Shown here in pieces: positions 1 to 64,000 of a stretch of 64,000 bases of DNA. This stretch comes from Verrucomicrobiales bacterium (GTDB lineage Bacteria > Verrucomicrobiota > Verrucomicrobiia > Limisphaerales > UBA9464), in contig JAIYBC010000066.1 in assembly GCA_027488845.1 (NCBI GenBank), positions 1-64,000 of the forward strand, given 5' to 3'. Every line of letters starts with the position of its first letter. The first letter of the stretch is position 1. The notes beneath the pieces are model-generated. The model was given only the letters and a program-made list of their open reading frames with translations, had not been told where the DNA came from and searched no databases. The translations under genes were made by a program, and so were the position numbers.

Positions 1-338
1 ATCGTGCCGACGGTCCGCATCATGGCTGGGTCCATGTGCGACGACCTGCGACCAATGCCGTCGATCCGGAGGTGATGATCCTCGCCGCCGCCGTCCATCC
101 GGCTCCCAACGCGCCGGTGCGGACCGGTGTCATCCCGCCCCAGCCCGTCGTCAACACCACCGTGGACGGCGGTGCCGTGGTCTTCACCTGGCACGCCGAC
201 TACGCAACCTTCCGCCTGGAAACCACGGCGTCGCTGGACGATCCGGTCACCTGGTTGCCGGTGGACACCGGCGGTGCCGTCCGCCACGTCCTGACACCCG
301 GCGATGGGAACCAATTCTTCAGGCTGGTGCCGCCATGA
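1..338 (+). CDS. C-terminal end of a secreted protein (5' end outside window)
   Basis: An open frame enters from the left edge (frame starts at base 3) and stops at 336-338. Its 111 visible residues are almost identical to the last 111 residues of the protein at 473-1261. The segment ends in a beta-rich domain with a Phe-Phe-Arg-Leu finish, a pattern common at the C-termini of secreted verrucomicrobial proteins. The N-terminal part, and any signal peptide, lies upstream of the window. No enzymatic motif is visible. The stop codon overlaps a downstream ATG (ATGA), as it does in the second copy. Function unknown. Confidence 0.6.
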   Translation, partial: RADGPHHGWVHVRRPATNAVDPEVMILAAAVHPAPNAPVRTGVIPPQPVVNTTVDGGAVVFTWHADYATFRLETTASLDDPVTWLPVDTGGAVRHVLTPGDGNQFFRLVPP

Positions 339-359
339 AGCCATGCTGGCAAGACGAGT
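3..359 (+). repeat. Direct repeat, copy 1 (357 bp)
   Basis: Bases 3-359 match 926-1282 at a constant offset of 923 with only about seven substitutions and no gap seen. The repeat covers the shared C-terminal domain, the stop, and the first eight codons of the following prepilin gene. Homology ends sharply at about 359. Confidence 0.9.
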
Positions 360-436
360 TCCCAGCCCAAACCATCAGCGGTGGATCGTCGTGGATGGAA
401 CCTACAACGGCAATTCACGAGGATGTGTTCTTGTAA
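335..436 (+). pseudogene. Truncated start of a prepilin-like gene
   Basis: The ATG at 335 overlaps the preceding stop, and the first eight codons (MKPCWQDE) are identical to the start of the prepilin-like gene at 1258. The sequence diverges after base 359 and stops after 33 codons, before any prepilin hydrophobic segment. It is best read as a remnant left when the duplication broke this gene. Translation of a 33-residue peptide is possible but nothing suggests a function. Confidence 0.45.
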
Positions 437-472
437 GGCGTTTGCAATAGGACTGTAGAATTAATTTACTGA

Positions 473-1261
473 ATGAAACTTATATTTGTTTTCATTTTGT
501 TGGGATTAAGCACTTGTAGTGCTCAATTCTTTAAAACCAATGGGCCCATCGCGGAATTCAATGTTTCGGAATTTAGTGGTGAAATTGTCCGCATACAGCA
601 ACGGGCCTACCGGGACACAGCGGTTCCGTCGGACTATCGATCATACGAAGTTTCTTGGGAGATCGGATCGGATGTGAATATTGATTGGCTGGAGTCGGCT
701 GTTGAATGGCCAATCTTTTCGGGTGTGACCAATATTGGGCCTCATACTGGAATATACCCTCGGCAAAGTCAGCCCTTTCATCCACTTGGAAATCATGGCG
801 TTAGCATCGGGTGGGGATACTTGTGGGAAGTTTCTGACATTTTTCGTCAACCTAGAACCAATGTCTTCTTTAGAAATATCGACCACATCATTCCTGAAGA
901 ATATTTTCTCGGGATGCGGGTTACCCGTGCCGACGGTCCGCATCATGGCTGGGTCCATGTGCGACGACCTGCGACCAATGCCGTCGATCCGGAAGTGATG
1001 ATCCTCGCCGCCGCCGTCCATCCGGCTCCCAACGCGCCGGTGCGGACCGGTGTCATCCCGCCCCAGCCCGTCGTCAACACCACCGTGGACGGCGGTGCCG
1101 TGGTCTTCACTTGGCACGCCGACTACGCAACCTTCCGCCTGGAAACCACGGCGTCGCTGGACGATCCGGTCACCTGGTCGCCGGTGGACACCGGCGGCGC
1201 CGTCCGCCATGTCCTGACGCCCGGCGATGGGAACCAATTCTTCAGGCTGGTGCCGCCATGA
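473..1261 (+). CDS. Chimeric secreted protein with AT-rich N-terminal half
   Basis: The 262-residue product begins with a signal peptide (MKLIFVFILLGLSTCSA, likely cut before QFF). Residues 1 to about 150 are encoded by DNA far richer in A+T than anything else in the window, while the last ~111 residues come from the GC-rich repeat at 926-1282. The C-terminal domain is beta-rich and ends FFRLVPP. I recognise no catalytic motif; an exported or surface role is inferred only from the signal peptide. The stop overlaps the next start (ATGA), so the prepilin gene is probably translationally coupled. The composition break suggests that the N-terminal half was acquired or exchanged by recombination. 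Confidence 0.65.
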   Translation: MKLIFVFILLGLSTCSAQFFKTNGPIAEFNVSEFSGEIVRIQQRAYRDTAVPSDYRSYEVSWEIGSDVNIDWLESAVEWPIFSGVTNIGPHTGIYPRQSQPFHPLGNHGVSIGWGYLWEVSDIFRQPRTNVFFRNIDHIIPEEYFLGMRVTRADGPHHGWVHVRRPATNAVDPEVMILAAAVHPAPNAPVRTGVIPPQPVVNTTVDGGAVVFTWHADYATFRLETTASLDDPVTWSPVDTGGAVRHVLTPGDGNQFFRLVPP

Positions 1262-1282
1262 AGCCATGCTGGCAAGACGAGT
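926..1282 (+). repeat. Direct repeat, copy 2 (357 bp)
   Basis: Second copy of the 3-359 repeat. It forms the GC-rich 3' part of the gene at 473-1261 and runs into the intact prepilin-like gene. Upstream of base 926 the sequence turns abruptly AT-rich, so the repeat edge is also a composition boundary. Confidence 0.9.
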
Positions 1283-2175
1283 CCCACGCTCTGGCAGAAG
1301 GTGGCCGGGTCGAATCCGGCCGCCTTGCCGGCTTTACCCTGATCGAACTGCTGGTGGTGATCGCGATCATCGCGATCCTCGCCGCCCTGTTGCTGCCCGC
1401 CTTGGCGGGAGCCAAGGCGAGGGCTTCGACGGTGGTCTGCCTGGGCAACCAGAAGCAGTTGGATTTGGCGTGGCTTCTGTATGCGAACGACAACAGGGAC
1501 GTCCTGGCCAGGACGTCGACGGCGGACACGGCTGGACTGATTGCCCCGGATGCACCGCCTTCCTGGTGTGCGGGCCGGCTCGGCTACAACTTCACCGCCG
1601 ACCGTAGCGACCGGACCAACGTCCAGCATTTGCTCGCGCCCGGACATGGCCGCATCGGGCCCTATCTTCAGGCGGCGGGCGTTTTCCGATGTCCCGCAGA
1701 CCGGAGCACGATAGACCCCGACGGCGTGATGGCGGGAAGGAAGGGGCCTCTGCGAGTCCGGAGTTTTGGGATGAACCGCTGGATCGGGGCCCAGGGTGTG
1801 GGTGTCCGTTTCAAGACCTTCTACAAGTTGGCTGACATCACTCCGATCAGCCCGTCGGATCTGGTGGTGTTGATCGACACGGATGCGGAATCGGTGGATG
1901 CGCCCGGATTCGAGGGTCCGCTGATGCCGGGGAATCCGCTGGGGCATTCGTTCAGCTCGCTTCCCACGATTTTGCATCAGGGCGGCGGCACCGTGAGTTT
2001 CGCGGACGGCCATGTGGAGAATCACCGCTGGCTGGAGGAATACACGCGCAACGAAGCGCGGACCCGGCCCTGGTATGAACCCCACTCGGATTTTGGTCAG
2101 ACACCCAACCGGGATTTGGAATGGTTCTGGATCCACCAGACGGTGGACTACGGTCCGAACGTGCTCGTGCCATAG
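1258..2175 (+). CDS. Prepilin-type protein with H-X9-DG motif
   Basis: The 305-residue protein has a type IV prepilin-like N-terminus: a cleavage site in GFTLIELLVVIAI (around residues 28-40) followed by a hydrophobic helix. Near the C-terminus sits an exact H-X9-DG motif (HQGGGTVSFADG), which defines a prepilin processing-associated domain family greatly expanded in PVC bacteria. It is probably a type II secretion-like pseudopilin or surface protein inserted through its N-terminal helix. The start at 1258 overlaps the upstream stop and gives the expected short leader. No pilus assembly genes are nearby, which is usual for this family. Confidence 0.85.
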   Translation: MKPCWQDESHALAEGGRVESGRLAGFTLIELLVVIAIIAILAALLLPALAGAKARASTVVCLGNQKQLDLAWLLYANDNRDVLARTSTADTAGLIAPDAPPSWCAGRLGYNFTADRSDRTNVQHLLAPGHGRIGPYLQAAGVFRCPADRSTIDPDGVMAGRKGPLRVRSFGMNRWIGAQGVGVRFKTFYKLADITPISPSDLVVLIDTDAESVDAPGFEGPLMPGNPLGHSFSSLPTILHQGGGTVSFADGHVENHRWLEEYTRNEARTRPWYEPHSDFGQTPNRDLEWFWIHQTVDYGPNVLVP

Positions 2176-2204
2176 AAGTCGGAGGGCCTGCGGGTCAGAG
2201 CATG

Positions 2205-2232
2205 AAAAAGCCCCGCCGTTTCGGGCGGGGCT
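2205..2232 (-). terminator. Rho-independent terminator after pal
   Basis: A 9-bp stem (AGCCCCGCC / GGCGGGGCT, 2209-2217 with 2224-2232) encloses a 6-base loop. On the minus strand it is followed by a run of five T. It lies 20 bp past the pal stop and closes the Tol-Pal operon. Confidence 0.85.
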
Positions 2233-2252
2233 GGTAGAGGGGACGGTCCGAA

Positions 2253-2939
2253 TCAGCGGACGCTCGTCGGCGGAACGAGCAGGATGAACTCGCCGCGGCG
2301 GTTCTTGCCCCAGGCGACTTCGTCGTGGCCGAGTTCGGCGGGCTTGTCCTCGCCGAAGCTGCGGGTGATGACGCGGTCGGCGGGGATGCCGAGGTTCAGC
2401 AGCATCTCGCGGACGGAGAGGGCTCGGCGTTCGCCGAGCGCACGGTTGTACTCCTCGGTGCCGCGCTCGTCGGTATGGCCTTCGACGGCGACGCGGTTGT
2501 CGCCATGGCCCTTGAGGTACTCGGCGACGGCGGCGACGTTGGCCTTCTGGTCGGACTTGATGGCCGACTTGTCGAACTCGAAGTACACCGTGTTGCCCTT
2601 GAAGGTCTCACGGTCGGCAACCAAGCCGTCGATGATCTCGCGGTCGACCTGGCCGACCAGATCACCTTTGCCCTTGCCGCCCGAGAGGTCGACCGGAGCG
2701 GGGTTGGCGTTTTCGTCGATCAGCGTGCGACCGGAGCCGGGCTGTCCGTTGGCTCCATTGCCGGTGTAGACCGGGTTGGTGATCGGGGTGATCGGCTGGG
2801 AAGTGCCGATGTTTCCGGGGACGGCGGTGCCGGAGTAGCCCGGAAGCGGGGTGATGTTCTTGGTACCCTTCTTGCAACCGGCGGCGAGAGCCACGACGGC
2901 CAGGAGAGCCACGGTTCCGAGCTTCGAAAACGACTTCAT
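2253..2939 (-). CDS. pal: Peptidoglycan-associated lipoprotein Pal
   Basis: The 228-residue lipoprotein starts MKSFSKLG and has a lipobox ending LAAGC, so it should be lipidated and anchored in the outer membrane. A proline/glycine-rich linker follows, then an OmpA-type peptidoglycan-binding domain with the hallmarks VYFEFDKSAI, EGHTDERG and YNRALGERRA. Pal ties the outer membrane to peptidoglycan and partners TolB. It is the last gene of the operon, 25 bp after tolB, and is followed by a terminator. The ATG at 2939 was chosen because it places a normal lipoprotein signal at the N-terminus; longer in-frame starts would bury it. Confidence 0.95.
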   Translation of the reverse strand: MKSFSKLGTVALLAVVALAAGCKKGTKNITPLPGYSGTAVPGNIGTSQPITPITNPVYTGNGANGQPGSGRTLIDENANPAPVDLSGGKGKGDLVGQVDREIIDGLVADRETFKGNTVYFEFDKSAIKSDQKANVAAVAEYLKGHGDNRVAVEGHTDERGTEEYNRALGERRALSVREMLLNLGIPADRVITRSFGEDKPAELGHDEVAWGKNRRGEFILLVPPTSVR

Positions 2940-2964
2940 TTGCTTCAAATATGGGGGTTTCGGA

Positions 2965-4140
2965 TCAGCGGCTCCAATTGGGCTGTGAACTGCTGCCTTC
3001 GACCCGTGCGGCATCCTTGACGTGGCCGGTGGGCCAGTCAAGCAGTGTCAGCCTTTGTTGCCCGTACTTTCCGTTGCGACGGGCGAAAATCAGCGTCCTG
3101 GAGTTCGGAGCCCAGCTCGGATCCTCGCCTTCGGTCAGGACCTTCGCGTCGCCGCCCGCCGACGAGACGATGCAGATGTCGAAGTAGTCGCCCCGCTGAC
3201 GGGTGAAGGCGATCCACTTGCCGTCCGGCGACCAGTCGGGCTCGGTGGTGTTGCGGACGGAGCCGGTGACGAGCCGCTTCAGCGAACCGCCGGAAGCGGG
3301 AACGGTGTAGAGCGCGGGGTAGCCGCTTTCGCGGGAGACCACGCAGATCGTCTTGCCGTCGGGCGACCAGCAGGGCGAGGACTCGTCCGCGGCGGTGGTG
3401 GTCAGGCGCCTGGGATTGGCGCCCGAGGCGTCCGAGACCCAGAGGTCGGGGCTGCCCGACTTGCTGAGGATCATGGCGAGCTGGGAACCGTCCGGGGAGG
3501 GGGAGGGACTGATGTTGGAACCGGAGAACCGGACCACCGCGCTCCGCGAGCCATTGGAGAGGTCCTGGGCGTAGATGTCGGCGTTTCCAGCCCGGTAGCT
3601 CATGTAGTAGATGGAGCGGGACTTCGGGCGCCAGACCGGCGAGGCGACGATGTTGTTGTCCGAGGTGAGCTGGACGGCGTTGGCGCCGTCGAAGTCCGCG
3701 GCGTAGACCTCGCTGGTGCGGCCGGTCTGGAGCTTGAAGACCACCTTGCCGCGGCCGAGACCCTTGCCGCCGGTGATGGCCTGGACCACGTCGTCGGCGA
3801 GGGCATGGGCCTGCGTCCGGGCGTTTCCGCCGGGATAGGCGCGGTTGAAGAGGGTGGCCTTCTTCGCGGTTTCGGTAAGGGATCCCTCCACCTGGGTGCC
3901 GGGATTCCCCTTCAGTTCGTAGTCGGCCTGCGTCGGGGAGACGATGGAGAAGCCGCAGACATGGAGGTCGAACTCGAGGACCTTCTGGGTCTCGGCGGAA
4001 AAGCCGGAGATGGCGATCGGGATGGCCTTGGTGGCGTCGCCGGAGACGCTGACGTCCGGGACGCCGCGGCCGGCCTGGGGAGCCGCATGAAGGATGGCGG
4101 TGAGGCCCAAGAGGGCCAGGGCGATGGGGAGTCGGAGCAT
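2965..4140 (-). CDS. tolB: Tol-Pal periplasmic propeller protein TolB
   Basis: The 391-residue protein has a signal peptide (MLRLPIALALLGLTAILHAA), an N-terminal alpha/beta domain (about residues 25-140) and a beta-propeller with repeated blades such as SPSPDGSQLAM, SPCWSPDGKTI and EPDWSPDGKWIAF. The length is slightly under that of typical TolB (about 430). TolB is periplasmic and exchanges between Pal and TolA. It lies 38 bp after the tolA-like gene and 25 bp before pal, the standard order. Confidence 0.93.
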   Translation of the reverse strand: MLRLPIALALLGLTAILHAAPQAGRGVPDVSVSGDATKAIPIAISGFSAETQKVLEFDLHVCGFSIVSPTQADYELKGNPGTQVEGSLTETAKKATLFNRAYPGGNARTQAHALADDVVQAITGGKGLGRGKVVFKLQTGRTSEVYAADFDGANAVQLTSDNNIVASPVWRPKSRSIYYMSYRAGNADIYAQDLSNGSRSAVVRFSGSNISPSPSPDGSQLAMILSKSGSPDLWVSDASGANPRRLTTTAADESSPCWSPDGKTICVVSRESGYPALYTVPASGGSLKRLVTGSVRNTTEPDWSPDGKWIAFTRQRGDYFDICIVSSAGGDAKVLTEGEDPSWAPNSRTLIFARRNGKYGQQRLTLLDWPTGHVKDAARVEGSSSQPNWSR

Positions 4141-4178
4141 TTTCGGGGACGGTCGGGGATGGGGAGCGGGACGGCGAC

Positions 4179-5162
4179 CTACAACGAGGCCGCCGCGGAA
4201 AGATCGAATCGGATGGTGATGACCCGTTCCGGGTCGTCGGAGCCCTCGGGCAGCGGTTCCAGTTGGCGATGCCGGTCCAGGACCTCGCGAACGGAGTCGT
4301 CGAGGGCGCGGATGCCGGAGGGGGAGACGATGCGGAAGGAGGTCACCCGGCCGTCGCGGCGGATGACGATCTCGGCTCCGACCTCGCCGTGGTCGACGTT
4401 GAGGGTGGCGGGTTTCTTCCAGCGCAGCTTGTAGAAGGCCTGGAGGTAGCTGGTGTACGGGGCGTAGGCCTGGCCGCCGTTGCCGGGGACGCCGATCTTC
4501 ATGCTCCCCTGCAACGTGGACTTGAGGCTTCCGGCGGCGCCGCGGATTGCCTCGGCCCGCTCGGCCATGGCGCGACCATACTGTTCCTTGGCGGCCGCAA
4601 TGCGGTCGGCCCGTTCCTTCGCCGCCTTGGCCTCGGCCTGTGCTGCGGCCTTCTGGGCGGCCTTGGTGGCGGCCTCCTCCGCTTCGGCGTCGGCCTTCGA
4701 GAGCTTCACCGCCTTCTGGGCCACGGTGATCGACTTCTTGGGCTTCACCTCGCGCAGGGTGGGATCGACGTCCTGGGCCTTCTTCGGAAGCGCCGTGGCC
4801 TCGGGTTGCACCTTCTGCGTGGAGACCTTCGGCGGCGACTTCGGAGCAGGGGTTGGAGGAGCGGGGGGCACCTCCTGTCGGGGTTGCTGGATGGGTTTCC
4901 TCTCGGGCGGCGGAGTGAACTGCTGGGGCGGAGTCGGGTTCTGGGCCGGATTCGCCGGAGGAGGGGGGCGTACGTCTGGGGAACCGCCGCCGATGGTGGT
5001 GCCGTCGGTCAGCCTGATGTCGGAAGACAGGATGGTGAGTTCCGGTGAGACGAGGTCGTGGGAGTTCCTGGGGACGATGGCCGGGGCGAACAGGAGCAGG
5101 GCGAAGGCCGCGACATGGATCCCGGTCGATGCCGCGAGGCAGGTCTGGGAGTTGGCGGTCAT
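4179..5162 (-). CDS. TolA/TonB-like energy-transducing protein
   Basis: The 327-residue protein has one N-terminal membrane segment (HVAAFALLLFAPAIV), a proline-rich linker (about residues 80-130), a long Ala/Lys/Glu-rich helical stretch (about 160-210) and a C-terminal TonB-type domain with a YKLRWKKP motif. This is the layout of TolA, which spans the periplasm and carries TolQR energy to Pal. The C-terminal domain looks more TonB-like than enterobacterial TolA, as is usual outside Proteobacteria. The ATG at 5162 gives an 11-bp gap to tolR; an upstream in-frame start at 5234 would overlap tolR and lacks support. Confidence 0.85.
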   Translation of the reverse strand: MTANSQTCLAASTGIHVAAFALLLFAPAIVPRNSHDLVSPELTILSSDIRLTDGTTIGGGSPDVRPPPPANPAQNPTPPQQFTPPPERKPIQQPRQEVPPAPPTPAPKSPPKVSTQKVQPEATALPKKAQDVDPTLREVKPKKSITVAQKAVKLSKADAEAEEAATKAAQKAAAQAEAKAAKERADRIAAAKEQYGRAMAERAEAIRGAAGSLKSTLQGSMKIGVPGNGGQAYAPYTSYLQAFYKLRWKKPATLNVDHGEVGAEIVIRRDGRVTSFRIVSPSGIRALDDSVREVLDRHRQLEPLPEGSDDPERVITIRFDLSAAASL

Positions 5163-5173
5163 CAGGGTGGGGC

Positions 5174-5596
5174 TCAGCGGCGTTTCGGGAGCTGTGTGGC
5201 GATCCGGAAGCGGGTCAGGCCGTTCCGCGAGCACACGTCGAGGAGGGTCACGAGAGTCTGCGCCTGGGCGGCACCCTCCACCTTCAGCACGAGGACGAGG
5301 TTCGGGTTGGCGCGATAGGCGTTGACGAGTTCGGACTCGAGCTGCCGTTCGTCCAGCGGCCGACCATCCCTGAAGACGAAGCGGCCGTTGGCGAGGCCTT
5401 GGACGGTGGACTCGTTGTCCCGATCCGGACGGGTCCGGGCGTCCCCTCCCACCGGCAGCTTCATGTTCAGTCCGGGCTCAAGCGCCGGGGTGGTGATCAC
5501 GAAGATGATGAGGAGGACGAACGCGAGATCGAGCAACGGGGTGACGTTGATGTCGTTCAGCGTCACCAAGGAGTTTCGTTGTGAGAAGCGCCGCAT
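5174..5596 (-). CDS. tolR: TolR/ExbD-type proton-channel subunit
   Basis: The 140-residue protein has a short cytoplasmic N-terminus, a single membrane helix with the family signature INVTPLLDLAFVLLIIF (the Asp of PLLD is the likely proton-bearing residue) and a periplasmic domain. With TolQ it forms the proton-driven motor that energises the TolA-like protein. It lies 12 bp after the zinc-ribbon gene and 11 bp before the tolA-like start. The operon makes TolR more likely than ExbD. Confidence 0.92.
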   Translation of the reverse strand: MRRFSQRNSLVTLNDINVTPLLDLAFVLLIIFVITTPALEPGLNMKLPVGGDARTRPDRDNESTVQGLANGRFVFRDGRPLDERQLESELVNAYRANPNLVLVLKVEGAAQAQTLVTLLDVCSRNGLTRFRIATQLPKRR

Positions 5597-5608
5597 GGCT
5601 TCAGGGCC

Positions 5609-6448
5609 TCATTTGAGGATCCGGAGTCCCGACATCTTGAGCAGGATCGTCGCAGCGATCAGGAAGGCGACGAGGGCGACGCCGGCGACCGCCAGGTTGA
5701 GGGGCTTCGAGGTCGAACCGCCGCCGCCGCCTTCGCGACTGGAGCGGTGGAGGCGATGTTCGCAATGGGCACAGCGCTGGAGCATCCGCGGGTTGGTGTG
5801 CTTGCACTTCCTGCAGACGATGTAGAGGTGGCCCTGGCAGGATTCGCAGCGCTCGATGCCGATCGGGTTGATGTGGCTGCACTTGGCGCAGGCGAGGCCC
5901 TTGCCGTTGGTGACCTTGGCGATCACCTCCGGATCCACCTTGTGAAACTGCGGTCCGGCCTGTTTGCCGAGGATCTTGTCCTTCAGCGAGCGTGCGAGGG
6001 GGCTGCGGCAGGAACGGCACTTCTCGTGGGCGCGGTAGTTGCGGTGCGAGCAACTCGGACACTGGACGAAGAGCTCGGCCTCGCAATGCTCGCAGCGTTC
6101 CAATCCGTCCGGATTCAGGTGCTCGCACTGCATGCACAGGATGCCACGTCCAGGCCCGCTGACCTTGGCTGGGCGCCGGAGCTTCTCCCCTTTGGGCCCC
6201 TCCGACTGGGAGGCCGACAATCCGGATCGGTGGAGCGGCGTCCGGCATTCCGTGCACTGGGTCAGGATCCGGGCGTTCACCATGCCGCACGATGGACAAT
6301 CCATGTGCAGCGGCGTGTCGCAGTACTCGCAGTTGTCCAGTTCCGAGGGATTCAGGTGCTCGCAACGGGCGCAGAGCACGCCGCGACCCTTGCGACGTGG
6401 AACCGGGGACGACCCGGACGACGAGGGATTGGAGGAATCGTCACTCAT
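5609..6448 (-). CDS. Six-zinc-ribbon membrane protein inside the Tol operon
   Basis: The 279-residue protein carries six CxxC-x10-CxxC zinc ribbons, arranged as three pairs: Cys 26/29/40/43, 51/54/65/68, 105/108/119/122, 130/133/144/147, 187/190/201/204 and 212/215/226/229. All 24 cysteines belong to ribbons. A Gly/Ser linker precedes a single C-terminal membrane helix (about 250-271) with a few basic residues after it, so the ribbons probably face the cytoplasm. Each odd ribbon shares a C-x-x-C-x-H-x-N-P pattern. Its start overlaps the end of tolQ by 8 bp and its stop is 12 bp before tolR, so it should be made with the motor. Standard Tol operons lack such a gene. Function unknown; a zinc-responsive or assembly factor for TolQR is only a guess. 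Confidence 0.8.
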   Translation of the reverse strand: MSDDSSNPSSSGSSPVPRRKGRGVLCARCEHLNPSELDNCEYCDTPLHMDCPSCGMVNARILTQCTECRTPLHRSGLSASQSEGPKGEKLRRPAKVSGPGRGILCMQCEHLNPDGLERCEHCEAELFVQCPSCSHRNYRAHEKCRSCRSPLARSLKDKILGKQAGPQFHKVDPEVIAKVTNGKGLACAKCSHINPIGIERCESCQGHLYIVCRKCKHTNPRMLQRCAHCEHRLHRSSREGGGGGSTSKPLNLAVAGVALVAFLIAATILLKMSGLRILK

Positions 6449-7163
6449 CGTCGGGCAGGAACTCGGTTTCCATCCTGGACGCCAGCGTCTGGGCGAAGTT
6501 GTCCAACTCGACGGTCAGGACGCGGAGGCTGTGGACGAGGTAGTTGTATCCGAACATCGAAGGAATCGCGACGAGCAGGCCGGCCACCGTGGTGACCAGA
6601 GCGGCGGAAACGCCCGGGGCCATGGCCGCGAGATCGGCCCTGCCGGCCTGGGCAATGCCGCCAAAGGTGTCCATCACGCCCCAAACCGTCCCGAGAAGCC
6701 CCATGAACGGCGCCCCGGACACGGCGATGGCGAGCAGGATGAGGCCGGACTCCAGGCGCAGGGCTTCCCGGGCCACGGCGCCCTCGATCTGTCGCTTCAC
6801 ATGCTCCACGCTCTTGAGCGAAAGCCGCGCCTTCCGGGTCCCGTCGTGCAGCTTCAGGCGGGCTTCCAAGTCGGTGCAGCCGTCCATGTAGACCGCGAAG
6901 AGCGGGCATCCTTCCACCGGGAGGTTGCGGTCGAAGATGGCGAGGACGGTCTTCTGCTGCCGGAATTCGGTCTCGAAGTAGCCGTTGTACCGCTTCGCGC
7001 GCCGCATCTGGAACGACTTCTGGATCATCAGGGACCACGCGATGATGCTGAAGCCGATGAGGATGACGATGATGACCTTGGCCTCGGGGGTGGCCTTGCC
7101 CCAGATGTAGGAGAGGTCGGCTCCACCTTGGGCGGCGGCGAGGATCCCGGCGTTGAAACTCAT
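6441..7163 (-). CDS. tolQ: TolQ/ExbB-type proton-channel subunit
   Basis: The 240-residue protein has an N-terminal membrane helix (VIIVILIGFSIIAWSLMI), a cytoplasmic region and two further helices with the conserved family stretch GLLGTVWGVMDTF plus ALVTTVAGLLVAIPS. It forms the inner-membrane proton channel with TolR. ATG 7163 (MSFNAGILAAAQ) starts directly before the first helix at normal family length; upstream in-frame codons are low-complexity and unsupported. This is the first gene of the operon, with a candidate promoter at 7200-7228. Confidence 0.92.
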   Translation of the reverse strand: MSFNAGILAAAQGGADLSYIWGKATPEAKVIIVILIGFSIIAWSLMIQKSFQMRRAKRYNGYFETEFRQQKTVLAIFDRNLPVEGCPLFAVYMDGCTDLEARLKLHDGTRKARLSLKSVEHVKRQIEGAVAREALRLESGLILLAIAVSGAPFMGLLGTVWGVMDTFGGIAQAGRADLAAMAPGVSAALVTTVAGLLVAIPSMFGYNYLVHSLRVLTVELDNFAQTLASRMETEFLPDDE

Positions 7164-7199
7164 TGGATAGTGCGGAACTGGTCCGGAGGACGGGTGAGG

Positions 7200-7228
7200 C
7201 TTTAAGGCGTGTTCCCCCCGGCGGTCAA
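7200..7228 (-). promoter_or_regulatory. Candidate promoter of the Tol-Pal operon
   Basis: Reading the minus strand, TTGACC (7223-7228) is followed after 17 bases by TTAAAG. The -35 is 5/6 to the sigma-70 consensus and the -10 is weak (3/6). A start about 30 bases before the tolQ ATG would follow. This rests on pattern and position only. Confidence 0.3.
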
Positions 7229-7370
7229 AGCCAAACCCAAGTGGATCGTCCAACCCCGACGGCTTCCGGGGCGCTTTGTTCAAGGAGGACTTCGGAAATC
7301 CTCGCGGTCGGTCGGGTCCTCTTCCGGGCTTTCCCGTGGGAGCGTTCCACGCCACCGTCCTGGACGTCCG

Positions 7371-10300
7371 ATGAATCGCCGAACCCTGCTGCAGCGCAGT
7401 CTCCAGTTCCATTTCCGCCGGCACCTGGGCGTGGTCCTGGGTTCCTCGGTGGCCGCCGCGATCCTGGTCGGCGCGCTGCTGGTGGGCGACTCGGTGCGGG
7501 GCACCCTGCGGCGCAAGGCGGAGTTGCGCCTGGGCCGGGTGGGTGCCGTCCTCGACTCAAGGGACAGGTCCTTCCTGGCACGGCCCGGCGGACCCGGTGG
7601 CGAGCGTCTCGCCTCGAACACGACCTATGCCCTCAGGTTGCCCGCCGTGGCCACCCTTCCGGACGGAAAGGCCCGAGTCGGCTCGGTCGTTCTGCACGGC
7701 GTGTCGCCGGAATTCTGGTCGATGGGCTTCCGTGGGCCCGCCTCGCTGCCGGCTTCGGACGAGGTCTTCATCAACCCTTCGTTGGCGGGTCGCCTGAAAG
7801 TCGGTCCCGGGGATGCCATCATCCTGAGGATCCACAAGCCCTCGGCGCTATCGCGGGACGCCGTGATCACCCCGCGGGACCAGTCGAGCGTGGCCCTGCG
7901 GCTGAAGGTGGGCCGCATCGTCGGTCCCGAGGAGTCCGGGGACATGGCGTTCGAAGCGGCCCAGGCGAGTCCCTACAACGCCTTCGTCGCGCACGAGACC
8001 CTGGCGCGTGTGGCGGGAATGCCGGGGCGCGCCAATCTCGCCTTGGCCCTCCGCGTGGAGGACGGAGGCGTCGGAGTCGCCGAGCTTTCGGCAGCCGTCG
8101 GCTCCTCGTTCGGCCTGGCCGACGCGGAACTGGAGCTGAGGACGAACGCGGTGCCGGCGCGCCTGACCGGCGGCGAGTCGGTGCCCGCGCATCTCGAACT
8201 GGTGTCGCGGCGGATCTTCCTCGACCCGGCCGCGGTGGCGGCGGCGACGGGGATCCCCGGTGTCCCTGCCCCGACGCCGATTCTGACCTACCTGGCCAAC
8301 TCGATCGGCACGGCGGACCGTTCGGTTCCGTACTCGATGGTCACCGCGGCCGGCGCGCCGTACACGCCGGCGGACCTCGGAGACGACGAGATCCTCGTGA
8401 ACTCCTGGTTGGCCGAGAACCTGGGGGTGAAGGTCGGCGACCGCCTGGAACTGACCTACTACCGCGTCGACGCCGGGGCGCGTTTGGTTGAACTGACCAA
8501 CGTGTTCCGCATCCGGTCTGTCCTTCCGATGAAGGGCCTGCATGTGGACCGCACGCTGATGCCGGAGTTCCCGGGATTGTCGAAGGCGGAGAGCACCCAC
8601 GACTGGGACGCCGGCTTCGAGCTGACCCGGCAGATCCGCGACGAGGACGAGGCGTATTGGAAGGCGTGGCGCGGCACTCCGAAGGCCTTCGTGAACCCGG
8701 CGGTGGGGCGGCGGATGTGGGGCAACCGGTTCGGGGAAGCCACTTCGCTCCGCTGGTTCGCCCAAGGGAATTCTGCCCCGACGGACCTGAGGTCTTCCTT
8801 GGAACAGGGCATCCGTTCCCGCCTGGAACCCGCCGCGGTGGGACTTCGGTTCGCACCGGTCCGTGACGAAGCCTTCAAGGCGGCCGGCGGCGGACAGGAC
8901 TTCGGGGGACTTTTCATCGGCTTCAGCTTCTTCCTCATCGTCTCGGCGATCCTGCTGACTGCGCTGCTTTTCCGCTTCGGCCTGGAACAACGGACCGAGG
9001 AAGCGGGCATCCTGTTGGCGCTGGGTTGGAAACCGACTCGGGTGGCCACGCTGTTCCTCCGCGAAGGGGCGGCGCTGGCGGCCTGGGGCTCCCTCTTCGG
9101 GGCGATCGGCGGACTCGGCTACGGCTGGCTCGTCCTCCTCGGCCTCAACACCCTCTGGACGGACGCCGTCGCCGGCGCACGTCTGATGTTCCTGCCGGCC
9201 CCGGCGTCGGTCCTGGGCGGTGCGGTCGGCGCGTTCCTCGTGTCCTTGGCGGCACAGGCATGGACGCTGCGGTCCTGGATGCGCCGTCCGGCGAGGGAAC
9301 TTCTCACGGGCGATCCCGGTGCCGACCTCGTTCCGTCCAAGGCCGGCGGCCGGGCTTGGTTGGACCGGAGCCTTCTCGTGTCGGCGGTGGTCCTCGCCGG
9401 CACCGGTGCCTTCGTGCCGTCCACGGCGCGGCCCGGGATCTTCTTCGGCGCGGGATTCCTCGCGCTGTCCGGTTGGCTGCTCGGTTTCCGTCGGCGGATC
9501 GCGGATCCGGCGGGACAAACGAAATCGCTTCGAAGCGTCTCCGACCTGGCCGAACGGTCCGCATCGCGGCGGCCGGGACGTTCCGCGGCGGTGGTCGGCC
9601 TGCTGTCGATGGCGGTGTTCCTGATCGTGGCCGTCGCCGCCAACCGCCTCGACGCGACCCGGGACGCCTCGAACCGCGGCTCCGGCACCGGCGGCTTCGC
9701 GCTGTGGGCTTCCACGACGTTGCCGATCGTCGAGAACCTCGACTCGGACCGGGGACGCGAGAAGTTGGGCTTGGATCCGGCACGGTTGCGGGAGGTGTCC
9801 TTCGTCCCGTTCCGGGTGAAGGAAGGGGACGAGGCCAGTTGCCTGAACCTCAACCGTGCCCAGCGTCCGAGGATCCTCGGGGTCGATCCGTCCCGTCTCG
9901 ATTCACGGAAGGCCTTCCGCTTCCAATCGCTGGCCAAGGGCGCCGATCCGGCGCATCCGTGGCGGGTGCTGGAACCGGGCGCTGCCGGTTGGGTCCCGGA
10001 TCCGCCGCTGGCGGAGGACGAGGTGCCGGCGGTCGGCGACGCCAATTCGCTGCAGTGGGCCTTGGGCAAGTCGGTCGGTGACACCCTGGAACACGTGGAC
10101 GAGCAGGGAAGGCCGTTCCGCCTTCGGATCGTCGGCGCGGTGGCCAACTCGCTGTTGCAAGGCCAGCTGTTGATCGCGGAATCCGCATTCACCCGCCGCT
10201 TCCCGGGCGAGGCGGGACATCGGGTCTTCCTCGTGGACGCCCCGACGTCGTCGGAAGTCGCTGGGGACCTGACGCGGGCTCTTTCGGATTTCGGATTCGA

Positions 10301-10730
10301 GGCCGAGCCGGCGGCGGACCGGTTGAACCGCTTCAACGCGGTGCAGAACACCTACCTGAACACCTTCCAGGTCCTGGGTGGCCTCGGACTGTTGCTCGGC
10401 AGCTTCGGGCTGGGGCTGGTGGTCATGCGCAACGTGCAGGAACGCCGTGCGGAACTCGCCGTCCTCGGTGCGGTCGGATTCGCTGCCGGCCGCGTGGAGG
10501 CCCTCGTCCTCCGGGAGCATCGGCGGCTGCTGGTGGAAGGCATCTGGGTGGGAACCGCCTCCGCGCTGCTCGCCGTGGCGCCGACCCTGTTGCAGCCGGG
10601 TGGCGGATTCCCCTGGGCGGGCATCGCGTTGGTCCTGTCCGCGGTGCTGGCGAACGGACTGCTGTGGACCTGGGTGGCCACGCGGCGCGCCTGCGGCGGA
10701 CCGCTGCTGACCGCGTTGCGGGGCGAGTGA
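7371..10730 (+). CDS. Large FtsX-type ABC transporter permease
   Basis: The 1119-residue protein has an N-terminal helix (about 20-45), a large extracytoplasmic domain, a first FtsX-type membrane domain starting near residue 512 (GFSFFLIVSAILLTALLF, then EEAGILLALGWKP), more helices to about 800, a second extracytoplasmic domain, and a final FtsX domain from about residue 993 (VLGGLGLLLGSFGLGLVV, then ELAVLGAVGF). Duplicated FtsX permeases of this size usually work with a MacB/LolD-type ATPase in lipoprotein or peptide export, but no ATPase gene is in this window. The ATG at 7371 (MNRRTLLQRSL) sits 28 residues before the first helix. The gene is transcribed away from tolQ across a 207-bp gap. 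Confidence 0.8.
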   Translation: MNRRTLLQRSLQFHFRRHLGVVLGSSVAAAILVGALLVGDSVRGTLRRKAELRLGRVGAVLDSRDRSFLARPGGPGGERLASNTTYALRLPAVATLPDGKARVGSVVLHGVSPEFWSMGFRGPASLPASDEVFINPSLAGRLKVGPGDAIILRIHKPSALSRDAVITPRDQSSVALRLKVGRIVGPEESGDMAFEAAQASPYNAFVAHETLARVAGMPGRANLALALRVEDGGVGVAELSAAVGSSFGLADAELELRTNAVPARLTGGESVPAHLELVSRRIFLDPAAVAAATGIPGVPAPTPILTYLANSIGTADRSVPYSMVTAAGAPYTPADLGDDEILVNSWLAENLGVKVGDRLELTYYRVDAGARLVELTNVFRIRSVLPMKGLHVDRTLMPEFPGLSKAESTHDWDAGFELTRQIRDEDEAYWKAWRGTPKAFVNPAVGRRMWGNRFGEATSLRWFAQGNSAPTDLRSSLEQGIRSRLEPAAVGLRFAPVRDEAFKAAGGGQDFGGLFIGFSFFLIVSAILLTALLFRFGLEQRTEEAGILLALGWKPTRVATLFLREGAALAAWGSLFGAIGGLGYGWLVLLGLNTLWTDAVAGARLMFLPAPASVLGGAVGAFLVSLAAQAWTLRSWMRRPARELLTGDPGADLVPSKAGGRAWLDRSLLVSAVVLAGTGAFVPSTARPGIFFGAGFLALSGWLLGFRRRIADPAGQTKSLRSVSDLAERSASRRPGRSAAVVGLLSMAVFLIVAVAANRLDATRDASNRGSGTGGFALWASTTLPIVENLDSDRGREKLGLDPARLREVSFVPFRVKEGDEASCLNLNRAQRPRILGVDPSRLDSRKAFRFQSLAKGADPAHPWRVLEPGAAGWVPDPPLAEDEVPAVGDANSLQWALGKSVGDTLEHVDEQGRPFRLRIVGAVANSLLQGQLLIAESAFTRRFPGEAGHRVFLVDAPTSSEVAGDLTRALSDFGFEAEPAADRLNRFNAVQNTYLNTFQVLGGLGLLLGSFGLGLVVMRNVQERRAELAVLGAVGFAAGRVEALVLREHRRLLVEGIWVGTASALLAVAPTLLQPGGGFPWAGIALVLSAVLANGLLWTWVATRRACGGPLLTALRGE

Positions 10731-10763
10731 GGCGGATCCGGCTTCCTGCTTCCCGTTGGCGTC

Positions 10764-11060
10764 TCAGTCACCCAACAGGCCGCGGAGCGTTGCGCGGGCC
10801 TGTTCCTCGCGGCTGTTGGCTCCGCCGGGTCCCGACCAGGCCCGGGATTTGAAGTCGAAGTACTCGCAGAAGTTGGCGGTGTCCTTCTCGGCCACCGGTT
10901 CGGCGCGCCGATCGCGGCATTGGAAGGCGGCGCTGCGGTCGTGGAGGCTGCAGTTCAGGCAGACCCGGAGGTCCGCCCGGCATTGCGGACAGGACTCGCT
11001 CCGGCCGGGCTGTTCCCGGAACGACCAGACCCAGCCGCACTTGTGGCAGTGACGCGTCAT
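10764..11060 (-). CDS. Small zinc-ribbon protein of unknown function
   Basis: The 98-residue protein starts MTRHCHKCGW and has cysteine pairs C5/C8, C24/C27 and C34/C37 plus further single cysteines, which suggests one or two bound zinc ions. A hydrophilic tail (NFCEYFDFKSRAW) resembles short conserved PVC proteins. No signal peptide or membrane helix is seen. It lies alone between the permease and apt, facing the permease gene. Function unknown. Confidence 0.6.
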   Translation of the reverse strand: MTRHCHKCGWVWSFREQPGRSESCPQCRADLRVCLNCSLHDRSAAFQCRDRRAEPVAEKDTANFCEYFDFKSRAWSGPGGANSREEQARATLRGLLGD

Positions 11061-11131
11061 GTCGGCAGACTACCCGACACAGGTCGAGGCGGCCAAGGGG
11101 CAGGCGGCACCGCCGGCCGGAAAATCCGGAA

Positions 11132-11683
11132 TCAGTACGAGATGAGCGACCGGACAGCGTCGGTTCCGAGGCGTTCCCGGCCGTTGAGGAAGCGGAGTTC
11201 GATCACGAACCGCACGCCGACCACCTGTCCCCCGAGCTGTTCCACGAGCTTCAGTGCGGCGGCGGCGGTTCCGCCGGTGGCGAGCAGGTCGTCCACCAGC
11301 AGCACCCGTTCGCCGGGGTGGATGGCGTCGGTGTGGATGGCCACGGTGTTGGATCCGTACTCGAGGTCGTAGCTCTGTTCGTGGGTGGCCCAGGGGAGCT
11401 TGCCCTTCTTGCGGACCGGGATGAATCCGGCCCCGATGCGGGCGGCGGCGGCGGCGCCGAAGATGAACCCGCGGGCGTCGATGCCGACGACCTTGTCGAC
11501 GCTGCCGGGCCGGACGTCCTCCAGCAGGTGGGCGATCACTGAGCCGAAGAGGTGTCCATCGGCGAGCACCGGGGTGATGTCCTTGAACTGGATGCCCGGC
11601 TTGGGGAAGTCGGGTACGTTTCGGATCGCGCGTTCGATCTGCTCGAGGGAGGCGGGAGTCATGTGCGCCGCGTTGTCCGTCAT
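11132..11683 (-). CDS. apt: Adenine phosphoribosyltransferase
   Basis: The 183-residue protein has the phosphoribosyltransferase fold. The PRPP-binding motif is VLLVDDLLATGGT, and the type-specific stretches IDARGFIFGA and PVRKKGKLPW match Apt. It converts adenine plus PRPP to AMP in cytosolic purine salvage. The ATG at 11683 gives a normal family length; ATG 11662 is an alternative seven codons later. It is divergent from the gene at 11778. Confidence 0.95.
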   Translation of the reverse strand: MTDNAAHMTPASLEQIERAIRNVPDFPKPGIQFKDITPVLADGHLFGSVIAHLLEDVRPGSVDKVVGIDARGFIFGAAAAARIGAGFIPVRKKGKLPWATHEQSYDLEYGSNTVAIHTDAIHPGERVLLVDDLLATGGTAAAALKLVEQLGGQVVGVRFVIELRFLNGRERLGTDAVRSLISY

Positions 11684-11777
11684 GCCGGCGAATCCGTCAA
11701 AGCCTCGTTGAGTGCCAGTCCGGGGCGAGGCGTTGACCGGAGGCCGTCCTTCCCGGATCGTCCGCCCCAGCAAAGCC

Positions 11778-12107
11778 ATGTTTGTCAAAGGCCAGAAAGT
11801 CATCTGCATCAACGACGAGTTCCCCGCGGAGGCCCGCAAGCTGTTCGTCGACTTCCCGAAGAAGGGGTCGGTCTACACGGTGCGGGCGGTGTACATTGGA
11901 CGCGGGAGTTATTTCCGTCACGAGTCCGGGAAGAAGGACGGGGAGATCGGGGTGTTGTTGGAGGAGGTGGTGAACCCGCGGGATCCGTCGCTCCGTCAGG
12001 GGTTGAACGGGGAACTGGGCTTCAACAGCGAGCGGTTCGCCCCCGTCCAGGCCGATGAGCAGGAGATCGGGGAGGAGCAGGAGGAGGAGATCGCGATTCC
12101 GGGCTGA
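11778..12107 (+). CDS. Small conserved protein of unknown function
   Basis: The 109-residue soluble protein starts MFVKGQKVICINDEFP and contains LFVDFPKKGSVYTVRAVYIG, a compact beta-rich pattern resembling an SH3-like or KOW-like fold. The tail is strongly acidic (EEQEEE). There is no signal peptide. The ATG at 11778 fits the conserved-looking start better than upstream codons. It lies 52 bp before the helicase gene in the same direction, so the two may be cotranscribed. Function unknown; nucleic-acid binding is a guess. Confidence 0.55.
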   Translation: MFVKGQKVICINDEFPAEARKLFVDFPKKGSVYTVRAVYIGRGSYFRHESGKKDGEIGVLLEEVVNPRDPSLRQGLNGELGFNSERFAPVQADEQEIGEEQEEEIAIPG

Positions 12108-12159
12108 ATCCGCCCAAGTTCCAACTTCCTCCGTCCGGAGGGATTCGCTATTTTCCGCC

Positions 12160-13386
12160 ATGCTTTTTTCCGAACTGGGTCTGCGGGCGTCGATCCTGGA
12201 TGCCGTGCAAGAGCTCGGCTACCAGGAGCCGACCCCGATCCAGTCGGAGGCCATCCCGCGGATCCTGGAAGGGCGTGACGTGATCGGTTCCGCGCAGACC
12301 GGCACGGGCAAGACGGCGGCCTTCGCCCTGCCGATCCTCAGCAAGCTCGGCGCCCACGGTCCGGGACCGCGTTGCCTGGTGCTGGAACCGACCCGTGAGC
12401 TGGCGGTCCAGACGCACGAGAACTTCGTCAAGTACGCCAAGTTCACCCAACTGCGCACCGGGCTGATCTACGGCGGCGTCGGCTATGGGAAGCAGCGCGA
12501 CGACCTCAAGGCCGGCATGGACGTGATCATCGCCACGCCGGGCCGTCTGCTGGACCACATGGGCGAGGGTGCGATCGACCTGAGCGGGGTGAAGTTCCTC
12601 GTCCTCGACGAGGCCGACCGGATGCTGGACATGGGATTCCTGCCGGATGTCCGCCGGATCATCCTGAAGTGCGCCAAGGAGCGTCAGACTTCGTTGTTCT
12701 CGGCGACGATTCCCCCGGCCATCGAGACCCTGATCACCTGGGCGATGAAGGATCCGGTCACCGTCGAGATCGGCGCCCGCCGGTCGGTGGCGGAGACGGT
12801 GAAGCACGTGCTCTACCCGGTGGCCGAGCTGCAGAAGCAGCCGTTGCTGTTGGCGTTGCTCGACCAGGTGCACTGGGAGAGCGCCATCGTGTTCTGTCGC
12901 ACCCGTCGGGACGCGGACTCCGTCGAGGCGTTGCTCTGCCGCAACCGGCACAAGGCGGCGGTCATCCACTCCGACCGTTCCCAGAAGGAGCGGGAAGAGG
13001 CGTTGAACGGATTCAAGGCGGGTCGCTACGAGGTCCTGGTGGCCACCGACATCGCCGCCCGGGGACTCGACATCGCGGACGTCTCGCACGTGATCAACTA
13101 CAACGTGCCCGAGCATCCGGAGGACTACGTGCACCGGATTGGACGCACGGGCCGCGCGCAGGCCACCGGCGACGCCCTGACGCTCTTCGCCGCGGGCGAG
13201 GCCCCGCAGGTCGCCGCCATCGAGCGGTTCATCGGGAAGAAGGTCGAGCGCGTGAAGCTGCCCGGCTTCAACTACACCTACACCGCCCTCTTCGACGAAG
13301 CGAAGCTGGGTCCGCTTTCGGAACGGAAGACCAAGGGTGTCCGCATCGGGAAGGGCTACTTCTTCGGTCCCGCCCGCCGTCGTTGA
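12160..13386 (+). CDS. rhlE: DEAD-box RNA helicase, RhlE type
   Basis: The 408-residue protein has all core motifs: Q motif (GYQEPTPIQ), Walker A (AQTGTGKT), Ia (PTRELAVQ), II (VLDEADRMLD), III (SAT), and HRIGRTGR in the second RecA domain. It unwinds short RNA duplexes using ATP, typically in ribosome assembly or RNA decay. The C-terminal tail is short and basic. The ATG at 12160 begins right before the Q-motif region; a small CCTCCG/CGGAGG palindrome lies about 20 bp upstream. Confidence 0.9.
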   Translation: MLFSELGLRASILDAVQELGYQEPTPIQSEAIPRILEGRDVIGSAQTGTGKTAAFALPILSKLGAHGPGPRCLVLEPTRELAVQTHENFVKYAKFTQLRTGLIYGGVGYGKQRDDLKAGMDVIIATPGRLLDHMGEGAIDLSGVKFLVLDEADRMLDMGFLPDVRRIILKCAKERQTSLFSATIPPAIETLITWAMKDPVTVEIGARRSVAETVKHVLYPVAELQKQPLLLALLDQVHWESAIVFCRTRRDADSVEALLCRNRHKAAVIHSDRSQKEREEALNGFKAGRYEVLVATDIAARGLDIADVSHVINYNVPEHPEDYVHRIGRTGRAQATGDALTLFAAGEAPQVAAIERFIGKKVERVKLPGFNYTYTALFDEAKLGPLSERKTKGVRIGKGYFFGPARRR

Positions 13387-13422
13387 GCCATCTGGTCCCG
13401 CCTGGGATTTCCGCGACACGGC

Positions 13423-14064
13423 TCAGCGTGGGGCCTGCAGTGCGGTCATGATCGCGGCGGTCCGGTTCTCCACCCCCAGCTTCTCGAAGATGTGTTCGAG
13501 GTGCTTCTTCACGGTTGAGGGCGCGATGCCGAGGATCGCGGCGATGTCCGCGTTGCCCTTGCCCTCGATGAGCCAGTAGAGGACGTCCGCCTCCCGCTCC
13601 GAGATCCCCAGTCGCACGAGTTCGGATGGGCTGGCTGGACGATGGGTGGCTCCGGCATCGAGCGCCGCGGCCTCGCGCTTCCTGGCCAGACGGGTGCGCA
13701 CCGCCGCAATCAGTTCGTCCACCTTGACCGGCTTGGTGAGGTAGTCGTCGGCGCCATGGGTCATGCCCGCCCGGAAATCGTCCCTCTCGCCCCGTGCGGT
13801 GAGGAAGATGAACGGAATCGCGGCGGTGCTGGCCGTGATCCGCAATTCCGCGAGGACCGAGAAGCCGTCCATCCCCGGCATCATCCGGTCGCAGAGGATG
13901 AGGTCCGGGGTCCGGCTTCGGGCCAGTTCCACGCCACGGATCCCGTTGTCGGCCGGGATCGGCTCGAATCCCTCGATGCGGAGGATGGTGGTGAGGTTGC
14001 GCAGCATGTGGGGCTCGTCCTCGATCACCAGGATGCGGGGCGCGACGTTCTCGGTGGGGGTCAT
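13423..14064 (-). CDS. Response regulator, REC plus LuxR-type HTH
   Basis: The 213-residue protein has a receiver domain (ILVIEDEPHM start, phospho-acceptor Asp in DLILCDRMMPGMDGF, conserved Lys in YLTKPV) and a C-terminal LuxR-type DNA-binding domain (LGISEREADVLYWLIEGKGN, then APSTVKKHLEHIFEKLGV). It is a NarL/FixJ-type transcription factor. Its start overlaps the stop of the upstream kinase gene (ATGA), so the two should form one two-component system. Targets are unknown. Confidence 0.92.
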   Translation of the reverse strand: MTPTENVAPRILVIEDEPHMLRNLTTILRIEGFEPIPADNGIRGVELARSRTPDLILCDRMMPGMDGFSVLAELRITASTAAIPFIFLTARGERDDFRAGMTHGADDYLTKPVKVDELIAAVRTRLARKREAAALDAGATHRPASPSELVRLGISEREADVLYWLIEGKGNADIAAILGIAPSTVKKHLEHIFEKLGVENRTAAIMTALQAPR

Positions 14065-17000
14065 GGGGATGGGGAATCCTGGGGAAACAGGGCGACTCGG
14101 ACCGTCACGCAGGTGCCGTTCCCTTCGGTGCTGTCGATCTGGATGCTTCCCCGGTGGAGGTCCAGGCATCTCCGGATCACCGCCAGCCCGAGTCCGGTAC
14201 CGGGGACATGCCGGACGTTGGCGCCCCGGTGGAAGGCGGTGAACAGAAGGGCGCGGTCGGCCTCGGGAATGCCGGCCCCTTTGTCCTGGACGGTCAGGAC
14301 CGCGTCGGTTGCATCGCGCTCAAGGGTCACCTGCACCTCGGATCCGGGCGGGGAGAATTTCACGGCATTGGACAGTAGGTTGGTGAAGATGTGCCGGAGG
14401 AGGTCCGGATCGCCATACGCCTTTCGGGGAAGCTCGCACAGATGGGTGCGGATCCGGGATTCCACCTGGGCGGCGCGCACGTATTCGTCCATCCAGCGCT
14501 GGAGCGAGGCCGTCAGGTCGAAGTCCATGGCCTGGAACTCGAGCTTGCCCGCATCGGCCCGACCGAAGACCAGCACGGCTTCCATCAGGCTGGCCATCCG
14601 CCACGAGTGTCCCTGGATGGTCTTCAGGTGCTCCAGCCGTTCGGAGTCGGGAATCCGGTCGATGTAGCGTTCCAGGATCTCGGCCGAGGAATGGATGATG
14701 CCGATCGGAGTCCGGAACTCGTGGGACACGAGGGAGACGAACTCGCTCTTCAGTCGGCTCAGTTCCCGTTCGCGCGCCAACGACTTGAGCAGCTCCTCCT
14801 CGGCCTGCTTCCGCTCGGTGATGTTGATCGACAACGTGAGGATGTGGGGGACGCCATCCATCTCCAGCGTCTCGGCGGAGATCATGACGACGTCGACGTG
14901 TCCGGACTTGCGGCGCATCGACGCCTCCATGTCCCGGACGCTGCCGTCTGAGGCGAGCCGCCGGAAGAAGTCCGTCCTCTGGTCATCCCGGGCCCAGATC
15001 CCCAGCTCGAGGGTGGTCTGTCCGAGAAGTTCCTCCCGGCTGTAGCCGGAGGAGGCGACGACGGCGTCGTTGACCTCGACAAAGCGGAGGTCGTCGAGTC
15101 GGACCAGGCTGACGCTGGAGGGCAGCGCGGCGAAGGTCCGCCGGAAACGTTCCTCGGACTCGTGCAGCCTGCGTGTCCTTTCGCGGAGCTGTTCCCCGGA
15201 CCGTTTCCTCTCGATCGCGAGGGCCGTCTGGCCGGCGACGAAGTTCAGCAGCCTCTTGTCCTCCTCGCCGAACGCGGTCGGATTCCCGTGGTCCTGGACC
15301 GCCATCACGCCGAAGGTCGTGCCTTGGAACTGGAGGGGCACGCCGAGCCAGATCGCCGCCGGATGTCCCGACTGTTCGTATTCCCCGGACTCCTTGAGCC
15401 GTCGGATTTCCTTGAGTCCGACCAGCATCGCCCGCCCCGTGCGGAGCACGTACTCGGTCATTCCACGCCGGCCCTTCCTCGGCGGCGGTGGCGGATCCGT
15501 CTCGTCCTGGAAGTACGGGAAGCTCACCAGCCCTGAGCCCGGGTCGTGGAGCGCGATGTAGAAGTTCCTCGCCGGCATCAGGGTGCCGATGGTCGTGTGG
15601 ATCCTCTGGTAGAGGTGCGGAAGGTCCTCGGCGGAATGGACGGCCTCGGAGATCTCGAAGAGCGCCCGCTGGACGAGTTCCGCGCGGGCGCGCTCGCCGA
15701 TTTCCAGGGTGAGGCGTTCGTTGGAACCCCGGAGTTCCGCGGTCCGCTCGGCGATCCGCCGTTCCAGTTCCCGGTTGAGTTCCTGCAACCGGCGGTCCGT
15801 GCGTGCCCGGACGATCTTGTTGGCACAGAGGAAGGCGATCGAACCCAGGATCGACGCGTGGTCCTCGGTGAAGAAGCCGGCGTTCGGATGCTCGGAGTCG
15901 ATCACGCCGAGCACGGTGCCGTCTGCGACGATGGGAACCGCGATCTCCGAGAGGCGCACGGCGTCGTCGACGATGTACCGGGCATCGGTGCGCGTGTCGT
16001 CGACCCGGATGGTCGTGGCGTTCGCTGCGGCCGTCCCGACGATGCCCCGTCCCACGGGGATCTCGATCGGATCCCGGACCCCGAGTCCGTCGAGGTCCTT
16101 GGGGCCGAGCGCCGCCGCCTGGACCAGGACCTGGCGGTCCGCGTCGAGCAGGTAGATCACGCAGTCGGCGAAGCCGAGGTGGGAGATGCATTTCCGGATG
16201 ACCTCGCGCAGCACGTCCCTCTCCTCGTAGAGCGGTGAGAGCGAGGTGGCGAAGGCGGCGATGTGCCTTTGGAGTTCGGCCGCGCGGGCGAGGGCCTGGA
16301 ACGCCTCCGACTGCTCGGTGATGTCGTGGAGGTTGACCACGAGGCCCTCCACACCCGGGACACCCAGGCAGTTCGTGATGACGGATTCCGCCCAGCGGAT
16401 GCTTCCGTCCGGGCCGAGGATCCGGTAGCCGGTGATCCGCTTCGGGGTCGAAGGACGATCCAAGACTTCCTGCAGGGCCTTCGAAAGCCGTGGCAGATCC
16501 TCCGGATGCACCGAGGAAAAGAAGCCGTCTCGGGTGGCCGCTTCTTCTCCCTTCATCGATCCGAGGAACCGCCGTGCGGCTGCGGTCATGAACCGCACCG
16601 AACCTTCCTGGTCGAGCACACAGGTGGCGTCGAAGGAATGTTCACCCAAGGCCCGAAGGCGTTCCTCGGACTGCCGGACGACCTTCATCTCCCGGCGCTG
16701 TCCGTGCAGCCAAAGGCCTCCGAGAAGGAGGGCTGCGGACGCCAGCGCCGCGCCGATTCGCAGCTTGTCCCTGTCCAACCACGGGGTGTCGATCAGTTCC
16801 ACCTCCTCCAACCGGTACGGATAGATCGAAACCACATGGTGGTCGGGCGTGCCGACCTCGACGATGGAAAGGCCGGTGACGCGGAGGACCGCGTCGATGG
16901 GGAACCGCTCGCGGACGCCGGTCCCATGGGGCAGTCGGATATGGAAAAGGCCTTGGGACGCGGCGGTGCCGTCCTCGAGAAGGATGGATTCGCGTCCCTG

Positions 17001-17492
17001 TCCCACCGTCGGGGCGGTCTGATGTCCCACGACGCGTCCCTGGACCCGAAGCCGGATCGCGTCGAGGCGGTTGGAGTGCGCCTGTTCGAGACCCGCGTCG
17101 ATCGGGTCCGGAAGCGGGCTGGTGCCGAGGGGGCGGACCGACGCCTGCTGGATCCAGGTCCTCCCTTCGTTTTCGGCGGCACGGCCCGTGATCTCGATCC
17201 GTTCCCCCGGCGGATGCAGCGAACTGGACTGTAGGAGGACCCGGACCGGCCCAAGGTCATCGACGCAATAGAGCCGGTTGGGACGCGATTGAAAAAGCAC
17301 CACCGCCTCGATGCGGACCGGTTTCCCCGACCCCGCGTGTCCCAGGATCTCCGGGGACTGGATCGTCACCGGTGGCCCGTCAACGGGAGCCGAGACGGCG
17401 GCCCCAAGGGTGGGCACCGCGGCCAACGCCAACGCCAGGCCAACGGCGATGGGACGGAATTCAATTCGAGGTGATGTGGGGACCGAGGCCAC
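14061..17492 (-). CDS. Multi-domain sensor histidine kinase
   Basis: The 1143-residue protein has a signal/first membrane segment (about 15-35), an extracytoplasmic region of two similar beta-rich units (about 55-235) that look like OB folds, a second membrane helix (about 247-264), PAS (about 275-390), GAF (about 405-560), coiled coil, second GAF (about 610-760), second PAS (about 775-890), a HisKA helix with the phospho-His in VSHEFRTP (His924), and an ATPase domain with N (NLLSNAVKF), G1 (DKGAGIP) and G2 (GTGLGLAV) boxes. It starts with GTG at 17492, which places the signal segment correctly. The response regulator overlaps its stop. The signal sensed is unknown. Confidence 0.9.
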   Translation of the reverse strand: MASVPTSPRIEFRPIAVGLALALAAVPTLGAAVSAPVDGPPVTIQSPEILGHAGSGKPVRIEAVVLFQSRPNRLYCVDDLGPVRVLLQSSSLHPPGERIEITGRAAENEGRTWIQQASVRPLGTSPLPDPIDAGLEQAHSNRLDAIRLRVQGRVVGHQTAPTVGQGRESILLEDGTAASQGLFHIRLPHGTGVRERFPIDAVLRVTGLSIVEVGTPDHHVVSIYPYRLEEVELIDTPWLDRDKLRIGAALASAALLLGGLWLHGQRREMKVVRQSEERLRALGEHSFDATCVLDQEGSVRFMTAAARRFLGSMKGEEAATRDGFFSSVHPEDLPRLSKALQEVLDRPSTPKRITGYRILGPDGSIRWAESVITNCLGVPGVEGLVVNLHDITEQSEAFQALARAAELQRHIAAFATSLSPLYEERDVLREVIRKCISHLGFADCVIYLLDADRQVLVQAAALGPKDLDGLGVRDPIEIPVGRGIVGTAAANATTIRVDDTRTDARYIVDDAVRLSEIAVPIVADGTVLGVIDSEHPNAGFFTEDHASILGSIAFLCANKIVRARTDRRLQELNRELERRIAERTAELRGSNERLTLEIGERARAELVQRALFEISEAVHSAEDLPHLYQRIHTTIGTLMPARNFYIALHDPGSGLVSFPYFQDETDPPPPPRKGRRGMTEYVLRTGRAMLVGLKEIRRLKESGEYEQSGHPAAIWLGVPLQFQGTTFGVMAVQDHGNPTAFGEEDKRLLNFVAGQTALAIERKRSGEQLRERTRRLHESEERFRRTFAALPSSVSLVRLDDLRFVEVNDAVVASSGYSREELLGQTTLELGIWARDDQRTDFFRRLASDGSVRDMEASMRRKSGHVDVVMISAETLEMDGVPHILTLSINITERKQAEEELLKSLARERELSRLKSEFVSLVSHEFRTPIGIIHSSAEILERYIDRIPDSERLEHLKTIQGHSWRMASLMEAVLVFGRADAGKLEFQAMDFDLTASLQRWMDEYVRAAQVESRIRTHLCELPRKAYGDPDLLRHIFTNLLSNAVKFSPPGSEVQVTLERDATDAVLTVQDKGAGIPEADRALLFTAFHRGANVRHVPGTGLGLAVIRRCLDLHRGSIQIDSTEGNGTCVTVRVALFPQDSPSP

Positions 17493-17563
17493 GTATGCGC
17501 CTGCCTACGGCAAAGGTCGGATCGGGTCGATACGCCGTTTGGCGTAGGCGTCGGTGGGCGCGT

Positions 17564-18334
17564 TCAACCGGGCAGCGTGCGGACGACGCCGTCGGGCGCG
17601 AGGCCGGCCACGAGATCCCAGCGATTGGGGCTGAGGCAGAGGGGTAGGTCGCCGGAGAGATCCGGTTCGGCGGCAAGGCGTCGGCCGTTCCGTGCGTGAC
17701 GGGCCACCTGCACACCCTCGGCGACGTGCATCCGGTGGGTGGCCCTGGCGATGGCCGCCGAGTCGTCGGGTCTGGACCCTGCGGACTCGCCGTAGGCCGC
17801 CCAGAGGCGGTCGACCAGGGCACCCGCGGCGAAGGTGTCCTCGAACGAGGCGTTCTCGAGGGTTCCACTGCAGACGAGGACCAGTCTTCCGGGCAACCGC
17901 AGCAGCAGGTGCCGGGCGATGGCGTCGAGGTTGGTCATGGATCCGATCAGCACGGACCGTGACCCACGGGACGCGTGGAGTGCGCGTGTCCCGTTGGTGG
18001 TGGTCATGATGATCTCCCTTCCGGCCACCCGTTCCCGGGTGAATTCCCGTGGCGAATTGCCGAGGTCGAAGTCGGTTCCGCCGCTCAGTGCGGCCAGTAT
18101 TCGATGGCCATCCCGTTCCCCGGCGAGGAGGGCTCCCGGGTGGTGACGCTTCAACTCCAGTGCCGAGGGGATGTCCGCGGCGGGGCGGATTCCGGCGGCG
18201 CCGTTGCCCAACGCCTCCAGCATCGTCGAGGTCGCGCGGAGGACGTCGAACACGACGCAGGTCGTCCCGCCCAGGTCGGTCCCGGACAACTGCCGGAACT
18301 CCGCCGGCGTGAAGAGCACCTCGAGGTGGAGCAT
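17564..18334 (-). CDS. ComB-like 2-phosphosulfolactate phosphatase family protein
   Basis: The 256-residue protein carries the ComB family signatures VFDVLRATST near the N-terminus and IIMTTTNGTRAL in the middle, then CSGTLENASFEDTFAAGAL. ComB removes phosphate from 2-phospho-3-sulfolactate in coenzyme M synthesis, but the family is widespread in bacteria that do not make coenzyme M, and the true substrate here is open. No other coenzyme M or sulfolactate gene is in the window. The start at 18334 lies 5 bp after the PQQ-type gene, so both are probably in one transcript. Confidence 0.8.
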   Translation of the reverse strand: MLHLEVLFTPAEFRQLSGTDLGGTTCVVFDVLRATSTMLEALGNGAAGIRPAADIPSALELKRHHPGALLAGERDGHRILAALSGGTDFDLGNSPREFTRERVAGREIIMTTTNGTRALHASRGSRSVLIGSMTNLDAIARHLLLRLPGRLVLVCSGTLENASFEDTFAAGALVDRLWAAYGESAGSRPDDSAAIARATHRMHVAEGVQVARHARNGRRLAAEPDLSGDLPLCLSPNRWDLVAGLAPDGVVRTLPG

Positions 18335-18339
18335 CGCGT

Positions 18340-19668
18340 TCAGTTCCTGGGAAGGTTCCCGGAGAACGCGTGGATCGACGTGGCGGTGCGGACCAGGACC
18401 TGGCCGTCGGCCAAGGCGACGCTGCCCTTGCACGGCGACTCCCCCTGGAAGGCATGGGAACCCAGCACCTCGAACTGTTCTCCGGCGGACAGCGCGAACA
18501 CGGTTCCATTTTCGTCGTGGCAGTACAGCTTGCCATCGGCCGCCGAGGGCGAACCCCAGATCGGCCCGCTGCCGGGAACCTTTCCGGACCAGACCTTGGA
18601 GCCGTCCTTCGGATTCAACTTCGAGAGCACCCGCTTCTGCCCATCCAGCACGAAGACATGGTCCTGATAAAGGCAGGGCGTGCTCCAGTCGGTGGGGGCG
18701 TCGCGGAACTCCCAGGCCCGGTGGGTCTGGGTCACGTCGCCGGAACCGCCCCCGCGGAAGGCCACGACCGGCTGACCCTTCGGACCGGAGGCGAGGACGA
18801 ATCCGCCGGCCACCACGGGAGAGGTCACGATGCGGTACCAGTCGTCCCGCTTCTCATAGAGCCGCGCGCGCCAGATCTCCCCGCCGTCGCCGAACCGGTG
18901 GCCGGAGACGTGGTCGCCGCCGACGACGACCAGTTCCGGACCGTTCGGGCCCTTGAAGGCGACCGGTGTCGCATAGGACTCGCCGCTCTCCTTGGTCGAG
19001 TCCGTCTTGCGGACATGGCGCCAGAGGTCCTTGCCGGTGGCCGGGTCCACGCAGAGGACGAAGGATTCGCGCGTGGGTTTGCCGTCGAAGCGGGGGTAGT
19101 CCTGAGGCATCTCGTCCCGCTGGAGCACGGGGAGGTAGAGGCGGCCTTCGTGCAGGAGCGGGCTGGCGCCATAGAGCCACATGATGGCGAAGTTGCCGTA
19201 CTCCTTGCCGAGGTTCCGCTGCCAGAGGGGTTTTCCGTCGAGGTCGAACGCGGCGAAATCGCCGGTTCCGAAGAGGACCACGACGCGTTCGGAGTCCACC
19301 ACCGGGGAAGGGGCGCACATGTTGTTCCTGCCGACCTCGCGATCGCCGATGCCCACCGTCCGGCGCCACAGTTCCTTGCCCGACTTCCGGTCGAGGCAGA
19401 GGAGGAGGAGGTTCTTCTCGGCATCCGGCGAGGTGAGGAAGATCCGGTCTCCGGACAGGACCGGAGTGGAACCGGCCTTGCCGGGGAGGGCGGTGCTCCA
19501 GGCGAGGTTCTCCGGACCCAGCCTGGCCGGAAGGGAAAGAGCCGGGGAGGATCCGTTTTGACGAGGGCCACGCCACTGGGACCAGTCGCCCTCGGCGGCG
19601 GAACCCGCCGGGACCAGTGCGAGGAGGACGGAGATGCCAAGAATTCGGCAGGCGCGAAGCGGTGTCAT
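18340..19668 (-). CDS. Secreted PQQ-type beta-propeller protein
   Basis: The 442-residue protein has a signal peptide (LGISVLLALVPAGSAAEG) followed by the DWSQWRGPRQNG opening typical of PQQ-like propeller proteins in PVC bacteria. Repeated blades show PQQ-repeat character (LLCLDRKSGKELWRR, VLCVDPATGKDLWRHV, VLSKLNPKDGSKVW). It is periplasmic or secreted. The family includes BamB and alcohol dehydrogenase relatives, but I see no dehydrogenase calcium or heme site, so a structural or binding role is as likely. It lies 75 bp after the SIS gene. Confidence 0.8.
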   Translation of the reverse strand: MTPLRACRILGISVLLALVPAGSAAEGDWSQWRGPRQNGSSPALSLPARLGPENLAWSTALPGKAGSTPVLSGDRIFLTSPDAEKNLLLLCLDRKSGKELWRRTVGIGDREVGRNNMCAPSPVVDSERVVVLFGTGDFAAFDLDGKPLWQRNLGKEYGNFAIMWLYGASPLLHEGRLYLPVLQRDEMPQDYPRFDGKPTRESFVLCVDPATGKDLWRHVRKTDSTKESGESYATPVAFKGPNGPELVVVGGDHVSGHRFGDGGEIWRARLYEKRDDWYRIVTSPVVAGGFVLASGPKGQPVVAFRGGGSGDVTQTHRAWEFRDAPTDWSTPCLYQDHVFVLDGQKRVLSKLNPKDGSKVWSGKVPGSGPIWGSPSAADGKLYCHDENGTVFALSAGEQFEVLGSHAFQGESPCKGSVALADGQVLVRTATSIHAFSGNLPRN

Positions 19669-19743
19669 GGATTCAGTGGTGTTGCTGGCTGGCGGATGGA
19701 CGACCGGACCGCAGGTCCATTCGAAGAGGTCGCCGAATCGCGG

Positions 19744-20478
19744 TCACAGGTGGCGGATGTGGGAGCGGTACTTCTTCAGGAGGCGGTCGTTGTGGTCGTC
19801 GCCGTTGGTGTTGCTGCTGACATAGACCTCGGGGTCGACGCCCTTCTTGACGAGGTCCTCGATCGCCTGGACCACCAAGAGGTTGATGATCAAGGCGCCG
19901 GTGATCGTGGAAGGCGGACCGACGCGGTAGGAAAGTCCCTCGATCTGGATCGCGGCGTCGCCGTCGACACCACAGTTGTCGATCACGAGATCCGCGACCT
20001 CGGCCAAGCGCTTTCCGGAGGCATGCCGGGAGGGCCATCGGAAGGTCTGGTCGACATTGGTGATCGCGACCGTGCGAAGTCCGCGGCTCCGGGCTTCGAG
20101 GACCATCTCGACGGGAACCGCGTTCCGTCCGCCGTTTGAGGCGACCACGATGACGTCGCCGGCTTGGACCGGGTACTTGTCGAGGATTCTCGCGGCGAGC
20201 CCGCTTTCCCGTTCCAGGTAGGTCGCCTCGATCGCGTTCAGGTGGAGCATCAGGGTTTCTTCGAGGATCGGGACGGCCTTGGCGAGGTGGCCGGCGCGGT
20301 AAAAGACCTCCTCGGCCAGCAGGTGGGAATGTCCGGTGCCGAAGGCGTAGAGGAAACGTCCCGACGCGAGGGCCTCGGCGATCCAGCCGCCGGCGGTGGT
20401 GATGGCGTTGCGCTGGGAATCGGCGACCCGGTTGAACTGGTTCCGGGCCTCTTGGACGAATTGGTCGTAGGCGGACAT
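19744..20478 (-). CDS. SIS-domain sugar-phosphate protein
   Basis: The 244-residue cytosolic protein starts MSAYDQFVQEARNQF and has a SIS (sugar isomerase) fold: FLYAFGTGHSHLLAEEVFYR and the phosphosugar-binding stretch DVIVVASNGGRN, with a conserved DNCGVDGDA near the C-terminus. It resembles predicted phosphosugar isomerases or binding proteins (UPF0309-like, also relatives of GmhA and MurQ). The reaction is not known. It is divergent from the prenyl synthase gene. Confidence 0.8.
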   Translation of the reverse strand: MSAYDQFVQEARNQFNRVADSQRNAITTAGGWIAEALASGRFLYAFGTGHSHLLAEEVFYRAGHLAKAVPILEETLMLHLNAIEATYLERESGLAARILDKYPVQAGDVIVVASNGGRNAVPVEMVLEARSRGLRTVAITNVDQTFRWPSRHASGKRLAEVADLVIDNCGVDGDAAIQIEGLSYRVGPPSTITGALIINLLVVQAIEDLVKKGVDPEVYVSSNTNGDDHNDRLLKKYRSHIRHL

Positions 20479-20570
20479 GGCAGGATTCGAGGGCCAAAGG
20501 ATCGTCGACGGACGTCCAATCTCAACGCCGAAACCCGATGGCGGAGCGTACAATGCCTTGGACGCGGTGT

Positions 20571-20598
20571 TTGACCCTTCACCGACTGCACTCATAGT
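20571..20598 (+). promoter_or_regulatory. Candidate sigma-70 promoter before the prenyl synthase
   Basis: TTGACC (20571-20576) and CATAGT (20593-20598) are 16 bases apart; they match 5/6 and 4/6 of the consensus. Transcription would begin near 20605, only about 8 bases before ATG 20613 but 26 bases before the in-frame ATG 20631, which favours the later start. Confidence 0.4.
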
Positions 20599-20612
20599 GT
20601 GCGCCAACGTCG

Positions 20613-21644
20613 ATGTCAGCATCGCTCTCCATGACAGAAAACCTCGCCGCGGAGTTGGTCTCAGGGGACTGGGATCCGGTTGTGGCACCGGTCCGGGCCT
20701 TTCTGGACCGCGTTTCTACGCGTCTGGAGGACCAGGTATCCGGCTTCGAACCCGAGATCGCGGAATACGCGCGCTACGCCCTGGAGAACCAGGGCAAGCA
20801 GCTGCGTCCGACCCTCGTCGCGCTTTCGGGCGGCGCAGTGGGGACGTTGAACGAGAGTTCGGTGACGATCGCGGTGATCATCGAGATGATCCATCTGGCC
20901 ACCCTCGTCCATGACGACATCATGGACGAGGCGCGCATCCGTCGGCGTCGGCCCACGCTCGCCACCCGTTGGGGCAACGAGGTGGCCGTGCTGCTTGGCG
21001 ACTGCCTTTTCGCCCATGCACTCCGTCTGGCAGCGGAGCTTTCCGCCAACGACGTGTGTCGGTTGGTCGCCGCCAGCAGCGGCCGGGTTTGTTCTGGCGA
21101 GATCCTTCAGAGCCACCGTCGCCGTCGCTGGTCCGTGGACCGTTCGGACTACTACAAGGTCATCGAGATGAAGACCGCCGAGCTCTTCGCGCTCTCGTGC
21201 GACCTCGGGGCGCGGTTGGCCGGTGGAACCCCCGAGGAGGCTTCGGCGCTTCGGCGCTACGGCATCTCCCTCGGCACGGCGTACCAGATCTACGACGACT
21301 GCCTGGACCTATTCGGTGCGGAGACCGCGGCCGGCAAGTCCTTGGGAACCGACCTGGCCAGCGGGAAGGTGACCCTTCCGCTGATTGTCTACCTGGAGCG
21401 CTCCAGCGAGGCCGACCGCCGGAGGGTCACCGGATGGCTGGAGTCGTGGCAGCCGGAACGCTTTGCGGAAGTGCGGGCGGAATTGGATTCGGTGGACGCA
21501 TTGGGAGAATCCCGCAGGGTCATTGGAGAATTCTTGAACGACGCGGACTCGGCCCTGTCGATCCTCCGTGCCGGCCCTGAGGCGGATGCACTGGTGGCCT
21601 TGAACCGATTTCTGGCACGCCAAACCGCCTTGCTCGCCGGCTAG
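20613..21644 (+). CDS. ispB: Long-chain polyprenyl diphosphate synthase
   Basis: The 343-residue protein has both aspartate-rich motifs of trans-prenyltransferases: DDIMD (residues 101-105) with downstream RRRRPTL, and YDDCLD with the GKSLGTD stretch. It condenses isopentenyl diphosphate onto an allylic primer to make the isoprenoid tail of a quinone. Chain length cannot be read reliably here; octaprenyl or heptaprenyl is likely. The product fits a respiring cell and the oxidase locus at 29-38 kb. Start 20631 (MTENLAAEL) is an alternative. The ECF sigma gene follows 6 bp after the stop. Confidence 0.88.
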   Translation: MSASLSMTENLAAELVSGDWDPVVAPVRAFLDRVSTRLEDQVSGFEPEIAEYARYALENQGKQLRPTLVALSGGAVGTLNESSVTIAVIIEMIHLATLVHDDIMDEARIRRRRPTLATRWGNEVAVLLGDCLFAHALRLAAELSANDVCRLVAASSGRVCSGEILQSHRRRRWSVDRSDYYKVIEMKTAELFALSCDLGARLAGGTPEEASALRRYGISLGTAYQIYDDCLDLFGAETAAGKSLGTDLASGKVTLPLIVYLERSSEADRRRVTGWLESWQPERFAEVRAELDSVDALGESRRVIGEFLNDADSALSILRAGPEADALVALNRFLARQTALLAG

Positions 21645-21650
21645 CGAGCC

Positions 21651-22298
21651 GTGAGTGTCGCCTTGTTGATGGAACCGCCCGCAGAGTCGGCGCAGCCGAA
21701 CCGTCCCACGTCGGCCGCCGACGAGGTGGCGGAGGTGCGAAAACTGGTCCGGGAAGCCCAATCCGGCGACCTGAGCGCCTACGATGAACTCGTCCGGCGG
21801 CACCAGGAACGGATCTACGGGTTGTGCTACCACATGACGTCGAACCATGAGGATGCGCATGACTTGGCCCAGGACGCGTTCGTGAAGGCGTGGCAGGCGA
21901 TCCGGACGTTCAAGGGCGACGCGAGCTTCTACACCTGGGTCTACCGGATCGCGGTCAACACCTGCCTCAACCATCTCAAGACCAAGCGGAACCGGACCCT
22001 GCATCTGAGCCTGAACGACCTGGAGATCAATCCGGAGAACGATCCGGAACTTGTGGCCTTGGTTTCCGAGAGGACGCCGCGTCGGGATGCGGGGCTCTCG
22101 GAGCTGCACCGGAGATTGAACGAGTCGATGCTCAAGCTTTCTGAGGAGCATCGGGCTGTGGTTACGATGCATGACATCCAGGGCATGCCCCACGACGAGA
22201 TCGCCAAGGTCCTGGGTGTGAATCCAGGGACGGTCCGATCCCGCCTGTTCTATGCGAGGCAGCAGCTGCAGGCATGGCTTTCCGATTTGGTGGGTTGA
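21651..22298 (+). CDS. ECF-type RNA polymerase sigma factor
   Basis: The 215-residue protein has sigma-70 region 2 (YDELVRRHQERIYGLCYHMT, DLAQDAFVKAW, FYTWVYRIAVNTCLNHLK) and region 4 (LSEEHRAVVTMHDIQGMPHD, then VNPGTVRSRLFYARQQL). It is an RpoE-like alternative sigma factor. It starts with GTG at 21651 or ATG at 21669; both precede region 2. The next gene codes for a small single-helix membrane protein and is the candidate anti-sigma factor. Confidence 0.9.
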   Translation: MSVALLMEPPAESAQPNRPTSAADEVAEVRKLVREAQSGDLSAYDELVRRHQERIYGLCYHMTSNHEDAHDLAQDAFVKAWQAIRTFKGDASFYTWVYRIAVNTCLNHLKTKRNRTLHLSLNDLEINPENDPELVALVSERTPRRDAGLSELHRRLNESMLKLSEEHRAVVTMHDIQGMPHDEIAKVLGVNPGTVRSRLFYARQQLQAWLSDLVG

Positions 22299-22321
22299 GT
22301 TTGGATTCGGTTTTGAAAGAC

Positions 22322-22822
22322 ATGAACCACGACGAACAAGAAGAGATCCAGAAGCTGCTCCGGTTGAAGCGTCACGAGGTTCCGCCTCCCGGCTATTTCC
22401 GGGATTTCTCCGCCGGTGTGATGGCAAGGATCCACCGCGAGGAAGCGACGAGACCGGTCCCGTGGTGGCGTAGACAAACCCTTCCTTGGAGTCCGTCGGC
22501 TCGGATGGCCTGGTCGAACGCCCTGACGCTCGTCGGACTTGGAGTGGTCGCGTGTTCCCTCTACATCACCTCGGTCACGGGGCCGGAAGGGAATCCCTCC
22601 CTGATCACGTCCCAACCCCAATTGGGTGGCCTTGGACTGGGCTCGGAGTCCAAGGGATCCCTGGTTCCGAACACTTCCCTGCTGTCGATGGAGTCGCCCA
22701 TCGAGATCCGCATGATCCCGATCCGGGCCACGGCGCCGGCCGACACCAACCCGTTTCCACAGGGGTTGTTCCAGCTCCCCGAGAATCCCTCGGTCCGAGT
22801 CGGTTTCGGTCCGAACCGTTGA
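22322..22822 (+). CDS. Candidate anti-sigma membrane protein
   Basis: The 166-residue protein starts MNHDEQEEIQKLL, has a cytoplasmic region of about 60 residues containing PPPGYFRDFSAGVMARI, one membrane helix (NALTLVGLGVVACSLYI) and a periplasmic tail rich in Ser/Pro. The position 23 bp after the ECF sigma gene and the topology fit an anti-sigma factor. The HxxxCxxC zinc motif of ZAS anti-sigma proteins is absent. A GAAAGA run lies just before ATG 22322; an earlier ATG at 22274 would overlap the sigma gene. Regulation of the sigma factor is inferred from context only. Confidence 0.55.
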   Translation: MNHDEQEEIQKLLRLKRHEVPPPGYFRDFSAGVMARIHREEATRPVPWWRRQTLPWSPSARMAWSNALTLVGLGVVACSLYITSVTGPEGNPSLITSQPQLGGLGLGSESKGSLVPNTSLLSMESPIEIRMIPIRATAPADTNPFPQGLFQLPENPSVRVGFGPNR

Positions 22823-22916
22823 CCCGAGCGGCGCGCAGTCCCGTCCGATTGGAGCAGCGCCCAGTGGCTTGAAGCCGCTGGAAGTGACAGTGATCGGAGA
22901 GTGGGACCAACGAAGA

Positions 22917-22946
22917 GGCCCTGGAATATCTGTTCCAGGGCCCTTT
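22917..22946 (+). terminator. Hairpin terminator after the sigma operon
   Basis: A perfect 10-bp stem (GGCCCTGGAA / TTCCAGGGCC, 22917-22926 with 22933-22942) has a 6-base loop and a short CTTT tail on the plus strand. It sits between two converging transcription units and may serve both. Confidence 0.65.
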
Positions 22947-22998
22947 CTGCGTTTGGATCGGGCACATAGACCGATCCGATCCGAAGGTCTTTTCCCGC

Positions 22999-24372
22999 TC
23001 AGCTGGTGCGGACGAAGAAGACGGTCAGCTTCTTCTCGCCTTTGCCGATCGTCCAGGTAAGGCGACCCGCCTCGTTCACCAGGGCATCGAAGTTCAGCTT
23101 CTCCCCGCCGGACTCTGCATTGAGGAGGTAGCGACCTTCGGAGCGCATCCACGAGCCGTCCAAAGAGGCCAGTGCCGGAATCGAGATGGCACCACCCTGA
23201 TTGGCGCCCGCAGGGCGGGCGGCCGTCGCGGCCGGGGCTGCAGGGGCTCCCGCCGGAGGCAGGCCGTAGCGTGCGAGATACGAATTTCGGACCGCGGACG
23301 GATCCTGCGCGGCATCGGTTGCGGCGGCTTCCGGCGCCGGCGCCGGTGCGGCCACCTCGGCCACCTTCATGACGAACTTGCCGTCGGGATAGGCGACGAG
23401 GGTCACCCCGGCCAGGACCGGAGCCAGAACCTCGCGGATCTTCTTCATCTCAGCCGGGCTTGCGTTCAGTCGCGAGCGCTTGAGCGCGGTGAAGACGGCA
23501 CCCGGATCCATGCGCCAACGGCCAAGGATCCGCTCATCCTCGTAGCGCGGGGAAACGCCGGTCTCGAGGTACTGGCGGAAATCCTTCAGGTCCAGACGCG
23601 CAAAGGTATCCATCAGCGACGCGTTGTTCAGCACGGCCAAGGTCTTCGGGTGATTCAGCATCGGGGCCAGCGCCGGCTGTTCCTGGAGCATCTTCTGGTA
23701 TTCCTGGTCGCCACCGATATCGGCGAACTCGGGTGCCTCGGCGAGGGCGAGGAAGGGTGGGTAGTTCTCGACGCGTCCGTGGAGCAGGGGATTGCCGTGC
23801 AGGATCCCGAGGATGTCCGAAACCTCGTAGAACTTGGCCGGGGTCGTATCCAAGGCGGCGAAGGTCTTGGACCAGCCCGTGGCGTCCATGTCCTGGCGGA
23901 TCTGTCCGAGATAGCGGACGGGCGTGGCCTCGCCGGACTCGCTGGTGGTCTGCACCACGAGATAGCCCTGGCGGTAGATGTACTTGCCGACCCCGAAGAA
24001 GACGCAGATGCCGCAGACGAGTCCGACGAAGAGGCCGGAGGCCTGGTTGGCGCGCTCGAACGACTGGCGGGTCGGCTCGTCGGTGCGGTACTTGAAGTGG
24101 TGTTCGACGGGGCGGTGCACGGCGACGCCGATGCCGAAAAAGACGCCGAAGACGATGAGGAAGGCGAAGAGGCCGGGGAGGAGCTTCAGCGCGACCTGGT
24201 CGGTGACCCCCATGGCGGCGAGAGCGGGTCCGAGCAGTCCGCCGAGGAGGCCGGTGAGGGCCAATCCCAAGGCAGCGCCGATCAAACCGAGGCCGGAGCG
24301 GATGGCCCCGGATTGGTGGCCGACGAGGCCGAAGCCTCCGACGAGCAGTCCCGCGAGAACCCAGATGAGCAT
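22999..24372 (-). CDS. CvpA-type membrane protein with long C-terminal extension
   Basis: The 457-residue protein begins with three or four membrane helices (WVLAGLLVGGFGLVGH, LGLALTGLLGGLLGPAL, FAFLIVFGVFFGIGVAV, GLFVGLVCGICVFFGV) in the manner of CvpA/colicin V production proteins, which are about 160 residues long. A non-membrane extension of about 280 residues follows, with an Ala/Pro-rich linker (about 350-400) before a beta-rich tail ending LTVFFVRTS. CvpA proteins are linked to envelope homeostasis, with an unclear biochemical role. The start at 24372 sits directly at the first helix. Confidence 0.65.
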   Translation of the reverse strand: MLIWVLAGLLVGGFGLVGHQSGAIRSGLGLIGAALGLALTGLLGGLLGPALAAMGVTDQVALKLLPGLFAFLIVFGVFFGIGVAVHRPVEHHFKYRTDEPTRQSFERANQASGLFVGLVCGICVFFGVGKYIYRQGYLVVQTTSESGEATPVRYLGQIRQDMDATGWSKTFAALDTTPAKFYEVSDILGILHGNPLLHGRVENYPPFLALAEAPEFADIGGDQEYQKMLQEQPALAPMLNHPKTLAVLNNASLMDTFARLDLKDFRQYLETGVSPRYEDERILGRWRMDPGAVFTALKRSRLNASPAEMKKIREVLAPVLAGVTLVAYPDGKFVMKVAEVAAPAPAPEAAATDAAQDPSAVRNSYLARYGLPPAGAPAAPAATAARPAGANQGGAISIPALASLDGSWMRSEGRYLLNAESGGEKLNFDALVNEAGRLTWTIGKGEKKLTVFFVRTS

Positions 24373-24552
24373 GGAAGCCACGCTAGAAACTTGCGTGCCG
24401 CGGCGCACGCGGAAAATTCCGGTGCGTTCCAGGGCCTTCCCTGCGGAACAGGGAATTGGTCTCGAAGGCAAAGGCGCGAAATCCGCACTTCCCGCGGGAG
24501 ACTCACGCGTGGAGCCGAATCCAACCACTTGCCCTGACCCCGGCGGGTTTCC

Positions 24553-26301
24553 ATGATTCCGCCGATGAGTCTGCTGCCGTTCGGCGAACTGCCTCCCTAT
24601 CGTTCCCGCCGCTTCCTTCCCGACGTGCTGGATCTCGGCAACTGGAGCGAGGTGGCGCCCCACTTCGACCGCATTGAGCTGGCCGTCGGGGCCTGCGAAA
24701 CCGTCGCGGACCTGGAACGGTGGATCGTGGATTCCGGGGAACTGGTGGCCGCCTTGGACGAGGAGCGTGCCCGGCGCTACATCGCCAAGACCTGCCACAC
24801 CGAGGACTCCTCGGCCGAGAAGTCGTATCTCGACTTCATCGAGCACATCGATCCCGCGCTCAAGCCACGGCTCTTCTCCCTGGCGCGGTTGTTCCTCGCC
24901 CATCCCTTGAGGTCCGCGCTTCCCAAGGAGCGATACGGCGTCTTCGACCGGGCGACCGCGTTGCAGGTGGAACTCTTCCGCGAGGAGAACATCCCGCTGG
25001 AGACCGAGGAGGCCCGTGTTGCCAACGAGTACACCAACATCAACGGCTCCCTCTTGGTCCGGTTTCGGGAAGAGGACAGGACCCTCGTCGCCATGTCGCG
25101 GTTCCAGGAAGAACCGGACCGCTCCGTCCGCGAGGAGGCCTGGCGTCTGGTGGCCGAACGTCGATTGCAGGAAGTGGATCGGATCGATGCCCTGTTCGAC
25201 CAGTTGCTGGAGGTCCGGGGCCGGATCGCACGGAATGCCGGATTCCAGGACTACGTGGGCTACGCCTTCCGATCGCGGGGCCGGTTCGACTACACCCCGG
25301 ACGACTGCCTCCGTTTCCATGACGCGATCGAGTCGGAGGTGATGCCTCTCCTACGTCGGCTCCAGTCCGACCGCAGGGCTTCCTTGGGTGTCGACCGGCT
25401 GCGTCCCTGGGACCTCGCGGTCGATCCGTTGAACCGGCCCCCGCTGCGTCCGTACTCGGACTGTTCGCGGCTGGAGTCCGGGACCCAGGAGATCTTCGAC
25501 CGTCTCGACCCGAATCTGTCCGAGGGATTCAAGACCCTCCGCGACCGGCGTCTGCTCGACCTTCAAAACCGGAAGGGCAAGGCCCCGGGCGGGTACCAAT
25601 ACACCCTGAGCGAGGCTCGGCTTCCGTTCATCTTCATGAACTCGGTCGGCCTCCAGCGCGACGTCGAGACGCTGCTGCACGAGGCTGGGCATGCATTCCA
25701 TGCGCTGGCCTGCCGTGGCGACGACATCCCTCTCCACCGTGAGCCGCCGATCGAGTTCTGCGAGGTCGCGTCGATGTCGATGGAACTGCTCGGTGCGGAC
25801 CATCTCGACGTCTTCTATCCGCCGGCGGACGTGATCCGCGCCAGGCGGGTCCATCTGGAAGGAGTGATCGGGGTATTCCCGTGGATCGCGACCATCGATG
25901 CCTTCCAGCATTGGCTTTATTCCCATCCCGGCCACTCCCACCAGGAGCGGCGGAACGCGTGGAACGAATTGATGGACCGTTTCGGCGGCGACGTGGACTG
26001 GACCGGGCACGAGTCGGCCCGGTCGCATCTCTGGCACAAGCAGCTCCATCTGTTCCTGCACCCGTTCTACTACGTCGAGTATGGGATCGCGCAGTTGGGG
26101 GCACTGCAGGTCTGGGCGAATTCCCGACGGGATTCCGGTTCCGCGCTTCAGCACTACCTGAAGGGACTGTCCCTCGGCGGTTCCAAGCCGCTGCCGGAAC
26201 TCTTCGAGGCGGCGGGTTGCCGCTTCGACTTCAGCCGTCAGACCGTTCGTCCTCTCGTGCAGTTGGTCGCCGAGGAATTGGAACGCCTCCCGGTTGGCTG
26301 A
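24553..26301 (+). CDS. M3-family zinc oligopeptidase (PepF-like)
   Basis: The 582-residue protein has the zinc motif HEAGH (His376, Glu377, His380), followed by EFCEVASMSME, which supplies the third ligand glutamate, and a C-terminal HPFYYVEYGIAQLGA helix typical of oligoendopeptidase F. There is no signal peptide, so it probably degrades short peptides in the cytosol. Length matches the family. ATG 24553 or ATG 24565 could be used. It converges on the alcohol dehydrogenase gene with a 10-bp gap. Confidence 0.9.
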   Translation: MIPPMSLLPFGELPPYRSRRFLPDVLDLGNWSEVAPHFDRIELAVGACETVADLERWIVDSGELVAALDEERARRYIAKTCHTEDSSAEKSYLDFIEHIDPALKPRLFSLARLFLAHPLRSALPKERYGVFDRATALQVELFREENIPLETEEARVANEYTNINGSLLVRFREEDRTLVAMSRFQEEPDRSVREEAWRLVAERRLQEVDRIDALFDQLLEVRGRIARNAGFQDYVGYAFRSRGRFDYTPDDCLRFHDAIESEVMPLLRRLQSDRRASLGVDRLRPWDLAVDPLNRPPLRPYSDCSRLESGTQEIFDRLDPNLSEGFKTLRDRRLLDLQNRKGKAPGGYQYTLSEARLPFIFMNSVGLQRDVETLLHEAGHAFHALACRGDDIPLHREPPIEFCEVASMSMELLGADHLDVFYPPADVIRARRVHLEGVIGVFPWIATIDAFQHWLYSHPGHSHQERRNAWNELMDRFGGDVDWTGHESARSHLWHKQLHLFLHPFYYVEYGIAQLGALQVWANSRRDSGSALQHYLKGLSLGGSKPLPELFEAAGCRFDFSRQTVRPLVQLVAEELERLPVG

Positions 26302-26311
26302 GTTCTCAGGT

Positions 26312-27469
26312 TCACCAGGCCGCGTCCAAGACCTCGCGGATCCCCAAGGGCCCGAGGCGCACGGGATTCCCCTTCATGCTGCTGGCGGCCTCCGCCTTGG
26401 GGACGAGTTCCCCGAAGGACTCCCGCGTCACGCCGAGGTCGCGAAGCCTTGGGATGCCCAGCCGTCCGACCATCTCGGCGAGCCATCGTGCGCCATCCGC
26501 GCTGTCCGCGCCGGGGTTTCCGGTCAACAACTGGGCCGCCTCACGGTACCGCGACAGGCGGTTGTCCGGATCCCCTTCGCTGGCGAGTGCCGCGCAGTTC
26601 GCCACCCAGACCGGGACGAGCAAGGCGGCGCACAGGGTTCCATGCGGGATGTCCGACATGCCGCCGAGCGGTCCTGCGATCCCGTGGACCGCACCCAGCC
26701 CCGAGTTGGCGAGGACCATCCCGCTGAAGAGCGCCGCGAGCGCCATCTCGGAACGGGCCTCGAGGTCTCCCGGTTTCCCGCAGACGAGCCCCAGGTTGCG
26801 CGCAATGCGCGGCAGGCCATCACGGCAGAGGGCGTCGGTCATGGGATTCGACCGGATGCCGACGAACGGCTCCAGCAACTGGGTCAGTGCGTCGAGGCCG
26901 GTGGATGCCGTCACCGAGGCGGGCAACGAGAGCGAGAGAGAAGGATCGACGATGGCGGCTGCGGGCAGCATCCAGGGGCTGCGGAGACTGACCTTGACCC
27001 GGTGTTCCGGGGATCCGAGGACTGCGTTCCGGGTCACTTCGGCGCCGGTTCCAGCGGTGGTGGGGATGGCGATGAAGGGAAGCGGCCTCGCGCGCAGGGG
27101 AAGTCCACGTCCCACCACCTCCAGGAAGTCGAACGGATCCCCGGCGTTGGTCGCGAGGGCGGCGACGGCCTTGCCGGCATCGATTGTGGCCCCGCCACCG
27201 CAGGCGAACACCCAGCGGGATCCGGAGGCCTCCGCCTGCTCGGAGCCTTGGACGACCGCGGAGACCGTCGGTTCGCCGACGTTCCGCCATTCCGTCCACG
27301 TCCTGCCAGCCTGCCGCAACGCCCGCCGGACGGATTCGGCCCGCTCGGGATCCCGACCGGTGACCAGGAAACCCGGTCCGGGAACGTCCGAGATCTCCTC
27401 AGCCAGCCTGGCGACCGTGCCGGGGCCGAAGCGGACCCGGGTGGCGGTGGCGAACTCGAAGGGATTCAT
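26312..27469 (-). CDS. Iron-containing alcohol dehydrogenase family
   Basis: The 385-residue protein belongs to the group III metal-dependent alcohol dehydrogenases: NAD(P)-binding stretch [14 protein letters not shown], then [12 protein letters not shown], then [10 protein letters not shown] and [11 protein letters not shown]. By alignment to FucO-type enzymes the metal ligands should be Asp193, residue 197, His262 and His276; residue 197 is Gln instead of the usual His. It should oxidise an alcohol or reduce an aldehyde or keto group. Its ATG at 27469 overlaps the stop of the ABM gene by 4 bp. It is the last gene of a four-gene operon. Confidence 0.85.
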
Positions 27470-27762
27470 CCGGGCACATGGACGCCGGAGCACCGGACGC
27501 TCGTCCGCGGTTCGGCCATCATCGGGGCGACCGCGTCGCGCCAGGCCAGGTAGTGCGGCGTTTCCTTGTGCCGCGCCGGGGCCTCGGGATCCCTGTAGGC
27601 CTCGATGAGGACGAAGCGGTTCGGATCGGAGTCGAGACGGAGGACGTCGAATCGGGCAATCCCCGGCTCCTTGAGCGACTCGGTGGCGTTGGTCCGGGTG
27701 GCGAGGATGAAGTCCTCCACATGTTCGGGTTTCACGTGGACCTGGACTTGGACGACGAGCAT
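27466..27762 (-). CDS. ABM-domain (quinol monooxygenase / LsrG-like) protein
   Basis: The 98-residue protein starts [19 protein letters not shown] and continues with [19 protein letters not shown] and [12 protein letters not shown], the standard antibiotic-biosynthesis-monooxygenase fold. Relatives are cofactor-free monooxygenases (YgiN) or the AI-2-processing LsrG; the substrate cannot be told from sequence. It lies 13 bp after the PLP enzyme and overlaps the alcohol dehydrogenase start by 4 bp, so it should belong to the same pathway. Confidence 0.8.
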
Positions 27763-27775
27763 GGGGGAGGGGGGG

Positions 27776-28900
27776 TCAGAAGCGGAGGCGACGGGCACGG
27801 GCGGTCACGGACCACGACGTGGAGGCAACGGAGTCCCGCACCACCAGGATTTCCGAGTGCAATGCGACGGTCGGGCAGACGTGCCATGGCAGCGCGTGCA
27901 ACGTGTCTCCGACCGACAGGTTCTCGGCTGCCGGACTTTCGACGACGAGATGTTCCTCGCTGTGGGAAACGAAGGTGACCGGGTTGAGGTCGAGGAACAG
28001 CACCCTGGGTTGCGGCATCTCCGACGCGACCGCCTTGTGACCGAGGTCGAGACAGAGGCGGTTGGAAGCCGGCTTGGAAACCACACGGGTCAGCAGGACG
28101 ACGGCGGGTTCGAAGGGCAGGTCGGGCAGCTTGGCGGCGTATCCGGCATCCCAGAAGACGGTCGTGCCGGGGCTCAACGAGACCCGTTTGCGGCGGGCGT
28201 GGATCCCGAAGGTCGGGGATCCGCCGGCGATGACCTCGATTGGTCGCGCGAGCGAGGACTCCAGCCGCGATCGCAAGGCGGCCACCGGTTCGAAGGCGCG
28301 ATCACAGGCCAAGGTCCTCTCGGCCGGATCCGAAATCCCGAGATGGCCGTCATAGGCATGGAGTCCGACCAGTCCAAGCGATCCCGATTCCGCGATCAAC
28401 AGGGCGAGCGCCTCGGCCGACGCATCGGCGGCGATACCGGTTCGGCCCTGCCCGACATCGAGGTCGATGAAGGCCCCCAGCGGCGCTAGGGCTGGCGTTC
28501 CGAAGCCGGCCTCCTTGGCCGACCTTGCGAGGGCCTGCGCCGTCGAGGCGTTGTCCAAGATGACGGAGAACCGTATCCCGGGGTGGGCCTTCGCGAGTTC
28601 GAGGATTCGGGCCTGCTGTGGTCCGACCGGTTGTAGGGCGACGAGGATTCCTTGGACGCCTTCCACACCGGCCAGCATCTCGGCCTCGGCCACGGTGGCG
28701 CACTTGAATGAGGAGATTCCCAGATCGACCTGCATCCGGACCAGCGGACCGAGCTTGTGCGTCTTGACGTGTGGCCAAAGCCGGGAGGGATCCCCGGCGA
28801 TCGTGAGCATCCGTCGAAGGTTCCTTTCGACCCGCTCGAGGTGCAGGAAAAGCGAAGGCGACGGGAGCGTCGACTCGTCTCGGACCTGGAACCATTCCAT
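27776..28900 (-). CDS. Metal-activated PLP enzyme, D-serine dehydratase / D-threonine aldolase family
   Basis: The 374-residue protein has an alanine-racemase-like N-terminal barrel with the PLP lysine in HVKTHK (Lys46) and a C-terminal beta domain with a metal site in PWHVCPTV (His340, Cys342). In this family a His-x-Cys pair is known from D-serine dehydratase and D-threo-3-hydroxyaspartate dehydratase, while D-threonine aldolases have His-x-Asp. This favours a dehydratase that makes a 2-oxo acid and ammonia through an enamine. The stop of ridA lies 2 bp upstream of its ATG, which fits since RidA hydrolyses such enamines. The substrate is inferred, not shown. Confidence 0.8.
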
Positions 28901-28902
28901 GG

Positions 28903-29364
28903 TCAGGCGAGTTCGAAGATGACCTCGATCTCCACGGCGATGTTGCCGGGGAGCGGTCCCATGCCGACGGCGCTCCGGGCTCCGATTCCGTTCTCGGCTC
29001 CCCAGATGTCGGCGAAGAGCTCGGAGCAACCGTTGACGACCTTGGGGTGGTCGTAGAAGTCGGGGGCGCTGTTGACCATCCCGAGGACCTTCACGACGCG
29101 ACGGACACGGTCGAGCGAACCGAGTTGTGAGCGCAGTGTGGCGAGGATCGCCAATCCGACCTGCCGGGCGGCCAGCTTGGCGGCATCGAGGTCAAGGTCC
29201 TTGCCGACGACTCCGGTGATGAGCGTCCCGTCGGTGCGGACCGGGCCGTGGCCCGAGACGTAGGCGGCCTGGCCGAAGACGACGAGAGGTCTGTAGACGG
29301 CGACCGGCTTGGGAGCGGGCGGCAGTTCCAGACCGAGTTCCTTGAGACGGGATTCCGGAGTCAT
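28903..29364 (-). CDS. RidA-family enamine/imine deaminase
   Basis: The 153-residue protein has RidA/YjgF features (VYRPLVVFGQAAYVSGHGPV, VNSAPDFYDHPKVVNG, GARSAVGMGPLPGNIAVEIE). It is longer than classical RidA (about 128) and resembles the subgroup with a CxxxF-to-NGCSELFAD variation. The conserved catalytic Arg is likely in IGARSAVG. RidA proteins hydrolyse reactive 2-aminoacrylate-type intermediates released by PLP dehydratases. It is the first gene of the operon and is 2 bp from the PLP enzyme, which supports a direct functional link. Confidence 0.88.
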   Translation of the reverse strand: MTPESRLKELGLELPPAPKPVAVYRPLVVFGQAAYVSGHGPVRTDGTLITGVVGKDLDLDAAKLAARQVGLAILATLRSQLGSLDRVRRVVKVLGMVNSAPDFYDHPKVVNGCSELFADIWGAENGIGARSAVGMGPLPGNIAVEIEVIFELA

Positions 29365-29435
29365 GTCAGGCCTCCAAAATCCGGAGAGCAGCCCTGCTGC
29401 TCAATCTCGAAATGGCCGGGGCGGGAAGCCGCCGG

Positions 29436-29867
29436 TCAGCGGGAGGGCCAGATCTGGTATAGGACCAGATACACGAGCACTCCCGTGATCGAGACATACA
29501 TCCAAATGGGCCACGTCCAGCGGGCGATCCTGCGGTGGCTCTCGAGTTCGCCCCGGCTGGCGCGGCGCATGGTGAGGATGGCGAGGGGCGGAACCGCTGC
29601 CGCCAGGAGGATGTGGCTGAAGAGCATCACATAGTAGGGAATGCGGAGCGCGTCCGGGCCTTGGAACCGGGTGTGGACGGCCTTCACCTGCCATTTGTGA
29701 AACAGATAGAGCAGCAGGAAGACGCAGGAGACGGTGAACGCGGAGACCATGCAGCGACGATGGGCCTCCTTGCGGCCGGAACGGATGAAGACAAGTCCGG
29801 CGAGCAGCAGCATCGCCGAGAAGCCGTTCAGGCAGGCGTTGACCAATGGAAGTTGAGAGACGTTCAT
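29436..29867 (-). CDS. DUF420 membrane protein
   Basis: The 143-residue protein has four membrane helices (NGFSAMLLLAGLVFI, AFTVSCVFLLLYLFHKW, VMLFSHILLAAAVPPLAIL, IWMYVSITGVLVYLVLY) with conserved histidines (LFHKW, SHILL). DUF420 proteins are often encoded with cytochrome oxidase genes and are related to CtaM-like assembly factors. It is the last gene of the oxidase locus, 5 bp after SCO. A 6-bp hairpin at 29386-29402 follows the stop and may be a weak terminator. Confidence 0.8.
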   Translation of the reverse strand: MNVSQLPLVNACLNGFSAMLLLAGLVFIRSGRKEAHRRCMVSAFTVSCVFLLLYLFHKWQVKAVHTRFQGPDALRIPYYVMLFSHILLAAAVPPLAILTMRRASRGELESHRRIARWTWPIWMYVSITGVLVYLVLYQIWPSR

Positions 29868-29872
29868 GACAC

Positions 29873-30490
29873 TCAGGGTGCGAATCGGAGGGATTTGACG
29901 ATCCGGAGGACATCCTCCTCGGCGTTGGGGGCCTCGCCCTGCACCACCGCACGCACCCTGCCACGGCGATCCAGGATCGCAAAGACCGGTGAGTGGATGA
30001 AGAGATCCTCGAGCTTGCCGCCGGGATTCCCGGACTCGATGACGGTGAACTTCAGGTCCTCGATGGCGAGTCGGTAGAGGTCCTTCTTGGGTCCGGTCAG
30101 GAACCACCATTTCGAAGGGTCGGCTTCATACTGGCTTCCGTAGCGGGCCAAGACCTGGGGGGTGTCGTATTCGGGATCCGCGGTCAAGGAAAGGAGCCGG
30201 ACTCCTCCCGGAATGCCTGCCTGGATGCGTTGCATCTGGGAGGAGAGCTTCCGGCATTGGGTGGGGCACCGGGAGAAGACGACGTTCGCCACGCAGATGC
30301 TTCCGCGGAGCGACCCGAGTTGGACGGGCTCGGCGAGTTGGTTGGTCAGGGAGAATGGCTTCAACTCGCTGATCACCGGAAGCCTTGGGCGGAAGGTGGC
30401 CGAGGCGAAGGCACCGCACACGATGGCGATGCCGGCGACCAGCACGCCCCAGAGCAGGCGTTCGATCCGTTGACGGCTGATGGGAAGCAT
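29873..30490 (-). CDS. SCO1/SenC-type copper chaperone
   Basis: The 205-residue protein has an N-terminal membrane anchor (LLWGVLVAGIAIVCGAF) and a thioredoxin-like domain. Copper ligands are Cys75 and Cys79 in CPTQC and His166 in FIHSPVF. It delivers copper to the CuA site of subunit II. Upstream bases hold a terminator-like hairpin whose U-tract ends 2 bases before the ATG, so no ordinary ribosome-binding site is present (see findings). Confidence 0.92.
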   Translation of the reverse strand: MLPISRQRIERLLWGVLVAGIAIVCGAFASATFRPRLPVISELKPFSLTNQLAEPVQLGSLRGSICVANVVFSRCPTQCRKLSSQMQRIQAGIPGGVRLLSLTADPEYDTPQVLARYGSQYEADPSKWWFLTGPKKDLYRLAIEDLKFTVIESGNPGGKLEDLFIHSPVFAILDRRGRVRAVVQGEAPNAEEDVLRIVKSLRFAP

Positions 30491-30492
30491 CG

Positions 30493-30534
30493 AAAAAAGC
30501 AGACCGGCCAGCGGAGGAACTCCGAAGGCCGGTC
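30493..30534 (-). terminator. Terminator-like hairpin abutting the SCO start
   Basis: On the minus strand an 8-bp outer stem (GACCGGCC / GGCCGGTC) and a 5-bp inner stem (CGGAG / CTCCG) form a 33-base compound hairpin at 30502-30534, followed by TGC and six T (30493-30498). It lies 22 bp past the coxB stop. Only two bases separate the T-run from the SCO ATG. Confidence 0.75.
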
Positions 30535-30556
30535 CGGAATCGGGGTCTGCGGATTT

Positions 30557-31330
30557 CTACTCGAAACTTCCGCCGCCGCCAGCCTTGGACTTCTCGGCGT
30601 ACCATTTGTCGTAGTCCTCTTGGGAAACGACCTTGAAGACACCCTTCATCGAGGAGTGTCCGTTGCCGCAGAGCTGGGCGCAGGTGATGGTGTAGTCCCC
30701 GATCTTGTTCGGGGTGAAATGCACCGGGATCGAGAGACCGGGGATCGCGTCCTGGGTCACGCGCATGCTGGGGACCTTGAAGCAGTGGATCACGTCCATG
30801 CTGGAGATCAGCGCGATCACTGGGCGATTGACCGGCAGAAGAAACGCCTCGGTCACCACGGCGACGTCGTCCTTGGCCGCCGGGTCACCGTTGATGTCCA
30901 AGCCGAACGGGTTGGAGCGGTCGGCGAACTTGACGTCCTGTTTACCCCATTGGTTGTCGACGCCGGGGAAGTGGGCCGCCCAAGCGAACTGCTGGGCCAT
31001 GACCTGGACTTCGACCGGCTTCTCCTCGGGTTTTGGGGGATTGTCGACGGCCTTGGCCCAAAGGGGCACCGCCAAGCCGATCAGAAGCACGGCTTCGACG
31101 CCGGCGACACCGATCTCGAGGTAGGTCGAGGTGTGGCTGCGGGCGCCGACGTAGTCGGCCGTGGGATTCGCGCCTTTGCGGAATCGGAAGATCACGTAGA
31201 GGAAGTAGCCCAACCAGCCGACGAACAGGGCCGCCATCAGCAGATGGACATAGAGGATCAGTTCGTCGATGCCTTTGGCGTGGTTGGCCGCCGCTTCGGG
31301 CATGCCGAGTAGTTGGAGGACGGAGGTCAT
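30557..31330 (-). CDS. coxB: Cytochrome c oxidase subunit II
   Basis: The 257-residue protein has two membrane helices (LILYVHLLMAALFVGWLGYF; LEIGVAGVEAVLLIGLAVPLW) and a cupredoxin domain with a complete CuA site: His182, Cys217, Cys221, His225 and Met228 (CAQLCGNGHSSM). The usual Glu between the cysteines is Gln. There is no C-terminal heme c domain, so it is an aa3-type rather than caa3-type enzyme. ATG 31330 was chosen because the first helix follows at a normal distance. It lies 5 bp after the small gene at 31336. Confidence 0.93.
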   Translation of the reverse strand: MTSVLQLLGMPEAAANHAKGIDELILYVHLLMAALFVGWLGYFLYVIFRFRKGANPTADYVGARSHTSTYLEIGVAGVEAVLLIGLAVPLWAKAVDNPPKPEEKPVEVQVMAQQFAWAAHFPGVDNQWGKQDVKFADRSNPFGLDINGDPAAKDDVAVVTEAFLLPVNRPVIALISSMDVIHCFKVPSMRVTQDAIPGLSIPVHFTPNKIGDYTITCAQLCGNGHSSMKGVFKVVSQEDYDKWYAEKSKAGGGGSFE

Positions 31331-31335
31331 TGGAA

Positions 31336-31599
31336 TCAGTGAGAGGAAGGGGAGGGATTGCCGGATTTGTCGGTCGGTTCCGCGACGGATTCCTCCGTCT
31401 GGCGGGCACGGCGTGCGATGAAGACGAAGAAGGATCCGAAGGCGACCCAAGCGAGGATCACGAAGGCAAGCATCACGAAGATGCCCGCATTCATTCCCTG
31501 CGCCAGGGGAGCGTCGGTCTTGCCGAAACAGGAGGCACAGGCCGAGAGCTTCCCGAGAGGGAAGAGCGCGGCGATGGTCAGGACTAAGCCTCGTTTCAC
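31336..31599 (-). CDS. Small membrane protein of the oxidase operon
   Basis: The 87-residue protein has a signal-like N-terminal segment with a CASC pair (Cys21, Cys24), one membrane helix (GIFVMLAFVILAWVAFGSFF) and a hydrophilic tail. It overlaps the upstream gene by 4 bp and lies 5 bp before coxB. I do not recognise the family; a role in oxidase assembly is inferred only from its place. The CxxC pair could bind metal or heme. Confidence 0.6.
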   Translation of the reverse strand: MKRGLVLTIAALFPLGKLSACASCFGKTDAPLAQGMNAGIFVMLAFVILAWVAFGSFFVFIARRARQTEESVAEPTDKSGNPSPSSH

Positions 31600-31802
31600 A
31601 GGTAGCTGATGTTCTTCAGTTTCCGGAGGAAGTAACGCCCGTAGAAGGCCAGTGCCATGATGGCCACGAAAGCGCCGACACTTCCGGCGAGATCAGTGGA
31701 CGAACCGGACTCGCGGTAGTTCTGGTAGCTCCAAGCGGACAAGAAGGCCATCAGGAGAACCGAGGCGGCGACGAACACCACATGGAAGGCTTTAAGGGAC
31801 AT
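31596..31802 (-). CDS. Tiny two-helix membrane protein
   Basis: The 68-residue protein has two predicted membrane helices (VVFVAASVLLMAFLSAW; VGAFVAIMALAFYGRYF). It overlaps coxD by 11 bp and the next gene by 4 bp, so expression is probably coupled. It may be a small structural subunit of the oxidase or an assembly factor; no family was recognised. Confidence 0.55.
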   Translation of the reverse strand: MSLKAFHVVFVAASVLLMAFLSAWSYQNYRESGSSTDLAGSVGAFVAIMALAFYGRYFLRKLKNISYL

Positions 31803-32154
31803 AGACGGTCTTCATCAGGGTGTTCTTCGGGGTGTCGTGCGTGCCCCAGAGGGTCAGTCCCATGAGTCCGGTGAAGAAGATCGCGGAGATCACGAGGAGG
31901 CTGTAGACCAGCTTCTTCTCCGACATGAGATGCATGAAGTAGGCGGCCACCAGGAACGCCTTGATCGAGGCGATGAAGAGGGCGACGCCGACCGTGACCG
32001 CCATGCTGCTGAAGTCCACGTAGTACATCAGGACCGTGATGACCGTCCCGAGCAACAAGGCCCCGAAGATGATCAGGTAGGTCTTGATGTGGGACGCGAT
32101 GTCATGGTCGTGGTCGTCGTGGGACGCGGCCGCGTTGTGGGATTGTTCGCTCAT
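31792..32154 (-). CDS. coxD: Cytochrome c oxidase subunit IV (prokaryotic type)
   Basis: The 120-residue protein has three membrane helices (YLIIFGALLLGTVITVLMYY; VGVALFIASIKAFLVAAYFMHL; LLVISAIFFTGLMGLTLW), matching the prokaryotic COX4 family. Its N-terminus is histidine-rich (SHDDHDHDIASH). It stabilises the oxidase core. It follows coxC by 21 bp and overlaps the next gene. Confidence 0.85.
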   Translation of the reverse strand: MSEQSHNAAASHDDHDHDIASHIKTYLIIFGALLLGTVITVLMYYVDFSSMAVTVGVALFIASIKAFLVAAYFMHLMSEKKLVYSLLVISAIFFTGLMGLTLWGTHDTPKNTLMKTVYVP

Positions 32155-32175
32155 GGATGAAGGGGGAGTGGAAGG

Positions 32176-33033
32176 TCAGAGCAGGTAGACGACGGGGAAA
32201 AGGAAGATCCAGACGAGATCGACGAAGTGCCAGAAAAGGCCCCCAACCTCGATGCGGTTGGTGAACTGTTCCGGATTGGTCTTCCACATCTTGGCTCCCG
32301 GGAAGGCGAAGTACGCCAAAACCAACGCGCCGCCGAGAACGTGGAGTCCATGGAGGGCGGTGATCAGGAAGTAGACCGCGAAGAACGGATGGGTGGCCGG
32401 GGTGTAGGAACCGAGGAACGCGATGTCCGAGGTGGCGATCTTCTGCTTCGCGTGGTCATGGGAAGCACCCTCGACATGCTTCACATGGCCGTGGATATCC
32501 CGGGCGGGATCGACCGCGATCTCGATGTGCTCGACCTTCTCGGCCTCAAGGCGTCCGAGGTTCCACTGGTCGGCGAAGTTCCAGAAGCCTGGGTGCTTGC
32601 CGTTGACTTCGAGGTGTCCAGTGACGGCCTTGCCGTCCTTGAGCCGGACGACGTAGTGCGAGAACTTGTCGTTGTATTCGAACGACTTGATCCCGAGGAA
32701 CGCGAAGGCGCAGAGGACGGTGACCACCATCAGCCAACGGAAGCGGGCGAAGTTGTTCATCTTCAGGGCCGCCCATGCCAGGACCACGGTGACCGAAGAG
32801 GTGATCAACACCGCGGTGTTGAAGGTGCCGATGGGGATGTTCAGCAGCCCGCGGGGCCACGCGAGGGCTACGTCGGGCCAGAAACCATCCGGTGCGCTGA
32901 CCCGAAGGAGGATGTAGGCCGAGAACAGGGCTCCGAAGAGCATGATCTCAGAGGCGAGGAAGAGCCAGATGCCGACCTTCGCATTGTAGAGCCCGGTATC
33001 CGGCCGGGCTTTGTACGTGTAGGGGATTTCCAT
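32176..33033 (-). CDS. coxC: Cytochrome c oxidase subunit III with inserted loop
   Basis: The 285-residue protein has five membrane helices. Conserved family stretches are WLFLASEIMLFGALFSAYI near the N-terminus and LHGLHVLGGALVLAY, GGLFWHFVDLVWIFLFPVVY at the end. Between helices 3 and 4 lies a hydrophilic insertion of about 100 residues (about 120-220) with a histidine cluster (DIHGHVKHVEGASHDHAK) that is absent from ordinary subunit III. It lies 36 bp after coxA. Confidence 0.92.
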   Translation of the reverse strand: MEIPYTYKARPDTGLYNAKVGIWLFLASEIMLFGALFSAYILLRVSAPDGFWPDVALAWPRGLLNIPIGTFNTAVLITSSVTVVLAWAALKMNNFARFRWLMVVTVLCAFAFLGIKSFEYNDKFSHYVVRLKDGKAVTGHLEVNGKHPGFWNFADQWNLGRLEAEKVEHIEIAVDPARDIHGHVKHVEGASHDHAKQKIATSDIAFLGSYTPATHPFFAVYFLITALHGLHVLGGALVLAYFAFPGAKMWKTNPEQFTNRIEVGGLFWHFVDLVWIFLFPVVYLL

Positions 33034-33069
33034 TGTGCTGTTGAATCGGGGTGGGTTGGCGCCTGGAGA

Positions 33070-34872
33070 TCAGGGCTTCTCGCTCTGCGGGGTGAAGTCG
33101 CTCTTGGCGCCTGGCACGCTGTACTCGTAGGGGCCGCGGTAGGCGACCGGCTCCGAGGCGAAGTTGCCGTGGGGCGGGGGAGTGGGAGTGGCCCATTCAA
33201 GGGTGGTCGCATCCCACGGGTTGTCCGAGCTCACCTTCTTGCCGACGAAGATGCTCGAGAAGAAGTTGATGATGAAGGGCAGCTGGGCGACGCCGAGGCC
33301 GACGGCGCACATGGTGATCATCTTGTTCAGGCTCAAGGCGGTCGGATCGACGCCTTCGAAGTAGGTCGTTCCGCCGTCGTACATGCGCCGCGACATGCCC
33401 TTGAAGCCCTGGATGAACATCGGGGCGAACACGCAGTTCATGAAGAAGAGCGATCCGGCCCAGTGCAACTTGCCGAGGGTCTCGTTCATCATCCGCCCGG
33501 TGATCTTGGGGAACCAGTAGTAGATGCCGGCGAAGACGGCGAACATGGTTCCCGGGGCGACCACGTAGTGGAAGTGGCCGATCACGTAGTAGGAATCGTG
33601 CAGGTAGATGTCCGAGGCGTTGAAGCCGAGGGGCAGCCCTGTGAGACCGCCGATGCCGAACATCGGGAGGAAGCTCAGGGCGAAGAGCGAAGCGGCATTG
33701 AAGCGAATGGAACCGCCCCAGAGGGAGATGAAGAGCGCGGTCAGGATGATCACCGAGGGGATCGAGATCATCATCGTGGTGGTCTGGAAGAACGTCGCGA
33801 CCTTGGTGCCCATTCCGGTGAGGTACATGTGGTGGGCCCAGACGATGAAGGACAGGAAGCCGACGGACATGGCCGAGTAGACCATGCTCTTGTAGCCCCA
33901 GAGCGGCTTGCGGGTGTTGTTGGCGATGACCTCGGAGACGATGCCGATGGCGGGAAGGATCAGCACGTACACCTCGGGGTGACCAAGGAACCAGAAGAGG
34001 TGCTGCCAGAGAAGCGGGCTGCCGCCGCCGGAGACCGCAAGCGCGGTGCCGTTCACAACCAAGCCCTGCGGCAGGAAGAAGGAACTTCCGAAGAGGTTGT
34101 CCATCAGCTGCATGAGGCCGGCTGCCTCAAGCGGCGGGAAGGCGAGGAGAAGAAGGAACGCGGTGACGAACTGGGCCCACACGAAGAAGGGCATGCGCAT
34201 CCAGCTCATCCCTCGGCACCGGAGCTGGATGATCGTGGCGATGAAGTTGACGGAACCCAACAGGGAAGAGGTGATGAGGAACACCATGCCGATCAGCCAG
34301 TAGGTTTGTCCGTCGAAGTGGTTGGCGAGATCGGTGACCGACGCGAGCGGCGAGTAGGATGTCCAACCGGAGCGTGCGGTTCCACCTGGCGTGAAGAACG
34401 AGGCGAACATGACCACGCCTCCAATGAAATAGACATGGAAGCTCGCCATGTTGAGACGGGGGAACGCCATGTCGGGCGCGCCGATCTGGAGCGGGGTGAC
34501 GTAGTTTCCGAAGGCGCCGAACAGGATCGGCACGATCGCAAGGAACACCATGATGGTTCCGTGCATTGCGCCGAACGAGTTGTAGAGGTCGCCGCTGAGG
34601 TTGCCGCCGGGAGCCATGTCGGATCCGAGGAGCTTCTCCAGAAGGGCACCCACCACCGGGATGGGTTTGCCCGGGTTGGCCAACTGGAACCGCATGGCCA
34701 ACACCAGCAGGAACCCGAAGAACAGGAAGATCAACGAGGCCACGCCGTATTGGACGCCGATGACCTTGTGGTCCGTGCTGAAGATGTACTTGCTGAAGAA
34801 TCCAGGCTCGTGGTGGTCATGGGAATGACCCTTGTGCCCGTGGGCGTGCGCGTGCGTATCTGTGGCTTGCAT
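33070..34872 (-). CDS. coxA: Cytochrome c oxidase subunit I
   Basis: The 600-residue protein is the catalytic subunit with twelve helices. Heme a and a3/CuB ligands are seen in SFGAMHGTIMVF, WFLGHPEVYVLILP (the His-Tyr pair), VWAHHMYLTGM and IGHFHYVVAPG. The N-terminus is histidine-rich (THAHAHGHKGHSHDHHEPG). ATG 34872 is preferred over ATG 34899 because the His-rich leader follows it directly. It lies 14 bp after ctaB. Confidence 0.95.
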   Translation of the reverse strand: MQATDTHAHAHGHKGHSHDHHEPGFFSKYIFSTDHKVIGVQYGVASLIFLFFGFLLVLAMRFQLANPGKPIPVVGALLEKLLGSDMAPGGNLSGDLYNSFGAMHGTIMVFLAIVPILFGAFGNYVTPLQIGAPDMAFPRLNMASFHVYFIGGVVMFASFFTPGGTARSGWTSYSPLASVTDLANHFDGQTYWLIGMVFLITSSLLGSVNFIATIIQLRCRGMSWMRMPFFVWAQFVTAFLLLLAFPPLEAAGLMQLMDNLFGSSFFLPQGLVVNGTALAVSGGGSPLLWQHLFWFLGHPEVYVLILPAIGIVSEVIANNTRKPLWGYKSMVYSAMSVGFLSFIVWAHHMYLTGMGTKVATFFQTTTMMISIPSVIILTALFISLWGGSIRFNAASLFALSFLPMFGIGGLTGLPLGFNASDIYLHDSYYVIGHFHYVVAPGTMFAVFAGIYYWFPKITGRMMNETLGKLHWAGSLFFMNCVFAPMFIQGFKGMSRRMYDGGTTYFEGVDPTALSLNKMITMCAVGLGVAQLPFIINFFSSIFVGKKVSSDNPWDATTLEWATPTPPPHGNFASEPVAYRGPYEYSVPGAKSDFTPQSEKP

Positions 34873-34886
34873 AGAGGAACTCGGAG

Positions 34887-35906
34887 TCAGGAACCGCATT
34901 CCGAAACCGGCGGTGCGGGAAAATTCAACACCACCGCTGTCGGAAGTGGTACAGAAAATGTTGAAGTGGACGGCGGAAATGAGGTGGGCGAAGGCACTTC
35001 CTTAGTCCGGTCGATGACAAGAAACGTCAGGAGGACCGGCAGGTAGAGGATCGAGGAAAAGAAAAGCCGACGAGCGGAGGGGATGTCGAGCAGGATGGCG
35101 AACCGGACGGCGTGGACCAGGAACAGGCCGCCGAGGATGAGTGCGGTGCTGAGGTAAATCCGCCCGCTGACTCCCTGAAGGAAAGGCACGAGGCTCACCA
35201 AAATGAGCGCAATGGTGTTGCGGATGGCGGATGCGGCCGATCGGCGTCCGTCCGGATCGATCCCCGAGAGCATCCGGAAGCCGGCCTTGGAGTATTCTTC
35301 CCGGTAGATCCAGGCGATCGCCATGAAATGCGGCAGTTGCCAGAAGAAGAGGATCGCGAAAAGGGCCCAGCCCTTTGGAGAAAGGGATCCGGTCGCCGCG
35401 GTCCAACCCATCAGCGGCGGCAGCGCCCCGGGGATCGCGCCGACCAAGGTGTTGAGGACCGTGATCCGCTTGAGCGGGGTATAGAGGAAGAGGTAGGTGG
35501 CCAGCGTGATCGCGCCCAGGAAGGCTGTCAGCAGGTTCACCCATACCGCCAGCCAAACGAGGCCGGCGACGGACGTTCCCACACCGAGCGCCAGCACGAC
35601 GGTGGTGTCCATACGGCCGGAGGGGATCGGCCTGGACGCGGTGCGCCGCATGAGGGCGTCATGTTCGCGTTCGATCCACTGGTTCAAGGCCGCCGCGCCA
35701 GCCGCCAGCAGCGAGGTTCCGCCCAGGGCATGGATGCAGAGCCAGCCGGACACGCCCTCCGGCGACCCCAGGAAGAATCCCATGAGCGTCGTCAGGAGCA
35801 CCAAAAGGGTCAGGCGCGCCTTGAACAGCTCGCTGAAGACCTTCAGCCATCCGTGACGGAACTCCGTCACCGGAAGGGTGGTCTCGACTGGGCTGGGTGT
35901 CGTCAC
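34887..35906 (-). CDS. ctaB: Protoheme IX farnesyltransferase (heme O synthase)
   Basis: The 339-residue membrane protein has eight or nine helices and the UbiA-type motifs NQWIEREHDALMRRTASRP (first Asp-rich loop, with Glu for one Asp) and WIYREEYSKAGFRML (second loop). It attaches farnesyl to heme b to make heme O, the precursor of heme A. Order ctaA-ctaB-coxA on the same strand supports the call. The last 40 residues form a variable Pro/Ser-rich tail. Confidence 0.92.
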   Translation of the reverse strand: MTTPSPVETTLPVTEFRHGWLKVFSELFKARLTLLVLLTTLMGFFLGSPEGVSGWLCIHALGGTSLLAAGAAALNQWIEREHDALMRRTASRPIPSGRMDTTVVLALGVGTSVAGLVWLAVWVNLLTAFLGAITLATYLFLYTPLKRITVLNTLVGAIPGALPPLMGWTAATGSLSPKGWALFAILFFWQLPHFMAIAWIYREEYSKAGFRMLSGIDPDGRRSAASAIRNTIALILVSLVPFLQGVSGRIYLSTALILGGLFLVHAVRFAILLDIPSARRLFFSSILYLPVLLTFLVIDRTKEVPSPTSFPPSTSTFSVPLPTAVVLNFPAPPVSECGS

Positions 35907-35918
35907 GAAGTTCGAAGC

Positions 35919-37139
35919 CTAGCCCACGGCGGCGGGCGTGGTCATCTGCGGAATAGAAGTTTTCCCGACGTGTTCCGCGGCCTTGACCGGGTTGGTCCTA
36001 CCGCAAAGCCAAGCCGTCAGTATGCCGGCCGAAAGGGAAAGGGAGCCCACCGCGACGTGGGCTGTGGCGATGTCGGCCGGCTTGTCGTAGAGCACGGTCA
36101 GTATGCCGAGGGTGAACTGGGTGCAGACGAGCCCAAACCAGACGGACGCCATCCGGCGAGCCCCCGTTTCCGGCGGCAGGGCGCGGGTCTTGAAGAAGAC
36201 GGCCACGACACCGGCGAGCGTCAGGATCGCGTTGAGACGATGGAGCATGTGGATGTGAATCTGGAAGGCCGTGATGGGTTCGAACCCATCACGACGGGCT
36301 GAGTACCGCTCAAGAGAGGCCGCATCGGTGGCAGGCCAGATCTGGCCGTGTGCCAGAGGGAGGTCGGGAATCGCGAGTCCCGCGTGTTGGTGACGCATCA
36401 GGAGTCCCAGGAGGAGCTGTCCCAAGACGAGAACGCAGGCCATGCGCGAAAGCAGCTTCGGGTAGGATTCCGCATCAGGTCGGCGGATCGAGTTCCAAGT
36501 GGGGGCCAACCGGAAGGTGAGGCAGACAAGGAGGGCGAAGAACAGCTGGCCGAGGCAACCATGGGCGACACCGAAAAGGATGCCTCCGGTGGTGCCGGCG
36601 ACGGTCCATTGGTCCAGGACGACGCGGAGCCCTCCGAGGCTTCCTTGGATCTGGACCGTCCAGAAGGCCATCCACGCCATGCGCACCGCCGTCGACGAGG
36701 AAGGGGACCGGCCCCAGGGTGTGGCGGCCGCCAGCAGTACGACAGCCGAGATTCCCATCAGGAAATGCGCCTCATTCCGCCAGTTGGAGCCCGCAAAGGC
36801 GAGCAAACCGACGCCGACCGTCAGTTCGATGAATCCGATGGAAGCCAACGTCCGACGTGATTCGGCGCCTCCGACCCAACGGGTGAGGAACACCACCAAT
36901 AGGCCCACCGTCGAGGCCCAGATCCGGTGGGTGTGTTCGTCGAAAATGCCCCCGGTCTTCCAGGTCGAGATCGGCAGGGCGAACATGTTGTATCCGAAAC
37001 TGGTGGGCCAGTCGGGGACGGCCATCCCAACGCCTTTGCTGGTCACCAACCCGCCCATGCAGACCAGACCCAGCGTGGCCAGGGTGACCCCGAGGGAATA
37101 GCGGAAGAGGCCGGTGGAGGCGGAGGTTGGTTTCGACAT
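35919..37139 (-). CDS. ctaA: Heme A synthase
   Basis: The 406-residue membrane protein has eight helices and conserved heme-ligand histidines in DEHTHRIWAST, NEAHFLMG, HIHMLHRLNA and TAHVAVG, with VPDWPTSFG near the start as in CtaA. It oxidises heme O to heme A. ATG 37139 puts the first helix about 12 residues in; a GTG at 37169 is in frame but would place codons in a terminator hairpin. It lies 12 bp before ctaB. Confidence 0.92.
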   Translation of the reverse strand: MSKPTSASTGLFRYSLGVTLATLGLVCMGGLVTSKGVGMAVPDWPTSFGYNMFALPISTWKTGGIFDEHTHRIWASTVGLLVVFLTRWVGGAESRRTLASIGFIELTVGVGLLAFAGSNWRNEAHFLMGISAVVLLAAATPWGRSPSSSTAVRMAWMAFWTVQIQGSLGGLRVVLDQWTVAGTTGGILFGVAHGCLGQLFFALLVCLTFRLAPTWNSIRRPDAESYPKLLSRMACVLVLGQLLLGLLMRHQHAGLAIPDLPLAHGQIWPATDAASLERYSARRDGFEPITAFQIHIHMLHRLNAILTLAGVVAVFFKTRALPPETGARRMASVWFGLVCTQFTLGILTVLYDKPADIATAHVAVGSLSLSAGILTAWLCGRTNPVKAAEHVGKTSIPQMTTPAAVG

Positions 37140-37142
37140 AGG

Positions 37143-37173
37143 AAAAGGCCGTGGCCGGAAGCCGGCCACGGCC
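37143..37173 (-). terminator. Terminator hairpin abutting the ctaA start
   Basis: A perfect 12-bp GC-rich stem (37147-37158 with 37162-37173) and a 3-base loop are followed on the minus strand by four T. It sits 17 bp past the cupredoxin stop, and its T-run ends 3 bases before the ctaA ATG. Confidence 0.85.
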
Positions 37174-37190
37174 CTGAAACTGTCCTCGGA

Positions 37191-37895
37191 TTACTTGACC
37201 GCAAGCTCGAGGGACAACGTGGCCTTGCCACCCTTGACCTCGACCTCACCGGTGACGACGCCGGACTTGAGGTGGTTCGCCTCGACGGTGTACTTGCCGT
37301 CAGGCAGGTCGCCGCTGATGGAGAAGTTGCCGTCCTTGTCGGTCACCGCGAAGAACGGGTGGTCGAAAACGTGGACATAGCCAGACATCCAGGGATGGAC
37401 GTTGCAGATGAGCTTCACGGCCAGCTCCGGCTTGTCGAAGGTCTTCGGATTCACCTGGCCGGCAGTGGCCTGGGCGAAGTTGAATCCCTTGTTCACCTTG
37501 GCCTGGCAGTTCACGTTGTGCATGAACGCGTCCGAGTTCTTGATGTCGATCGTCTGGCCCACCATGGCAACGGAGACGAGGGGCTCATAGACGCAACCGA
37601 CCTGGTCGATCAGCGGCTTGGTTGCCGGGGCCGTGTAGGTCTTGCCGGCGGGAAGCCCGGCCTTGATGTAGACGGCGACGTTGGCGAGGCCCTTGTCGGC
37701 GCCGACCACGTAGGTGCGGGTCATCACCGGCTTGGTGTGCAGAGCGCCGCACATCTTGTCGGCCTTGATCGGGGTGATTTCACGGGCGGGCGGAGCCTCG
37801 CCGTTCAACTTGACCTTGCCGGTGATCTCGGCGGCAGAGGCGCCGGTGGCGGCGACGACCGCCATCGAGGCGGCGAACTTCAGTGTGTTCTTCAT
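37191..37895 (-). CDS. Periplasmic cupredoxin-like copper protein
   Basis: The 234-residue protein has a signal peptide (MKNTLKFAASMAVVAATGASA), a plastocyanin-like domain with a full type 1 copper set (His126 in SDAFMHN, Cys164, His167 and Met170 in CNVHPWM), and a C-terminal carboxypeptidase-regulatory-like beta domain (FAVTDKDGNFSISGDLPDG). It is probably a soluble electron carrier feeding, or a copper protein supporting, the oxidase encoded downstream. It has one of the few clear ribosome-binding sites here (GGAGAG at 37904-37909, 8 bases before ATG). It is followed by a strong terminator. Confidence 0.85.
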   Translation of the reverse strand: MKNTLKFAASMAVVAATGASAAEITGKVKLNGEAPPAREITPIKADKMCGALHTKPVMTRTYVVGADKGLANVAVYIKAGLPAGKTYTAPATKPLIDQVGCVYEPLVSVAMVGQTIDIKNSDAFMHNVNCQAKVNKGFNFAQATAGQVNPKTFDKPELAVKLICNVHPWMSGYVHVFDHPFFAVTDKDGNFSISGDLPDGKYTVEANHLKSGVVTGEVEVKGGKATLSLELAVK

Positions 37896-37967
37896 TTCAA
37901 TGTCTCTCCAGTTAACGGTGAAAATCGGGCGGACGCTAACCTCCGACCCGGGAGGGTCAAGTGGTTC

Positions 37968-37981
37968 GTGAAAGTTTTCAC
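37968..37981 (-). promoter_or_regulatory. Palindrome near the cupredoxin promoter
   Basis: GTGAAA-GT-TTTCAC is a perfect 6+6 inverted repeat. It lies 7 bases upstream of a TTGACC (minus strand, 37955-37960) that could be a -35 element, although no good -10 was found. A repressor or activator operator is possible. Confidence 0.3.
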
Positions 37982-38062
37982 AAGCTTCCGTAAGGGACGA
38001 AGGCCCTTGCCGGTTATTCGAAGGAGCTGCCGCGACCGGTTTCAGGGAGTCATCGGCTTCCC

Positions 38063-38560
38063 TCAGAGATGCTTGATGAAATCGAGCAGGGGGACCAAGT
38101 CGGGATCCTCGCGGGCCATCTCCTTCAGGGGGAGCCTTCCCTTGACCTTGGAAGCCCGTTCCAACCAGATCTTCGCTCCGGCGAGGTCGCCCAATTGGCA
38201 GGCGTAGCAGGCCAAGTTGTAGGCGATGATGCCTTCCTCGGGAAACTGCTCGACGATGGGGAGCAGCAGCTGCATCGCCTCCTGGGTCCGCTTCATCTCG
38301 TGCAGCGTGTAGCTCTGGTGGATCCATCCGGAGGGTCGATCCGGGGCCACGTTGGTCACCAAGCGGGCGACATCCAAGGCGGAGTCCCACTGGCCCCGAG
38401 CGGCGTGGAGGCGCCAGCGGATGTCAAGGACGTCCGGATGTCCTTGGGCCGCCGGGCTCAGGCGTCGAAGTTCCCTGGCGGCCTCGAGGGAATCCCCCAG
38501 TTCGAGCCAGCCTTCGGCAGCGCTCAAGTAGTGCTTGTCGGGAAATCCGATCCCTTCCAC
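38063..38560 (-). CDS. TPR-repeat protein
   Basis: The 165-residue soluble protein consists of about four tetratricopeptide-like helix pairs ([80 protein letters not shown]). Such domains mediate protein binding. It is divergent from the hybrid kinase. No partner is evident. Confidence 0.8.
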
Positions 38561-38735
38561 GTGCGGAAGCTATTCGGGGTTCGCGCCTTCCGGCAAACCT
38601 GAATTGCCGAGGCCCGGGGCAATCCGTCGGTGTAGGGCCGGGCACAAACAGCCGATTTTCCTCAAGCGCGGGGATCGGAACGCCGATCCGTCGAACGGGG
38701 CGAAGGGTGTCTCCTTCCGGACCCTCCCGTTTTCC

Positions 38736-41669
38736 ATGTCGACATCCATCGCGCCAACGAGCGGCCCCGAGAAGGCCGGCGAGCCGCCGGCAGCCCCTGG
38801 GGCGGCGGGAAGGGCGGCGCTGCTTTGTGCTGTCCTCGCCTTGGTGGCGTTGCTGGTCAACTTCGTGCCGACGGAAGCGGTCACCGGGCTTCGTTTGTGG
38901 GGCGGGGCCTTTCCGGCGATGCTCGCCGCGCTGCTGCTGGGACCGGTACATGGATTGGTCGCCGGGATCGCGGCCGGCGTTGGACTGGGCCTTGCCGTTG
39001 GAGACTGGCTTCCGACCCCGGTTCTTGCCGCGGCCGGGCTTGCAGTCGGCCTCGCGACGCGCCGTGGGGTTTCCCCGATCGCCGCGGCGGTTGGCTTTTG
39101 GACCCTGGTTGGACTGCCTTCGGCCTGGCTGACCTACCGTTTCCAGTATCCGGAAGGCGGCATCCTCAACCTCCTGCGGGCGCTGGAACTTCCGTTCAAC
39201 TCGGTGGTCGGCGTGGTGCTTGCCGACGCCCTGAGGCTCTTCCCGCCGCTTCGCAGGGTCGCCGGCGACCTCGGGCTGTTGCGGGATCGTGCTCCGTTCC
39301 GGGCCTATCTCCTGGGGGGATTCACCGTGGTCGCCACGGTTCCCTTGCTGCTGCTCAGCCTCCTCTACGGCCGCAACCTGTCCCGGCGCCAACTTCAGGA
39401 TGCCCAATCCGACCTGAACCGTGCCACCAGGTCGGTTCGTGGCGCGATTCAGGACTACATCCGGCAGAACGAGCTTGCGGTGCTGACCCTTGCCCGTCAG
39501 ATCGATTCCGGGCGCCGGGAGGCCACCACGGGTTCGATGGAGATCGTCCGGAACCAGTACCCCGGTTTGCTTCGCATCCGGCTTCTAGATGGTACCGGCA
39601 AGGTCCTGCTCCAGACGCCCGCCTCCGCCGGCCCACCGTATTCCGGTGCACCGCTGGTGGAGCGGGTGGCGAAGTCCGAGGAACCCTCGGTCCTCGATGC
39701 GGTCTTGGAGGCGCGGCGATCCCACTTGGGAATCGGTGTCCGCCTGCGTGGAATCGCCGGGGCCAATCCGGGGGTGCTGGCCGGAGAACTCGCGCTCGAC
39801 GGCTTCCCGGCACTCCAACGTTCCTTTGAAGGACTGCGGGAGGTCTCCCTGCTCATCGCCGACCACAGCGGCCGGGTCGTCTTCAGCACCCGAGCGCAGG
39901 AGTTTGCAACCGGTTCCAACGTGGGGGAGGCGCCATTCTGGGCGGGCGCCGCCGCGGCGACGAACAACGGGGACTTCCGCTTCAACCTCCCGGGCGCCAA
40001 ACGGGGTTCCGATCCGGGAGTCCAGATAGCTTGCGCCATGAGCACCGTGCGGCCCGGTGGTGAGAGCGCCTGGCGGGTGATCCTCTGGCAGCCGGTGACC
40101 GAGGCCGAGCGTTCGGCCGCGATCTACTACACCTGCTGCATCGGCAGTTCCCTGGGGATCGTCGCCGTCTGTGTCCTTCTCTCGGGACTGCTCGCCGCCC
40201 GGATCACCCAGCCGATCGAGCGGTTGGTGGAAAGGGTCCGTGCCTTCGACCTCGAGGTCCGTCGTGACCCGGTCGGACCCGGCGCCTCGGGTCCCGCGGA
40301 GGTGGTCGAGCTGTATGAGACCTTCACCGCCATGGAAGGCCGGGTCCAATCCGCCCATGGTGCGGTCAAGGAGGCCCTCGTCCGGGTGGACCAGGCGAAC
40401 CGGGAGCTGCGGGAAGCCCTTTCCTCTGTCGAACAACAGGTCGCGGACCGCACGCGGCAGCTCGAGGACGCAAGCCGACGGGCCACCATGGCCGACCGTG
40501 CCAAGGGGGAGTTCCTAGCCAACATGAGCCACGAGATCCGGACGCCTATGAACGGCATCCTGGGGATGCTGCACCTGCTCGACGGCACCCAGTTGACCGC
40601 GGAGCAGAAGGAGCTGTCGGACACGATACGCTCGAGCGCGGAAGCGTTGCTGACGATCCTCAACGACATCCTGGACTTCTCGAAGATCGAGGCGGGCATG
40701 ATGCGTCTTTGCCTGGAACCCTTCGATCCGGGCGCGCTGGTCCGGTCCGTGGCGAAGCTCTTCTCCGGCCAGGCGATCGAGAAGGGGCTCCAGTTGGAGG
40801 CGGTGGTCGATTCCAAGACGCCTTCACGGGTCGCCGGCGATCCCGATCGCCTGCGGCAGGTCCTCAACAACCTCGTCGGCAACGCGGTGAAGTTCACAAG
40901 CACGGGTTCGGTGACGATCTCCCTTTCGCTGATTTCCCGTACTCCGGAGCGGGCCCGCTTCCGTTTCGAGGTCTCCGACACCGGAATGGGCATGAACGAG
41001 GAGGTCCAAGGCCGGCTGTTCCAGGCGTTCGCCCAGGGCGACAGCTCGACGACACGTCGCTACGGAGGCACGGGGCTGGGCCTCGCGATCTCGCGTCAAC
41101 TGGTGGAGATGATGGGCGGCGGCATCCGGGTCCGAAGCAAGGCCGGCGAGGGATCGGTCTTCACCGTGGAGCTCGACTTGGCCTGCACGGACGATTCGTT
41201 GCCGACGGATGCGGTCGCCTCCGCCACGGCATCCCCGAACGCGGCCCCGGGTCCCCGTGTGAAGCGTCGGCTCGAGCTGCTGGTCGTCGAGGACGAGCCG
41301 ACGAACCAGAAGTTCGCCCGCCGTCTCCTGGAACGCCTGGGCCATGCGGTGCGGGTGGTGGACAACGGCGACGACGCCCTGTCCGGCTGGCTGGCGGGAG
41401 ACCGTTACGACGCCGTGCTCCTCGATTGCCAGTTGCCCACGATGAGCGGGTTCGAGGTCGCCTCGCGGCTCCGGGAGCTGGAGGACCGTACGGGTTTCCC
41501 GGGTCCCAAGGCACACATCATCGCTCTCACCGCCAGCGTGCTGCCGGAGGACCGCAAGCGGGCGATCGAATCGGGCATGAACGACTTCCTGTCGAAGCCG
41601 CTCCGCGTGAGCGATCTCGATTCCGCGTTGGAGCGGGTGCCGCTGAAGAGCCTCTCGATGTCGATCTGA
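38736..41669 (+). CDS. Membrane-bound hybrid histidine kinase
   Basis: The 977-residue protein has an N-terminal block of six or so helices (about 25-185) resembling a 5TM/MASE-type membrane sensor, another helix near 195-215, an extracytoplasmic domain (about 220-455), a helix and HAMP linker (about 465-540), coiled coil, HisKA ([12 protein letters not shown], phospho-His near 598), an ATPase domain ([25 protein letters not shown]) and a receiver (VVEDEPTNQ start, Asp in [10 protein letters not shown] near 896, Lys in FLSKPL). No output domain or adjacent response regulator is present, so it probably signals through a phosphotransfer protein elsewhere. ATG 38736 directly precedes the first helix block. 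Confidence 0.88.
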
Positions 41670-41800
41670 TCCGGATCCATCCGGACCGGGCGAAGGGGAG
41701 ACTCCCGGCTGCGCCCCAAAGGGAAATCCCTGCAGTTCCTTCGCGGCCAACCGTCACGGCTCCTTCCGGACGGGCCCGAGCCAGCCTCGGCGCGGTCGCC

Positions 41801-42520
41801 TCACCAAGGGCGGGCCGAATCCCGGTCCGGTCTCCGACGTGGTGCCGCAGGCAGCGACTTCTTGCCCTTGGGCGGTTCCTCGGACGTCTCCGAGGCGACC
41901 CCTTCGGTCACGGATTTCAAGGCCTCGTCGATGACCTTCAGCAGCGCGGTTCGCCCGGAGAGCTTGCGAGCGGAGCAGACGAGCGTGTCCGGAGGTCCGT
42001 CGCACCAGGAGGAGATCCGTGATTGGAAGTCCTGGATGTTCGCTTGGACTGTCCCCGGGCTGGCTGCGTCGGACTTGGTGAAGACGAGCACGAACGGCAC
42101 CTCGTTTGCGGCGAGCCACTCGACGAATTCGAGATCTATCGCCTGGGGCGGCAGGGAGCCGTCGACGAGCGCGAAGACGCAGCAGAGGTTTGGACGGTCC
42201 CGGAGGTATTCCATCACCGACTTGTTGAACTTCTTGGAGTCCTTCCTCGCGATGTGCGCATAGCCGTAGCCGGGCAGGTCCACCAGGCGCCATCGGCGGT
42301 TCAGTTCGAAGAAGTTCAACGTCTTGGTCGAGCCGGGCTTCGCGGAGACCTTGGCGAGGTCCGTGGACCCGGTCAGGAAGTTCACCAGCGACGACTTGCC
42401 CACGTTGGAACGCCCGATGAAGGCGAATTCCGGGAGGATCTCATCGGGACATCCCTCGAGGTCCAAGGCGCTGCATTCGAATCGGGCGGAGACGATGTTC
42501 ACAGGTTCTACAACGGACAT
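41801..42520 (-). CDS. engB: Ribosome-assembly GTPase EngB (YihA/YsxC)
   Basis: The 239-residue protein has G1 (GRSNVGKSS), G2 Thr in STKTLNF, G3 (DLPGYGYA) and G4 (FTKSD), the TRAFAC pattern specific to EngB. It helps late assembly of the large ribosomal subunit and is normally essential. About 30 C-terminal residues form a basic tail rich in Lys, Arg and Pro. ATG 42520 gives the standard start; no promoter was identified. Confidence 0.93.
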   Translation of the reverse strand: MSVVEPVNIVSARFECSALDLEGCPDEILPEFAFIGRSNVGKSSLVNFLTGSTDLAKVSAKPGSTKTLNFFELNRRWRLVDLPGYGYAHIARKDSKKFNKSVMEYLRDRPNLCCVFALVDGSLPPQAIDLEFVEWLAANEVPFVLVFTKSDAASPGTVQANIQDFQSRISSWCDGPPDTLVCSARKLSGRTALLKVIDEALKSVTEGVASETSEEPPKGKKSLPAAPRRRPDRDSARPW

Positions 42521-42764
42521 CCTCCCACGGTTTCGACGTCCGGCACACCTCCAAATTGAACTCCAAACCGTTCCGCGGCGTCGGAGCGTCACGCCCGTTC
42601 CCTCAAAAGAAGGTTGCCGTGCCGACGTCTCCGCTCTATCAGTGGGCCGTCTGAAGCCCGTCTGCCCGCGATTCCCGCGGAGCAGCTTCCCCAAGTCAAC
42701 GTTCCCGCGGCAACACTTCCGCCGCATCTGGGTTCGGGCCCTTCCGACACGCACCAAAGTTCCC

Positions 42765-44258
42765 ATGAGCAACGAGCAGACCCCTGCGGTCCCTCCCGCC
42801 CAACATTCGGGCGGTTCGAATCCTTCCACTTCCAACCCGCCTCCCGGACCGACATCCGCTCCGGCCTACGAGCCGGGTCCTGCCCAGGGCGGCCAAGGCG
42901 GCCAAGGCGGCCAATTCCAGCCCGGACAGCAGGGCTACAACGCTCCCCGTCCAAGCGGCGGTGGTGGCGGCGGCGGAGGCGGACGCCAGTTCGGTCGTGG
43001 CGGCGGACACCAGCAGCACCGGCACGGAGGCCACAACCAAGGCCGTCACGGTGGTGGCGGCGGCGGAGGCGGCGGACGCCAGTTCAACAATGGCCCCCAG
43101 GGTGGCTATCAGGGCCAGGGCGGAGGAGGCGGTGTTCCTCCGCAACCGGTGGGAGAGCCGGTGATCATGGAAGGCTGGCTGGAGATCTCGGAGAAGGGCT
43201 TCGGTTTCCTCCGTTCGTCCAAGGGCAATTTCTCGCCGAAACCCATCGACGTCTTCCTGACACCGGATTCGATCAAGCGTCTCTCGCTGCGTGAGGGCTG
43301 TCAGGTGAAGTGTTCCGTGAACCCGCCGCACCGTGGGAGCAGCCCGCAGATGCGCGAGGTGATCGAGGTCAATGGGCGCTCGTATCAGGACTACCTGCAT
43401 TCGATGCGGTTCGAGAACCTCACCACCATCGATCCGATCGACAAGTTCCAGCTCGAAACCGCGCCCGACCTGATCGAGACGCGCATCATCGACCTGGTGA
43501 CCCCGATCGGAAAGGGAACGCGCGGCCTGATCGTCGCGCCGCCCCGCACCGGCAAGACCACGATCCTCAAGCAGATCTGCAACGCGATCACGACCAACCA
43601 TCCCGAGGTCCATGTGATGGTTCTCCTGATCGACGAGCGTCCCGAGGAGGTCACCGACTTCCAGCGAAGCGTGAAGGCCGAGGTCGTCGCCTCCAGCAAC
43701 GACCAGGACCTGGAGACCCACGTCCGTCTGAGCCGCTTCATGATCGAGCGCTGCCGGCGGATGGTGGAATCCGGCAAGGACGTGTTCGTCCTCCTCGACT
43801 CGATCACCCGCGTGGCGCGCGCCTACAACTCCGTCCACGGCGGATCCGGACGTACCATGACAGGCGGCGTCGACGCTCGGGCGCTCGAGATTCCGCGCAA
43901 GATGTTCGCCGCTGCGCGCAAGGTGGAGGAGGGGGGGTCCCTGACCATCCTCGCGACCGCGTTGGTGGACACCGGCAGCCGCATGGACGAGCTCATCTTC
44001 CAGGAGTTCAAGGGCACCGGAAACATGGAGCTGATCCTCGACCGCAAGCTCTCCGAGCGCCGGCTGTATCCGGCCATCGACATCCCGAAATCGGGCACCC
44101 GCAAGGAGGAGAAACTCTTCGCGGCGAACCAGATCGACGCGATCCGCAAGCTCCGCCGCATGATGACGGACCTCCAACCGGTCGAAGCGATGGAGACGCT
44201 CATCGCCGCCTTGAAGAAGCACAAGACCAACGCCGAGTTGCTCGGCAAGCTGGGCTGA
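42765..44258 (+). CDS. rho: Transcription termination factor Rho with Gly-rich N-terminal extension
   Basis: The 497-residue protein begins with a Gly/Gln/His/Arg low-complexity region (about residues 37-128, with two runs of nine glycines followed by RQF), then the RNA-binding cold-shock-like domain (EGWLEISEKGFGFLRS from 135), and the ATPase core with Walker A PPRTGKTT (residues 259-266), Walker B VFVLLDSITR and the Q-loop/R-loop region SGRTMTGGVDARAL. It is a hexameric RNA translocase that ends transcription. The classical N-terminal helix bundle is replaced by the extension. A 244-bp gap to engB precedes it; a strong terminator follows. Confidence 0.94.
   Translation: MSNEQTPAVPPAQHSGGSNPSTSNPPPGPTSAPAYEPGPAQGGQGGQGGQFQPGQQGYNAPRPSGGGGGGGGGRQFGRGGGHQQHRHGGHNQGRHGGGGGGGGGRQFNNGPQGGYQGQGGGGGVPPQPVGEPVIMEGWLEISEKGFGFLRSSKGNFSPKPIDVFLTPDSIKRLSLREGCQVKCSVNPPHRGSSPQMREVIEVNGRSYQDYLHSMRFENLTTIDPIDKFQLETAPDLIETRIIDLVTPIGKGTRGLIVAPPRTGKTTILKQICNAITTNHPEVHVMVLLIDERPEEVTDFQRSVKAEVVASSNDQDLETHVRLSRFMIERCRRMVESGKDVFVLLDSITRVARAYNSVHGGSGRTMTGGVDARALEIPRKMFAAARKVEEGGSLTILATALVDTGSRMDELIFQEFKGTGNMELILDRKLSERRLYPAIDIPKSGTRKEEKLFAANQIDAIRKLRRMMTDLQPVEAMETLIAALKKHKTNAELLGKLG
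42957..43085 (+). repeat. Coding repeat for Gly9-RQF in rho
   Basis: Residues 65-76 (42957-42992) and 96-107 (43050-43085) of Rho are the same 12-residue unit, nine Gly then Arg-Gln-Phe, with nearly identical codons. This suggests a recent internal duplication and a site prone to length variation. Confidence 0.8.
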
Positions 44259-44278
44259 CCCGGGGCTGGTCGTGGAGA

Positions 44279-44311
44279 GGGCGTCCGATCGCAGGATCGG
44301 GCGCCCTTTTC
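44279..44311 (+). terminator. Rho-independent terminator after rho
   Basis: A 13-bp stem with a single G-T wobble (44279-44291 with 44296-44308) and a GCAG loop is followed by four T. It begins 20 bp after the rho stop and lies 10 bp from the end of the converging heme dehydrogenase gene. Confidence 0.9.
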
Positions 44312-44321
44312 CTTTCGTCGG

Positions 44322-47300
44322 CTAATCCTTCGCGGGGAGGGGCACCTGGGTTGGATGGCGCAGGTAGGCCACGAGGTCGCGTCGTTCCGCCGGGGTCATC
44401 CCGTCGAGCAGGCCTTCCGGCATCATCGAACCGGATTGCATCTCGATCCGCTCCACGTCTTCGCGGGTCAGCGTCAGCGGGCCGGTTGCGGTGAGCAGCG
44501 TGATGCTTCCGGGATTCGGCGACCGCAGCAGGCCGTTGAGCGTTCGGCCGTCCTTGGTTTCGACCACGGTCATCCGATAGTCGGCGGCCACGACGGAGTT
44601 GGGTGCGACGACGTTCTCGAGCAGGTAGCCCAAGTCGGAACGGCCCGAACCGGTGAGGTCCGGCCCCAATTCGCCTCCTTCGCCGTAGAGCTTGTGGCAG
44701 GATGCACAGGCCCTTTGGAACAGGCGTCGGCCCGCGGCGAGGTCCTCCTTTGCGGTGGCCGCCGAGAGTTCCATTCGAAGCCGTTCGATCGACTGGCGCA
44801 GATCCGCATCCGCGGCGCCGACCGTTCCCCAGGTTTCCCCGAGACGTCGCGAGAGCGATTCGTCGCCCAGACTGGCGATTTGACGGGCCACCGCCGGGGA
44901 GATGTCCGCGGCGGCGATCCGCCGGTCGGCGACGGCTTCCACGACAGCCTTGGCGGTGGCGACGCGGGATGCGGCCGCGGCGACGACGCGGGCCCGATCC
45001 GGGGGCTGCATCCAGCGCAGCTTGGCACCGATCAACCCGGGTGCCGCCGGGTCGCCGATTCGGATCAGGCCCAGGAGCGACTCCGTCCAAAGATCCCGCT
45101 CCTCGGCCAATTCCTTCAGCAGTTCCCCGAGGCCCTCGGGATGCGCCTCCACGATCGCCGACAAGGCGGATCTGCGTGCCGCGGGATCCGAATCCCTGTT
45201 CCGAGCGGTCGCCTTCAGTGCGTCGACGGCGCGGCCGTCGCCAAACACGGAACCCAGTTCGACGGCCAAGGCACGGACCCGGGGATCTTGGCTCGCCGCG
45301 AACCTCTCCGAAGCCGAAGGCCAGGTCCCGGGTGCGGTGACCTTTCGTGCGCCTCGGAGGCCGGTGGCAAGAGCCTCGAGGACGTCCAGCTGTTCGGTTG
45401 AAGGACGGTCCGTGACCTTTTTCAGCAGTCCTCCGAGCTGTCGGTGAAACCGGGGCAGCTCCTCCGTCATCCGTCGGGTGAGGTTGTGTCTGAGCAGGTG
45501 TATCCGGGAGTCGGCCGCAATTCCCAGCGCTTCGTCGGGATGGGTGTTCACCATCGGTTCCAGGGCGAACCACAGCATCCGTCCCAGGTTGGCATCGGCG
45601 TCGTCTTCCTGCCTGAGACTCAGCGCCGCCAGGATGGGGATTCGTTGCTCGTGGCGCATCCTTCCCAAGGCCGAGGCGATGTAGAGCCGAACCAACGCGG
45701 ATCGGTCGGTGCGGGAAAGCGTCGTGAGTTCGGCCACGGTCTGTGCGCCGGGTTCTGGGGGGTCTTCCGCGAGAAGGCGTACGGCCCAGCTGCGGACATG
45801 CTCGTCCGGATCCCGCAGGAGACGTCGAAGCAGCTCCGGTGGCGCTCCATCCAAGGCCACCAGGGCCCAAAGCGAGCGGAGCCGTCCCAGTCGGGACGGA
45901 TCCACGGCCAGCTTCTCCTGGAGGCTCGCAATGGCGGATCCATCCGGATTTCCCAGCGCGGCCCGATCCCGTAGGAGGATCCTTCCCATGCGCCGCCGCC
46001 ATTCCGACGTCCCCGACTGGCTTTCGATCAGATCCTCCAATGTTGGGCTGCGCCCGAAGGCGGCCGAGGTGCCCGGTGCGTTGGTGTAGGCCAGTCGGTA
46101 GATGCGGCCGGAGCTTCGGTGCACACCGTCGTGTTCATGGCACTCACCCGTGTCCGACCAGTCGGCGATGTAGGCGGCGCCGTCGGGTCCCTGGATGATG
46201 TCGGTCGGTCGGAACCATGGATCCGGGGAGAACCCGAAGTCCGGGCAATGCCTGCCGACGTAGCCCGACCCCTTGCGTTCAAGGCGTTCACGGTTGATGC
46301 GACGACCATGGAGATTGAGCGTGAAGAGGGCGCCGTCGTACTCCGACGGCCAGTTGCCGCCCTGGTAGACCATCAGGCCGGTGTGGGCATGTCCTCCGCC
46401 GAGGGAGTCGCTGCCGGACGCCACGGAACCGTCCTGTTGCCCTGCGCGGGAGCGGGTCCAGCCGGCGCCGGTGTCGAAATGGAAATGGTCGGCGTGCTGC
46501 TCGATCGGCGAATAGACGAATGGGATGGGATCCTCGCCATACATCCTGCGGTAGTGGGCGCCGGGAATGGCATGCCAGAGGTGTCCGATGACGGTGTTGA
46601 TGAAGAAGGGTTCGCCTTCGGCATTCCAATCGTTGCCCCACGGATTGGTCGTGCCGTGCGCCACGGACTCGACTCGGCGTGTCTTGGGATGGTAGCGCCA
46701 GATGCCGCCACCCATGTTGATCCGGGCGGATTCCGGGTCGCCGGGACGCCCAACCCGGGTGGGGCTTGAGATTCCGACACGACCCCAGAGCCATCCGTCG
46801 GGTCCCCATCGAAGGCCGTTGGCGAGGGTGTGATGGCTGCCTGTGGTGGTGTCGAAGCCGTCCAGCATCGTTTCGGGCGGCCCATCCGGGATGTCGTCGC
46901 CATTGCGGTCCGGCACGAACAACAGACGGGGAGGGCAGAGCAGCCAGATCCCGCCCAGGCCGGTTTCCACGCTGGTCAAAAGCTTGAGGCCGTCCAGGAA
47001 CACCTTCCGGGACTCAGCCCGGCCATCACCGTCGTTGTCCTCGAGGATCAGGACCCGGTCATCGAGGTTGGTGGCGAAAAGCACCGGTGGTTCCGCATAG
47101 GTGAAGTTCTCAGCCACCCAGAGACGTCCCCGCGGATCGAAGCTCAAGGCGATGGGTTGCCGGACGCCGGGCTCCGCGGCCACCAACGAGACGGAGAATC
47201 CCGGTGGGAGCCTCCATCCGGCTGCAGCCTCGGAAGGGGGCAGAGGTCGCGTCGTCGACTTCTCCGTGTCGGGTGGAGACGTGAGTTCAGCTCCTTTGAG

Positions 47301-47354
47301 ACCGAGGCATGCCACCAGCGAGGCAGCGGTGCAGCGAAAAAAGGGGATGAACAT
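44322..47354 (-). CDS. PVC-type secreted dehydrogenase with HEAT repeats and cytochrome c domain
   Basis: The 1010-residue protein has a signal segment (residues 1-22), a beta-propeller dehydrogenase-like domain (about 40-430; PIALSFDPRGRLWVAENF, RWGPDGWLWGRVG, PTDIIQGPDGAAYIADW), a helical HEAT-like region (about 450-840) and a C-terminal heme domain with CASCH (near residue 885) followed by GPDLTGSGR and MMPEGLLDGM. This architecture is typical of Planctomycetes and Verrucomicrobia, where such proteins may oxidise sugars or alcohols in the periplasm and pass electrons through heme c. The substrate is unknown. Three 10-bp direct repeats lie 50-80 bp upstream. Confidence 0.87.
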   Translation of the reverse strand: MFIPFFRCTAASLVACLGLKGAELTSPPDTEKSTTRPLPPSEAAAGWRLPPGFSVSLVAAEPGVRQPIALSFDPRGRLWVAENFTYAEPPVLFATNLDDRVLILEDNDGDGRAESRKVFLDGLKLLTSVETGLGGIWLLCPPRLLFVPDRNGDDIPDGPPETMLDGFDTTTGSHHTLANGLRWGPDGWLWGRVGISSPTRVGRPGDPESARINMGGGIWRYHPKTRRVESVAHGTTNPWGNDWNAEGEPFFINTVIGHLWHAIPGAHYRRMYGEDPIPFVYSPIEQHADHFHFDTGAGWTRSRAGQQDGSVASGSDSLGGGHAHTGLMVYQGGNWPSEYDGALFTLNLHGRRINRERLERKGSGYVGRHCPDFGFSPDPWFRPTDIIQGPDGAAYIADWSDTGECHEHDGVHRSSGRIYRLAYTNAPGTSAAFGRSPTLEDLIESQSGTSEWRRRMGRILLRDRAALGNPDGSAIASLQEKLAVDPSRLGRLRSLWALVALDGAPPELLRRLLRDPDEHVRSWAVRLLAEDPPEPGAQTVAELTTLSRTDRSALVRLYIASALGRMRHEQRIPILAALSLRQEDDADANLGRMLWFALEPMVNTHPDEALGIAADSRIHLLRHNLTRRMTEELPRFHRQLGGLLKKVTDRPSTEQLDVLEALATGLRGARKVTAPGTWPSASERFAASQDPRVRALAVELGSVFGDGRAVDALKATARNRDSDPAARRSALSAIVEAHPEGLGELLKELAEERDLWTESLLGLIRIGDPAAPGLIGAKLRWMQPPDRARVVAAAASRVATAKAVVEAVADRRIAAADISPAVARQIASLGDESLSRRLGETWGTVGAADADLRQSIERLRMELSAATAKEDLAAGRRLFQRACASCHKLYGEGGELGPDLTGSGRSDLGYLLENVVAPNSVVAADYRMTVVETKDGRTLNGLLRSPNPGSITLLTATGPLTLTREDVERIEMQSGSMMPEGLLDGMTPAERRDLVAYLRHPTQVPLPAKD

Positions 47355-47403
47355 GCCTCAGGCTGCCGCGAGGCCGGATCCAAGGCAACGTGGGAGAGCC
47401 ATC

Positions 47404-47433
47404 GGCATTGGATTGGATCGGATGAGATCGGAT
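47404..47433 (-). promoter_or_regulatory. Three contiguous 10-bp direct repeats
   Basis: On the minus strand, ATCCGATCTC, ATCCGATCCA and ATCCAATGCC follow each other without gaps (47424-47433, 47414-47423, 47404-47413). The spacing is one helical turn, as in many activator sites. They lie 50-80 bp before the heme dehydrogenase ATG. Confidence 0.4.
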
Positions 47434-47878
47434 TCGACCCACCCCGATGGCATCGCGACGTGAAATCCCGGGTCGGAAATCAGACGTTACCGATTTCGTA
47501 AGTCAGTTCCGGTACTGATCTAGACGCGAAGGAAGCGGAGACGAAAGAAGCCGGGCGCAGTTGGTTGAAGGGACAATCATGCGCCCGGCTACGGACCATC
47601 ACCCGATGACCCGTAGCGTCGGACGGAATGTTCAGTATAAGGGTTACATTTTTCCGGAGACACCTTGCGTCGACAAGGTGTTGTTCCCCAGGTCCTAAAG
47701 CGAACGGTTCCGTCTCGTTTCCCTGCTCGGGTTCGGGTCGCCTGGGGGACGGAAGTCGAACGGGAGCCCCGGTGAACACGCCGAGTTTCCGAGCACAGCG
47801 GGTATGGCCGAGTGCCTTGCAGCTTCGACGAAGCATCGGCGTCCAGTTGCCCCGCAGCGTGGGACCGCCACAGCCCGA
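47434..47878. other. Non-coding stretch with three hairpins
   Basis: About 445 bp between blaR1-like and the heme dehydrogenase gene contain no convincing gene. Inverted repeats are an 11-bp stem (AGCCGGGCGCA / TGCGCCCGGCT, 47549-47559 with 47580-47590, 20-base loop), a 6-bp stem (CTACGG / CCGTAG, 47589-47594 with 47611-47616) and a 7-bp stem (CACCTTG / CAAGGTG, 47661-47667 with 47674-47680). The first two share two bases and could be alternatives. It may hold the blaR1 terminator, a long leader or a small RNA. Confidence 0.45.
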
Positions 47879-48886
47879 TTATGAGGTCGCGGTCGAAGAA
47901 ACCGCGGTTCCCGGTGTCGGGTGTCCGGAGGTCGCCGGTTCCCCATCGGTGAGCCCGACCAAGATGAACGCCAGCACCGTACAGAAACCCACCACCCAGG
48001 TCCGGTGTTCGGTGCGGAATCGGGCGATGGCACGCACCCGGTGCACGAGGGACTCCGGGGCCTCCGCTCCTCCATCGAATCGGAGCAGGGCTTGACTGAT
48101 CCGAGTCGGACCGGTCGACATCAATTCCAAGACACGAAGGAGGACCCTTCCATAGGTTTGGTTGCAACCCGGGGTGGAGGACAATGCGTCGGCGTCACAC
48201 GCCTCTTCGCGATCCTCACGCAATTTCCGGTAGACGATCCAGACGACCGGATTGAACCAATGGACGGCTCGGACGATTTCGAGCAGCCAATTCCAAAGAA
48301 GATCCCCCCTGCGGAGATGTCCGAGTTCATGGAGGAAGACGAGGCGCATTTCCTCTTGGGAAAACGTCATTGAGAACCCGACAGGGACGAGCAGACGCGG
48401 TTGGAGTGAGCCGATCAGGCAGGGGCTTTGGACCCTGCCGGTTTCCATGAGGCGGACCGGTGCGGAGATTCCGGATTCAAGGCGGCAACTTTCCCACAGC
48501 CACCAGACTTCCCAGGAGTCGATTGGCCGGGCATCACGGATTATCCACCACGCCTTTGCATGTCCGAAGAGTGTGCGTATCAACAGGATGGAAGCCCCGA
48601 CAAACCAGGCCACGGCGATGGCATTCCAATGTTCAGCCGGGATTTCCGCAGCCGAGAGCCGGGGAAGAAGGGGCCCCGTGAGGTTGAACAGGCTGACCGG
48701 GCTGGGAAGCTGGATGGGCCAGGCCAATCGGACGATCACCACGAGCCAGAGCAGACAGCGCCATTCCGGTCCCAGATGGCGTCCAAGGAGACTGCGGACG
48801 CCCAGGATGGCCATGCCGAGAATGGCGGCATGGGATGATGCCCCAAGGAGGGCGAGGCCAAGATCGCGCACGGTTTCCGGATTCAT
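47879..48886 (-). CDS. BlaR1/MecR1-type M56 membrane metallopeptidase
   Basis: The 335-residue protein has four membrane helices (LALLGASSHAAILGMAILGV; WRCLLWLVVIVRLAW; IAVAWFVGASILLIRTLF; VGFCTVLAFILVGLTD) and the zinc motif HELGH (His186, Glu187, His190) in the third loop, followed by AVHWFNPVVW, a BlaR1-family mark. It lacks the C-terminal penicillin-binding sensor of true BlaR1. It probably cleaves the adjacent BlaI-like repressor, or acts in a signalling chain with it, when an unknown signal is sensed. It lies 33 bp after the blaI-like gene. Confidence 0.85.
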   Translation of the reverse strand: MNPETVRDLGLALLGASSHAAILGMAILGVRSLLGRHLGPEWRCLLWLVVIVRLAWPIQLPSPVSLFNLTGPLLPRLSAAEIPAEHWNAIAVAWFVGASILLIRTLFGHAKAWWIIRDARPIDSWEVWWLWESCRLESGISAPVRLMETGRVQSPCLIGSLQPRLLVPVGFSMTFSQEEMRLVFLHELGHLRRGDLLWNWLLEIVRAVHWFNPVVWIVYRKLREDREEACDADALSSTPGCNQTYGRVLLRVLELMSTGPTRISQALLRFDGGAEAPESLVHRVRAIARFRTEHRTWVVGFCTVLAFILVGLTDGEPATSGHPTPGTAVSSTATS

Positions 48887-48919
48887 ACCGAGAGGGGTAA
48901 CGCGGACCCTCCAAGCAGT

Positions 48920-49297
48920 TCACTTGCCGGCGTCTTCTTCCAGTGCCTGCTTCAGTTCGCGGATCTGCTTTTGGGACAACTGCCGTCCGTCGACGAAGTG
49001 GGCCAGCATGGTGGCCACGGAGCCGCCGAAAACCCGGTCCAAGAACGAACTGGAAACCGAAGCCACACAGTCCTTCTCGTTGACCGTGGCGCTGTAGAGG
49101 TAGGCACGTCCTTGCGGGCTGTAGCTCAAGGCGCCCTTTTTCACGAGACGGTTGAGCAGGGTCTTCGCGGTGACCGGGTGCCAGGAAGGGTCCTCGGACT
49201 GGAGATCCGAGATGATGTCGGCTGCCGTGATGGGTTGCCGACGCCAGACGATCCGCATGATTTCCCACTCCGTTTCCGAGATGCGAGGCAAAGACAT
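48920..49297 (-). CDS. BlaI/MecI-type repressor
   Basis: The 125-residue protein has the penicillinase-repressor winged helix: ISETEWEIMRIVWRRQPITA, the recognition region VTAKTLLNRLVKKGAL, a wing YSPQGRAYLYS, and a C-terminal dimerisation helix bundle. ATG 49297 (MSLPRISE) is preferred over a longer start nine codons upstream. No beta-lactamase gene is in the window, so its regulon is unknown; it probably controls its own operon. Confidence 0.9.
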   Translation of the reverse strand: MSLPRISETEWEIMRIVWRRQPITAADIISDLQSEDPSWHPVTAKTLLNRLVKKGALSYSPQGRAYLYSATVNEKDCVASVSSSFLDRVFGGSVATMLAHFVDGRQLSQKQIRELKQALEEDAGK

Positions 49298-49406
49298 GGA
49301 ACTCCTGGATTTGAGGTGAAGCACTGGCGACTACAAACGAGTACGCCGAGGATTCACCTCTGTCAACGATGGCTCCCAATCCCTGCTGTGCGCTCGGTGG
49401 GAGCGG

Positions 49407-49967
49407 TCAAACCGTGAGGATTTCCTTCTCCTTCACCGCCAGATGCTGGTCGATCTTGGCGATGAAGCCATCGGTGAGCTTCTGGACCTCGGTCTCGGCG
49501 TTCTTGATGTCGTCCTCGGACACGCCGCCATCGTTCTTGAGCTTCTTGAGCGACTCGATCGCCTGACGGCGTTCATTGCGGACGGCGACCCGGCCTTCTT
49601 CGGACATCCGCTTGCAGATCTTGACGTATTCCTGGCGTCGTTCGGTGCTCAGTTCCGGAAGAACCAGCCGGATGAAGCGACCTTGGACGGCGGGGTTGAG
49701 GCCCAGTCCGGCAGATTGGATGCCCTTCTCGATCGCCTTCATGTTGGCCGTGTCGAAGGGCTGGACCATGAGCATCCGCGATTCCGGGGCGGCAATCGTG
49801 GCGAGCTCCTTGAGGCGCATCATCGAGCCGTAGGCCTCGATCATCACGTTCTCGATCAGGGAAGGGGTGGCCTTGCCGGTGCGGACGCCGCTGAACTGGT
49901 GGACCACGTGGTCCTCGGTCTTCAGCATCTTCTCCTCGGTCTCGAAGAGGACTTCGTCGATGGTCAT
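49407..49967 (-). CDS. frr: Ribosome recycling factor
   Basis: The 186-residue protein matches RRF throughout: FSGVRTGKATPSLIENV, YGSMMRLKELATI, MLMVQPFDTANMKAIEKGIQ, RRQEYVKICKRMSEEGRVAVRN. It splits post-termination ribosomes with EF-G. It follows pyrH by 37 bp, the common pyrH-frr arrangement. Confidence 0.97.
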   Translation of the reverse strand: MTIDEVLFETEEKMLKTEDHVVHQFSGVRTGKATPSLIENVMIEAYGSMMRLKELATIAAPESRMLMVQPFDTANMKAIEKGIQSAGLGLNPAVQGRFIRLVLPELSTERRQEYVKICKRMSEEGRVAVRNERRQAIESLKKLKNDGGVSEDDIKNAETEVQKLTDGFIAKIDQHLAVKEKEILTV

Positions 49968-50004
49968 GGGATGTTGGGTGGTGGAGTTACGGATGGAACG
50001 CCGA

Positions 50005-50739
50005 TCAGGTGGTGACGAGGGTGCCGACCTTCTTCCCGAGGACGACGTTGCGCAGGTTGTGGGCCTTGAAGAAGTCGAACACGATGATCGGCATCTTGTT
50101 TTCCATGCAAAGGGCGAAGGCCGCGGCATCCATCACCTTCAACTGCTTCTCCAGCGCCGTGGAATAGGCGACCTGTTCGTACCGCTTGGCGTCCTTGTGC
50201 TTCACAGGATCCTTGTCGTAGATGCCGTCGACCTTGGTCGCCTTGAGCACGACTTCGGCGCCGATCTCGTTGGCCCGGAGGGCGGCCGCGGTATCGGTGG
50301 AGAAATACGGGTTGCCGGTTCCGGCGGCAAAGATGACCACGCGCCCCTTCTGCAGATGGCGCACCGCGCGGCGGCGGATGAACGGTTCGGCGATTTGGGT
50401 CATGTTGATGGCGCTTTGGACCCGCGTCTGGATCCCTTGCTTCTCAAGTGCGTCTTGCAGCGCCAGCGCGTTGATCACGGTGGCGAGCATGCCCATGTAA
50501 TCCCCTGTGGCGCGTTCGATGCCCTTCTCCGAGCCCTGCAGCCCACGGAAGATGTTGCCTCCGCCGACGACGATCACCACTTCGACTCCGAGACGTTGAA
50601 CCTCCGCCACCTGGGCTGCCATGTCGTGGACACATTCCGGGTCGATCCCGGAACCGCCGACTCCTCCCAACGCCTCACCGCTCAATTTCAAGAGGATGCG
50701 ACGGAAACGTGGGGTGGGAGATGCGGGGGACTTCTTCAT
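50005..50739 (-). CDS. pyrH: UMP kinase
   Basis: The 244-residue protein has the amino-acid-kinase fold features [40 protein letters not shown] and [17 protein letters not shown] typical of bacterial UMP kinase. It phosphorylates UMP in pyrimidine synthesis and is hexameric. ATG 50739 (MKKSPASP) gives the normal length. It lies 38 bp after dprA. Confidence 0.97.
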
Positions 50740-50777
50740 CAGAACCCGTCCGTGATAGCAGCCGGGGCTTGCCGACG

Positions 50778-51908
50778 TCAACGGACCTGACCTGCTGGTC
50801 CGGTCCGTGAGAACCGTCTTCCCGGTGCCTGACGCACCAGCCGCTTCATCTCGAGCGAGAGCAGGGCGACGTTCGCGGCGCTCGTCGAAAGACCGCTGGC
50901 CCGGATGAGTTCGTCGGCCTCCATCTCACCTTGGCCGAGGACGGAGTAGAGCGCCTGTTCGGCGGCCCCGAGCGGGACGGTGGGGCCGGGCTCGGAGTCG
51001 GCATCGGGTCGGTTCGAAGGGGGAAACAGATACTCGAAGTCGCCGAGGATGTCCTCGATGCCCTCGCAGAGCTTGGCCCCCTTCTTGATCAGCTCGTGGC
51101 ATCCGCGGCTGCGTGGGGAGTCGATCCGTCCCGGGACCGCGAACACCTGCCGTCCGTACTCCACCGCGAAGTCGGCGGTGATCAGGGCGCCGCTGCTCAG
51201 GTTCGCCTCGATCACGGCCGTGCCGAGGGTCATGCCGGCGACGATCCGGTTGCGGATGGGGAAGGTCTGCTTGTCCGCGGGGCGATCGAAAGGGAACTGG
51301 GTGATCACCGCCCCTTTCTCCGCGATCTGGTGGAACAGGTCCGCGTTCTCGGGTGGGAAGACGCGGTTGATGCCGGTCCCGAGCACGGCGATCGTGCGGC
51401 CCTTGGCGCTGAGGGCTCCCTGATGTGCCGCGGTGTCGATCCCCCGTGCCCCGCCGCTGACCACGGCAACCCCGGCGTAGGCGAGCTGGTAGCCGAAGCG
51501 CCGTGCCATTTCGATGCCGTAGGCGGTCGTCAGGCGGGAGCCGACCAAGGCCACCGCATTCCGGTCCGATGCGAGAAGCGTGCCCCGGACGTACAGCACG
51601 ATCGGCGGATCGTAGATCTCCCGGAGCAACGGTGGGTATTCGGGATCGCGGTCGCAAAGAACCCGGACACCCGACTGCTGGATGCGTCGGAGTTCCCCGT
51701 CGAGATCCGCGAGTTCCCGCCATCGCGAGATCGAATCGGCGGTCTCGGCGCCGACGCCATGGACCGTCCGGAGCACCTCCGACGGAGAGTGGAGCACGGC
51801 CACCGGATCGTCGTCGAAGTGCCGGAGGAGTTGTCGCAGCCGAATGGGGCCGACGTGTTCGAGGCGGTTGAGGGCGATCAGGGCTTCGAGGCGTTCCATT
51901 CCGCCCAT
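50778..51908 (-). CDS. dprA: DNA-processing protein DprA
   Basis: The 376-residue protein has an N-terminal helix-hairpin-helix/SAM-like region ([15 protein letters not shown]), the Rossmann core ([73 protein letters not shown]) and a C-terminal winged-helix segment (about 315-365). It loads RecA onto incoming single-stranded DNA in natural transformation. ATG 51908 or 51899 is possible. The com genes that it would need are not in this window. Confidence 0.94.
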
Positions 51909-51956
51909 CCGAAACGCACCCCCAAGCCGCGGGCAACGGGCAGCCGGTGGGCGCGT

Positions 51957-53375
51957 TCAGTCGGTCCGGATTCCCGGGGGACGAATGCCCCGGCCAACCC
52001 GTGGCGGGGACGAATCGCCGAGGTCGTCGCGCATGGCCTCCGCAAGTGAACTCAGGTGGGACACGACCTCCGGATGGAGTCCGGCGACGTCCCGCGATTC
52101 GGTTGGATCGGTCGAAAGATCGTACAACGAAAGGCCGATCTGACCGTTTCGGAGCACGCCCGGCCATCCGCCCGATCCGGTCTTCTCGAGGACCAGGTGT
52201 GGGTGTGGAAAATGGAGTTTCCAACGGCCTGCGCGTACGGCGTCGAGGTGGGTTCCCCAGTACATGAACTGCGCCCGACGCGGCGCCCGTGCGTTCCTTT
52301 CCTGGAAGAGCAGGGGAGACAGGTCGCCGCCGTCGATCACCGGCCTGGCGGGGATCGAAGCACCCGACACGTGGGCGAGCGTCGGAAGGAGGTCGATGGT
52401 TCCCGCCACCTCCCGGCAGACCGTTCCGGACGGAATCCTCCCCGGCCATCGGAAGATCGCCGGCACGCGCATGCCTCCCTCGAAGCTGGTGCCTTTCGTC
52501 CCCCGCAGGCCGCCGGTGGAACCCGCGTGGTCGCCGTACACCGACCAGGGACCGTTGTCCGACGTGAAGATGACCAGGGTCTCCCGGTCCAGCCGCTCCT
52601 CTTTCAGGGTCTGCATCACGGTCCCGACCGAGGCGTCGATTTCGTGGATCACGTCCGCATAGCTTCCGAGACCGGTGCGGCCGGCGAATTCCGGCGAGGG
52701 GAAGATGGGGACGTGCGGCATGCTGTGGGCAAGGTACAGGAAGAACGGGCGGTCCCGGTTGCGTCGGATGAAGTCCACGGACCGCTGTGTGTAGCGCCGC
52801 GTCAGCCGGGCCTGTTCCGGCATCGTCTCCGCCACCCGTTCACCGTCGTAGAGCGGCAGGTCCGGATACTGGCGAGCCGTCGGGTGATGCGGCCACATGT
52901 CGTTCGAGTACGGCAGTCCCAGCCATTCGTCGAACCCATGCCGCGTGGGCAGGAACGCAGGCGAGTCCCCGAGATGCCATTTGCCGACGATCGCGGTCGA
53001 GTAGGCACGCGTCTTGAGGAGCTCCGCGATGGTGGTCTCGGCTGCCGAAAGGCCGGTCTTCGAACCCGGGCCAAGCGCGCCTTGGATCCCGACCCTTCCT
53101 GGGTAGCAGCCGGTGAGCAACGCGGCACGGGACGCGGAACACACGGCTTGGCCCACGTAGAAGTCCGTGAACCGCATGCCCTGCGCGGCGAGGCGGTCGA
53201 TGTTCGGGGTCGGGATGCGCGAGCCGTAGCAGCCGAGGTCGCCGTAGCCGAGGTCGTCGCAGAAGATGAGGACCACGTTCGGCGTCCGGCGGGAGGTTTC
53301 CGCGGCCTTCAGGCGGAATCCGGCGACGAGCGGGAGGAGGATCAGGAATCGGAGTGCGACTTGGGACCAACGCAT
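51957..53375 (-). CDS. Secreted sulfatase with CSASR active-site motif
   Basis: The 472-residue protein has a signal peptide (MRWSQVALRFLILLPLVAG) and a type I sulfatase fold: NVVLIFCDDLGYGDLGCYG (metal-binding Asp pair), the nucleophile region AVCSASRAALLTG (Cys79), GKWHLG, and FTSDNGPWSVYGDH. The active-site motif is C-S-A-S-R rather than the canonical C-x-P-S-R. It should hydrolyse sulfate esters in the periplasm or outside the cell after conversion of Cys79 to formylglycine. Substrate unknown. It is divergent from the second sulfatase. Confidence 0.9.
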   Translation of the reverse strand: MRWSQVALRFLILLPLVAGFRLKAAETSRRTPNVVLIFCDDLGYGDLGCYGSRIPTPNIDRLAAQGMRFTDFYVGQAVCSASRAALLTGCYPGRVGIQGALGPGSKTGLSAAETTIAELLKTRAYSTAIVGKWHLGDSPAFLPTRHGFDEWLGLPYSNDMWPHHPTARQYPDLPLYDGERVAETMPEQARLTRRYTQRSVDFIRRNRDRPFFLYLAHSMPHVPIFPSPEFAGRTGLGSYADVIHEIDASVGTVMQTLKEERLDRETLVIFTSDNGPWSVYGDHAGSTGGLRGTKGTSFEGGMRVPAIFRWPGRIPSGTVCREVAGTIDLLPTLAHVSGASIPARPVIDGGDLSPLLFQERNARAPRRAQFMYWGTHLDAVRAGRWKLHFPHPHLVLEKTGSGGWPGVLRNGQIGLSLYDLSTDPTESRDVAGLHPEVVSHLSSLAEAMRDDLGDSSPPRVGRGIRPPGIRTD

Positions 53376-53469
53376 GGTGCTGGGCCCATCGGGCGCCTTC
53401 GATGGGGCCGGCTGCAAGTCCGGAGAGGCTGGCGGTGCATTTTGCTCCCGATCCGAGAAATCCGGCCAC

Positions 53470-55077
53470 ATGCTTCGCCCGATGAACTCCCCCTCGATGC
53501 TCCGGTTCCTCGGAGGGTTCCGACGCTTCCTGCCCCTGCTGACCGCGCTTCTGTCGGCCGCTGGATCGAGGACGGATGCCGCCCCCAGCCAACCCAACAT
53601 CCTGTTCATCCTCAGCGACGACCATGCGGCCAAGGCCATCAGCGCCTACGGCAGCCCGTGGAACAAGACTCCCGGATTGGATCGGTTGGCGCGGGAAGGC
53701 ATGCGGCTGGACCGCTGCTACGCGGTGAATTCCATCTGCACACCCAGCCGCGCATCGATCCTCACCGGCCAATACGGCCATCGGAACGGCGTTCCGGTCT
53801 TCAACAACCTCGATCCTTCCGCGACGACCGTCGCCCACCGGTTGCGGCAGGCCGGTTACCACACGGCCATGTTGGGCAAGTGGCACCTGGGGTCCGAACC
53901 CCAGGGCTTCGACGAATGGAACATCCTCCCGGGGCAGGGCCGCTACCAGGACCCGGTGTTCTACGACCGCGACGGCCACCGCATCTACCGCGGACACGTC
54001 TCGGACGTCACGACGGACCTCGCGATCCGGATGCTGGAGAAGCGCCCGAAGGACAAGCCGTTCTTCCTGATGTGCCATCACAAGGCTCCCCATCGGAATT
54101 GGTCTCCGGCGGAGCGGCACCGGCTCCAGTTCGCCGGAAGGGAGATCGCCGAGCCCGCGACGCTGCGCGACGACTACCGCGGTCGGTCGGATGCCTTGAG
54201 GCAGCAGCGCCAGAGCGTCTTCCGCGACCTGACCCGCAGGGACCTCAAGCTGGTCCCGCCGACGGATCTCCCAGCCAAGGGCGTGGGTGCATGGCTGGAT
54301 GAGGTGCCCGATGAAGTGGTGGTTCCCTCGGCGACGGGGCCGTTGACCCTCCGAGGCGAGGCGCTCGACCGGTGGAAGTACCAGCGCTACATGCAGGACT
54401 ACCTCGCCTGCGTGCAGGGAGTGGACGATGGCGTCGGCCGGTTGCTCGACTGGCTGGACAGCCAAGGACTGCGTGAGAACACGGTCGTGATCTACACCAG
54501 CGACCAAGGCTTCTTCCTCGGCGAGCACGGGCTCTATGACAAGCGGTTCATGTATGAGCCCTCCATCCGGATGCCGTTCCTGATCCGTTGGCCGGGCGTG
54601 ATCGCCGCCGGTTCCACGAGCGAAGCGTTGTCCATCAACTGCGACTTCGCACCGACCTTCCTCGAGATGGCGGGTGCCCCGGCGGCTCCGGAAATGCAGG
54701 GGCGGAGCCTGGTCCCCATCCTGAAGGGCCGCCGTCCCGCCGACTGGCGATCCGGGTTCTACTACCGCTACTACCACGATCCCGGCCACCACGACACGCG
54801 GGCGCACTACGGGATCCGGACCGACACCCACAAGCTGATCCACTACTGGAAGCTGGACCAGTGGGAGATGTACGACCTCGTCGCGGACCCGGACGAGATG
54901 ACCAACCGGGTCGCCGATCCCTCCATGGCCGCGGTGTTGACCGACCTCAAGTCGAGGCTCGTGACGGAACGGCAGCGGCTCGGCGACACCAACCAGTTCG
55001 CCAACCTGCTTCCCCGTGACACGGTGGACCAGCGGCCGAAGCAGATGGACCGGAAGCATCCGGATTCCGAACTCTGA
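53470..55077 (+). CDS. Secreted sulfatase with canonical CTPSR motif
   Basis: The 535-residue protein has a signal-like N-terminus (LGGFRRFLPLLTALLSAAGS), then NILFILSDDHAAKAISAYG (metal Asp pair), SICTPSRASILTG (nucleophile Cys90), GKWHLG and YTSDQGFFLGEHGLYDKRFM. It belongs to type I sulfatases of the kind that act on glycan sulfates. Starts at 53470, 53482 and 53497 are all possible; 53470 is given. It faces the FGE gene across a 177-bp gap in which I saw no gene. Confidence 0.9.
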   Translation: MLRPMNSPSMLRFLGGFRRFLPLLTALLSAAGSRTDAAPSQPNILFILSDDHAAKAISAYGSPWNKTPGLDRLAREGMRLDRCYAVNSICTPSRASILTGQYGHRNGVPVFNNLDPSATTVAHRLRQAGYHTAMLGKWHLGSEPQGFDEWNILPGQGRYQDPVFYDRDGHRIYRGHVSDVTTDLAIRMLEKRPKDKPFFLMCHHKAPHRNWSPAERHRLQFAGREIAEPATLRDDYRGRSDALRQQRQSVFRDLTRRDLKLVPPTDLPAKGVGAWLDEVPDEVVVPSATGPLTLRGEALDRWKYQRYMQDYLACVQGVDDGVGRLLDWLDSQGLRENTVVIYTSDQGFFLGEHGLYDKRFMYEPSIRMPFLIRWPGVIAAGSTSEALSINCDFAPTFLEMAGAPAAPEMQGRSLVPILKGRRPADWRSGFYYRYYHDPGHHDTRAHYGIRTDTHKLIHYWKLDQWEMYDLVADPDEMTNRVADPSMAAVLTDLKSRLVTERQRLGDTNQFANLLPRDTVDQRPKQMDRKHPDSEL

Positions 55078-55254
55078 GACGCACGCAGGCGGAAGTGACC
55101 TTTGCTCCAGACGTCATCGCCGCGGTGGAGCGGTTGGTGATCCGCGGATCTTGCGATGGCAAAAGAACACCGTCTGTAGGTCTCCGTCTCGGCTGCGGTT
55201 CCGGTTCACGGTTGGCGACTCGCTCCCGGTTGAGGGGAAAAGGCTCATCCGGCC

Positions 55255-56415
55255 CTACGAAGCGGGTACGGCAGGCGTTCTCGGAACAGCGACTCGGACG
55301 CAGCGGAAACCGACATGGTTGGAGCCCGTGTCGACGGCGCCCTTGCCGCGGGTTCCGAGGAGGAACCTCGAGCAGTATTGGGCCGAACAGAGGAAGGAAC
55401 CTCCGCGGTGCACCCGCTTCCGTACGCCCGGTTCGTCGGGGTCGAAGCTGGTGGGAGGACCTTGGGGATTGACCTCGGAAGCGACCGCGGCGAGCCGGTA
55501 GGTGTCGGGGCGATACCAGTCGGAACACCACTCCCAGACATTGCCGGACATGTCCCGAAGGCCGTAGCCGTTTGGCGGGAAACTCCCCACGGGAGCCGCT
55601 CCCCGGAAGCCGTCCTCGCCGTTGTCCCCGCCCGGGAAGGGGCCTTGGAACGCGTTGCATTGCCAACGTCCGTCGACGAGCAGCGTGTTTCCCCATGGGT
55701 AGGGCTGGCTTTCGAGCCCACCGCGCGCGGCGCGTTCCCATTCCGCCTCGGTCGGCAAACGCTTCCCAGCCCACCGTGCGTAGGTTTCGGCATCCTCGAA
55801 GGCCACATGGACCACCGGATTTCGCATCCTTCCCTCGATGGAGGATCCGGGTCCTTCGGGATGACGCCAGCTGGCGCCGGGCACATAGCGCCACCAGGCG
55901 AGTGGATTCTCGTGGGTGACGGGTTCGGTCGGCGGATGGAACACGACCGAGCCCGGCACCAGAAGGGAGGGGTCGGCATCCGGGAACTCGGCCGGATCTG
56001 GGCGCCGTTCGGCCACGGTGACATAGCCGGTGGCGTCGGCGAATCGCCGGAACTCCTCGTTGGTGACCTCCGTGCGGTCCATCCAAAAGCCGTCCACACG
56101 CACACGGTGGGCGGGGCCTGAGTCCCGGAATCCGTCGACCAGGCCGCTACAGACGGGTTCGCCGGGCTGAAGCCGTGAACGGACCGCCGAGATGGAGGCG
56201 TCGTCGGGGCCTCCCATCCAGAACTCTCCGCCCGGGATCCACACCATGCCGTCGTCGGCCACGGACCCCATCGCCACCGTGTTGGTGGCGATTACCGGCG
56301 CCGGGGACGGCTGGACAGGGGAAGCCGGTTCCGAAGGCCCGCATCCCGTCAGCAGGGCGGCGAACAGCGCCGCGATCCGGTGCGGCTTCGCACTTTGGCG
56401 AGGGCCACGCTTCAT
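55255..56415 (-). CDS. Exported formylglycine-generating enzyme (lipoprotein)
   Basis: The 386-residue protein has a lipoprotein signal (LFAALLTGC) and then the FGE/sulfatase-modifying fold: MVWIPGGEFWMGG, GFWMDRTEVTNEEFRRF, RLPTEAEWERAARGG, YGLRDMSGNVWEWCSDWY and RGGSFLCSAQYCSRF. The last holds Cys343 and Cys348, spaced as the copper-binding catalytic pair of aerobic FGE (Cys336/Cys341 in the human enzyme). It should convert sulfatase cysteines to formylglycine; the two sulfatases next door are the obvious clients. It lies 14 bp after the EboE-like gene. Confidence 0.87.
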   Translation of the reverse strand: MKRGPRQSAKPHRIAALFAALLTGCGPSEPASPVQPSPAPVIATNTVAMGSVADDGMVWIPGGEFWMGGPDDASISAVRSRLQPGEPVCSGLVDGFRDSGPAHRVRVDGFWMDRTEVTNEEFRRFADATGYVTVAERRPDPAEFPDADPSLLVPGSVVFHPPTEPVTHENPLAWWRYVPGASWRHPEGPGSSIEGRMRNPVVHVAFEDAETYARWAGKRLPTEAEWERAARGGLESQPYPWGNTLLVDGRWQCNAFQGPFPGGDNGEDGFRGAAPVGSFPPNGYGLRDMSGNVWEWCSDWYRPDTYRLAAVASEVNPQGPPTSFDPDEPGVRKRVHRGGSFLCSAQYCSRFLLGTRGKGAVDTGSNHVGFRCVRVAVPRTPAVPAS

Positions 56416-56429
56416 GGGACCGGCCACGT

Positions 56430-57605
56430 TCAAGGCCTTTGAAAACCGCGCTCGGCAAAGCGGGCGAGCGTCCACTCGTATTCGCCGACCAGCTGGTCGA
56501 CGACGTTGCGGTGCTTCAGGTCCGCGGGCATGACCTCCCAGGTGTAGGTCTCCATCTCGAAATGCTGGCAGAGGGAAGGCTGTTGACGGAGGACGTCCAG
56601 CACGCCGGTGAGGTGGTCGGCCGTGGTGCCGAACAGCGGCGTCGGAGCGGCGTGGAGCGGGATGTGGAAATGGATGCGCCACTCGCGTTCGAACTGCGGG
56701 CCGTCCGAGGGCAGGGTCGCCAAGGCCTCGTCGAGGTCCCCGTAACGCACCAGTTCGCCATCCGGGCGGCGTTCGATCACCTGGTGGAAGTAGATGTCGT
56801 CCGCGAAGCGCGCCAAGGCCTCGCGCGCCTCCGGGGTGGGGCGTACGGAGAGGGCGTTGCTGAGGTGGATCTTGCTGATGCGGATGCCGGCGCGGGTCAG
56901 GCGCGCGAGCGCCTCCTGGGGGCGTTCGTATTCGATCGCGAGGTGGCAGCAGTCGTAGTTGACGCCGAGGTGCGCATCGAGGCGGAGGTCCCCGGGGCGG
57001 TCCGCGCGCATGAGATGGAAGAACTCGACGCATTCCGGGGTGGACTCGAGGTGGCAGAGCGGTTCCGGTTCGAGGCCGAGATGGAGGTCCTTGCCGGTCT
57101 CGCGGGAGAGCCGTTCCAGGAACTCGACGCAGCGCCACAGTTGGTCGCGCGCCGTCTGGAGTTCGCGTTGGCTTCTCCGGAAGCCCTTGAACGAAACCGG
57201 CACCGTGCTCACCGAGCCCGACACGCCTTCGGGCACCAGCTGCGCAAGGATCCGGAACAGCCGTTCGGTGTAGGCGAGCCGTTCCGGTTGGCACCAGTCG
57301 GGGGCGTAGACCTGTTCCTTGACCCGGCCGCCATGGAATCGGCCGTAGGGGAATCCGTTGATCGTGAAGACGTAGGCGTCGTGCCGGGCGAGCCAACGCC
57401 GGAAGGCTTCCAACGTGCCCGGGTTGGAAAGCTCCGTGGCGGCGACGTCCCCAAGTCGGAGGCCGATCGCGTAGGGGCGTTCGCCTCCGATCCTGCGTCG
57501 TACCGCGAGTGTATGCTTCTCCAGCCCCGCGAAGGTCTCGGCCCACGTCTCGCCCCGGTGGATGTTCGTGCAGTAGGCCAGATGGACGCCGTGGGTGAGT
57601 TGCAT
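56430..57605 (-). CDS. EboE-like TIM-barrel protein
   Basis: The 391-residue cytosolic protein starts MQLTHGVHLAYCTNIHRGE and resembles EboE 'metabolite traffic' proteins and xylose-isomerase-type TIM barrels. Barrel residues include LGLEPEPLCHLEST, LGVNYDCCHLAIE, KIHLSNAL and WRIHFHIPLH, which could form a metal site with His, Asp and Glu. In known ebo clusters the protein works with EboABCD in moving a precursor to the periplasm; none of those partners is here. It is probably cotranscribed with the FGE gene. The real substrate is unknown. Confidence 0.7.
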   Translation of the reverse strand: MQLTHGVHLAYCTNIHRGETWAETFAGLEKHTLAVRRRIGGERPYAIGLRLGDVAATELSNPGTLEAFRRWLARHDAYVFTINGFPYGRFHGGRVKEQVYAPDWCQPERLAYTERLFRILAQLVPEGVSGSVSTVPVSFKGFRRSQRELQTARDQLWRCVEFLERLSRETGKDLHLGLEPEPLCHLESTPECVEFFHLMRADRPGDLRLDAHLGVNYDCCHLAIEYERPQEALARLTRAGIRISKIHLSNALSVRPTPEAREALARFADDIYFHQVIERRPDGELVRYGDLDEALATLPSDGPQFEREWRIHFHIPLHAAPTPLFGTTADHLTGVLDVLRQQPSLCQHFEMETYTWEVMPADLKHRNVVDQLVGEYEWTLARFAERGFQRP

Positions 57606-57689
57606 GGCGGGAGATTGCACCGTGGTGACGTCCCGGGAAAAAGGAAAAGCCCTCCTTTGCCGGGCATGGATATGGCTTAGGATCCCTCC

Positions 57690-59507
57690 GTGATTCGAAG
57701 CGGCACCTTGGCGGTCCTGTTGTTTCTCGGGTGGATGGCGGACGTGAGCCACGCGCAATCGGTGGTGATCAGTGAGATCCTGTACCAACCGCCCGGAGGC
57801 ACTGATTTCGCAGAGGCGGAATTCGTCGAACTGCTGAACCCGGGCTCCTCCCCGACCCAACTCGGCGGCGCCACCTTCACCGCTGGAATCACCTATACCT
57901 TCCCGGCCGGTACGGTGCTGGCGCCCGGCGCCCGAATCGTGGTGGGAAGGAACCTCGCCCTCTTGCGTTCCCGCTATGGCACCCTGCCGGGGCTGATGTC
58001 GTCCGCCTTTTCGGGGGCGCTGAACAACTCAGGCGAGAACCTGACCCTGAGCTCGGCGGCCGGCACTGTGTTGGCCACCGTCCGGTTCGCCGCCAGTGGC
58101 GACTGGCCCGTCCGACCCGCGGGAAACGGCGGCTCCGTCGAACTCGTGGATCCGCGCGGTCCGCAGTCGGACGCCGCCAACTGGCGTGCGTCGGCAGAAT
58201 ACCTGGGAAGCCCCGGTACCGCCGGATCCGGGCCCTTGAACCGCGTGGTCGTCAACGAACTGCTCGCCCACACCGATCCGCCGCTCGAGGACGCCGTCGA
58301 ACTCCACAACCGCACCGACTCCCCGATCGACGTCGGTGGCTGGTATCTTTCCAACTCGATGGAGGATCCCCTGAGGTTCCGTATTCCCGCCGGGACCGTG
58401 GTTCCTGCACGCGGTTTCCGCGTGGTCTACGAGTACCAGTTCAATCCGGCCAATCCTCCCGCCGGACGCACCGCCTTCACCTTCGGCGCCGCACGGGGCG
58501 ACGACGTCGTGCTGCTTTCCGCGGACGCCGCGGGCAATCCCCTGCGCTGGGAGGATGACCAATCGTTCCCGGCGAGTCCCAACGGCGTCAGCTTCGGCCG
58601 GCATCCGGATGGAGAGGGCCCGTTCCTGCTGATGTCCCGGACGAGCCTCGGCACCGCGATCTCCAACACCGACCCGGAGTTCTGGATCGAGTTCTTCCGA
58701 CAAGGTGCCGGTGCCGCGAACCCGCGGCATGCGCTCGGACCGGTGGTGTTCGAACGGATCCGGTATTCGGCCGCCGCGGACGGGATCGAGTTTGTCGAAC
58801 TCAGAAACGTCGGGGACATCGAGGTGCCGCTCTATGATCCGGCCTACCCGACCAACACCTGGGGATTGGAGGGTGGCGTGACCTTCCGGTTTCCCGAGGG
58901 TCTGATCCTCGCTCCCGGCGGCCGCATCGTCGTGGCCAGTACGACCAATGCGGCGGCGGTACGGTCTCTCCTTTCCCTTCCGGCCTCCGTGCCTGTGGTC
59001 GGACCGTATTCCGGTCAGCTGTCGTCGGAAGGCGAGCGGATCCAACTGGTCCGTCCGGACACCCCTCAGCTCCCTCCGAGGGAGGACGCGGGTTTCGTCC
59101 CGTATTACGTGGTGGAGCAGATCGACTACTCGGCTTCTTCGCCTTGGCCTGTCCTTGGAACTCCCGGAAGCCAGCTCATCCGACGCAGGGCGGTAGCCGA
59201 ACCCGGATACCTGGCATCCAACTGGGAGTCCGCGCCGGTGGAGTCGGTCCCGCCGCGGGTGGATGTGGCGGTCTCGGGATGGAACGCCGGCGTCCTGAGG
59301 CTTCAGGCGACCGGTCCGAGCGGGTCGGCCTTCCGGATCCAGTCCGTGGCGATCTCGGGAACCGGGGTGGTGACGGTCCTGGCGGACTCGGCCACCGGAA
59401 CCTTTTCGCCGGCCACTGGCGTGGTGCAGCCCGATGGCCGATTCCGTGTGGAGGTCGAAGTCCCGGCAGGTTCCGTCGGCGCGCTGTTCCGGGCCTTGCT
59501 CCCATGA
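57690..59507 (+). CDS. Secreted lamin-tail-domain protein
   Basis: The 605-residue protein starts with GTG at 57690, has a signal peptide (LAVLLFLGWMADVSHA), and three lamin-tail-type beta domains marked by VISEILYQP...EFVELLNPG, VVNELLAHT...DAVELHNRT and ERIRYSA...IEFVELRNVG. The last ~75 residues form a beta domain ending GALFRALLP, similar in kind to the repeat-encoded domain at 926-1258. Such proteins are usually surface or adhesion proteins in PVC bacteria; no catalytic site is visible. An AGGA run lies about 10 bases before the start. Confidence 0.75.
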   Translation: MIRSGTLAVLLFLGWMADVSHAQSVVISEILYQPPGGTDFAEAEFVELLNPGSSPTQLGGATFTAGITYTFPAGTVLAPGARIVVGRNLALLRSRYGTLPGLMSSAFSGALNNSGENLTLSSAAGTVLATVRFAASGDWPVRPAGNGGSVELVDPRGPQSDAANWRASAEYLGSPGTAGSGPLNRVVVNELLAHTDPPLEDAVELHNRTDSPIDVGGWYLSNSMEDPLRFRIPAGTVVPARGFRVVYEYQFNPANPPAGRTAFTFGAARGDDVVLLSADAAGNPLRWEDDQSFPASPNGVSFGRHPDGEGPFLLMSRTSLGTAISNTDPEFWIEFFRQGAGAANPRHALGPVVFERIRYSAAADGIEFVELRNVGDIEVPLYDPAYPTNTWGLEGGVTFRFPEGLILAPGGRIVVASTTNAAAVRSLLSLPASVPVVGPYSGQLSSEGERIQLVRPDTPQLPPREDAGFVPYYVVEQIDYSASSPWPVLGTPGSQLIRRRAVAEPGYLASNWESAPVESVPPRVDVAVSGWNAGVLRLQATGPSGSAFRIQSVAISGTGVVTVLADSATGTFSPATGVVQPDGRFRVEVEVPAGSVGALFRALLP

Positions 59508-59536
59508 AAAAGGCCGCCCCTCCAGTGGGCGGCCTT
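59505..59536 (-). terminator. Terminator shared by converging genes
   Basis: A perfect 10-bp stem (AAGGCCGCCC / GGGCGGCCTT, 59510-59519 with 59527-59536) with a 7-base loop is followed on the minus strand by more T, giving five T in a row. It ends the ThuA gene and overlaps the end of the lamin-tail gene. Confidence 0.85.
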
Positions 59537-59559
59537 GATGCGCGGAAGCGTTCGAGGGA

Positions 59560-60537
59560 TCAGTGCAGCTCGTGTGATTCCACCTTCACGCCCTTCTTGT
59601 AGCCCTTGAATCCGAACGGTGACGGATCGAACTCGCCGACCGGGGTGACATCCGCCGACTTCGGCACCTCGAGTCCCGTGAGGTGGTACGCGGCGTTCAC
59701 GAAGAGGCGACGGAGATCGTCGCTTCGCATGTCGCTGGCCGCGCCGATCGTGGAGGCGAGGACCTTGGAGGTCGCGCCCGTCGGGGTCTTGTAGTCCCGG
59801 AGCCAGACCAGAGGCATCACGGCCTTCTTCAGGTTGGGCGGATCGGTCGGCTTCATGCCGGTCAGCACCTGTCCATGCAGGAGCACCGTGGCGTCGGACG
59901 GGAAGTCGGGGTTCACGCCGTAGACGTCGGTCGGCCCGAAGACGTCGTTCACGCCGCGCAGGAGCGGGTGACTGCGGTTTTTGCCGTCGATCACGCCCCG
60001 TGTGGCCTCGCGACCGTGGTCACCATGATGGTAGGTCCAGGTCTCACCGACCGTCATGCCGCCAAAACCGCCACCCTTCGCGGTCCACGAGTATTTCGCG
60101 AACGGGCTCTGCTTGTTGCGCTCGTAGTTGAAGGAATGGGTCGCGGTGCGCAACACCATCATGGGCTTCCCGGAGTCCAGGTAGGCCACGAACTTCGCCA
60201 TGTCCTCGTCGGGAAGCTCACGGAAGCGGAACTGGTTGATGACGAGATCCGCGCCGGCGAGAAGGTGCATGCCGGGGACGTTGGTCTGGTTGTCCGGATT
60301 GATCGTCCCATCGGGATCCTGGCTGAAGAGGACGGTACACCGGAATCCATGCCGTTGGCTCAGGATCTTGCCAAGCTGGGGCAATCCCTCTTCGGACCGG
60401 TATTCCTCATCCCCGCTCAGCATCACCACGTGCTTGCCGTTGGAGGTGCCTGCCTTGGGTTCGTAGGTCACCCATTGGGCGGCTTGGGCGTAGAGGCCGG
60501 TGGCTACCAGCAGCGCGGAGGTCAGGAATGATTTCAT
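59560..60537 (-). CDS. Secreted ThuA-like protein
   Basis: The 325-residue protein has a signal peptide (MKSFLTSALLVATGLYAQAA) and a ThuA-type glutamine-amidotransferase-like fold: HVVMLSGDEEYRSEEGLPQ, GADLVINQFRF, FVAYLDSGKPMMVLRTATHSF and YHHGDHGREA. ThuA relatives are linked to sugar (trehalose) metabolism, but the exported PVC versions are uncharacterised. It is alone between the lamin-tail and sigma genes. Confidence 0.8.
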   Translation of the reverse strand: MKSFLTSALLVATGLYAQAAQWVTYEPKAGTSNGKHVVMLSGDEEYRSEEGLPQLGKILSQRHGFRCTVLFSQDPDGTINPDNQTNVPGMHLLAGADLVINQFRFRELPDEDMAKFVAYLDSGKPMMVLRTATHSFNYERNKQSPFAKYSWTAKGGGFGGMTVGETWTYHHGDHGREATRGVIDGKNRSHPLLRGVNDVFGPTDVYGVNPDFPSDATVLLHGQVLTGMKPTDPPNLKKAVMPLVWLRDYKTPTGATSKVLASTIGAASDMRSDDLRRLFVNAAYHLTGLEVPKSADVTPVGEFDPSPFGFKGYKKGVKVESHELH

Positions 60538-60902
60538 CGGGTGTAGGTGGAGTGATTGAAACAACGTTCACGCCCATCGACCAGCCCCGGATGCGGCAGA
60601 TTCAATCCGACGGCTCGGTTCCACCTGTGCCACCCGGCACCTTCAGGTGGGGCTCCAGTGTGCCAAAGGTGGCACAAGCCGCCCTGCGCCGTGTGTTTTC
60701 AGCGGGGGCCGGAGCGGGTGGAGAGCCCCAAAAATGGGCTGGCGGCGGCCAATTGCGGTGCAGGGGGCGGGTGGGGAAGAGCTGGCCCCGAGGCTGCTTA
60801 ACAGGTGCAAACAAACCGGAACCCCACGTGTCCGGCGTGGAATCCGCGAGGCCGGTTTCCAGTGAACAATTGCGGTTCGGTGGACTCCAAACAGCAACGA
60901 TC
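60538..60902. promoter_or_regulatory. Divergent intergenic region with inverted repeats
   Basis: The 365 bp between the ThuA and sigma genes hold no gene. Inverted repeats are CCACCTG / CAGGTGG (60621-60627 with 60644-60650), an inner GTGCC / GGCAC, and TGTGCCA-AAGG-TGGCACA (60659-60676). The last has the look of an operator. No clear -35/-10 pair was found. Confidence 0.4.
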
Positions 60903-62048
60903 ATGAAGGCGAACTCCAAGTCGAAGGCCAAGAACGCATCCTCCCGCGGCGCCACCCGTCGTCGTGAGGTCCGGCGACGGAAGGAGGCTTCCTGCTCCCA
61001 GGCGGCCAAGGCGGCGAAGCTCCCGGTTTCGCGTCGCCGTGCCGCCGTCAAGTCCGTGGTCGCCGCGGCCAAGCCGCCGACTCCGGTTCCGCCGATCGAG
61101 GTCATCATCCCGGTCGAGACCTTGGCAACCTCGCGGACGATCCCGGTGAAGACGGAGCAGGTGCCCGCGTCGGCCCGCATGCCCAAGGTTCCCGAACCCG
61201 TCCTTCGCGGCATCTGGGATGAACACTCCTCGCTCCGGCTCTACCTGCGGGACGCGGTGGAGACCCCGCTGCTTTCGCCGCAGGAGGAGATCGAGTTGGC
61301 GAACCGGATCCAGCGCGGAGACGACGCGGCCCGTGAGCACATGATCCGCGCGAACCTCCGTCTGGTGATCAAGATCGCCCGCGAGTACGAGGACTACGGA
61401 CTGCCCCTGCTCGACCTCATCAACGAAGGCAACATCGGCCTGATGCGGGCGGTGGAACGCTTCGACCCGACCCGCGGGGCCAAGCTGTCCACCTATGCCG
61501 CGTGGTGGATCAAGCAGTCGATCAAGCGCGCCCTCTCCAACCAGTCCAAGTCCATCCGCCTTCCCATCCACATCGTCCAGGAACTGGCCCGGATGAAGAA
61601 GGCGGAGGTCCGGCTCGAGGCCGAACTCGGCCGCCCGGCGACCGACGTCGAACTGGCTTCTGAACTCGAGGCGCAGGTCGAGGACATCACCCGCGGGCGC
61701 GAGGCGGCCGCCATCGGTGCCACCTCGCTCGACGCCCCGCTGGGATCCGATCCGGATTCCAACCGCATCGCCGACATCATCGCCGACGAGGCCGCGGTGA
61801 TGCCTTGGGCCGGCGTGAGCGAGGAGAGCAATGCGGAGCTCGTCCGGGAACTCGTGGGAACGCTGAACCGCCGCGAGCAGGTGATCCTGAACCAGCGCTT
61901 CGCGCTGGAGGGCGGCGAGCCGCGCACGCTGGAGGAGATCGGGGCCGACTTCGGCCTCACCCGCGAGCGCATCCGCCAACTGGAGGCCGCGGCCTTGAAG
62001 AAGCTGCGCGACCGCTACCGCACCCGCGAATCCATGGCCGAGGCCTGA
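60903..62048 (+). CDS. RpoD-family RNA polymerase sigma factor
   Basis: The 381-residue protein has a basic Ala/Lys/Arg-rich N-terminus (about 1-95), region 1.2 (SLRLYLRDAVETPLLSPQEE), region 2 (ANLRLVIKIAREYEDYGLPL, LINEGNIGLMRAVERFDP, STYAAWWIKQSIKRAL), region 3 and region 4 (LNRREQVILNQRFAL, TLEEIGADFGLTRERIRQLE). It is a primary or closely related group 2 sigma factor. Region 1.1 of large RpoD proteins is missing, so it could be an RpoS-like or second SigA. ATG 60903 directly precedes the basic tail. Confidence 0.9.
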   Translation: MKANSKSKAKNASSRGATRRREVRRRKEASCSQAAKAAKLPVSRRRAAVKSVVAAAKPPTPVPPIEVIIPVETLATSRTIPVKTEQVPASARMPKVPEPVLRGIWDEHSSLRLYLRDAVETPLLSPQEEIELANRIQRGDDAAREHMIRANLRLVIKIAREYEDYGLPLLDLINEGNIGLMRAVERFDPTRGAKLSTYAAWWIKQSIKRALSNQSKSIRLPIHIVQELARMKKAEVRLEAELGRPATDVELASELEAQVEDITRGREAAAIGATSLDAPLGSDPDSNRIADIIADEAAVMPWAGVSEESNAELVRELVGTLNRREQVILNQRFALEGGEPRTLEEIGADFGLTRERIRQLEAAALKKLRDRYRTRESMAEA

Positions 62049-62073
62049 TCGGCGATTCCGGCCGGTTTCGTTG

Positions 62074-62110
62074 ACGGGGGGACGATGGCGAAAGCCGTCG
62101 TCCCCCGTTT
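62074..62110 (+). terminator. Terminator with GAAA loop after the sigma gene
   Basis: A 15-bp stem with one bulged G and one G-T pair (62074-62089 with 62094-62108) is capped by a GAAA tetraloop and followed by TTT. It lies 25 bp past the sigma stop and separates it from the converging exporter gene. Confidence 0.8.
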
Positions 62111-62142
62111 GCTGGCCGGCTCCGTTTTCCGACGGCCCGGGT

Positions 62143-64000
62143 TCACTGCGCTCCGCGCCGGTCACCCTTCAACGTCAGGATGGCCGGCAACATGGTGAGG
62201 CCGGCGACCATGCAGGTTGCCGTTCCCACCGCCATCACCCAGCCGAGGCTGCGGATGCCCTGGTGGTCGGCGATGATCAGGCTTCCGAAGCCCGCGATCG
62301 TGGTGAGGCCGGAGATCAGGACGGCCTTGCCGGTGCTCTTGGCGAGAAGGCTCGGATTCCGTTCCTCGGCGAAGCGGTTCAGGATGTGGATCCCGTTGGT
62401 CACGCCGATGCCGATCACCAGCGGCAGCGTCATGATGTTGGCCGGATTGAAGGGAATGCCCGTCCAACCCATGAATCCGACCATCCATACCGTCCCGATC
62501 GCGACCGGGAGCAGCGACAGCAGGGCCTGCGACAGGGAGCGGAAGTGGATGAAGACGAGCACCACGATCGCGCCCAGCGCCCACCAGGCGGCCTCGATGT
62601 AGGACACTTTCAGCAGTTCGGTGTAGTAGTAGAGCTGCACCGGGGTCCCGGTTGCGGTCGGAGCGACCGTCTGCAGGTCCCGGACGAACGCCTCCTGCGC
62701 GCTCCGCTCCCAGACGTCCTCCTTCGGGTACACCTGGATGAGGTGTTTCCCGTGGATGCCGATGAACCGGTTCCGCAGGGCCATCGGAAGGTCCTCGGTC
62801 CGGAGTCCGCCCTCCACCGTCTGACCTTGCAGGATCGCGAAGGTGTCCCGGATGTCGTCGAACAGCGCCTTCTGGAAGGCGCCCAGTTTCCGCGCGTTGG
62901 CGTTGGTGTTGCCCCGGAACATCGCGACGCGGAGTTCGGTGATCGCGTCGCGCAAGGCGATCAGGTTGGTGTGGAGCGCCCGTTCCTCCGGAGCGGTCCG
63001 GACCACATCGTCCGCGGCAAGTCCCAGCAGTCCGCCCAAGCCCCAGAGTCGGCTGCTGAGGCCGCCGAGGTCCGCCGGCCCGGCCGAAGGTCGTGCGAAA
63101 CGGATCGGACGGGATTCCTCGGCGATCTCGCGGATCAACGGCGCCTTGGCCTTCGTGTCCTGCCCGAGGAACTGGACCATCGAATCCGTCCCGGCGACGG
63201 TCGGCAGCGCCCGCAGCTTCGGCTCCAGCGCGGCCGCCTCGGCTTCCGAATCGACCATGACCGCGCCGAAGAGGACCGACTTCGCCCGTTCGTCGCTGCC
63301 GGGTCGGATCCGGGTCGCCTCGATCAGTTTCTTCTCGAACACCACCGCCGAGAGCCCGTCGCTCTGCATGTTCAGGAGGTTGTAGTCGAACGTCACCGAC
63401 GGGATCCGATAGGCCGCGAACAGGCTCAGGGTCGTGGTGATGCCCAGCACCAACCACGGCCGGTCGAGCCAAAGGCGCTCGAGTTGCGCGCGGCGGTCCG
63501 GCTTCTCCGCGTCGTCGTCCACCGAATGCCGGCGAGACGCCCCGGCCGCCATCCGCCCCGCGACATGGTCCAGGTGCAGTTGGCGTCCCTTTTTCAGCAG
63601 CAGGACCGGCAGCACCGTCATCATGGGCACCAGGCAGATCAGCAGCGCCCCACCGGTGATCACACCCATCTCCTGGATACCCCGGAAGTCGGTGAACGAC
63701 ATCGCGAGGAACGCGCCGGCGGTGGTGAAGCACCCCGTGAAGATGCCCTGGCCGGTGTTCACGACAGCCCGGTTCAAGGCCTCCAGGTCGGAGGCGCCTT
63801 GGCGGAGTTCCTCCTCGAACCGGGTGATGAGATGCACGCCGAAGTCGATGGCGAGGCCGATCAACATGGGCACGAAGGTGATCGTCAGGATGTTCAGGTG
63901 GCCCACCACCACGGTGGTGTAACCCATGGTGTAGCAGAGGCCGATCAGGAGACATCCGACCGCCTTCAGAGGGCGTCCGGTCTCGCTGTAGCCCAGGATG
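62143..64000 (-). CDS. MMPL/RND-type exporter (5' end outside window)
   Basis: At least 618 residues are visible; the frame stays open to the window edge. The protein has MMPL features: a first membrane block (ILTITFVPMLIGLAIDFGVH, with the motif Asp), a large periplasmic domain, and a second block (AAWWALGAIVVLVFIHF, NIMTLPLVIGIGVTNGIHIL, GLTTIAGFGSLIIADHQGIRSLG). It resembles HpnN-like hopanoid or lipid transporters. No membrane-fusion partner is visible. Substrate unknown. Confidence 0.85.
   Translation of the reverse strand, partial: ILGYSETGRPLKAVGCLLIGLCYTMGYTTVVVGHLNILTITFVPMLIGLAIDFGVHLITRFEEELRQGASDLEALNRAVVNTGQGIFTGCFTTAGAFLAMSFTDFRGIQEMGVITGGALLICLVPMMTVLPVLLLKKGRQLHLDHVAGRMAAGASRRHSVDDDAEKPDRRAQLERLWLDRPWLVLGITTTLSLFAAYRIPSVTFDYNLLNMQSDGLSAVVFEKKLIEATRIRPGSDERAKSVLFGAVMVDSEAEAAALEPKLRALPTVAGTDSMVQFLGQDTKAKAPLIREIAEESRPIRFARPSAGPADLGGLSSRLWGLGGLLGLAADDVVRTAPEERALHTNLIALRDAITELRVAMFRGNTNANARKLGAFQKALFDDIRDTFAILQGQTVEGGLRTEDLPMALRNRFIGIHGKHLIQVYPKEDVWERSAQEAFVRDLQTVAPTATGTPVQLYYYTELLKVSYIEAAWWALGAIVVLVFIHFRSLSQALLSLLPVAIGTVWMVGFMGWTGIPFNPANIMTLPLVIGIGVTNGIHILNRFAEERNPSLLAKSTGKAVLISGLTTIAGFGSLIIADHQGIRSLGWVMAVGTATCMVAGLTMLPAILTLKGDRRGAQ

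Follow-up and report, generated by a model that had tools for sequence, protein, structure and literature searches.

A predicted exported and lipid-anchored formylglycine-generating enzyme in a Verrucomicrobiales bacterium and its relatives

In which compartment do bacteria with exported sulfatases generate formylglycine? The question is raised by a gene of a Verrucomicrobiales bacterium (GenBank assembly GCA_027488845.1, contig JAIYBC010000066.1) whose product combines the domain of a formylglycine-generating enzyme (FGE) with a putative lipoprotein signal. The window, i.e. the whole stretch of DNA that was analysed, comprises positions 1 to 64,000 of the contig; its relevant features are listed in Table 1. 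In the available text of PMC4505483, a study of the copper enzyme, prokaryotic FGE is placed in the reducing cytosol and it is asked how similar enzymes function there and in the ER; the original prediction had likewise regarded characterised bacterial FGE as cytoplasmic. Cys-type sulfatases are typically cytosolic according to the accessible part of a review (PMC3920027). An exported FGE contrasts with both placements. A description of an exported catalytic bacterial FGE was not found in the open-licence PMC literature, while subscription papers or databases may hold one.

Table 1. Features of the FGE locus within the window
Feature	Position	Strand	Basis or remark
FGE gene	55255..56415	minus	ORF, 386 aa + stop; PF03781, E 1e-75
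FGE catalytic domain, residues 57-375	55291..56247	minus	PDB alignments, PF03781, predicted model
Codon of catalytic Cys 343	55387..55389	minus	alignment to human and T. curvata FGE
Codon of catalytic Cys 348	55372..55374	minus	alignment to human and T. curvata FGE
Predicted lipoprotein signal, residues 1-25 (MKRGPRQSAKPHRIAALFAALLTGC)	56341..56415	minus	Cys 25 codon 56341-56343, +2 Gly
Cys-type sulfatase (ICTPSRASILTG) with Sec-like signal (MLRFLGGFRRFLPLLTALLSAAGSRTDAA)	53470..55077	plus	tail to tail with FGE gene; start picked by eye out of 53470, 53482 and 53497
Second Cys-type sulfatase (VCSASRAALLTG) with Sec-like signal (MRWSQVALRFLILLPLVAGFRLKAA)	51957..53375	minus	divergent from first sulfatase; start picked by eye
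EboE gene	56430..57668	minus	directly upstream of FGE on the same strand; own start uncertain; context only

Judged by its sequence, the window protein is a genuine FGE. The PF03781 match covered residues 55-374 with 255 bits at a cut-off of 23.3, and the nearest PDB structures were FGEs, namely those of T. curvata (6s07, E 5e-76), man (1y1e, E 3e-70) and S. coelicolor (2q17, E 8e-68). The AlphaFold model had a pLDDT of 78 and a pTM of 0.80; with this model as a query the top PDB matches of Foldseek were FGEs as well (E 3e-32, TM 0.84 on the target); the predicted fold is that of an FGE. C343 and C348, both already recognized in the original prediction, are part of GGSFLC-SAQY-C (RGGSFLCSAQYCSR), which conforms to the motif GGS-x2-C-x4-C, and were confirmed as the catalytic pair by alignment with human SUMF1 and T. 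curvata FGE. S340 and R356 are also retained.

Conceivably, the protein could be a non-catalytic structural lipoprotein, because FGE folds occur outside the cytoplasm in GldK/PorK and in OCTIN. PorK is the subject of PMC12421860, and the accessible part of PMC5915273 describes OCTIN as periplasmic and devoid of the catalytic cysteines. The GldK/PorK model TIGR03525 does match the window protein, yet the 137 bits are far below its cut-off of 350, and the scores with the EgtB, SenA and PvdO models were far below the respective cut-offs, too. Unlike OCTIN the window FGE has kept the Cys pair, along with S340 and R356, so a merely structural role appears very improbable.

The N-terminus of the window FGE (MKRGPRQSAKPHRIAALFAALLTGC) contains five K/R, a hydrophobic stretch and then LLTGC ending at Cys 25. 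These are the positive n-region, the hydrophobic h-region and the lipobox of a bacterial lipoprotein, and lipidation of Cys 25 is predicted. The lipobox, which had been pointed out before, is kept in the two closest orthologues L018 and L019 as LTGC and LAGC together with the ATG and the hydrophobic stretch. The cytosolic location reported for prokaryotic FGE is not a defining trait of the family and is contradicted here by the predicted export signal. Among the 176 signals called by the rule in the first batch of sequences (see below) just 6 had a twin-arginine-like motif, so Sec is the likely route. In E. coli the +2 rule is used for sorting lipoproteins between the membranes; with Gly at +2 the outer membrane would be the probable destination of the window FGE.

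A different reading of the N-terminus is that its first 48 residues are an artefact of gene calling and that the true protein is cytosolic. No clear ribosome-binding site was seen upstream of the ATG. The 25 signal codons of the window and of L019 differ by 15 bases, nine of them at third positions; six codons were changed silently and seven of the 13 changed codons alter the residue, which means that the precise residues are under weak selection. Furthermore, the export calls were made with a hydrophobicity rule of our own plus inspection, and the rule produced two likely false calls elsewhere (L405 and L434). N-terminal tails passed it at rates of 0.01-0.21 overall after shuffling; in the first class batch the rate was about 0.21 compared to 83 of 88 real tails. 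On the other hand, relatives with an identity of about 65% likewise possess the hydrophobic segment and Gly-Cys, and start and box are preserved in the two closest orthologues, where M49, an internal start that would drop the signal, is replaced by Thr. Gly-Cys follows the hydrophobic stretch in 17 of 17 listed loci, i.e. that of the window and 16 from the same genus and family, although in 7 of the 17 the box reads GWGC, APGC or AQGC and is not a textbook lipobox. Other loci of the same family have LTGC (L040) or a signal without a lipobox (L035, L036, L054 and L063), and further relatives have an ordinary signal peptide or are fixed by a membrane anchor. A spurious N-terminus is thus hardly to be expected.

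The original prediction had treated export as a trait of a single protein. This part did not hold, as exported FGE is widespread: in the order sample 46 of 46 FGEs were called exported (L020 and L071 by eye), and such enzymes are common in Verrucomicrobiota, Planctomycetota and Bacteroidota. Among cultured relatives, Flavobacterium defluvii (L077), with a single match at E 1e-20, has the exported type. With both batches of sequences pooled, export was assigned by the rule to 123 of 152 FGEs of the window's own class, to 37 of 42 from Planctomycetota, 29 of 29 from Bacteroidota and 0 of 19 from Actinomycetota. It was further assigned to 2 of 3 from one Cupriavidus genome, the fourth gene of which was counted in the sample of named species, and to 35 of 64 from that sample. 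Inspection raised the numbers of exported FGEs by five for the class, by two for Planctomycetota and by three for the species sample and took two away from the class, where 26 of 152 look cytosolic after these changes. The additions missed by the rule were L020, L058, L071, L177, L186, L292, L096, L103 (the contig of which begins inside the signal) and L118 in the first batch and L441 in the second.

The first batch consisted of the best-scoring matches with a floor of 140 bits. Its 246 frames included 239 with the Cys pair; after removal of seven duplicates and one cut N-terminus 231 were kept, and 83 of 88 class FGEs were called exported. The second batch, with a floor of 120 bits, combined 66 class matches of lower score with 14 of the 16 matches left over from Planctomycetota, i.e. 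80 frames, of which 78 were kept since L397 and L429 lacked the pair. It exposed a second, signal-less type of FGE, mostly with a CC-containing N-terminus, and the rule called 40 of 64 exported in the class and 10 of 14 in Planctomycetota. Genomes with a match at E 1e-40 numbered 29 of 198 in Bacteroidota, 14 of 149 in Actinomycetota and 41 of 148 in Planctomycetota; the loci sampled lean to the better-scoring ones.

At the level of genomes, a threshold of E 1e-45 gave an FGE-like match in 121 of the 286 members of the class sample. Exported FGEs only were present in 91 of these, cytosolic ones only in 13 and both in 11; six were not classified because their matches were not fetched, were cut or lacked the pair. 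The anaerobic maturase (TIGR03942) was detected in 22 of the 121 genomes and in none of the other 99, and 77 of 121 combined exported FGE only with absence of this maturase. If L405 and L434, which look false on inspection, are counted as false, the genomes G186 and G070 (both with the maturase) become cytosolic only, which changes the counts to 89 exported-only and 15 cytosolic-only genomes.

Two records deserve a comment. G316, recorded as Cupriavidus pauculus (L092), has four FGE-like matches, of which L210 is without a signal and the others were called exported; this bacterium may serve both compartments with its FGEs. L073 is titled Akkermansia muciniphila and equals a contig of G006, a member of the window's own genus, in extent (18196) and match position. 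The species label of L073 is doubtful.

The two types of FGE were also compared in their cysteines outside of the catalytic pair. C89 was present in 64 of 185 exported and in 0 of 46 cytosolic FGEs among the first 231 sequences. It sits in an insert that is missing from all 46 cytosolic FGEs and from 117 of the 185 exported ones, and it falls in a low-confidence loop of the AlphaFold model. C372 accompanied C89 in 64 of 64 cases and was found in 85 of 121 exported FGEs without C89. A C89-C372 pair would fit a disulfide formed outside of the cytoplasm. Strong as it is, the 64/64 association was rejected as proof in view of the kinship of the sequences and the poor model of the loop.

The N-terminal tails of signal-less FGEs (for example L130, L253, L400, L411 and L428) often contain a CC motif such as CCTPAR, CCAPSR or CCSPSR, which is similar to the sulfatase motif CxPxR. 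CC occurred in 47 of 73 signal-less tails with 4.7 expected from shuffling versus 18 of 236 exported ones with 6.3 expected. The N-terminal extension of human FGE carries a similar CGC stretch. The CC motif could be a redox relay or a pseudo-substrate. Some exported FGEs (L221, L223, L224, L226, L227, L177, L082 and L086) have C-x1..6-P-x-R between signal and core, for example CHSGVPSR, CMRVPSR and CCDRIPSR, again resembling the sulfatase site; in Bacteroidota this applied to 5 of 29 exported FGEs, with 0.19 expected on shuffling.

If the window FGE were exported, what would mature the sulfatases of the organism? The source genome G000 is a draft of 5.39 Mb in 69 contigs and 95% complete. It codes for three PF03781 proteins, and the window FGE is the only one with the Cys pair. 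The FGE domains without the pair belong to L002, which also has two CxxCH motifs, and to L003 with a caspase-like N-terminal region as seen on inspection. The L002 gene (1360-3114) adjoins an oxidoreductase-like gene by inspection, and in L003 (10-2166) the FGE domain is C-terminal to the caspase-like region. A search for the anaerobic maturase (TIGR03942) in the draft gave no match. Of 13 PF00884 matches in G000 eight have a sulfatase-type Cys motif and five do not. All eight Cys-type sulfatases (L004-L011) showed a hydrophobic N-terminal signal upon inspection, and two of them adjoin the FGE gene, one with CxAxR in place of CxPxR. On the other side of the FGE gene the EboE stop is located about 14 bases ahead of the FGE start.

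The one-contig genome of a relative, G247, gave a similar picture. Its sole FGE with the Cys pair (L057) has a signal, its other four PF03781 proteins are without the pair by motif, and the L057 gene directly precedes sulfatase genes. Five Cys-type sulfatases are encoded; inspection of their N-terminal stretches yielded a clear signal in four and a likely one in L194. One more sulfatase-like protein is signal-less and has no cysteine at the motif.

Counts of exported sulfatases are given in the accessible parts of several papers. The numbers are 354 of 521 and 339 of 480 in Kiritimatiellales (PMC6388578), 158 of 165 in Pontiella (PMC10880615) and 79 of 122, 91 of 129 and 10 of 20 in three planctomycetes (PMC4807772); the parts of PMC6388578 and PMC10880615 at hand count FGEs and give no location for them. 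We inspected up to about 8 kb on each side of 80 FGE genes, 60 of them exported-FGE loci of Bacteroidota, Planctomycetota and the own class and 20 actinobacterial, and excluded 18 sulfatase-like matches without the motif. A Cys-type sulfatase was located within 8 kb in 19 of 60 exported-FGE and 12 of 20 actinobacterial loci. The rule found a signal on 22 of 27 Cys-type sulfatases beside exported FGEs and on 0 of 12 beside actinobacterial ones; the Fisher p of 1.6e-6 ignores kinship, and the comparison is confounded with phylum, the cytosolic FGEs with long flanks being from Actinomycetota only and not those inside the own class. Upon wider inspection the five rule misses all had a signal, resulting in 27 of 27 versus 0 of 12. 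With shorter flanks the rule gave 11 of 13 near exported (exceptions L132 and L284) and 0 of 6 near cytosolic FGEs. As predicted from these sequences, the compartment of the FGE matches that of the neighbouring sulfatases across phyla.

A tree of 312 rows required six changes of the export label, by-eye additions included, compared to 66.6 after shuffling. Its supports are of the local kind, and of its 308 inner branches 92 are open. The window protein belongs to a starred clade of 74 rows, every one of them counted as exported. The clade that holds human and T. curvata FGE has 52 rows; 49 of them were called cytosolic, and the two exported ones are L405 and L434. A smaller tree of 123 rows required three changes versus 38 after shuffling, six with machine calls alone and two with L118 as exported. 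Descent of the ER enzyme from the exported bacterial type was considered and rejected because human FGE sits in the mostly cytosolic clade. By the same token ER location and bacterial export look like separate moves.

Taken together, we consider it likely that the window FGE is a genuine copper-dependent FGE that passes through Sec, is lipidated at Cys 25 and activates exported sulfatases outside of the cytoplasm. The earlier suggestion of modification outside the cytoplasm agrees with the signal conserved in relatives, the lack of a second maturase in our searches, the eight exported-looking sulfatases and the match of compartments. The enzyme would be anchored to a membrane, probably the outer one, and face the periplasm, where it would fold and bind Cu(I), presumably loaded there, via C343 and C348. 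With O2 it would then convert the cysteine of the motif (CxPxR, in one neighbour CxAxR) to formylglycine, and its putative substrates, the sulfatases arriving through Sec, would be modified before or during folding. While family, Cys pair, predicted fold, signal, search for maturases and sulfatase signals are all read from sequence, we infer location, lipidation, copper loading, the identity of the substrates and the reductant.

Alternatively, the signal may be real and the sulfatases may nevertheless be modified in the cytoplasm, either by the FGE precursor prior to its export or by a second product from an internal start at M49 or M57. Systems with anSME mature exported sulfatases in the cytoplasm. 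M57 opens the conserved MVWIPGG near the position where signal-less FGEs start, whereas M49 is a Thr in both nearest orthologues, as mentioned above. According to the accessible text of PMC8746622 co-expression with M. tuberculosis FGE in E. coli led to conversion of a signal-less sulfatase from Pedobacter (Bacteroidota), indicating that cytosolic conversion of such sulfatases is possible. Yet the neighbouring sulfatases share the predicted compartment of the FGE. Moreover, Sec moves chains unfolded, so the FGE precursor should not be an active copper enzyme. We regard modification in the cytoplasm as unlikely. Still less probable is an exported FGE with another envelope protein as its main target. 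The substrate motif is short, which would permit such a role, but Cys-type sulfatases flank the gene in the window as well as in 19 of 60 exported-FGE loci within 8 kb, and for the eight sulfatases of the draft G000 no other maturase was found. Thus we favor the view that exported sulfatases are activated by the exported FGE.

On balance we are inclined to extend this view to a large share of the bacteria with an outer membrane, namely Verrucomicrobiota, Planctomycetota, Bacteroidota and some Burkholderiales. There, exported and often lipid-anchored copper FGEs would activate Cys-type sulfatases outside of the cytoplasm with few switches of compartment, the sulfatases would follow the FGE, and the ER location would be an independent parallel. 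Many Cys-type sulfatases of these phyla look exported, and an exported FGE would explain their activation. If so, the envelope is a site of formylglycine modification, which raises the question of the electron source there, and sulfatase activation is situated in the compartment where O2 and copper arrive.

How does the window FGE compare with known systems? The anaerobic maturase anSME (TIGR03942) also makes formylglycine in sulfatases, but is a radical-SAM enzyme and belongs to another family. GldK/PorK and OCTIN share the FGE fold and a place outside of the cytoplasm with the window FGE, GldK/PorK being lipoproteins by name. The FGEs of T. curvata and S. coelicolor (6s07, 5nxl, 2q17 and 6muj) have fold, Cys pair and GGS-x2-C-x4-C motif in common with the window enzyme; identity is 50% over the core for T. 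curvata and 43-45% for T. curvata and S. coelicolor in structure alignments. T. curvata FGE groups with the signal-less type, whereas the window FGE has the export signal and the C89 insert. Human SUMF1 (1y1e) possesses the same domain with 46% identity over the core, carries a signal peptide where the window FGE has a predicted lipoprotein signal and, according to the part of PMC4505483 available, acts outside of the cytosol on secretory sulfatases, as we propose for the window FGE.
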